Source: an uncultured Gammaproteobacteria bacterium
GTDB lineage: Bacteria > Pseudomonadota > Gammaproteobacteria > Arenicellales > JAANXG01
Assembly (NCBI GenBank): GCA_947259175.1
Contig: CAMYKW010000071.1
Span: 1 to 33,361 of the forward strand
Length of the DNA: 33,361 nucleotides
Reading direction: 5' to 3'
Position 1 is the stretch's first letter, and each line of letters starts with the position of its first letter. The translations under genes were made by a program, and so were the position numbers. A model generated the notes under the pieces. That model made no database searches and was not told where the DNA came from. It saw only the letters and a program-made list of their open reading frames with translations. Positions 1 through 33,361 of the stretch are shown piece by piece.

Positions 1-120
1 CGGGCTAGGGCCGGCCCGGCCTAACGTTTGCGGCGCCGCCCCGGGGCGCGGCGCGAACACAGCGGCAGCGGTTTCGTCTACAGACGGCGATGTGCGACGG
101 GTACAGCAACCCACCCACGG

Positions 121-1176
121 TTACAACAGGGCTTTGAGGCGTGCGGTTCTCTCGTCCTTGGTTAATGCAGCGAGTTCCCGTACCGCGGCGAAAAATTTTT
201 CCAGATCGCCCGCATGGTTGGTCAGCAGTGCCTCGAACGCCGGCGCCAGGTCGTGGTACGCGACTACCGCCACCAGCTTGGCGTTGTTGATCGGTTCCGC
301 AAACCAATGCGCGAATCGGTCATAACCCTCCCATGGCGCCACCAACTCCTGGAACTGCATGCGAAGCTCGTCAACGAGCGCGTGCTTGCGGGTTCGCATC
401 CACGATGCCGAGTTCGTGGATGCATATGCCCGGGATAGCCGCTCCTTGTATTCCAGGATCAGCGCAATCACTTCGCGGTCGCGGTTTTTCCGTTGCCGAT
501 ATGCGTCGATCCGCGAGGCGTCGCCGGCGGCCTGGATCCACCGCCTCACCCCCTCCTGTTCCACCGCAGTGGCGAACGACTCATTGAACACCGAATCGTC
601 CTTCACGTATACCAGTTGGTGCGCCAATTCATGAAATACCAGGCCCGCCAGATCTTCATCCGAGTAGTGCAACACCGTGTTGAGCATGGGATCGGTGAAC
701 CAGCCGAGCGTGGAATACGCGGGTACGCCGCCGATGAATACGTCCTTACCTTGCTGTTCGAGCCGCGACGCAAAGCGCTGCGCGTCCTCGTGCTTGAAAT
801 AGCCGCGATAGACGACACAGCCGATGATCGGGAAACACCACTTTTCCGGCGTCAGCGAAAATTCCGGCGCCGCGAAGACATTCCACACCGCGTAATTCCT
901 GCCGAGATCGGCATACCGCGTGTAACTGCTGTTGTCCGGAAGCGACAACACGTCGCTCGCGAAACGGCGCATTGTCAGCACCTGTTTCAGTTTGCTTTTG
1001 AGCGCCTCGGTGGTTTCCGGTTGGCGGATTACATCCTCGATCGGCCGGCTACGGACCAGAATATCCCACTGCCCGTGGACCGACTGGGCGTAGTATCCTA
1101 CGGTCGTACAACCGGAGACCATCGCGGTTACCGCGATTATCATGAGGCCGAAACAACGCTGCGAGCCGCGGGGCAT
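121..1176 (-). CDS. Putative aminopeptidase lipoprotein (PF10023/DUF2265 family)
   Basis: Encodes 351 residues. The N-terminus has a basic head, a hydrophobic stretch and a lipobox ending VSGC at about residue 23, so it is probably a lipid-anchored envelope protein. The zinc-protease motif HELAHQ lies near residue 185, followed by a downstream glutamate in FNESFATAVE, the pattern of a gluzincin-like HExxH...E site. Family resemblance is to the predicted aminopeptidases of proteobacteria; the substrate is unknown. The gene is divergent from cca, with about 44 bp between the two start codons, so both promoters must share that short gap. The first 120 bases of the window, downstream of the stop, hold no gene I can support. 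The motif and lipobox are seen directly; the aminopeptidase activity is known only by family. Confidence 0.85.
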   Translation of the reverse strand: MPRGSQRCFGLMIIAVTAMVSGCTTVGYYAQSVHGQWDILVRSRPIEDVIRQPETTEALKSKLKQVLTMRRFASDVLSLPDNSSYTRYADLGRNYAVWNVFAAPEFSLTPEKWCFPIIGCVVYRGYFKHEDAQRFASRLEQQGKDVFIGGVPAYSTLGWFTDPMLNTVLHYSDEDLAGLVFHELAHQLVYVKDDSVFNESFATAVEQEGVRRWIQAAGDASRIDAYRQRKNRDREVIALILEYKERLSRAYASTNSASWMRTRKHALVDELRMQFQELVAPWEGYDRFAHWFAEPINNAKLVAVVAYHDLAPAFEALLTNHAGDLEKFFAAVRELAALTKDERTARLKALL

Positions 1177-1220
1177 TTACCGATTAATTTCTAAGCACAT
1201 TCAATTGGTTGTGTAACACT

Positions 1221-2462
1221 ATGCCAGACCCATGCGAAGACCTGGAAGTCTATCTCGTCGGCGGGGCGGTTCGCGACCGGCTCCTGGGGCTGCGGGTGAA
1301 GGACCGCGACTGGGTCGTGGTGGGGGCGACGCCGGAGCAGATGATTGCAAAGGGCTTCCGGCCGGTGGGCAGGGAGTTCCCGGTATTCCTCCATCCGCAC
1401 ACCAAGGAGGAATTCGCGCTGGCCCGCATCGAAAGGAAAACCCGCCCCGGCTACACCGGATTCGAGTTTGACACTTCACCCACGGTAACCCTCGAACAGG
1501 ACCTGGCGCGGCGCGATCTCACCATCAATGCCATGGCGGAAACTCCCGACGGCGGGCTGATCGACTACTTCGGCGGGAAAGATGATCTTCACGATGGTAT
1601 TCTGCGCCACGTATCCGATGCGTTTGCCGAGGACCCGGTACGGATATTGCGCGTCGCGCGCTTCGCCGCGCGTTACGGTTTCGCGGTCGCCGACGAAACG
1701 CGTTCAATGATGAACAACATAGTAACCAACGGAGAGGTCGACGCGCTGGTGCCCGAACGCGTGTGGCATGAGCTGCAATCGGCGCTGGGCGAATCCCGTC
1801 CTTCTTTATTCATTGAGACACTTCGCAATTGCGACGCACTAGAACGCGTGTTTCCCGAGCTCGACTGCCTGTTCGGGGTGCCGCAGCCGAAACAATACCA
1901 CCCGGAAGTCGATTGCGGGGTGCACATCATGCTGGTCGTCGATCAAGCGGCCCGGTTGACGAACGACGTCCAGGTACGCTTCGCGGCGCTGGTCCACGAT
2001 CTCGGCAAGTGCGAGACGCCGGAATCGGACTGGCCCCGTCACCCGCATCACGAACGGCGCGGGGTCGCCCGGGTGCGCAATTTGTGCGCGCGCCTGCGGG
2101 CGCCCAATCAATACCGCGATCTCGCCGTGGCGGTCTGCGAACATCATCTGCTGACCCACCGCATCGAACGGCTCAAGCCGTCAACGGTGGTGAAATTACT
2201 TGACGCCTTACGCGCCTTTCAGCACCCGCAACGCCTCGAGCAGTTCATCCTCGCCTGCGAGGCCGACATGCGGGGGCGCAGCGGATACGAGGATCGCGAC
2301 TATCCGCAGGCGGTCATGCTTCGTGAATACTACGCGGCGGCCAAGTCCGTGAACACGCAATTCGCCGCCGGGCAACGGCAGGGACGGGACATCGGCGCCG
2401 AGATCCACCGGCTGCGATGTGAGGCGATCGCGACGGTGCGGCGAAAAAATCAAACGAACTAA
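1221..2462 (+). CDS. cca: CCA tRNA nucleotidyltransferase, HD-domain type
   Basis: Adds or repairs the 3' CCA end of tRNAs using CTP and ATP. The nucleotidyltransferase head shows VGGAVRD, the metal-binding KDRDW and the RRDLTINAMA motif. An HD phosphohydrolase domain follows (VHDLGK near residue 255), as in the multifunctional enzymes of gammaproteobacteria, which are about 410 residues; this one is 413. I chose the ATG at 1221 because the conserved start LEVYLVGGAVRD follows it closely; an in-frame TTG at 1209 would add only four residues. No strong ribosome binding site is visible before either. It is divergent from the aminopeptidase gene and convergent with uppP. Confidence 0.95.
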   Translation: MPDPCEDLEVYLVGGAVRDRLLGLRVKDRDWVVVGATPEQMIAKGFRPVGREFPVFLHPHTKEEFALARIERKTRPGYTGFEFDTSPTVTLEQDLARRDLTINAMAETPDGGLIDYFGGKDDLHDGILRHVSDAFAEDPVRILRVARFAARYGFAVADETRSMMNNIVTNGEVDALVPERVWHELQSALGESRPSLFIETLRNCDALERVFPELDCLFGVPQPKQYHPEVDCGVHIMLVVDQAARLTNDVQVRFAALVHDLGKCETPESDWPRHPHHERRGVARVRNLCARLRAPNQYRDLAVAVCEHHLLTHRIERLKPSTVVKLLDALRAFQHPQRLEQFILACEADMRGRSGYEDRDYPQAVMLREYYAAAKSVNTQFAAGQRQGRDIGAEIHRLRCEAIATVRRKNQTN

Positions 2463-2632
2463 AGCACGGTTTGCAGCAGTCGCCGAGCTACTATTCTTGC
2501 TTAAGCACCGAAAAGACTCGTACGGTAATTCTACGAATACACATCGCAAATTCGAACATGGCTTGCCGACAATAGTCGCTGGACTATCCCGGCCCTGGCT
2601 GGTCCTCGCACACCTGCGCTTGGCCTTCACTC

Positions 2633-2654
2633 GACCCATAGCTCGCTATGGGTC
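2633..2654. terminator. Hairpin between convergent cca and uppP
   Basis: A perfect 10-bp inverted repeat (GACCCATAGC and its complement) separated by TC lies in the 211-bp gap between the convergent ends of cca and uppP, just after the uppP stop. Symmetry and position suit a bidirectional transcription end, but there is no clear T-run on either side, so termination is an inference. Confidence 0.5.
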
Positions 2655-2673
2655 TCGCTCCAGGCGCCCGCCG

Positions 2674-3474
2674 CTACAGGTATATCCAGAATAAAACCAC
2701 GGCCAACACCAGCCGGTACACCACGAACGGCGATAATCCGATACGCTCCACGAGCCGCAAGAACCAGTGGATGCACAGAAAGGCGGTGACCCCGGAGATT
2801 GCGGCCCCTGCAAGCACCAATACCCACGGCACCGGACCGGGGGCAACAATCAGATCCCAGGTCTTGCGGCTACCGGCCAGCGCGATTGCCGGAATCGACA
2901 ACAGAAACGAAAACCGCGCCGCCGCCCGGCGCCGCAGTCCCACCCACAGGCCGGCGGTAATGGTGATGCCGGCGCGCGACGTCCCCGGCACCAACGCCAG
3001 CGCCTGGGCGCAACCTACGATGATAATGTCGCGCCAGGTGATGTCCGCCTCGGTCCGCGTCCGCGACCCGCTGCGGTCCGCCCATCCCAGCAATAAGGCA
3101 AACCCAAGGGTTGTCGTGGCGATCACCAAAGGATCCCGCAGGTGGGCCTCGATCCATGCGTAAAACAGCCCGCCTACCGCGGTCACCGGTATCGTCGTCA
3201 ACAACACCGCCCAGGCGAGGCGGCTCGCTTCGCTTTCCCCGTATCCCGTGACGTGGCGCCACCAGCCGTGCCAAAGTTCCACCAGCTGGTGACGAAAATA
3301 CGCCAACACCGCCGCCAGGCTGCCCACGTGCACCGCGACGTCGAACGCCAGGCCCTGATCACGCCATCCGAACAGGTACGGCATCAGTATCAAGTGGGCG
3401 GAACTGGATATCGGCAGAAACTCGGTCAAACCCTGCACCACCGCCAGCAGTATCGTCTGCCCCCACTCCATCAT
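2674..3474 (-). CDS. uppP: Undecaprenyl-diphosphatase UppP/BacA
   Basis: Integral membrane enzyme that dephosphorylates undecaprenyl pyrophosphate to recycle the lipid carrier for peptidoglycan; overproduction is known to give bacitracin resistance. The 266-residue product has the family signatures EFLPISSSAHLIL near the N-terminus and PGTSRAGITI in the middle, with about eight hydrophobic segments and a membrane-helix C-terminus. The start codon overlaps the stop of the upstream methyltransferase gene as ATGA, which suggests translational coupling. A second ATG is directly adjacent (MMEW), so the exact start is uncertain by one codon. Confidence 0.95.
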   Translation of the reverse strand: MMEWGQTILLAVVQGLTEFLPISSSAHLILMPYLFGWRDQGLAFDVAVHVGSLAAVLAYFRHQLVELWHGWWRHVTGYGESEASRLAWAVLLTTIPVTAVGGLFYAWIEAHLRDPLVIATTTLGFALLLGWADRSGSRTRTEADITWRDIIIVGCAQALALVPGTSRAGITITAGLWVGLRRRAAARFSFLLSIPAIALAGSRKTWDLIVAPGPVPWVLVLAGAAISGVTAFLCIHWFLRLVERIGLSPFVVYRLVLAVVLFWIYL

Positions 3475-4655
3475 AATCGGTGGCGGTGATCGGACAATTG
3501 AAAACCCGCCAATGGATGGGTGACGCCTTTGCCCAGCGCAATGACTTTGAACAATTCCCCCATTTCCCCGGGGTGGGTCAATTTCCTGATCTGCTGTGCG
3601 AAGCTTACACGTTCGGTTTCAGACTCGGGCAGTTCCGCGTCGCTGAGTTGCGCCAAACCCAACGACAATAAAAACGCCGCCTGTTGGGTATAGCCCAACA
3701 CCTCCAACCCGGCTTCCCGGCCCGCCTCGGCCACGGCGGAGAAATCGATATGCGCGGTGATGTCCTGGACACCGACATTCAGGCAGGGATCGGCATGGGC
3801 GCGGTGCCGGAAATGACACATTAAAGTGCCTTGGAATCGATCTCGATGGTAGTACTCGCGAGCGGGATATCCGTAATCGATGATCAGCACCACGCCGGCA
3901 TCCAGCATTTCCGCCGCCGAACGCACCCAGGCATGAGCCTGAGGATGCCATTCCGAGGTGTAACCCAACGGCAATTCACAGGCCGCAAAACGCCCGTCGA
4001 GACCGGGTTCCGGGACGCTCAACGAAGTTTCGAAAAATCGTGCGCCGTCCCAGCCGACGGCGACCCGCTGTATGCCGTCGGCGGTGACGACAAATCGCTG
4101 CACCGGCAACGCATCCAGCAATTCATTTGCGACGACGATGCCGCGGAACCCTTCCGGCCACGCCTGCAACCATTTGACCCGCTGCGCCGCAGGCACACCG
4201 GGCGCAGCGAGGGTTTTCCGCTGCCGCGCTTGCAGGGCGGGGCTGGTCTCCAGTATCAGGTACTCGTGCGGCGAACCGTCGAGACGATCCATCTCCGTCA
4301 ACAGGTCCGCAGCGAGCGCCCCACTGCCGGCGCCGGCCTCGAGGATCGAACCGCCGCCGAGCCGCTGCAACACCTCGGCAGCCTGGCGCGCAACCATGCG
4401 CGCGAATAGATCCCCCATTTCAGGTGCGGTCACGAAGTCCCCGGCACGGCCGAACTTCTGCCGACCCGAGGCGTAGTAACCCAATCCGGGCGCGTACAAT
4501 GCCAGCTCCATGAAGCGGCTGAACTCGATGGCACCGCCGGCGCGTTCGATTTCATCTACGATCACCCGGGTCAACGCCAGGCTGTGCCGTTGCTCGTCGT
4601 CAGTGAGCGGCGGCAGCCGCGCCAAGTCCGCATGACGGTTGGAAGGAGATACCAT
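3471..4655 (-). CDS. MidA/NDUFAF7-family SAM-dependent methyltransferase
   Basis: A 394-residue class I methyltransferase of the COG1565 family. The SAM-binding loop ILEAGAGSGALAADLL is near residue 110, and the family N-terminal signature with FMELALYAPGLGYYASG and KFGRAGDFVTAPE is clear. The mitochondrial homologue NDUFAF7 methylates an arginine of complex I subunit NDUFS2; the bacterial substrate is not established. It is the first gene of a two-gene leftward unit with uppP (ATGA overlap) and is divergent from the pteridine reductase gene. No good Shine-Dalgarno sequence is visible before the ATG at 4655; the conserved domain begins about 45 residues in, so a slightly later start is possible. 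Confidence 0.9.
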   Translation of the reverse strand: MVSPSNRHADLARLPPLTDDEQRHSLALTRVIVDEIERAGGAIEFSRFMELALYAPGLGYYASGRQKFGRAGDFVTAPEMGDLFARMVARQAAEVLQRLGGGSILEAGAGSGALAADLLTEMDRLDGSPHEYLILETSPALQARQRKTLAAPGVPAAQRVKWLQAWPEGFRGIVVANELLDALPVQRFVVTADGIQRVAVGWDGARFFETSLSVPEPGLDGRFAACELPLGYTSEWHPQAHAWVRSAAEMLDAGVVLIIDYGYPAREYYHRDRFQGTLMCHFRHRAHADPCLNVGVQDITAHIDFSAVAEAGREAGLEVLGYTQQAAFLLSLGLAQLSDAELPESETERVSFAQQIRKLTHPGEMGELFKVIALGKGVTHPLAGFQLSDHRHRL

Positions 4656-4729
4656 GAAATTTCGGATCGGGTGGAGATGCGTTACTAAAGACTGTATTGT
4701 TTTGACTTGTAAAAACGGGATTTCGGATA

Positions 4730-5479
4730 ATGCAAGATAACCCGCTCACCGACAAGGTCGCATTGATAACCGGAGGCGCGCGGCGTATCGGCAGGGAAAT
4801 CGCCTCCCGGCTCCACGACGAAGGGATGCGCGTAATGATCCATTACCGTGGTTCGCGCGACGATGCCGACGCGCTGGTAACCGAACTGAACGGCTCACGA
4901 CCCGATTCCGCGGCGTCGGTGCCTGCCGATCTCGCCGACAACGGCGCCGTGGAGCAAATCATGCTCGAGACCGTACACGCCTTCGGTCGTTTGGACGCAC
5001 TGATCAACAATGCCTCCACGTTTTATCCCACCCCGATCAGCGAGGCAACCGAGCAACAATGGGAAGACCTGATGACGGTGAATCTCAAGGCGCCGTTCTT
5101 CCTCGCCCAGGCGGCGGCGTCCGTGTTGGAGGAATACCGGGGCTGCATCGTCAACATCGTCGACATCTATGGCCACCGGCCGCTCAAGTCTCACCCCATC
5201 TACTGCGCCGCCAAGGCGGGATTGATTATGCTCACCCGCGCCCTGGCGCGCGATCTGGCGCCGTCGGTGCGCGTCAATGCCGTCGCGCCGGGAGCCATCC
5301 TGTGGCCTGAAAACGACGCCGACGAAGTTTCCCAAAAGCGCATCATTGCCCGCACACCGCTGAAACGCATGGGTTCGCCGGCGGAGATCGCCGCGGCGGT
5401 GGCGTTTCTCATTCGCGACGCAAGCTTTAGTTCGGGACAGGTCATCGCCGTGGACGGCGGACGATCCGTGGTGCCGTAA
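4730..5479 (+). CDS. Pteridine reductase, short-chain dehydrogenase (FolM-like)
   Basis: A 249-residue short-chain dehydrogenase/reductase. The NADP-binding motif is TGGARRIG with the arginine pair typical of pteridine reductases; NNAS follows near residue 92; the catalytic Tyr-Lys pair is in YCAAKAG near residue 163. Bacterial members reduce dihydromonapterin or dihydrofolate. The gene converges on folK-folB, which supports a pterin role beyond the fold alone. A TTGACT-18-GATAAT promoter-like pair (4702-4731) overlaps the start codon, so it cannot serve a leadered message from this ATG and may be accidental. General SDR function is certain; the pteridine assignment is strong but inferred from motif and context. 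Confidence 0.88.
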   Translation: MQDNPLTDKVALITGGARRIGREIASRLHDEGMRVMIHYRGSRDDADALVTELNGSRPDSAASVPADLADNGAVEQIMLETVHAFGRLDALINNASTFYPTPISEATEQQWEDLMTVNLKAPFFLAQAAASVLEEYRGCIVNIVDIYGHRPLKSHPIYCAAKAGLIMLTRALARDLAPSVRVNAVAPGAILWPENDADEVSQKRIIARTPLKRMGSPAEIAAAVAFLIRDASFSSGQVIAVDGGRSVVP

Positions 5480-5491
5480 TCGCGCGCCGAC

Positions 5492-5980
5492 TTATAACGC
5501 AAGGGCGACCGGCGTCAGCTTGGGCATCTGATCGGCCCGCCGCCGCCACATCTCGGAAAAAGTCTCGCCGGTTTCCGGATGCCGCAAAGACCCGGCGATG
5601 TCGCTCAGGGGCTTGAGAACGAACGCATGTCGCCGAATCTCGCCCCGGGGTATGTCCCGGGGCGGAGTATGGTCGATCAACTCACCATAAAGCAGCACAT
5701 CCAGGTCCAGCGTCCGCGAGCTGAACTTATCGCTGCCGCGAAACCGGCCGTGGGCATCCTCGATGCCGCGCAGCACGGCATTTACCTCATCCACGGGCAA
5801 ATCGGTATCGAATCCGATGACCAGGTTGTAAAAGTCCGCGCCTTCGAAACCCACCGCCCGGCTCTCGTAGACCGGAGATACGGTCAACACGCCGAACTCG
5901 CGGCGCAGGGCCGTCATCGCCGAGCGCAGATTGCGCTCCCGCGCGATATTGCTGCCGATACTGAGATAGACCCGCGGCAT
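5492..5980 (-). CDS. folK: 2-amino-4-hydroxy-6-hydroxymethyldihydropteridine pyrophosphokinase
   Basis: Transfers pyrophosphate from ATP to hydroxymethyl-dihydropterin, the step before dihydropteroate synthase. The 162-residue product begins MPRVYLSIGSNIARE, the family start, and carries the signature SRTLDLDVLLYG for Mg-ATP binding. The open frame extends 29 codons further upstream, but that extension lies inside folB and has no family similarity, so I set the start at 5980. Its ATG shares one base with the folB stop (TAATG), indicating translational coupling. Confidence 0.95.
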   Translation of the reverse strand: MPRVYLSIGSNIARERNLRSAMTALRREFGVLTVSPVYESRAVGFEGADFYNLVIGFDTDLPVDEVNAVLRGIEDAHGRFRGSDKFSSRTLDLDVLLYGELIDHTPPRDIPRGEIRRHAFVLKPLSDIAGSLRHPETGETFSEMWRRRADQMPKLTPVALAL

Positions 5981-6336
5981 TACTCCAGTTGGCCGCGTTC
6001 GATGATGACACCGACATCGCGTGCGCCACGCACCGCGCCGCGTTTGTTGATCCGCACCCGGCACCACGGAATCGAAAACTCCGCTTGCAGCAACTCAGCG
6101 ATTCGCTCCGCCAGCGTCTCCACCAACTGAAATTCGGAACCGCCCACGAACTGCATCAGTCGCTTGGCCACGGCCTTGTAATTGAGCGTGTCTTGGAGCT
6201 GATCCGACGCGGCGGCGCGCTGAATATCCGCGGCCATATCGAGATCGATGGTGACGGTCTGTTTGATGCGCCGCTCCCAGTCCCAGACCCCAATCACACA
6301 TTCAACCTTGAGTCCATGCAGATACACGATGTCCAA
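5980..6336 (-). CDS. folB: Dihydroneopterin aldolase
   Basis: Cleaves dihydroneopterin to hydroxymethyl-dihydropterin, feeding FolK. The family start DIVYLHGLKVECVIGVWDWE is present, and the open frame continues 27 codons upstream without similarity. I chose the TTG at 6336 because it directly precedes that conserved start and a GGGGTGGT stretch lies just upstream as a ribosome binding site; GTG codons at 6342 and 6345 are alternatives. The product from TTG is 118 residues, normal for FolB. It is divergent from plsY. Confidence 0.92.
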   Translation of the reverse strand: MDIVYLHGLKVECVIGVWDWERRIKQTVTIDLDMAADIQRAAASDQLQDTLNYKAVAKRLMQFVGGSEFQLVETLAERIAELLQAEFSIPWCRVRINKRGAVRGARDVGVIIERGQLE

Positions 6337-6443
6337 AATCACCACCCCATGTGTTGTGTCCGTCGCCAAGTATACCGGGGCAAGCGGCTGCAGCGGGAAC
6401 ATCGCGCTTGACGACACCCGGACGATTCACTCAAATTGCATGG

Positions 6444-7037
6444 ATGCAATGGATCCTCCCCCTGCTCGCCTACCTGATCGGCTCGATCTCGAGTGCGATC
6501 GTCGTTGCCAGGGCCTTCGGCCTCGCCGATCCCCGCACCACCGGCAGCGGCAATCCCGGCGCCACCAACATATTGCGATCCGGCCACAAGACCGCCGCCG
6601 CCTTGACCCTGGTGGGCGACGTCCTGAAGGGGGTCATCCCGGTGTTGCTCGCCCGCAGCATCACCGGCGACCCGCTGGTCCTCGCCCTGGTTGCCGCGAT
6701 GGCGTTTATCGGACACCTGTACCCGCTGTTCTTTGGCTTTCGCGGCGGCAAGGGCGTGGCCACCGCACTGGGCGTGTATATTGCCTTGAATCCCTGGATG
6801 GGCCTGGCACTGGTCATCACCTGGCTGCTGACCGCCGCGGTGAGCCGCTATTCATCCCTGGCGGCCCTGGTGGCGGCGGCGCTCGCCCCGGTGTACGCCT
6901 GGCAATTGTTGCCCGGCGTCCCTTATCTGCTGATGAGCATAGTACTGGCCGCATTCCTCATCTGGCGCCACCGCGGCAATATGCGGCGACTGGCCGCCGG
7001 CGAGGAGGATCGCATCAGGTTCGGCAGCCGCACCTGA
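6444..7037 (+). CDS. plsY: Acyl-phosphate glycerol-3-phosphate acyltransferase PlsY
   Basis: Membrane acyltransferase that makes lysophosphatidate from acyl-phosphate and glycerol-3-phosphate, the first step of phospholipid synthesis. All three family motifs are visible: GSGNPGATNILR near residue 35, HLYPLFFGFRGGKGVAT near 95, and the C-terminal RHRGNMRRLAAGEEDRI. There are about five hydrophobic segments. The start at 6444 gives 197 residues beginning MQWILPLLAYLIGSISSA, as in homologues; the longer frame to 6351 overlaps the folB promoter region and start. The plsY/folB divergence next to tsaD is a common gammaproteobacterial arrangement. Confidence 0.95.
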   Translation: MQWILPLLAYLIGSISSAIVVARAFGLADPRTTGSGNPGATNILRSGHKTAAALTLVGDVLKGVIPVLLARSITGDPLVLALVAAMAFIGHLYPLFFGFRGGKGVATALGVYIALNPWMGLALVITWLLTAAVSRYSSLAALVAAALAPVYAWQLLPGVPYLLMSIVLAAFLIWRHRGNMRRLAAGEEDRIRFGSRT

Positions 7038-7040
7038 ACA

Positions 7041-7068
7041 GTGTGCCGGGCGGGGGCGCCCGGCACAC
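7041..7068. terminator. Hairpin between convergent plsY and tsaD
   Basis: A perfect 11-bp inverted repeat (GTGTGCCGGGC and its complement) with a 6-base loop fills the 38-bp gap between the plsY and tsaD stops. Its strength and position fit a shared bidirectional terminator, although no T-run follows. Confidence 0.7.
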
Positions 7069-7075
7069 CCGGGGC

Positions 7076-8101
7076 TCAGGCGTCGCCGTCGACCGGCTGC
7101 AAGCTCGCCAAAGACCAGCGCGCGCGCACGTTGATCTGCAAGGACTCTCGCTCGCCGGCGCATAACCGCCGATAGCCCACGTACGCGATCATCGCGGCAT
7201 TGTCGGTACACAACTCGGGTCGCGGATAGAACACCCGCGCGCCCATGGTTTCAACCATTGCGCGCAGGCGCTCTCGCAGAACACGGTTGGCGCCAACGCC
7301 GCCGGCAACCACCAGGCGGTCACGACCCGATTGCTGCAACGCGCGGCGGCATTTGATCACTAGGGTATCCACCGCGGCGTCCTGAAACGCATACGCAATA
7401 TCGGCCAGCGTCTGGGGATCCAGAGGTTGCGCCATCACCGTGTTGCGGGTGAAGGTCTTCAGGCCGCTGAAACTGAAATCCAGACCCGGACGATCGGTCA
7501 TCGGCCGCGGAAACCGAAACCGCCGCGGGTCACCCGCCCCGGCGGCGGCGGCGATGGCCGGGCCGCCGGGATAGCCCAGCCCCAGCAACTTGGCCGCTTT
7601 ATCGAATGCCTCGCCGACCGCGTCGTCACGGGATTCCCCCATGATCCGATAGCGGCCCAGACCCGTGACGTCGACCAGCAAGGTGTGGCCACCGGAAACC
7701 AATAGAGCGATAAAGGGAATCTCCGGCGACTGCGATTCGAGCATCGGCGCCAGGAGATGTCCTTCCATGTGGTGGACCCCCAGCGCCGGCACGTCCCAGG
7801 CCCACGCCAGGCTGCGCCCCAGGGATGCACCCACCAGCAATGCGCCTACCAGGCCGGGACCCGCGGTATAAGCGATGCCATCAATGTCCTGCTGACCGGT
7901 TTGCGCCTCCTGCAGCACCGCCCGCAGCAACGGCAGCAACTTGCGAATATGATCACGGGCGGCCAGTTCGGGAACCACGCCCCCATAGTGCTCGTGCAAT
8001 TTTATCTGCGAGTACAGACGGTGGGCGAGCAGGCCGCGGTCGCTGTCATAGACGGCAACCCCGGTGTCATCGCAGGAGGTCTCGATGCCCAGCACTCGCA
8101 T
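7076..8101 (-). CDS. tsaD: tRNA N6-adenosine threonylcarbamoyltransferase TsaD
   Basis: Catalytic subunit for the t6A37 modification of ANN-decoding tRNAs, working with TsaB, TsaE and TsaC. The start [19 protein letters not shown] is the family N-terminus, so I placed the start at 8101 rather than at the longer frame end 8191. The metal-binding HHMEGH motif lies near residue 110, followed by [19 protein letters not shown]. Length is 341 residues, as usual. It is divergent from rpsU with a 161-bp gap that carries the rpsU promoter. The region before the start also has a 7-bp GC-rich hairpin near 8157-8174 of unknown use. Confidence 0.97.
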
Positions 8102-8184
8102 AGGCCGATTGTAAACGCTTCCCGGGCTTCCCGGACCAGCCCCGATACGCCACGCCCCCCGGCCGGAGCCGGGGCGGGGAAAAC

Positions 8185-8213
8185 TTGCCACTGGTTGCCG
8201 GCTACTTTAGAAT
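8185..8213 (+). promoter_or_regulatory. Sigma-70-type promoter for the rpsU operon
   Basis: TTGCCA at 8185-8190 and TAGAAT at 8208-8213 are spaced by exactly 17 bp and lie about 50 bp before the rpsU ATG. This is a good housekeeping-promoter match in the expected place for the macromolecular synthesis operon. Usage is inferred. Confidence 0.65.
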
Positions 8214-8262
8214 TGCGCGCCCCTTCCGCGATTGAAGGGCTCATAACCAGGAATTCGATTTT

Positions 8263-8478
8263 ATGCCCCAAGTTAAGGTCAGACAGGACGAACCGTTCGA
8301 CGTGATTTTGCGCCGCTTCCGCCGTGCGTGCGAAAAAGCCGGTGTCTTCAGCGAGATGCGGCGGCGCGAACACTACGAAAAACCCACCACGGTTCGTAAG
8401 CGTAAGGCAGCCGCAGCCCGCAAGCGGGAACTCAAACGCTCTTACCGCGAACGCGTCCGTTACCACCGCGCCTACTGA
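8263..8478 (+). CDS. rpsU: 30S ribosomal protein S21
   Basis: A 71-residue, very basic protein with the S21 sequence ([20 protein letters not shown] at the start, arginine- and lysine-rich tail). S21 helps the 30S subunit base-pair with the mRNA leader. CAGGA about 13 bases upstream is a modest ribosome binding site. It is the first gene of the rpsU-yqeY-dnaG-rpoD cluster. Confidence 0.98.
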
Positions 8479-8503
8479 CAACCGCCCGGTTTCCGGCATC
8501 GCC

Positions 8504-8950
8504 ATGACCCTGAAGTCTCGTATCGAGGACGATATGAAGGCGGCGCTGCGCGCCAAGGACCGGACCCGACTCGAATCCATTCGCATGCTCAGAGCCGCCA
8601 TCCAACGCCGCGAAGTCGATGAACGCACCGAGCTGGATGATCCGGGGGTACTAGCGGTGATCCAGAAACTGATCAAGCAAAGCCAGGACGCGGTTGCCCA
8701 GTTCGAGGCGGGAAACCGCCAGGATCTGGTGGACAAGGAACAACTCAACATCGACATACTGAAGACCTATTTGCCCGCCCCCCTTTCGGTGTCCGAACTC
8801 GAGACCCTGGTGCAAGAAGCCATCGCCGAGACCGGCGCCAGCAGCATTCGCGACATGGGGCAAGTGATGGGGATACTGAAAGCAAAACTGCAGGGGCGCG
8901 CGGATATGGCCAGTGTCAGTCAGAAAGTCAAATCGCTGCTGCAGGGTTAG
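8504..8950 (+). CDS. GatB/YqeY domain-containing protein
   Basis: A 148-residue YqeY-type protein related to the C-terminal tail domain of GatB of the tRNA amidotransferase. The family start TLKSRIEDDMKAALRAKD follows the ATG at 8504, 25 bp after the rpsU stop. The longer frame from 8324 overlaps rpsU and has no similarity. The position between rpsU and dnaG is seen in many gammaproteobacteria. Its own function remains poorly defined; tRNA or amidotransferase association is inference from the domain. Confidence 0.93.
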   Translation: MTLKSRIEDDMKAALRAKDRTRLESIRMLRAAIQRREVDERTELDDPGVLAVIQKLIKQSQDAVAQFEAGNRQDLVDKEQLNIDILKTYLPAPLSVSELETLVQEAIAETGASSIRDMGQVMGILKAKLQGRADMASVSQKVKSLLQG

Positions 8951-9111
8951 GCCGCCACAGCAATCCTCGTTGGAAGCTCACCGGATGCGCTCCGAACCTT
9001 AATTGCCGGAACCGAGATTCTCACCAGGCAGCAACTGACCACTGCTGGTAAGCCGGATCAAGCATTCAAGCCGTCTCCTCGTACAACCCACGTTGCGCCG
9101 CGTTCCAGCGC

Positions 9112-9132
9112 CTGCCAGGCGTCGCCTGGCAG
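9112..9132. other. Perfect 9-bp hairpin in the yqeY-dnaG gap
   Basis: CTGCCAGGC and its complement, with a 3-base loop, lie about 80 bp before the dnaG start. No T-run follows. In the E. coli operon a weak terminator lies between rpsU and dnaG and lowers primase output; this hairpin could play the same attenuating role, but that is inference. The rest of the 261-bp gap shows only a TATACT element near 9180 that could be a -10. Confidence 0.4.
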
Positions 9133-9211
9133 TACCGGTGAGAGACGCCGATTGAGCGCCCTCTGTCCCCGGGGTCCTTTATACTGTATGCATTTGGCTC
9201 GAAACTGAATC

Positions 9212-10969
9212 ATGGTCGGCAAAATCCCCCAGGTGTTCATCGATGAACTGCTCGCGCGGATCGACATCGTCGAAGTCATCGACGGGCGGCTACCGCTGAA
9301 AAAGGCGGGGAAGGAATACAAGGCGTGCTGCCCGTTCCACGAAGAGCGTACGCCGTCGTTCACGGTCAGCCCCGATAAACAGTTTTATCATTGTTTCGGT
9401 TGTGGTGCGCACGGGACGGCGATCGGCTTTCTGATGGATCACGAACATATGGAATTTCGCGAGGCGGTGGAGAACCTGGCGCTGCGCACCGGCCTGGAGA
9501 TCCCCACCGACGCCCCCGAGCCCGAGGTCAAGCAGAAAAGCGTGGATCTGTTGACCATCGTCGCGGAGGCCGACCAGTATTTCCGTTATCAACTGCGCAA
9601 GCATCCGCATTCCGATAGCGCAATTCACTACCTGAAGGCGCGCGGTGTGAGCGGTGAAATCGCCGCTGAATTCGGCCTCGGCTACGCACCGGAAGGGTGG
9701 CACAACCTGATGCACGCCCTGGGCAGCGAGGAGAATCGGCGGCGACTGCTGGCGGCGGCCGGGCTGCTGATAAAAAAAGACGACGGCTCGTTTTACGATC
9801 GATTTCGCAACCGCATCATTTTCCCCATCCACGACAGCCGGGGCCGCGTGGCGGGATTCGGCGGGCGGGTCCTGGGTGACGACGAACCCAAGTACCTCAA
9901 CTCCCCGGAGACCCCGATATTTCACAAAGGTGCGGAACTGTACGGACTGTTCAAGGCGCGGGGCGCCGTCAAGGAGCAGCAACTTGCGGTGGTGGTGGAA
10001 GGCTACATGGATGTCGTTTCGCTCGCTCAATTCGGTGTCCACAACGCGGTAGCGACCCTGGGCACCGCCACCACCCGCGCCCATTTGGAGCGCCTGTTTC
10101 GGTATTGCTCCGAGGTCATTTTTTGTTTCGACGGTGACCGCGCCGGGCGCGACGCCGCCTGGCGGGCGCTGGAGACCACCCTCGCGGTGTTGCGGGACGG
10201 GCGGCAGGTCGGGTTCCTGTTCCTGCCAGAGGGGCACGATCCCGACTCGCTGGTCCGCGCGGAGGGTGAAGCGGGGTTCAATGAGCGCTTGCGCGGCGCC
10301 ACACCGTTGCCCGATTACCTGCTGCGACATCTGAGCGATCAAGTCGACCTGACGCGCCTGGACGGCCGGGCGCGGTTGGTCGAGCGGGCCAAACCGCTGA
10401 TCAACCAGATCCCTCCGGGGGCGCTGCGTGAACTGCTGCTGGATCGCCTGGCCGAACTGGCCCGGATGCAGCGCCCGGCGTTAGCGGATTTGGCCGCGGA
10501 CCCAGCGCCGTTGCCGGCCAACGCCCGTCGCCAGGCCGCCCCGGCGAATCAGCCGCCGATGCGTAAATCTCTGGTGCGGGTGGCCCTGGCGCTGTTGCTG
10601 CAGCACCCGCGGCTGGCGCGAATCGCCGGGGATGTCGATGCACTGCGGGCCCTGGAATCGGTACCCGGCATCGATTTGCTGGCCCAGGTGGTGCATACAG
10701 TGACCGAGCACCCCGGATTATCCACCGCGGCCCTGATGGAGCGATTTCGCGGCACCGCGCACGCCGTTCATCTTGAAAAACTGTCCGTCTGGGACCATAT
10801 GATCCCTGAAGATCACGTGGAGACGGAATTCCGCGCCACACTGGGCCGGCTCCAGGCGCAGTTGCAGAACCAGCAAACCCAGGTGTTGCTGGAAAAATCG
10901 CGCAACGGGCCCTTGAGCGACCAGGAAAAAGCAGAACTTCGCGAGTTGTTGGCCCGCGGCCGGACCTAG
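9212..10969 (+). CDS. dnaG: DNA primase DnaG
   Basis: Synthesises RNA primers at the replication fork. The N-terminal CHC2 zinc finger has C40-x2-H43 and C61-x2-C64. The TOPRIM core shows the glutamate motif VVVEGYMDV near residue 263 and the DGD metal site FCFDGDRAGRDAAW near 307. The C-terminal helicase-binding region is about 140 residues and less conserved. Length 585 is normal. The start MVGKIPQVFIDELLARIDIV matches the family N-terminus. It is followed by rpoD after an 84-bp gap. Confidence 0.98.
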   Translation: MVGKIPQVFIDELLARIDIVEVIDGRLPLKKAGKEYKACCPFHEERTPSFTVSPDKQFYHCFGCGAHGTAIGFLMDHEHMEFREAVENLALRTGLEIPTDAPEPEVKQKSVDLLTIVAEADQYFRYQLRKHPHSDSAIHYLKARGVSGEIAAEFGLGYAPEGWHNLMHALGSEENRRRLLAAAGLLIKKDDGSFYDRFRNRIIFPIHDSRGRVAGFGGRVLGDDEPKYLNSPETPIFHKGAELYGLFKARGAVKEQQLAVVVEGYMDVVSLAQFGVHNAVATLGTATTRAHLERLFRYCSEVIFCFDGDRAGRDAAWRALETTLAVLRDGRQVGFLFLPEGHDPDSLVRAEGEAGFNERLRGATPLPDYLLRHLSDQVDLTRLDGRARLVERAKPLINQIPPGALRELLLDRLAELARMQRPALADLAADPAPLPANARRQAAPANQPPMRKSLVRVALALLLQHPRLARIAGDVDALRALESVPGIDLLAQVVHTVTEHPGLSTAALMERFRGTAHAVHLEKLSVWDHMIPEDHVETEFRATLGRLQAQLQNQQTQVLLEKSRNGPLSDQEKAELRELLARGRT

Positions 10970-11053
10970 AGAGGCGCTATGGGGTTCCATGTGTACTGAG
11001 CTATAATGATAAGTTATTTGAAAAATCTCCAGCCCCCCGGTGTTGAGGTGTCG

Positions 11054-12853
11054 ATGGACTCAGAAGCTAAGCAATCCGAATTACGAAAGCTAATCCTGAA
11101 AGGCAAAGAACAAGGTTTTCTCACCTATCGTGAGATCAATGACCACCTGCCCGAGGACATGCACGATACGGACCAGATCGAAGCGGTAGTGAACATGATT
11201 AACGACATGGGGATCATGGTTCACGACAAGGCCCCCGATCCGGACAGTCTGTTGCTCAAGGAAGACTCTCCCGACGATGACGAGACCGAGGCCGCGCTGA
11301 CCACCGCGGTAGAGAGTGAGTTCGGTCGCACGACCGACCCGGTGCGCATGTATATGCGGGAAATGGGCACTGTGGACTTGTTGACTCGAAAAGACGAAAT
11401 CGAACTTGCCAAGCGCATCGAGGACGGCATACGCCAATGCACCGAGGCGGTGGCCACGTGCCCGCCCACCATCGCCGAGATTTTGCGCATGGCCGACGCG
11501 ATCGCAAAAGAAGAAATGCGCCTCACCGATTTAGTGGTCGCTTTTGTCGATCTGGACGCCAAGGAAGAACCCATTCCAGTGCCACAGATCGAGGCCGCGC
11601 GTTCGGATGACGACGAGAACGCGGAAGAGGTGGATACGGGACCCGATCCGGTAGAGGCGTTTGAACGGTTCAAACGCATTCGGCGAAATTATCAAAGCCT
11701 CAAACGCGCGATCGACCGGCACGGCATCGGCGCGGAACAGGTTAAAAAAATCCAGAAGAAACTCGCCCGCGAAGTGATGGAAATCAAATTCGTGCCCAAA
11801 CAAGTCGACGCGCTGTGGGATCAGATCCGTGAATTGGTCGACCAGGTGCGGGCGCGCGAAAAAGTGCTCATCGCGCTATGTGTGCGGCAGTTGCGCATTC
11901 CACGAAAGAACTTCATAAAGACGTTTGTCGGCGCCGAGACTGACGAGGACCTGTTCAAGAAGATGGTCACGGCTGCGGGCGATAAGGGTAAGGCGCTTAA
12001 GCAGCACGCCGACGAGTTTAATGCCTGCCATCAAAAATTGATGCAGTTGGAGCGGGCGATCGGAATTCCCATCACCGAATTGAAAGACGTAAACAGACGT
12101 ATGTCCATCGGGGAAGCCAAAGCCCGCAGGGCGAAAAAGGAGATGGTAGAAGCCAATCTCAGGCTGGTGATCTCGATCGCGAAGAAGTACACCAACCGTG
12201 GTTTACAGTTCCTGGACCTCATACAGGAAGGCAACATCGGTTTGATGAAGGCGGTCGATAAATTCGAATACCGGCGCGGATATAAGTTTTCCACGTATGC
12301 CACGTGGTGGATTCGCCAAGCAATCACGAGGTCGATCGCCGATCAGGCGCGCACCATCCGCATCCCGGTGCACATGATAGAGACCATCAACAAGTTGAAC
12401 CGTATTTCGCGTCAGATCCTGCAGGAGAAGGGGCGCGAGGCCACGCCGGAAGAACTTGCCGAACGCATGGATATGCCGGAAGAGAAAATTCGCAAGGTAT
12501 TGAAGATCGCTAAGGAACCGATCTCGATGGAGACTCCGATTGGCGACGACGAAGATTCGCACTTGGGTGATTTCATCGAGGACAAAAACGTGGTCGCGCC
12601 GCTGGATGCAGCCACCGGGTCGGGACTGTCCGGTTCCACGCTGGAGATACTCAACACTCTCACGCCGCGGGAGGCCAAGGTGCTGCGCATGCGTTTTGGC
12701 ATCGGTATGAACACCGATCACACGCTGGAGGAAGTCGGCAAACAGTTCGACGTCACCCGCGAACGCATTCGCCAGATCGAAGCCAAGGCGCTGCGCAAAC
12801 TACGTCATCCTTCGCGCTCCGATCATCTGCGCAGCTTCCTTGAGCAGAGCTGA
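11054..12853 (+). CDS. rpoD: RNA polymerase sigma factor RpoD (sigma-70)
   Basis: Housekeeping sigma factor, 599 residues. Region 1.1 is visible at the start ([20 protein letters not shown]), region 1.2 follows with [11 protein letters not shown], then a long acidic non-conserved region, region 2 ([19 protein letters not shown] and the [13 protein letters not shown] helix), region 3 and region 4 ([20 protein letters not shown]). I chose ATG 11054 because GAGGTG lies 5 bases upstream and the following residues align with the usual RpoD start; the frame also extends 16 codons to 11006. Primary-type sigma with all regions complete. Confidence 0.97.
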
Positions 12854-12884
12854 GCACGGTTACAATAACCATAAGGCTTTTGCC

Positions 12885-12961
<77 letters not shown>

Positions 12962-13189
12962 AATCTGCGCGTTTTACTAAGCGCAAATCCCAGTTCTCGC
13001 GAAGCGAGACATATTCCTTTACCCGTTTCAAAGTCAGCCGTGTGGGAGTATTGCGGGACCCGTATCGACCAACGGACTAGCGGACGGAAATCCGTTTCAA
13101 GATCACCAGATCGGTGTCGTCCGCAAAAAACCCGTCCGCCCTATTCCAATGGCTTCATCGAGCGTTAGTCATCGTGGATAATCTCCGAC

Positions 13190-14305
13190 ATGAAGTTCGA
13201 GATACGGTACGCGGCGATTTCCGTCAAATTGGCGTTGGCAACAATCTTCGTATTGTTCCTTGATCTCCTTCGGTACGTGTATCTAGGCTTAAACTCTGAG
13301 AGAAAACTGGCAGCTGAGAACCTATTCCTACGGAAACAGCTCGCTCTATGTCAAGAACGCCAAGTCAAACCACGCCGAATCGATGCTGCCACACGTATTG
13401 CTTTGGTATTCCTCTCGAAGCGCTTTAATTGGCGACCATCGCTCGTGGTTGAGCAACCGCAAACACTAGTTCGATGGCACAGGCACGATTTTCGACTATT
13501 TTGACGATGGAAGTCCCGGCCAGGCCGGCCCCGAATACCGATCGAACTCCGACAGCTAATCCGCCAGATGGCCTTGGATAATGTGAGCTGGGGTGAGGAA
13601 CGGATCGCAAACGAGCTATTGCTCAAGCTTGGAATTCGTGTATACCCACGAACCGTTCGTAAATATATGCCGAAACATCCTCGCAGTGGTCCTCGCGGTG
13701 ATCAACGCTGGTCTACCTTCGTCCGCAATCATGCTTCCGCTATTATCGCTTGTGATTTCTGTATCGCGGTCACCGCCACATTCAGGCTTTTCTATGTGTT
13801 GGTGGTTATCGAACATGGATCGCGCCGGCTGTTACATTGTAATGTCACCGAATACCCCACCGCGGAGTGGACGTTACAGCAACTCCGCGAGGCTATTTCC
13901 TGTGACCATCCATATCGTTATCTAATCCATGATCGTGACAATATCTTCTCAAAGGGACTCGATAGATCGATCAGTCGCCTTGGGATCGATGTAATTGAAA
14001 CACCGTATCGAAGTCCGCAGGCGAATTCGATCTGCGGGCGAGTGATCGGATCGCTAAGAAGGGAGTGTCTCGATTATATGATTCCGCTTAACGAAACCCA
14101 TCTTAGAAAAATCGTAAAGGAGTGGGTCGCCTACTATAACCGGTCGAGACCACATGCGGCGCTCGGGCCAAGTGTTCCCGATCCACCGCCCGGCATCCCT
14201 GTATCGATCGGATATGAACGTCATCGAATTGCTGAGAAGCTTAAAGTCATCTCCAGACCAATACTGTGTGGACTCCACCATGAGTACGCGCTCGCGCCGA
14301 TTTAA
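13190..14305 (+). pseudogene. Decayed DDE (rve) transposase, internal TGA
   Basis: One continuous frame of 372 codons encodes an integrase-core transposase of the COG2801 type (IS3/IS481-like superfamily) but is cut by an in-frame TGA at 13502-13504. The stop replaces a tryptophan in the family motif FFWRWKSRPGRPR, of which RWKSRPGRPRIPI remains after it. The first two acidic residues survive in IACDFC and IHDRDNIF, but the catalytic glutamate of the usual CERVIGSLRREC motif is glycine here (CGRVIGSLRREC). The C-terminal GLHHEY tail is intact. Two independent inactivating changes make this a dead copy. It marks the left edge of the accessory island behind the tRNA. I saw no terminal inverted repeats. 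Confidence 0.85.
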
Positions 14306-14411
14306 GTGCGACGACTTTCTTGCGGACAACACCGTGTCGTGTATAGTTCATTTTTGGCCTCAACGTGCCAAAAGACACCAACCACACAAAAACCTCATGA
14401 AAGGAACAGCA

Positions 14412-16357
14412 ATGAAGCCTCGCCTCGGCAAGACTGTAGCTGCACTGACCGTACTGATGGCAATCGGTGCGGCGCACGCGTCACCGTGGGACGCAAATCC
14501 GACTCCAGAAAAAGTCGCGGAACAGAAGATCTACTCGCCCTATGTCAATCGCGACTACCCGGACAAAGTGCTCTTTGGGGATACCCATTTCCACACCGAG
14601 CTGTCTTTCGACGCAGGCCTGGTCGGCACGTCTCTTGATGTGACGCAGGCCTGGTCGGCACGTCTCTTGATGTGGATGCCGGTTATCGGTTCGCACGAGG
14701 CGAAAAGGTTGTTTCGAACTCCGGACAGCCGGTCCAGCTGATTCGCCCGCTCGACTTCCTGGTGATCACCGACCACGCGGAGTTCATCGGGCTGGCGCCG
14801 CAGCTTCGCTCATCCGCGCCGGAACTGCTCGCGGATCCGTGGGGACGAAAGATGCATGAGCTCTTCAGCTCCGGGCAGGAAGGCCGCATGCAGGCCTTTG
14901 CAGAAATCATCGAAGCGAGCACAACGCCGCCGTTTACGAACCCGATGAGCAGTAACGATGCGGCGCGCAGCATCTGGATTGATTTTGTCGAGAAGGCGGA
15001 GCAGTACAACGAGCCGGGTCGATTCACCGCGATGACGGGGTTCGAATGGACCTCGACGCCGAACGGCGACAATCAGCATCGCGTCATCATCCATCGGGAC
15101 GGTGCCGAGAAGACCGCGCAGACGCTGCCGTTCACGATGTTTGACAGCGCCGATCCGGAAAAGCTCTGGGATTATCTCGCGCAGTATGAAGAAAAGACCG
15201 GTGGTCAGGCGTTTTCGATACCGCATAACGGCAACCTGTCGAATGGCCTGATGTTCGGCGAGCTTACGGCCAAGGGCGAACCGATAACCCGCGAGTACGC
15301 CGAAAAGCGCATGCGCTGGGAACCGCTGCACGAGGCATCGCAGATGAAGGGCGACGAAGAGACGCACCCACTGTTATCGCCCGAGGATGAGTTCGCCGAC
15401 TTCGAGACCTGGGACGTCAGCAATATTGCTGGCAACGCGGCCAAGACGCCGGAGATGCTACAGTATGAGTATGCCCGCTCGGCGTTTAAGGTCGGCCTGA
15501 AGCTCGGAGATCAGCTCGGCGTGAATCCTTACAAGCACGGCTTGACTGCCGCGACGGATACGCACACGGCGCTGGCGACGACACGTGAAGAGAACTTCTT
15601 CGGCAAATACCAACACACCGAACCCTCGCCGAACCGTCACGACGGAGAGGTCATCCCGGCCGAGGATCCGGCGCTGCGCATTCTCACCTCCCAGGAGGGG
15701 GCCTCGGGCCTGACCGCCGTCTGGGCGCGCGAGAACACGCGTGGCGACATTTTTGACTCGATGCGACGCAAGGAAGTGTATGCGACCACGGGTACACGAA
15801 TCCGGGTGCGTGTATTTGGTGGCTGGAATTTCACGCCGGAGGACATCACGACCGCCGATTTCGCGTCAAAAGGCTACCGGAACGGTGTGCCGATGGGCGG
15901 CGACCTGATGAGCGCACCCGCCGGAAAGGCACCGAAGTTCCTGGTGCGGGCGCTGCGTGATCCGGACGGTGCCAACCTCGATCGCGTCCAGATCATCAAG
16001 GGCTGGCTCGACAAGGATGGGAAGACCCACGAGCGGATCTACGACATCGCTGTCTCCGATGGGCGCGAGGTCGGTGCTGATGGCCGTGCTCACAAGCCCG
16101 TTGGCAGCACGGTCGATGTTGAGAAGGCGACGTACACGAACACGATCGGAGACGCCATTCTCGCTACCCACTGGGAAGACCCGGACTTTGATCCTGCCGA
16201 GTCCGCGTTCTACTACGTGCGCGTGCTCGAGATCCCGACGCCACGGTGGACGACCTACGACGCCGTTTTCTACGGTATCAAGCGCCCGGACAATGTGCCG
16301 GCTACCGTCCAGGATCGTGCCTACACCTCTCCGATCTGGTACACGCCAGCGGGGTAG
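14412..16357 (+). pseudogene. DUF3604 (PHP-like) secreted protein gene, frameshifted by a 32-bp duplication
   Basis: The product would be a 637-residue DUF3604 protein: a Sec-type signal peptide (start MKPRLGKTVAA, cleavage likely after AHA), then PHP-phosphoesterase-like metal motifs GDTHFHTE (H59, H61), VITDHAEF, TGFEW, IPHNG and TDTHTALATTREENFFGK. A perfect 32-bp tandem repeat at 14611-14674 shifts the frame, so translation from ATG 14412 stops at 14741 after 109 residues and the rest is open only from 14672. Removing one repeat restores the family sequence across the joint (SLDVDAGYRFARG). AAAGGAA before ATG 14412 supports that start. The family is predicted to be metal-dependent hydrolases of unknown substrate. 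The gene may be recently broken, switchable, or mis-assembled. Confidence 0.85.
14611..14674. repeat. Perfect tandem duplication, 2 x 32 bp
   Basis: Unit ACGCAGGCCTGGTCGGCACG... of 32 bp occurs at 14611-14642 and 14643-14674 with no mismatch. As 32 is not a multiple of three, it frameshifts the DUF3604 gene. Identity of the copies points to a very recent event or an assembly artefact. Confidence 0.97.
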
Positions 16358-16407
16358 AAGGTCTCAAACGATGCGTCACCCCGTTGGGTGATGCTTCCGT
16401 CCGAAGG

Positions 16408-16433
16408 TGGGCCGTGTCGGTTGACACGGCCCA
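16408..16433 (+). terminator. Hairpin downstream of the DUF3604 gene
   Basis: A perfect 11-bp stem (TGGGCCGTGTC and its complement) with loop GGTT begins 50 bp after the DUF3604 stop. It has the strength and placement of a transcription terminator but no U-run. The remaining bases up to the DUF433 gene at 16648 hold nothing else I can support. Confidence 0.6.
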
Positions 16434-16647
16434 TGCACATTGCGGTACTCCCCGGGAGGTTGCTGGACGGCCGCTTGTGGCCGGTTGCGGAATAACGCAT
16501 TGCATCAATCTCCGCATTCCAGCCCGCAAAATTCATCGGCGGCTAAAAGCCTCATCGTGGGCACCGGCTAGCGTACTTACAAACTGGGCGATACACTGGA
16601 ATTGAGGCCGATGCGGAGAGTCGCCCTATTTGGACCGTAGATAAATC

Positions 16648-16854
16648 ATGACATTTACAGATCGCATCGAGATCAATCCAAAAGTAATGCTAAGCAAGCC
16701 CGTGGTCCAGGGTACGCGTATCTCTGTTGAGCTGATCTTACGAAAGATCAGTGAAGGCGCGGCCGTACACGATCTGTTAGATGCCTACCCTGGATTGACT
16801 GAGGCCGACATCAAGGCAGCGGTCGCCTATACTGCGACGAAGCCGAGCGATTAG
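16648..16854 (+). CDS. DUF433 domain protein, antitoxin-like, no adjacent toxin
   Basis: A 68-residue DUF433 protein with the family pattern I-x-x-NPKVMLSKPVVQGTRISVELI followed by LLDAYPGLTEADIKAAVAY, which forms a small winged-helix-like fold. DUF433 proteins usually act as antitoxins beside DUF5615 PIN-like toxins. This copy is not followed by a toxin; the next gene is a second DUF433 copy 77 bp downstream. It may be an orphan left after toxin loss, or the two antitoxins may share the single toxin at 17143. The inter-gene gap includes short palindromic stretches (GCTAGCGCGCAGCTAG-like near 16885) that could be an operator. Confidence 0.8.
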   Translation: MTFTDRIEINPKVMLSKPVVQGTRISVELILRKISEGAAVHDLLDAYPGLTEADIKAAVAYTATKPSD

Positions 16855-16931
16855 AGAAATTAACGGGCCGCGTGACTGGAACGCTAGCGCGCAGCTAGTG
16901 CCAACACCCGCTCTGGTAGTAAAATACCAAA

Positions 16932-17159
16932 ATGTCGGAATCCACCCCAATCACTAGTTCTCCCGACGTACTCGGCGGGACGCCAGTATTCCGCGGAACT
17001 CGCGTGCCAGTTAGTACTCTACTAGATTTCCTGGAGGGCGGTGACACCTTGGACGAGTTTCTTCAGCAGTTTCCCACGGTGACGCGTGAGCAGGCTATAG
17101 CGGTACTGGAGTTAGCGAAAGCGGCCGTGAACCGTAGCACGGATGAAGCTGCTGCTTGA
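16932..17159 (+). CDS. DUF433 antitoxin of a DUF433/DUF5615 module
   Basis: A 75-residue DUF433 protein with SSPDVLGGTPVFRGTRVPVS and LLDFLEGGDTLDEFLQQFP, closely following the family pattern. Its 3' end overlaps the PIN-like toxin gene by 17 bp, the usual antitoxin-first arrangement with coupled translation. It presumably neutralises the downstream protein and may repress the shared promoter. It differs considerably from the DUF433 copy just upstream, so the pair is not a recent duplication. Confidence 0.85.
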   Translation: MSESTPITSSPDVLGGTPVFRGTRVPVSTLLDFLEGGDTLDEFLQQFPTVTREQAIAVLELAKAAVNRSTDEAAA

Positions 17160-17463
17160 CGAGTCGCTACCACGCGCACTCAAGCGTTTGTTTTCCGGTC
17201 ACGCTGTAGAAACATTACCGGAACGTGGCTGGGCCGGTTTAAGCAACGGCGAGCTGTTGCGATTGGCTGAGACCCGCTTCGATACATTTATAACCGCGGA
17301 CCAAAATCTTCAATACCAGCAGAACCTTGCAGGATTCGACATTGGTGTGCTCGTTCTTTCTTCAACGAGTACGGGAGTGTCGGATTTGGAGCTACCGATT
17401 CCACGGGCGCTCCAGGCGCTTGAGGATTTGCGGCCCGGCGAGGTTAGACGAATTACCCTTTAA
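17143..17463 (+). CDS. DUF5615 PIN-like protein, probable toxin
   Basis: A 106-residue protein starting MKLLLDESLPRALKRLF, with HAVETLPERGWAGLSNGELLRLA and the acidic FITADQNL motif, the layout of Mut7-C/PIN-like DUF5615 proteins. These are predicted ribonucleases and partner with DUF433. D6, E7 and the later D in TADQN are candidate metal ligands. The gene overlaps its antitoxin by 17 bp. The toxin-antitoxin role is inferred from family and gene order. Confidence 0.82.
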   Translation: MKLLLDESLPRALKRLFSGHAVETLPERGWAGLSNGELLRLAETRFDTFITADQNLQYQQNLAGFDIGVLVLSSTSTGVSDLELPIPRALQALEDLRPGEVRRITL

Positions 17464-17551
17464 TTCGTTAGCCGAAAGAGTCTAACCTCGAGCCCTTTGC
17501 ACGTAACAAGCTGAAGTACACTGCACACGTCGATGAAGCGAGGCTCACAAC

Positions 17552-18625
17552 GTGCATCCGTATGAAGAATACGTGACCGAACGGGCGAAGTGGGAGCCGG
17601 CCTATGAGGTGACTCAGATCAAGGGTGATGGTGAGGCCCATCCGTTTCTGTCCCCGGACGACGAGTTCGCCGACTACGAGAACTGGGATATCCGAAACTT
17701 GGACGTTTCTGAGGCGAAAACCGATGCCATGCTGGCGGGTGAGTATGCGCCGGAGGCGCTGAAACGCGGTCTCGTGATTGAATCGAAGCTTGGCACCAAT
17801 CCTTATAAATTTGGCCAGATCGGCTCCACCGACAGTTACACATTACTGGCGACCGCACAGGAAGACAACTTCTTTGGCAAGCACTCCGGCTACGAGCCGA
17901 GTCCGGAGCGTATGACCCATCCATTTATGAAGAATGAAAATGGAAGAATCGATTCCTGGCAGCAGGTCGCCTCCGGACTTGCCGCGGTATGGGCTACCGA
18001 CAACACTCGCGAGGCAATCTATGATGCGATAGCACGAAAAGAGGTCTACGCCACGACCGGGAGTCGGATGCTTGTGCGTTTCTTCGGCGGCTGGGAATTC
18101 ACGGAGCAGGATGTCAACAGCCATTCTCCGGCTTTCACCGGTTACCGCAAGGGCGTGCCGATGGGCGGTGATCTGCCGACGGCACCGGCCAATGCCAAGT
18201 CGCCCAGTTTTATTATCTACGCGTTGCGCGACCCCATCGGCGCCAATCTGGATCGTATCCAAATCGTCAAGGGTTGGATGGACGCCAATGGGAAGACACA
18301 CGAGAAGGTCTATGATGTCGCCTGGTCCGGCGACCGCAAACCAGACGCCAACGGTAAGCTGCCTGCGGTCGGCAACACGGTAGATGTGAAGAACGCCAAC
18401 TGGACCAATACCATTGGCGCCTCGGAGCTGGCCACCGTATGGACCGATCCGAACTTTGATCCGAAGCAGCGTGCCGTCTACTACGCCCGCGTGATCGAAA
18501 TTCCGACGCCCCGTTGGTCGTCCTACGATGCGTTCCGTTTCAATATCCCGGTCCCCGAGGCGGCGCCGACCTCGACCCAGGAACGCGCCTATACGTCACC
18601 GATCTGGTTTACGCCGAAGTCCTAA
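17552..18625 (+). pseudogene. 5'-truncated DUF3604 paralogue
   Basis: The 357 residues align with only the C-terminal part of the DUF3604 gene at 14412, from the segment YAEKRMRWEP onwards (here [10 protein letters not shown]) to the end (YTSPIWFTP against YTSPIWYTP). The signal peptide and the first metal-binding half, about 270 residues, are missing. The conserved TDTHTALAT motif reads TDSYTLLAT, so a probable metal-ligand histidine is tyrosine. The only start is a GTG that opens inside the homologous region, without a recognisable ribosome binding site. It begins 88 bp after the toxin gene, which suggests that the toxin-antitoxin segment replaced or was inserted into the 5' half. It could still be expressed as a fragment, but catalysis is unlikely. 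Confidence 0.8.
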
Positions 18626-18875
18626 ATACAGTTGGTCGTTAGTTACGGGTTCAACTGAAGGGCTCATCCCCAATCGAAGGTGAAGCCTATTTAGTTGCAG
18701 TTATCGCATAAGCGCAAATCTACGGCGGACTTACGCCCATAACGATATCGAAGCGTTACCAAAGGAACGAGATTTTCAATCTTGCTGATCTAAAGCTATT
18801 TTCCGTCCTATAATGCTTTAACCGTATAGACTACTACCAAGAGGTGAGGTCCTACTGATACGAGGGGAGAGGGTC

Positions 18876-19674
18876 ATGAAGGCCAATCGTCGTCAATTCC
18901 TGGAAACCGCAACGGGCGCTTTGGGTGCCCTCCTGCTCAATGCGCTGCCGTTCCCGTTGTCAATTCCTGGAAACCGCAACGGGCGCTTTGGGTGCCCTCC
19001 TGCTCAATGCGCTGCCGTTCCCGTTGGGTGCCGCGACTAACGGCGCCGCCAAAGTCAAGATCGGCATCGTAGGCGCGGGCAAGGTCGGAGGCACGCTCGG
19101 CAGCGTGTGGGTGAAAGCCGGGTACGAGGTCATGTTCTCGTCGCGACACCTCGAAGACGACAAAGAACTCGCCGCCAGCCTCGGCCCCAACGCCCACGCT
19201 GGCACGCCCCCGGAGGCCGCCGCTTTCGGCGAGGTGGTGATGGTCTCAGTTCCCTATCACGCGCTGCCGGACGTGCGCAACAACGTGGGCGAGCTGCTGA
19301 AGGGTAAGGTGGTGATCGATACCTGCAATCCGTTCGTCGGACGTGACGGAGAGCTCGCGCAGTGGGCACTGGAGAAAGGCGCCGGACTCGCCTCGAAAGA
19401 ACTGCTCCCCGGCGCTCGCATTGTCCGCGCATTCAACGCAATCGGCTACGTGAGCATGGGCCAAACCCACAAGAACCCCGGGCGCATTGGCATGCCCATT
19501 GCGAGCGATAATGCCGAGGCAGTCGCGGTGGCAGAGCCCCTGATACGCGATATCGGCTACGAGCCGGTGCTGGTCGGCGGACTCGAGATGGGAAAATACC
19601 TCATGCCGGGAACACCGCTCGCCGGAGAGCACACGCCGGAGGAGATCCGGCGGATTGCCGGGACGCTGGAGTGA
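18876..19674 (+). pseudogene. Tat-type NADP-binding F420 reductase-like gene, frameshifted by a 67-bp duplication
   Basis: With one copy of the 67-bp repeat removed, the frame from ATG 18876 encodes 243 residues: a twin-arginine signal (NRRQFLETATGALGALLL), the Rossmann motif KIGIVGAGKVGGTLG, VSVPYHALPD, DTCNPFVGRDG and the C-terminal half of the NADPH-dependent F420 reductase-like family. As written, translation from 18876 stops at 19040 after 54 residues. A GTG at 18925 in the first repeat copy opens a 249-codon frame through the rest, but with an altered N-terminus lacking the RR pair. So the export signal is lost unless the repeat is resolved. The family transfers hydride between NADP and a deazaflavin or acts as a general NADP oxidoreductase; the substrate here is unknown. 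The 250-bp gap before it shows no gene. Confidence 0.8.
18893..19026. repeat. Perfect tandem duplication, 2 x 67 bp
   Basis: The unit beginning TCAATTCCTGGAAACCGCAA and ending TTCCCGTTG occurs at 18893-18959 and 18960-19026 without mismatch. It covers the Tat signal sequence and shifts the frame by one base (67 = 3n+1). Confidence 0.97.
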
Positions 19675-19859
19675 TCTTGTGAATGGGCACCAATACCAGC
19701 TTTACGCGAGATCTATGGACCAGCGACTAACGCTGTGTGAATAGTCGGCAACGTTTACATCTGCACTCCCGTACGTGAATACAGTTCCTTACGTTCCAAT
19801 TAAGACTCACGCTGAAAGACACCCCTGGAAGGTGCGTGTCAACCGCCTTATTCGCGATG

Positions 19860-19899
19860 GCTTGGGAGTGAAGCGATTGGCTTGGGAGTGAAGCGATTG
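19860..19899. repeat. Perfect tandem duplication, 2 x 20 bp
   Basis: GCTTGGGAGTGAAGCGATTG occurs twice in direct tandem (19860-19879 and 19880-19899) in non-coding sequence. It is the third perfect tandem duplication within 5.3 kb. Confidence 0.95.
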
Positions 19900-19985
19900 C
19901 TAGCTTATGGCCGAACCCGAACTTCGCTGCAGCGCCGCACGAACCTGTTCTCACATTGGCTGCTGAATGCGTACTCCGTTAAGGG

Positions 19986-20056
19986 TTGTTAGATGCCTGC
20001 CCGGGATTGAGCTTGCGATGAATGGCAAGCCGGTGTCTGGGGCAGGCGTCTAACAA
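19986..20056. repeat. Long inverted repeat with nested hairpin
   Basis: Arms TTGTTAGATGCCTGCCC (19986-20002) and its complement with one G-T difference (20040-20056) enclose 37 bases that contain a further 6-bp stem (GCTTGC/GCAAGC). It can fold into a two-part hairpin. It may be a remnant of a mobile-element end next to the IS91-like element. The arms contain GTTAGAT and GTCTAAC, which resemble integron core sites but in the everted orientation. Confidence 0.8.
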
Positions 20057-20326
20057 GCCTCGAGGGAGGAAACCGCGGGAAGGTGTCTCGAATGTTTATC
20101 TATGGGGAATGATAGAAGTTGGGGTTTTGTTGCACGGGAAGACTTGAAGTGGTTTGAGGCGGGTCGCGCAACGGAGTTGCCGTAGTGGGGGAATTTACGT
20201 TGGCTTTGTGTGCGGTATCGAGTCGGAAATGGGGGTAATTGAGGCGTTGTGTAACATTGATCTCGCGCACGTCGCTAATGCGGCGCGCCAGGTCAGTTGG
20301 TGTGTGTATTTTTAGTCGCACGCGGG

Positions 20327-21502
20327 TCATAGCGGGGGTGCTCGTGCGGGAGGTGTACGCGGTAGGGTCTCGATGATGGTCATGGCCGCACCGCAAGTTG
20401 GGCATACATAGGTGTTGCGGGGTGTATTGTTGTTGTCTTGCGCGGTTTCGGTTTGTTCGTTGGTATGGTGGATGAGAAGTGTGCGCAGTCGTTTCAGGTT
20501 TGGGGTGCGCACGGGATTGGCGAACAGTCCGAAGTGGCGGATGCGATGGAAGCCTTTGGGGAGGACGTGGATCAGGAAGCGGCGGACGAACTCCTCGGCG
20601 GCAAGGGTCATGGTTTTGTAGCGTTTATTACGCTTGACGCGATAGTCCTTCCATTTGAAGGTGACGCGGTGTTGATCGTAGGCGATGAGTCGGCGATTGG
20701 AGATGGCGACGCGATGGGTGTAACGGGAGAGGTATTCGAGCACGGCCGCGGGGCCTGCGAAGGGGCGTTTGGCATACACCACCCATTCGATCTGGCGCAG
20801 CGGTGCCAAGAATTGGTGGAAGGCACGGGTATCGGCGAGGGGTTGGAGCGGTCCGAAGAAATGGAGACGTTTCGCGCGGTGTGTGGCAATGAGTTGTTCG
20901 AGGAACACCCGCCGGAAGTATCGCGACAGCACGCGCACGGGTAGGAAGAAGCCGCGTTTGCACGGGACCCATTGTTGCCCATCGAAGGACAGTCCGCCGC
21001 CGGGGACGATGCAATGCAGGTGCGGGTGATGGGTCAAGGCCGAGCCCCAGGTGTGGAGCACGGCGATGAAACCCAGGCGTGCGCCTAAGCGTTTGGGGTC
21101 GGCGGCGATGGTGAGTAAGGTCGCGGCGGTGGCCTTAAATAACAGGTCGTAGACCACCGCCTGATTCTGATAGGCGATATTGCCAATGGCGGCGGGCAAG
21201 GTGAATACGACGTGGTAGTAAGGGACCGGGAGGAGTTCGGTCTGGCGATTGGCGAGCCAACGTTTGGCGGCGGCGCCCTGGCACTTGGGACAGTGCCGGT
21301 TGCGGCACGAGTTATAGCCAATCTGCTGGGTGGCGCAGCGATCGCAACGCAATACGTGGCCACCGAGCGCGGCGCTGCGGCAGCGCTCGATGGCCGACAT
21401 GGCCCGGAGCTGACCGAGGCTGATATGTCCTGCGTTTTTAACGCGCCACGTCGGCCCGTGGTCGCGGAAGATATCCGCGACCTCCCACAGAGGCCGAGCC
21501 AC
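20327..21502 (-). CDS. IS91-family transposase (HUH, Y2)
   Basis: A 391-residue rolling-circle transposase. The N-terminal zinc-binding region has CDRC...CRNRHCPKC. The HUH motif is in HPHLHCIVPGGG near residue 175, and two catalytic tyrosines spaced Y-x3-Y lie in EYLSRYTHR near residue 265. The C-terminus ends with a CPTCG zinc-ribbon-like pair. The start is GTG at 21502, 9 bp after the stop of the tyrosine recombinase gene upstream, so the two form one operon. All catalytic motifs are present, so it may be active. IS91-type elements can mobilise flanking DNA by one-ended transposition. Confidence 0.93.
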   Translation of the reverse strand: MARPLWEVADIFRDHGPTWRVKNAGHISLGQLRAMSAIERCRSAALGGHVLRCDRCATQQIGYNSCRNRHCPKCQGAAAKRWLANRQTELLPVPYYHVVFTLPAAIGNIAYQNQAVVYDLLFKATAATLLTIAADPKRLGARLGFIAVLHTWGSALTHHPHLHCIVPGGGLSFDGQQWVPCKRGFFLPVRVLSRYFRRVFLEQLIATHRAKRLHFFGPLQPLADTRAFHQFLAPLRQIEWVVYAKRPFAGPAAVLEYLSRYTHRVAISNRRLIAYDQHRVTFKWKDYRVKRNKRYKTMTLAAEEFVRRFLIHVLPKGFHRIRHFGLFANPVRTPNLKRLRTLLIHHTNEQTETAQDNNNTPRNTYVCPTCGAAMTIIETLPRTPPARAPPL

Positions 21503-21511
21503 GGCCGGGGG

Positions 21512-22396
21512 TTAGCTCAGGGTTTTAAGATCCAAATACTCCAGGGGGCCTTTGACCTCGCGTAGCAGACTCGCCGCGACCTGGCTGTAGCGGGCGGTAT
21601 TCTCGAGTTTCTTGTGGCCGAGCAATATCTGGATAATGCGGATATCCTCGTGGTGCTCGAGCAAGTGCGTGGCGAACGCATGACGTAAAGAATGCAGCGA
21701 CACGTGCTTGTCGATCTCGGCGGCGCGGCGCGCCAGGTGAAACGCGCGGTTGAGTTGCCGGGTGGACATGGGGTTCACTGGGTTCTGGCCCGGAAACAGC
21801 CAGCCCCCGGGGAGCAGCTTGTGCTGCGCCCGGCCCTGGCGCCACCAGGCGCGCAACAGTTGCAGTAGCGCCGGCGAGAGCATGGCGTAGCGGTCTTTTT
21901 TGCCCTTGCCCTGTTCGACGTGAAGCACCCTGCGTTCGCTGTCGATGTCGGGCACCTTGAGGTGCACGACCTCGCTGGCGCGCAAGCCGGCCCCATACGC
22001 CACGCCCAGTGCCGCTTGGTACTTGCGGCTACCGGCGGATTGCAGCAGGCGCGACACTTCTTCCACGCTCAAGACTTCGGGTAACTTGCGCGGTTCGTAG
22101 ACGTGACGCATCTTCTTCATCGCCTCGGGGCGATCTACTGTTACTTCGAAGAAGAATTTCAAACCGGTGATTTGCGCGTTCAAACTGACCCTCGAGACAC
22201 CCTGTTCGACGAGATGCAACTGATACCGCCGTAGATCCTCCGCTTCGGCGGCGTCGGGAGACCGCCCGAAAAAATGTGTGAAGTTCTTGACCGCCCGGAT
22301 ATACGCGATCTGCGTCTTGGGGGAGAGCTTACGCAACGTCATGTCCTCGATCATGCGTTGGCGTAACGGACTGATAGGTTTGTTAGACTCTGTCAT
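21512..22396 (-). CDS. Tyrosine recombinase accompanying the IS91-like transposase
   Basis: A 294-residue phage-integrase-family recombinase. An N-terminal SAM-like DNA-binding domain (MIEDMTLRKLSPKTQIAYIR) precedes a catalytic domain with the arginine in GAGLRASEVVHLKV, HSLRHAFATHLLEH, LGHKKLENTARYSQV and the nucleophilic tyrosine in ARYSQV. All key residues are present. A subgroup of IS91-like elements carries such a recombinase directly upstream of the HUH transposase, and that is the arrangement here. Its precise role in transposition is not established. Confidence 0.92.
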   Translation of the reverse strand: MTESNKPISPLRQRMIEDMTLRKLSPKTQIAYIRAVKNFTHFFGRSPDAAEAEDLRRYQLHLVEQGVSRVSLNAQITGLKFFFEVTVDRPEAMKKMRHVYEPRKLPEVLSVEEVSRLLQSAGSRKYQAALGVAYGAGLRASEVVHLKVPDIDSERRVLHVEQGKGKKDRYAMLSPALLQLLRAWWRQGRAQHKLLPGGWLFPGQNPVNPMSTRQLNRAFHLARRAAEIDKHVSLHSLRHAFATHLLEHHEDIRIIQILLGHKKLENTARYSQVAASLLREVKGPLEYLDLKTLS

Positions 22397-22914
22397 GGGT
22401 CTGCTCCTTATGTGTGGAAGTTGTCGTTTAACTTGATTGAATCCAAACTTACAGCGCTTCCCCTAACACACCCCCATCTACCGCGCGAGCGGTTTAGTCC
22501 TGCGACCCCTACCAGACCTTCGTGCAGAAATGCCCCAATGTCCGCTCTCGAAGGCCTAGCAGCCCAACAACAAGCAGGCGCAGCACAGCTGGTGGAACAC
22601 GGTGTTGCATTCGTGTTCTTCGCTCCGGCGCGGCGTCCAGCCGAACGCGCCCTTCGGCATGATCCGGGATCATTGGTTCAATATGTGGGGTACCTTGGGC
22701 TGTAAGCTGATTAAGACTCCCGGGCCGTCGGCTGGGCTATACCGAAGGTAATAATTGCTTGATCAAGGTCATGGCATGGTGAAGAAAGACAGGAAAAGAT
22801 TGTGATGTGCGATTGTCGGGCATTATGGTGATAGTGCCCATACCTTGAGCGTACTCGCAAAATGTGAAAAGAATTAGACCGATTCCCCATCATCAAAATC
22901 TAGAGGAAACAAAC
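22397..22914. other. 518-bp gap right of the IS91-like element
   Basis: No credible gene. The left part is expected to include the recombinase promoter and the element's other end; the right part must carry the promoter of the cytochrome gene. A 97-codon open frame at 22412-22705 has no recognisable similarity or ribosome binding site. Confidence 0.5.
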
Positions 22915-23229
22915 ATGCATACATCACTTTATCTGGGAAGTATCATGGCAATCGTGTTGCCGGTTTCTGCCGCGTTGGCAGACGGGAAGACGACCTATGA
23001 CTCCGCCTGTCAAGCCTGCCATGCAGCGGGTGTCGCGGGTGCCCCGAAGCTAGGCGACGTGGCAGCGTGGAAAGACCGCATTGGGCAGGGTCTGGATACC
23101 TTGGTCGAGCATTCGATCAAGGGCTTTCAGGGAGACGCCGGCATGATGCCGCCCAAAGGCGGTTTTGCGAATCTGAGCGATGATGAAGTCAAGGCGGCAG
23201 TGGCTTACCTGGTCGAAAGTAGCAAATAA
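22915..23229 (+). CDS. Small periplasmic cytochrome c (c5-like)
   Basis: A 104-residue class I cytochrome c. A signal peptide (cleavage likely after ALA at 22) precedes the haem-binding CQACH (C32, C35, H36); the probable axial methionine is in GMMPPKGG near residue 80, followed by the C-terminal helix DDEVKAAVAYLVE. This fits cytochrome c5-type electron carriers. I chose ATG 22915 because AGAGGAAAC lies just before it; the frame also extends 17 codons upstream without signal-peptide character. The redox partner is unknown; the neighbour glpX gives no clue. Confidence 0.92.
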   Translation: MHTSLYLGSIMAIVLPVSAALADGKTTYDSACQACHAAGVAGAPKLGDVAAWKDRIGQGLDTLVEHSIKGFQGDAGMMPPKGGFANLSDDEVKAAVAYLVESSK

Positions 23230-23255
23230 GCCACGTTAGTTTTCACGGATGAACG

Positions 23256-23281
23256 GGGTGCAGGACTGTGGTTCTGCACCC
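23256..23281 (+). terminator. Hairpin between the cytochrome gene and glpX
   Basis: An 11-bp stem with one G-T pair (GGGTGCAGGAC against GTTCTGCACCC, loop TGTG) lies 27 bp after the cytochrome stop. No U-run follows, so it may be a terminator or an mRNA-stabilising hairpin. Confidence 0.55.
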
Positions 23282-23338
23282 TCCCCACATATACCGCAGA
23301 CATGCCCTTTGGACCAGACGTACACGGAGTAAGAAATT

Positions 23339-24292
23339 ATGTTTGAATTGACTAGCCTGAAAATTCCACTTGTTGGGGTGACAGAATCGGCAGCCAGGGC
23401 GTGCGCCCCGTTTATCGGGTCGGGCAAGAAAGACGAGGGCGACGGCATCGCCGTCGATGCCATGCGCGCCGCCTTAAACCGGATCGATATGGACGGAACC
23501 ATCGTCATTGGCGAGGGCGCCAAAGACGAAGCGCCGATGTTGCATGACGGGGAACCTGTTGGCACCGGCCAAGGCGCCAAGATCGATATCGCTGTCGACC
23601 CCATTGAGGGTACGAACCTTTTCGCTACCGACAATCCAGGGTCCATATGCACTTTGGCGGCCGCCCCCACCGGCACCATGTATCGCCCCGGGGAGTGTTT
23701 CTATATGGATAAACAGGTCTATCCCAGGGCGGCAACCGGTAAGATCGACCCTGAAGCCCCGGTGACGGACCGCTTGAACGCGCTCGCGGATGCGGTCGAC
23801 AAAGACATCGGCGACATAAAGGTCTTCGTCCTCCAAAAACCTCGTCACGAAGATCTGGTCCAAGAGATCTACCAGGCGGGGGCCAAGGTCAAGTTGTTGA
23901 GCGACGGTGATGTCAACGGCGCGGTCATGGCGATCGTGAGCCAGGGAGTCGATGCGCTGCTGGGTATTGGCGGCACCCCGGAAGGCATTGTCAGTGCATG
24001 CGCGGCCAGAGCCATGGGTGCGGAAATGTTCGGCCGCATGGCGCCACAGAAAACCGAGGAGATCGAGGCCTGCGAGCGGTCCGGAGTCGATACCGTGAGC
24101 TGGCTGCGGAGGGACGATTTGATCACCGTCGACGACATCCTGTTTGTCGCGACCGGTCTGACCCGAGGCGATTATGTCAACGGAGTGACCATGGCGCGGG
24201 ATTCCTCCGGGCATTTCATCACCACCGACACCATCGTGATCTCCGGGGCCAATGGAAACGTGCGTCGCATCAGCACCACGGTACATCAATAG
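23339..24292 (+). CDS. glpX: Class II fructose-1,6-bisphosphatase GlpX
   Basis: Hydrolyses fructose-1,6-bisphosphate in gluconeogenesis or the Calvin cycle. Family landmarks are DGIAVDAMRAALN, the metal site VIGEGAKDEAPML, DPIEGTNL, the GIGGTPEGIVSA phosphate-binding loop and RRDDLITVDDILFVATG. The 317-residue length is normal. The start at 23339 fits, although upstream only AAGAAATT could act as a weak ribosome binding site. There is no glycerol operon next to it, so a gluconeogenic or autotrophic role is as likely as a glycerol-linked one. Confidence 0.93.
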   Translation: MFELTSLKIPLVGVTESAARACAPFIGSGKKDEGDGIAVDAMRAALNRIDMDGTIVIGEGAKDEAPMLHDGEPVGTGQGAKIDIAVDPIEGTNLFATDNPGSICTLAAAPTGTMYRPGECFYMDKQVYPRAATGKIDPEAPVTDRLNALADAVDKDIGDIKVFVLQKPRHEDLVQEIYQAGAKVKLLSDGDVNGAVMAIVSQGVDALLGIGGTPEGIVSACAARAMGAEMFGRMAPQKTEEIEACERSGVDTVSWLRRDDLITVDDILFVATGLTRGDYVNGVTMARDSSGHFITTDTIVISGANGNVRRISTTVHQ

Positions 24293-24310
24293 GCTGTCGG
24301 TCCGGAATAT

Positions 24311-24655
24311 TCATGCGGCCTCCGGAAAACAATAATGGTGCAGTCCTTGTACCGTGGGGAACTCGACAACTTGGCCGGGCCGATCTTGCGTATCGACCAT
24401 TGGGCACATCCATATCCAAGGATCAGGGGGTACGCCAACGATGATAGTAATCTAGATAACACGAAAGCAGTCGCTTTAGGTGTCGCTTTTTCAGCGGGAC
24501 GACATGATTAAGAAGTTCTCGCCGGATACTGCCGATTACGCTCTCAGCGTAAGGATTCTGTCACGGTGAACGAGGCGCAATAACGACTTCCTCAATATTC
24601 AGGCTTTAGATTCGTCGTCGGAATGTCTCACCGTAGACACTATCTCGGTCTTGAA
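24311..24655 (-). pseudogene. C-terminal remnant of a DDE (rve) transposase
   Basis: Read on the minus strand, the sequence still spells DRDSVYGETFRRR, then SLNIEEVVIAPRSP, QNPYAESVIGSIRRELLNH, then LDYYHR, SLDMDVPNG and finally QVVEFPTVQGLHHYCFPEAA before a TGA at 24311. The frame is broken by TAA (24608-24606), TGA in place of the tryptophan of SPWQNPYAE (24563-24561), a TGA at 24425-24423 and a frameshift near 24388-24395. It belongs to the same broad family as the decayed copy at 13190. The N-terminal part is absent because reverse-transcriptase sequence takes over at about 24655. Confidence 0.85.
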
Positions 24656-24839
24656 CACGTTCAACGAACTTCATTAGTGTTGCTATTGCAATGGTCGCTC
24701 CTGCCAAGTTGAAGTGATAACCCAGAAACTCAAAATCCTATTCGATCTTCCCGATTAAGGTCTTGTCGGGATGTTTCTCCAGTTTCAAGGTGTTAAAAGT
24801 TTCATTTAATGTCTTCACCGCACGGCGCAGTTTCCAGCG
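24656..24839 (-). pseudogene. Remnant of a group II-type reverse transcriptase
   Basis: On the minus strand the frame reads RWKLRRAVKTLNETFNTLKL, EKHPDKTLIGKIE, a TAG (24740-24738), then DFEFLGYHFNLAGATIAIA and FVERV. The pattern KHPDKT-x-IGRI-x-RGFDFLGYHF is typical of the end of the RT palm/thumb region in group II-like reverse transcriptases. Only this short part is recognisable; upstream to about 24870 the similarity fades. It runs directly into the transposase remnant with no spacer. Confidence 0.78.
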
Positions 24840-25337
24840 CGAAAGGTTTGGTACAATAAAAAATCATTCTGCGATTTGAAAAACTGAAACCAATTTGGGC
24901 ACGATGTTTAATAACGATAGCGAACGTCCGGATAGAGCTATTGAGCTGTCGCTCCACGCCAGTCATCAGTACCCTGTCGAACGGCAACTTTTGGCCGCAA
25001 GCCGAGATTAGCTGCATCGCAGCAAATCGCTTCCCGTGTTCGAAAAAAATCTCCCCTTAAGTCCCAAAATGGACTGTTGTGAAGACCGTGTCCTCTGCTC
25101 TGTTGCTCTTGAACTACTTGTATGCAAGTAGCGTCACAGCCCCTTCGGAAAACAAATGCGGGTCAGAGAACAATTTCTTTTAATATTAGCGTGTGTGTTC
25201 TCTGATCCGGTTTTTTTTGGCCGCGGTAGGATGCGTTGGAATACAGACATAGCAAACTCTTAGATCTGTAGGTTCTGCGCTGAACAGGATATTCCCGCTG
25301 ACTTATCAGCCTCACTCAGAGCATAAGGCAATAAAGC
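24840..25337. other. 498-bp AT-richer gap before the HIT gene
   Basis: Apart from the fading reverse-transcriptase remnant and the palindromic repeat at 25159-25209, I see no gene. A 71-codon minus-strand frame (24802-25017) overlaps the remnant in another frame and is not supported. The last 100 bp must contain the HIT gene promoter. Confidence 0.5.
25159..25209. repeat. Palindromic repeat, GGTCAGAGAACA type
   Basis: Arms CGGGTCAGAGAACA and its complement (one G-T difference), separated by 23 bases, are followed by a run of eight T. It looks like the short terminal-inverted-repeat elements associated with REP/Y1 transposases, and the T-run could also make it a terminator. Confidence 0.75.
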
Positions 25338-25715
25338 ATGGCATCCGCAGACTGTCATTTCTGTAATCCAACCGACGAGACGGCCGTTCTGCGCAACGAG
25401 CTGTGTTACGCGCGATGGGACAGTTATCCGGTCAACGAGGGGCACATGTTGATCGTGCCGTGGCGGCACGTGGCGGATTATTTTGAGGTCTCCAAAGAAG
25501 AGCGATCGGCGCTCTGGGAGATGGTGAATGAGGTAAAGCGGTTTCTAGCGGAACACTGTCAGCCGGATGGTTATAACGTCGGCATCAACATCGGCCAGGC
25601 GGCTGGCCAGTCGGTGTTCCATGTCCACGTGCATGTCATCCCGCGCTACGAAGGCGACATGGCCGATCCGCGCGGCGGGGTACGCGGGGTGATACCGGAG
25701 AAGCAGAAGTACTAG
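25338..25715 (+). CDS. HIT-family (histidine triad) protein
   Basis: A 125-residue HIT protein. An N-terminal CHFC motif in ADCHFCNP is the zinc-like site of some family members; NEGHMLIVPWRH is the conserved nucleotide-binding strand; the triad HVHVHVIPR is near residue 97. The family hydrolyses nucleoside phosphoramidates, dinucleoside polyphosphates or AMP conjugates; the specific substrate cannot be told. AAGG ten bases before the ATG is a moderate ribosome binding site. It stands alone among repeats. Confidence 0.93.
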   Translation: MASADCHFCNPTDETAVLRNELCYARWDSYPVNEGHMLIVPWRHVADYFEVSKEERSALWEMVNEVKRFLAEHCQPDGYNVGINIGQAAGQSVFHVHVHVIPRYEGDMADPRGGVRGVIPEKQKY

Positions 25716-25850
25716 GCACAAGAAAAATGGCGGCAGATCCGAGTATTCCGAAAGGGTCGTGTCTTCTCCCAAAGGATATTTAGTGGAAAATTGGAGCCGA
25801 CCCCATTTTTCGACGATTCGTTACAAGTGCAGCGAAGAATCCTTTCTTTT

Positions 25851-25945
25851 GTCATTCTGAGTGAAACGAAGAATCTCGCCGTGGTTAATCATGGCGTCGA
25901 TTTCAAGACGGTGAGATCCTTCTGCCATTCGGGCCTCAGGATGAC
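25851..25945. repeat. Dispersed hairpin repeat GTCATTCTGAG...CTCAGGATGAC
   Basis: Starts with GTCATTCTGAGTGAAACGAA and ends with GCCTCAGGATGAC, with inner arms AGAATCTC and GAGATCCT. This pattern, with its GAAGAATCTC core, recurs in many unrelated bacterial genomes as an intergenic hairpin. Function unknown. Confidence 0.75.
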
Positions 25946-26048
25946 ACTAATAGGGTTACGATAACACCTGTGGGAGCGGCTTCTACTGCGAACGACGCGC
26001 AGCACAAGCACTGTGTGTATTATGGGGACGGATTTATTTTCAAGTGAA

Positions 26049-26109
26049 AAAAAGGAGTCGGTGACAACTGAGAATCAATAGCGTTATCGTTTGTCACCGA
26101 CCCCTTTTT
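26049..26109. repeat. Palindromic repeat, GGTCGGTGACAA type
   Basis: 19-bp arms (AAAAAGGAGTCGGTGACAA and its complement with one mismatch) around a 23-base loop. A- and T-runs bracket the arms, so it could terminate transcription in both directions. A related solitary end occurs near 25798. Confidence 0.8.
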
Positions 26110-26278
26110 GTTTGAGTGTTGTTTGTATTTGTAGGAGTATCGTTTAACACCGGCTGGCTTCGTTAAAGCGCTGACGCCGCAAATTCGGGTGATAGTCTAG
26201 TTAATTCGATGTGCACTCGGTTCGCGCTTTCCTATACGCCGCCCGTTACCGATAACAAGACCAACACAGGGGATGCGC

Positions 26279-27529
26279 ATGTCAAGCGTAAAACTCACCA
26301 CAGCGTTTGGCTTACTCGGCGGCGTCTTCGGCATTTTGCTGGGCTGCACTGAGCCCGAACCGGACATCCCGCGCCTGAGCTGGTATGTGTTTGCCGAGCC
26401 GTCTGGGGCGTTTGCGCAGGCGGCACAACGTTGCGGGGAAGCGTCGCAAGGCCGCTACCGGATCGAGTTGGTGCCGTTGCCTGCCGACGCCGACCAGCAG
26501 CGTGAGCAGCTAGTGCGCCGCCTGGCGGCGCGCGATGCGGATATCGATATCATCGGGATGGATGTGATCTGGACCGCGGAGTTCGCCGCGGCCGGTTGGG
26601 TGTTGCCATGGCCTAAGGAGAGAGCCGACCAGGTGCGCGCGGGCCGCCTGGCGAGTGCGGTCGACAGCGCCACTTACCGGCAGCGGTTGTGGGCGGCGCC
26701 GTTTACCACCAACACCCAGCTGCTGTGGTATCGCCGCGATCGCGTGGACGCACCGCCCCCGACCTGGGATGAGATGATCGCGCGGGCGGAGGCGCTCGGC
26801 GGGAGCGGCGCCATCCAGGCCCAGGGCGAGCGCTATGAGGGTCTGACGGTGTTTTTCGTCTCGCTGCTCGCCTCGGCCGGCGGCTCGGTGCTGGGACCGG
26901 GCGGGCAGACGGTCTCCCTCGAAGCGGCCCCCACGCGCCGCGCCCTTCAGGTCATGCAGCGTCTTGCCGCGTCGCCGGCCGCCGATCCGTCCCTGGCTAA
27001 CGCGCGCGAAGATCAAGCGCGTCTCGCGTTTGAAACCGGTGATCCCAGCTTCATGATCAACTACACCTATGTCTGGCCCAGCGCCAACGCCAACGCGCCC
27101 GATGTGGCCGAGCACATGGCCTGGGCACGGTGGCCGGCGGTGATCGAGGGACAGCCGAGCCGGGTCACCATCGGCGGCATCAATCTGGGCATTGGTGCGC
27201 ACAGCCGCCATCCCGAGCTGGCGTTTGCCGCCGCGACGTGTCTGGTCGCCGCCGCCAATCAACGCCTGGCGGCCACCTTGGGCGGCCTGCCGCCGACGAC
27301 GACGGCGCTCTACGACGATCCGCAGGTGCGCGAGACGTTTCCTTTTTCCGCGCAGCTGCGGGCAACCTTGCGCGATGCGGTGCAGCGACCCCAAACTCCG
27401 CTGTATGCCGACGTATCCCTGGCCATCAGCCATACCCTGCATCCGATGCGCGACATCGATCCCGAGGCGGACGTGACCCGATTGCGCGCGGCGGTAAAGC
27501 GGGCGTTGCACTCGGAGGGCTTGTTGTGA
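26279..27529 (+). CDS. ABC transporter sugar-binding lipoprotein
   Basis: A 416-residue family 1 solute-binding protein. The lipoprotein signal ends in the lipobox ILLGC near residue 23. The mature part has the usual layout (early DIIGMDVIWTAEFAAAGWV, central PFTTNTQLLWYRRD and PPPTWDEM, late GGINLGIGAHSRHPELA) seen in trehalose/maltose- and alpha-glucoside-binding proteins. I prefer ATG 26279 because CAGGGG sits 6 bases before it; ATG 26273 directly abuts that element. Its stop overlaps the first permease start by four bases. The substrate is inferred to be an oligosaccharide and is not proven. Confidence 0.9.
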   Translation: MSSVKLTTAFGLLGGVFGILLGCTEPEPDIPRLSWYVFAEPSGAFAQAAQRCGEASQGRYRIELVPLPADADQQREQLVRRLAARDADIDIIGMDVIWTAEFAAAGWVLPWPKERADQVRAGRLASAVDSATYRQRLWAAPFTTNTQLLWYRRDRVDAPPPTWDEMIARAEALGGSGAIQAQGERYEGLTVFFVSLLASAGGSVLGPGGQTVSLEAAPTRRALQVMQRLAASPAADPSLANAREDQARLAFETGDPSFMINYTYVWPSANANAPDVAEHMAWARWPAVIEGQPSRVTIGGINLGIGAHSRHPELAFAAATCLVAAANQRLAATLGGLPPTTTALYDDPQVRETFPFSAQLRATLRDAVQRPQTPLYADVSLAISHTLHPMRDIDPEADVTRLRAAVKRALHSEGLL

Positions 27530-28401
27530 GCCGCCGTGGCAGCGCCGAGCGGCGGCTCGGTTTACTTCTGTGTGCGCCGGCGGTCATCGCCATGTTGCTG
27601 GTGACTGCCTACCCGATGCTCTACGCCCTGTGGTTGTCCCTGTTCCGTTACGACCTCCGCTTTCCCGACGAGCGCCTGTTCATCGGGATCGACAACTATC
27701 TCAGCGTGCTCAGCTCCGCGGTCTGGTGGCAGGCGATGTTCAACACCCTGGTCATCACCGTGGGCTCGGTATCCCTGGAGCTGGTGCTGGGCTTCCTGTT
27801 CGCCCTGGTGATGCACCGCACCCTCATCGGCCGGCGCTGGGTGCGCACGTCGTTGCTGGTGCCTTACGGCATCATCACTGTGGTGGCGGCGATGAGCTGG
27901 CGTTTCGCCTTCGATCCGACCACCGGTTTTGTTAATGGCCTGCTGGGTCTGGAGGGGGCCTGGTTGACCGAGCGCTGGTCGGCCTTTTTTGTCATCATCC
28001 AGACCGAGATCTGGAAGACCACGCCGTTTATGGCCTTGTTGCTGTTGGCCGGTCTCACCCTGGTGCCGGAGGATCTGTTGCACGCGGCGCGTGTGGATGG
28101 GGCCAACGCCCGGCAGCGCTTTTTGCGCGTGACCCTGCCGCTGATGCGGCCGGTGATCGGGGTCGCCCTGCTGTTTCGTACCCTGGATGCGTTTCGCATC
28201 TTCGACACCGTGTTTATCCAGACCCGCGGCGCCCAAGGCACCGACACGGTCTCCTTGATCGGTTACAACGCCCTCATCACCCGTCTGAACCTCGGCCTGG
28301 GTTCAGCGGTGTCGGTGCTGATCTTTGTGTGTGTGCTGGCCATCGCCCTGCTCTACATTAAGGGCTTCGGCATCGACCTGACTCGCCGGCGGGAGCAATG
28401 A
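27526..28401 (+). CDS. Sugar ABC transporter permease 1 (MalF-like)
   Basis: A 291-residue inner-membrane permease with about six hydrophobic segments. The EAA loop that docks the ATPase reads [20 protein letters not shown]. The start is the GTG within GTGA overlapping the stop of the binding-protein gene; the open frame continues far upstream inside that gene but without similarity. The hydrophobic start [20 protein letters not shown] is typical for the family. It forms the channel together with the next gene product. Confidence 0.93.
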
Positions 28402-29243
28402 TGGCAGGCGGCGCTGACCATGGCAGGACGGAACGATGGGTCTGGGGCGCAGGCAGCGTGGTAGTGATCGTTTACGCCTTGATCCCGGTGGCCTGGATCC
28501 TGTCTTTGTCGCTAAAGCGCAGTGCCGATCTGGGCGACAATCGCTTCTTTCCGCAACTCGTCAGCCTGGAGCACTATGCGGCGGTGTTTCAGGATCCTCA
28601 GTTCTCGGCCGCTTTGTGGAACTCAATAGGCATTGCCGGCATCTCTACCCTGGCTGCCGTGCTGCTGGGTATGCTCGCGGCCTATGCCATTGTGCGTCTG
28701 GAATTTCCCGGACGGCGTCTGATCCTAGCCGCCGCACTGTCCATCGCCATGTTTCCCCCGGTCTCCATTATCGGGCCGCTATTCAATATATGGCGCACCG
28801 TGGGTCTATACGACACCTGGGCGGGACTGATCCTCCCGTACATCACCTTCACCCTGCCCCTGGCCATCTGGATACTGTCAGCCTTCTTTCGCGAAATCCC
28901 GTGGGACCTGGACAAGGCGGCCCGGGTCGACGGTGCCACACCCCTTAAAGCCTTCGTCTTCGTCATCGCGCCGCTGGCGGCCCCGGCGGTGTTCACCGCC
29001 GCCATCCTGGTGTTTATGTTCGCCTGGAATGATTTCTTGTTCGCCATCTCGTTGACCTCCACCAACGACGCCCGTACGGTGCCGGCGGCGATCGCCTTTT
29101 TCACCGGCAGTTCCCGTTTCCAGCAACCCACCGGTGCCATCGCCGCCGCCTCGGTGGTGGTGACCTTGCCCATTATCATCATGGTGCTCATATTCCAGCG
29201 GCGCATCGTTGCCGGACTTACGGCGGGGGCGGTGAAGGGATGA
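28398..29243 (+). CDS. Sugar ABC transporter permease 2 (MalG-like)
   Basis: A 281-residue permease with six hydrophobic segments; the EAA loop is [20 protein letters not shown]. The start ATG overlaps the previous stop (ATGA); a second ATG is adjacent. It ends overlapping the ATPase gene in the same way, so the whole operon is translationally chained. Confidence 0.94.
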
Positions 29244-30406
29244 GCGAGATCGAACTCAGGAATGTGAGCAAGCGCTTTACCGGCGCCACCGCGGTGAAGC
29301 GGGCGAATTTCACCATTCGCGACGGCGAATTCTTTATCCTGGTCGGGCCCTCCGGATGCGGCAAGTCCACCCTGTTGAATATGATCGTGGGACTGGAGGA
29401 CGTCAGCGAGGGGGAGATCCGCATCGACGGGCAGCGGGTCAACGAGCTGGATCCGAAGGACCGCAACATGGCCATGGTTTTCCAGAGCTACGCCCTCTAT
29501 CCGCATATGAGCGTGCGCGACAACATCGCCTTCCCGCTCAAGCTGGCCAAGCTGTCCAAACCGGAGATCGACCGGCGTGTGGCGCGCGCCGCCCAGATCC
29601 TCGAGTTGGACGCGTATCTCGATCGCAAACCGCGTGCGCTGTCCGGCGGCCAGCGGCAGCGGGTGGCGATGGGCCGCGCCATCGTGCGCGAACCCAGCGC
29701 CTTCCTGCTGGACGAGCCGTTATCGAATCTTGACGCCAAGCTGCGGGTGCAAATGCGCACCGAGATCGCCCGGCTTCACAACCGGCTTGGGACCACTACC
29801 GTGTACGTCACCCACGACCAAACCGAGGCGATGACCTTGGGCGACCGCATCGCGGTGCTGCGTAAAGGGGAGGTGCTGCAGATCGGCACGCCGCGCGCGC
29901 TCTACGAGCGGCCCCGCAACCTGTTCGTCGCCGGCTTTATCGGTTCGCCCGCGATGAACTTTCTCCCGGCGCGCCGGGCTGAGGGGCGGCTCGAATTGCC
30001 GCCCGGGGCCCTCGAGATTCCGGCGCACAACGCCAAACAGTGGGGGACCGCGCAAGGTCCGCTGATCGCGGGCTTTCGCCCGGAGCATCTGCGCGTCATC
30101 GGCGAGCGGGACGTGTCGGGATTGTGCTTTGCGGCCCGGGCCGAAGTTGTGGAGTGGCTGGGCGCCGATCTGTTCGTCTATTTCGATGTGGCGCTCAAAG
30201 GGTTCGGTGAGATGGGCCTGCCCGATGATCTGGATATCCAGCGCGGCGACACCGCGCGTCATACGCTGGTGGCGCGCATCGATCCGGCCCATGCGGTGAA
30301 CGAGGGAGACAGCGTGCGCGTGGGTCTCGACTGGCGGGACGTGCAGGTGTTCGACGCCGCCAGCGGCGAGAATCTAACTTTATCCAATGCGGTCAATGAG
30401 CATTGA
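29240..30406 (+). CDS. Sugar ABC transporter ATP-binding protein (MalK/UgpC-like)
   Basis: A 388-residue ATPase. Walker A is GPSGCGKST, the signature is LSGGQRQR, Walker B is [14 protein letters not shown] and the switch histidine is in [12 protein letters not shown]-terminal OB/TOBE regulatory domain of about 150 residues begins after FIGSPAMNF, as in MalK and UgpC. It is the last gene of the four-gene importer. No hydrolase or regulator gene is attached, and no terminator hairpin is obvious directly after it. Confidence 0.95.
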
Positions 30407-30803
30407 CCACAACGCCGGCGATACTTATGTGCGCGCAGTTCGGGGGACAGTTTACTTAATTCGATGTGTACTTAGGGTTGGGGCTGCGTTGATAGAGGTC
30501 GGGCGGATATCCACAAATAAGTAAACTGTCCCCGGAATTGCGGAATTGCCATAACCTGTGGGTATCTGGAAACACCTCGTTGGATTTCGTATCCTCTGTC
30601 GTTAATTGATGTGATCTGCTTTTTTGCACCCAGCGTGTTTGGGTGGCATGGTGCGGGTATTGAAAAACACTGTCCCGCGCAATACTTGGGATCGGACACA
30701 TTCTTTGTCGTCTTTAGAGGAAGATCAGTATCGCTATGTGGTCCTCGGGATTTGTACGTGTCGGCTATCCAATACAGCCTTGTTCTGACCCATGGGAAAA
30801 ATC
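30407..30803. other. 397-bp gap with a palindromic repeat
   Basis: Contains the palindrome at 30443-30533 and a tandem CGGAATTG doublet after it. The rest, up to the GMP reductase start, must contain that gene's promoter; I see no riboswitch-like structure or gene. Confidence 0.5.
30443..30533. repeat. Palindromic repeat, GGGGACAGTTTACTTA type
   Basis: Perfect 16-bp arms (30443-30458 and 30518-30533) around a 59-base centre. GGGGACA...TGTCCCC ends are a widespread type linked to REP-associated Y1 transposases. A truncated relative of its left end (30 of 37 positions identical) lies at 26184-26220, in the same orientation, on the other side of the ABC operon. Confidence 0.85.
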
Positions 30804-31823
30804 ATGAACCGCGCAATTACATTTGACGACGTCCTGCTGGTTCCCGCATACAATCACTGGGAGTCGCGGCGAGGGGTGGATGTTTCAGTGGTTGACCGCA
30901 TCGGGAAGCTCAGTCTGGATCTGCCATTGATGAGTTCAAACATGGATACCATCACTGAAGTCGCTATGGCCGACTTTATGGGAGAAAAGGGGGGCATCGG
31001 AGTGATGCACCGCTTCATGCCTGTCGAGGAAAATGTGACGATGTGGAAGGCCTGTAAGCATCGGACTTTCGTGTCTATCGGTTGCTCGGAAAAGGACCTG
31101 GAGCGCACCGAGGCGTTACGCGATGCTGGGGCCTCGCTTTTCTGTGTCGATGTGGCTCATGCCCATGCCAAGTACGTGGGGCGCACGCTCAAGAAAGTGC
31201 GCGACATGTTGGGGCGGGACACCTGCCTTATGGCAGGCAATGTCGCGACCTACGCCGGTGCCGATTACCTGGCCTCCTGCAGTGCCGACATCATCAAAGT
31301 GGGAGTTGGAGCCGGGTCGGTCTGTACAACGAGAATCAAGACCGGTTTCGGTGTCCCCAGCCTTACGGCCATCCGTGAATGCGCCAAACTGGATCGTTCA
31401 ATCGTTGCCGACGGCGGTATGCGCAGCCCGGGTGACCTGGTGAAGGCGCTGGCCTTTGGCGCCGATTTCCTGATGGTTGGCAGCCTGCTGGCCGGAAGCC
31501 GACCGACTCCAGGTGTGGTCCAGTGCCGTAGGGATGACGCGGGAAACGAGGAGAAGTTCAAGGTCTATCGCGGTATGGCCAGCAGCGAAGTTCAGGACGA
31601 TTTCCACAGCGGTATGGCCGGTTGGAGGACAGCCGAGGGTGTTTCGATCGAGGTCCCCTACAGAGAAGATGAGGAATCGATCATCGCCGACATTATCGGC
31701 GGGCTGCGCAGTGGACTCACGTACGGTGGGGCCAGTACTATCAAGGAGCTGCAGCGCAAGCTGGATTATGTGGTGATAACCCCGGCTGGCCGCACCGAGA
31801 GTCTGGCTCACCGCGCCCTGTAG
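30804..31823 (+). CDS. guaC: GMP reductase / IMP dehydrogenase-family protein
   Basis: A 339-residue TIM-barrel enzyme without CBS domains. The substrate loop GVGAGSVCTTRIKTGFGVP carries the catalytic cysteine, preceded by MSSNMDT and the NAD(P)-site DVAHAHAKYV; ADGGMRSPGDLVKALAFGAD binds phosphate. The absence of CBS domains and the TAEGVSIEVPYR segment favour GMP reductase (GMP to IMP with NADPH), while YRGMAS resembles IMP dehydrogenase. I chose ATG 30804, preceded by GGGAAAAATC, over ATG 30792, which has no ribosome binding site. Purine salvage role is inferred. Confidence 0.82.
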   Translation: MNRAITFDDVLLVPAYNHWESRRGVDVSVVDRIGKLSLDLPLMSSNMDTITEVAMADFMGEKGGIGVMHRFMPVEENVTMWKACKHRTFVSIGCSEKDLERTEALRDAGASLFCVDVAHAHAKYVGRTLKKVRDMLGRDTCLMAGNVATYAGADYLASCSADIIKVGVGAGSVCTTRIKTGFGVPSLTAIRECAKLDRSIVADGGMRSPGDLVKALAFGADFLMVGSLLAGSRPTPGVVQCRRDDAGNEEKFKVYRGMASSEVQDDFHSGMAGWRTAEGVSIEVPYREDEESIIADIIGGLRSGLTYGGASTIKELQRKLDYVVITPAGRTESLAHRAL

Positions 31824-32097
31824 TAACCGCTTGCAGATAGACTTCCGCAATGTTTTCAGATGGGTTGCTTTCCGGAGTTGAACTCCTTGGTTGCAGACAT
31901 CTTGGCTAGCTGCCAGAGTAAAAATGCTGGTCTGGTGAACCTCACCCACTGTCACGGCGTGTTTTTCCCCATCGTGTTTTTGATCCGAGTTATTGTGGAT
32001 TAATAGTTGTAATTGAATGACCGCTTACAGAATGTTAACAACGCCTATTGGCAAGCCTCTCAGTCAATCTAATCGTTCGGCAAGACGCGACCCGACT

Positions 32098-32130
32098 CGG
32101 TCATTCGTGCCCAAGACTCCCGAATGACCG
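32098..32130. promoter_or_regulatory. Inverted repeat, candidate enhancer-binding site
   Basis: Perfect 10-bp arms CGGTCATTCG and CGAATGACCG separated by 13 bases. It lies about 240 bp upstream of the sigma-54 promoter, the usual distance for an enhancer-binding protein such as a PrsR-like activator. It has no T-run. Function is inference. Confidence 0.5.
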
Positions 32131-32367
32131 GTCTATATTACTTCCCGGACCAGCGACGACCATGGGGCGGTGCGCGACTGAGATGCATGTCTGTATGGTC
32201 GTTGGGTAATTAGCTTTGTTCTATCGACCGATCCGATCCGCTGGGTAATAGCCTGAGTCGGACGCGGCTTCGGTCGCCCCTTTTTCTGTCGGTCTTCTTT
32301 ACGATTTAGAAACCGAGAGCTTTCCTGTGTTTTTTTAACCAATTGTATTCCCTTGTGAAAGTAATTT

Positions 32368-32383
32368 TGGCGCAGAACTTGCT
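32368..32383 (+). promoter_or_regulatory. Sigma-54 (RpoN) promoter
   Basis: TGGCGCAGAACTTGCT fits the consensus TGGCACG-N4-TTGCW with the invariant GG and GC at correct spacing. It is 74 bp before the leader ORF and 209 bp before the PEP-CTERM start. PEP-CTERM genes are known in several bacteria to be under RpoN with the PrsK/PrsR two-component system, which makes this match credible. Confidence 0.72.
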
Positions 32384-32456
32384 TTCTAAGATGTATTGAG
32401 GACGGCAACGGTGGGTGCGACCGATTCCTTTAACCTACTTAAAGAGGTGAAGGAGG

Positions 32457-32540
32457 ATGAACATAATCCATAAACAGCTAGCAACAAGCCTTGTCTTGGC
32501 TTTGGAACCCCTAGCGGCCTATGCGATACCCATCACATGA
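32457..32540 (+). CDS. Short leader ORF with signal-peptide character
   Basis: A 27-codon frame preceded by AGGTGAAGGAGG, the strongest ribosome binding site in the window. The peptide has a basic start and the hydrophobic ATSLVLALEPLAAYA ending in a signal-peptidase-like AYA, then only four more residues before TGA. The stop abuts an ATG (32541) in the frame of the PEP-CTERM gene. It could be the remnant of a secreted-protein gene truncated after its signal, or a translated leader. It is too short to be assigned. Confidence 0.45.
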   Translation: MNIIHKQLATSLVLALEPLAAYAIPIT

Positions 32541-32591
32541 ATGATCAGTGACTTAGTATTAGATTACCTTGCAGAATTAGGAGGCGATAAA

Positions 32592-33215
32592 ATGATATCC
32601 CCCAACACCAGGCAATTCTTTCGTTCGTTGTTGATTTCCGGAATTTGTTTCGGGGTGTTGACAGGCTGGAATACTCAGTCCCAAGCATCGTTAATCCATG
32701 ACATCTTTGGCTGCGAGTTCGATTCAAACGCTAATCCATTTAATTGTACAGATCCTCTCGGCACCATCGAGTTTCCAACGGAGTCGGGTTCCACGACGGG
32801 GCCGGATAGCATTATCCTGGATTACACCCTGGTTGGAACAACGTTTGACGAAAACGATATTCAAAATGCTACCTGGTCGATTGATTCCAACAGCTGGATA
32901 CTGACCGAATTAGACATGAGGATTGATACCAATCCGGACTGTTTAAGCGGTACTATCGGCGCGTGTAATTATGCCGCTGTGGACTTTAGGCTGCCATCGA
33001 CAACTGGTTTTCCTGCGGGGATAGCTAATGCTGATCCGTCCGGCGGTGGTTGCAGTATAGACTCGAGCACAGGACAATTAGTATGTGCTTCATCAATTAG
33101 TCTCGGCGCTAATGTTTTTGTTGCGCAGCATGTTCCAGAACCCGCCACCATCGCCGTCCTGGGCGTGGGTCTTGCAGGTCTAGGCTTCGCAAGGCGGCGC
33201 AAGAACAGCGCTTAA
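32592..33215 (+). CDS. PEP-CTERM sorting domain protein
   Basis: A 207-residue secreted protein. A signal peptide (hydrophobic LLISGICFGVLTG, cleavage near SQA-S) is followed by an acidic, Ser/Thr/Asn-rich region without recognised domain, with cysteines scattered (GCEFD, NCTD, DCLSG, ACNY, GGCS, LVCAS). The C-terminus is the classic tripartite signal VPEPATIAVLGVGLAGLGF plus ARRRKNSA, recognised by exosortase (EpsH/XrtA type) for surface display. AGGAGG seven bases before ATG 32592 decides the start; the frame extends to 32541. No exosortase is nearby. Related proteins are linked to exopolysaccharide and floc formation. Confidence 0.92.
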   Translation: MISPNTRQFFRSLLISGICFGVLTGWNTQSQASLIHDIFGCEFDSNANPFNCTDPLGTIEFPTESGSTTGPDSIILDYTLVGTTFDENDIQNATWSIDSNSWILTELDMRIDTNPDCLSGTIGACNYAAVDFRLPSTTGFPAGIANADPSGGGCSIDSSTGQLVCASSISLGANVFVAQHVPEPATIAVLGVGLAGLGFARRRKNSA

Positions 33216-33244
33216 AATAATAAAATCAATTATGCTGTAACAGG

Positions 33245-33264
33245 CCCCGCTTCGGCGGGGTTTT
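33245..33264 (+). terminator. Intrinsic terminator of the PEP-CTERM gene
   Basis: CCCCGC-TTCG-GCGGGG followed by TTTT, 29 bp after the stop codon. A textbook stem, stable tetraloop and U-run. Confidence 0.92.
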
Positions 33265-33267
33265 GTT

Positions 33268-33361
33268 GTGCGCCCAGCATGGGCGCGATCTTGGAGGTGA
33301 AAGTCCTCCCGCGAGCTGACCACAGCGAGCGAAGTGAATCGCAACTGCGTGAGGGTGACCG
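33268..33361 (+). mobile_element. Group II intron 5' end (runs off the window)
   Basis: The sequence begins GTGCGCCC, matching the 5' GUGYG start of group II introns. It then forms the stem GCGCCC/GGGCGC and the stem GGAGG-TGAAAG-TCCTCC, followed by GAGCTGACC and GCGAGCGAAGTGAATCGC, an arrangement typical of domain I of bacterial group II introns. It starts three bases after the terminator T-run, the usual insertion site for class C introns. The open reading frame and 3' end are outside the window, so class and completeness are unknown. Confidence 0.75.

Follow-up and report, generated by a model that had tools for sequence, protein, structure and literature searches.

The closest described system is the PrsK/PrsR class of promoters of PEP-CTERM genes. 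According to the accessible sections of Haft 2006 (PMC1569441), promoters of this class carry a 17-nt motif 1, with TTTACA as its last six bases, and then, after a spacer of 62.8 ± 10.6 nt, a sigma-54 motif, and motif 1, repeats of which are noted there, is proposed as the site of the activator. Experimental results that, as far as the accessible text of each report goes, support the class come from two organisms. In Aquincola tertiaricarbonis, pepA is an RpoN1-dependent PEP-CTERM gene with a mapped transcription start behind −24/−12 motifs, and its authors note a predicted enhancer upstream (PMC9850573). In Desulfovibrio vulgaris, the response regulator DVUA0057 is predicted to control PEP-CTERM genes, its five predicted PEP-CTERM targets being enriched in DAP-chip; the figure legend shows no validated binding motif for it (PMC3333781).

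The window (the whole 33,361-nt stretch of DNA analysed here) has near its end a PEP-CTERM gene whose promoter, judged by its sequence, is a member of this already published class. It resembles the class, as the same sections of PMC1569441 present it, in the 17-nt motif, the length of the spacer and the placing of a −24/−12 element 5′ of a PEP-CTERM gene, and its relatives resemble it further in repeating motif 1. It differs in an extra 75-nt element upstream, which those sections do not mention, and in its assembly, which, unlike the Haft class, holds no PrsR above the cut-off. The pepA promoter is from another organism, with no 75-nt element described in the accessible part of PMC9850573. 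We consider it probable that the locus has a Haft-class promoter with a PrsR-type box, that a perfect dyad lying further upstream is not the operator and that the 75-nt module around this dyad is an exchangeable upstream cassette. A PrsR-type response regulator would bind the box and, once bound, would activate sigma-54 polymerase at the −24/−12 element, a layout supported by comparison with relatives. The 75-nt module would be part of an upstream cassette that recombination or transposition carries from one PEP-CTERM locus to another, the coding bodies differing while the cassette spreads. The elements concerned are listed below.

32087–32161, plus strand: conserved 75-nt upstream element that holds the dyad and of which seven genomes from two genera have 20 strong copies in all
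32098–32107, plus strand: left arm of the dyad, CGGTCATTCG, pairing perfectly (10/10) with the right arm
32121–32130, plus strand: right arm of the dyad, CGAATGACCG, containing GAA.G.C.G of the nearly invariant element core
32257–32370, plus strand: block next to the promoter, sharing 79% identity across 114 alignment columns with the block of a different PEP-CTERM gene in a relative (G003 contig 37)
32287–32303, plus strand: motif 1, the putative PrsR-type activator box, TGTCGGTCTTCTTTACG, with 12 of the 13 fixed positions of the box in relatives
32368–32383, plus strand: predicted sigma-54 (−24/−12) promoter element, TGGCGCAGAACTTGCT, from a sequence scan, in a layout shared with relatives
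32457–32540, plus strand: 27-codon frame resembling a signal peptide, closed by a TGA and in the same frame as the PEP-CTERM gene
32592–33215, plus strand: gene for a PEP-CTERM protein ending VPEPATIAVLGVGLAGLGFARRRKNSA, in a frame open from 32541 with its likely start at ATG 32592

Promoter architecture of the PEP-CTERM gene

The downstream gene had been called PEP-CTERM in an earlier note on this DNA, and the assignment was confirmed by scores of 34.5 bits for PF07589 (cut-off 20.7) and 25.5 bits for TIGR02595 (cut-off 16). It is the only PEP-CTERM gene above the Pfam cut-off in the genome, and an AGGAGG at 32579–32584 stands ahead of the likely ATG. The strong RpoN match claimed for its promoter was likewise recovered at 32368–32383 by a weighted scan of the whole window, in which the score of TGGCGCAGAACTTGCT was attained at two sites of the plus strand, 19488 and 32368, and nowhere on the minus strand. 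An equally good site was found on one strand in 0.6% of Markov-simulated 768-nt sequences. The transcription start is expected near 32394, and a promoter scan of 31800–33361 found no sigma-70 site on the plus strand. As in the class of Haft 2006, GG at −24 and GC at −12 occur in an element 5′ of the PEP-CTERM gene (32368–32383), and the end of motif 2 is separated from the probable start codon by 208 nt, within the class range of 23–221 nt. RpoN itself is likely to be encoded in this genome because ten NtrC-type proteins were matched there at E ≤ 1e-90.

The box at 32287–32303 lies upstream of the sigma-54 element with a gap of 64 nt, inside the 32–92 nt at which the 17-nt motif 1 of the class precedes motif 2. 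It is the sole site with at least 12 of 13 positions anywhere on the two strands of the 33-kb window, and a box of this quality arose in 0.15% of simulated 768-nt sequences. The consensus in relatives is TGTCGG...T.TTTACA, where likeness to the published motif 1 is judged by the TTTACA end only; the box in the window ends in TTTACG, with a final G that is also present in two of 19 boxes of relatives. A second box is common in the relatives, often 110–125 nt further upstream, and none was found in the window.

Box and sigma-54 element together precede 20 of 36 PEP-CTERM genes, the window's included (17/28 in its own genus and 3/8 in a sister genus), with gaps of 68.6 ± 10.5 nt compared with the published 62.8 ± 10.6 nt. 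This repetition of the layout supports the proposal that the sigma-54 promoter belongs to the PEP-CTERM gene. The 36 upstream regions were taken from genomes G000–G006 (G000 being the window's draft genome), leaving out matches in G008 and G012; they derive from 37 matches, two of which fell in one frame on G005 contig 144 and were counted once, and three of the genes have less than 230 nt of upstream sequence. The same test was passed by 5.8% of 740 simulated regions, and with a stricter box (at least 11/13) by 17 of the 36 real regions and none of the 740. Since the box pattern was fixed after part of the relatives' sequences was already known, the window provides its fairest test. In six of the 20 promoters the longest frame begins within the sigma-54 element or ahead of its end, so the real start codon must there be further downstream. 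These results correct the choice of the sequence regarded as the probable activator site, and the genus-specific PrsR-type box can be used for finding the regulon.

A conserved 75-nt element upstream of the promoter

When the intergenic region was compared by BLAST with 60 relatives, the region of the dyad proved to be conserved. An alignment of ten copies and two sequence models agree on 20 strong copies of a 75-nt element in seven genomes, which belong to two genera, with one to seven copies per genome; the training set of the second model included 19 of these copies, so its agreement with the first is partly by construction. Copies were scored among the best 150 candidates of each genome, and weak ones may be missed. 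The covariation test described below is based on ten copies. A 20-row alignment combines 19 of the strong copies with a weak one on G005 contig 249 and omits that on G003 contig 120, the element sequence of which is identical to the copy on G002 contig 66. The core GAA.G.C.GGT.T is nearly invariant. As far as its aligned copies go, the module is asymmetric and low in copy number, and it has so far appeared in the window's genus and one sister genus. No match was found in plasmids or phages, and the exact 20-nt core occurred in one record among 84,980 species genomes, a set from which the records nearest the window's genome are perhaps excluded. A literature search outside supplements, figures and most subscription papers retrieved no paper on such an element, which is apparently undescribed.

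A PEP-CTERM gene lies downstream of ten of the 20 copies, each of them in the orientation of the gene; one of these loci, on G001 contig 237, is counted here with a frame that looks broken and with no box. Behind the copy on G003 contig 120 come box and promoter and then the end of the contig, behind that on G003 contig 11 an intact box ahead of a GAF-domain/cyclase gene, and behind that on G001 contig 98 a degraded box (10/13) where G003 contig 11 has the intact one. Two copies have no assignable context, being at a contig end (G001 contig 119) or by an IS30-family transposase (G001 contig 126). The remaining five, on G004 contigs 41, 128 and 26, G006 contig 63 and G001 contig 343, lack both a PEP-CTERM gene and a box, and several of them are near the 3′ ends of genes. 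The 36 PEP-CTERM upstream regions amount to an estimated 0.13% or so of these genomes but contain nine of the 19 copies outside the window, a strong enrichment. The earlier note had offered the dyad as a motif worth searching for; the sequence around it does recur upstream of other PEP-CTERM genes, whereas the perfect dyad does not.

The association could mean that PEP-CTERM promoters have in the element a further regulatory site, distal to the box, at which another regulator or a bending protein works with PrsR, and we regard this as possible, though the less expected outcome. It is consistent with the single orientation of the ten PEP-associated copies, with the near invariance of the core and with the position of the first box, which begins 60–196 nt after the element in the nine PEP-associated copies that have one and which follows three further copies, one in degraded form. 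The distribution of the element fits a distal site less well. Within the window's genus a strong copy is present at ten of 28 PEP-CTERM genes and absent from 18, and the 17 genes with box and promoter divide into nine with and eight without it. Five copies stand alone, as listed above, and two related loci, on G001 contig 57 and G005 contig 249, share 79% identity in promoter and gene start, with only part of the element recognisable in the latter. An accessory cis-regulatory role is possible; with modest confidence we consider an exchangeable module more likely than a second operator.

Upstream regions shared by unrelated PEP-CTERM genes

The preference for an exchangeable module is supported by the similarity of upstream regions among genes whose products are not alike. 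A comparison of 34 of the 36 regions yielded 35 similar pairs on the same strand, as against one on opposite strands and none in five simulated sets. These 35 pairs are mutually dependent, and in 28 of them the proteins, taken without their last 32 residues, gave no BLASTP match at 1e-3, and in 20 of these 28 both loci carry the 75-nt element. The window's own upstream region matches eight others, with protein similarity in none. Besides the block shared with G003 contig 37, a stretch overlapping 32257–32370 has 73% identity with G006 contig 30. Exchange of upstream cassettes, the favoured explanation, would produce just such shared regions with unshared proteins; alternatively, the proteins may have diverged faster than the promoters.

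Some observations sit less easily with exchange. The association of half the copies with PEP-CTERM genes in a fixed orientation would be expected equally of a functional cis element, copies associated with PEP-CTERM genes are by their scores slightly closer to the consensus (in a model trained on both kinds), G001 contig 98 has a degraded box, and plasmids and phages gave no match. REP- and MITE-type repeats are short, interspersed, intergenic and partly palindromic, with flanks in different combinations. The element has these features in common with them, its 20 strong copies in seven genomes being interspersed and intergenic and its flanks combining differently. It departs from them in having just one to seven strong copies per genome, half beside a single gene family and in one orientation, and in having no identified transposase partner, an IS30-family transposase being adjacent to one copy only.

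We tentatively extend the exchangeable-module reading, as a speculation that is rather doubtful in its full form, to a shared pool of regulatory cassettes on which the PEP-CTERM genes of the genus would draw, the 75-nt module marking or mediating the link between a single PrsR/sigma-54 type of promoter and coding bodies that are unrelated. If such a pool exists, recombination would bring new surface-protein genes under the same control. The module and the shared upstream regions bear on the common control of large surface-protein families.

Two details of the flanks were recorded. At loci L054 and L064, and by BLAST also at L094, L099 and L101, CGTAAATCAATCGAACCTGACCC stands behind the element, beginning at one and the same point in these copies. 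At L105 (G001 contig 126) the IS30-family transposase, split over several frames, starts close behind the element, which may be a target of this transposase.

RNA features and the perfect dyad

An RNA feature, either a stem-loop leader or a small RNA, is very improbable as an account of the element. The copy in the window can fold a 10-bp stem, and a terminator-like hairpin occurs at 32264–32277, but the scan count for the latter was 1 compared with 1.8 in shuffled sequences. Folding was no better than in shuffles (z = −0.60), the region gave no Rfam match at the gathering score and one at chance level, and the element is upstream of the probable transcription start. In the ten-copy alignment the dyad cells paired in 71.0% of cases versus 71.7% after shuffling, and the covariation of the arms was no greater than in shuffles. 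An RNA stem or known RNA family was rejected on the folding, covariation and Rfam results.

The dyad itself is as it had been described: a perfect 10/10 inverted repeat at 32098–32107 and 32121–32130, with a loop of 13 nt, some 240 bp (32130 to 32368) ahead of the sigma-54 element. Of simulated 768-nt intergenic sequences, 1.15% contained a perfect 10-nt inverted repeat with a loop of 3–30 nt. Seven such repeats are present in the window as a whole, where 1.05 are expected, so the dyad is not rare here as a kind of feature. The exact dyad, with a loop of 8–18 nt, occurs once in the 4.18-Mb draft genome. Among the 20 aligned copies of the element only that in the window has all ten pairs, 18 other rows having three to seven and one lacking the left arm. 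GAATGACCGGT, which is the right arm with the bases that follow it, is nearly invariant at most positions in the 20 rows. The left arm is variable, its commonest form, GAGCCGTTCG, being found in four of the rows; part or all of it is missing in three rows and it has a gap in one. The dyad is, on this alignment, a perfection private to the window's copy of a conserved 75-nt module.

The earlier note had suggested that the dyad may be the operator of an enhancer-binding protein such as PrsR and had proposed a search for it at other PEP-CTERM genes of this genome. As the genome has a single such gene above the cut-off, the comparison was made in relatives, where the perfect form does not recur. 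Its perfection, its distance from the promoter and the 1.15% expectation for a single intergenic region speak for an operator, but this is the least credible of the readings and was rejected: the perfect dyad is single in the genome and among the 20 copies, its arms do not covary, five copies of the element have neither PEP-CTERM gene nor box, the match to the published motif is elsewhere (32287–32303) at the published spacing, and the usual Fis-type operators are unlike arms 13 nt apart. An integron attC-like site was considered because the element has inverted ends and the window encodes a tyrosine recombinase; it was set aside, as no contig with two copies was seen and the recombinase scored 157.9 against an integron cut-off of 265.

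PrsR and exosortase in the genome

No PrsR above the TIGR02915 cut-off was found in the window's genome, a 97.7% complete draft, the best candidate having 410.4 bits against 502.6. This candidate scores higher as AtoC, and the adjoining kinase frame is most like AtoS. PrsR exceeds 700 bits in G002, G005, G006 and G012. Exosortase (PF09721) had no match in the window's draft and is present in three of 13 genomes of the family, and the other genomes of the genus have from 0 to 14 PEP-CTERM matches. PrsR and exosortase are patchy among the drafts, so loss in assembly is possible.

Sequence downstream of the promoter

The nearest relative of the PEP-CTERM gene, in G005, is 75% identical over 129 amino acids and carries a stop, with no PEP-CTERM tail in the frames read after it. 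The 27-codon frame ahead of the gene may be a leader peptide or a remnant. A decayed sequence on G001 contig 186 (L052) has an end similar to this frame. Relatives of gene and promoter that have decayed, at L052 and at L056 (G005 contig 37), run into the same downstream sequence, perhaps a shared insertion.

Between 33243 and 33361, 3′ of the PEP-CTERM gene, inspection by eye showed a hairpin, GCCCCGCTTCGGCGGGG, whose tail is rich in T and which was not called by the scan. It is followed by GTGCGCCCAGCATGGGCGCG, cut by the end of the contig, which we take to resemble a bacterial group II intron at its 5′ end; a search of 212 nt gave no Rfam match to such an intron. Elsewhere in the window, an IS91-family transposase lies beside the tyrosine recombinase at 20327–22396 on the minus strand.
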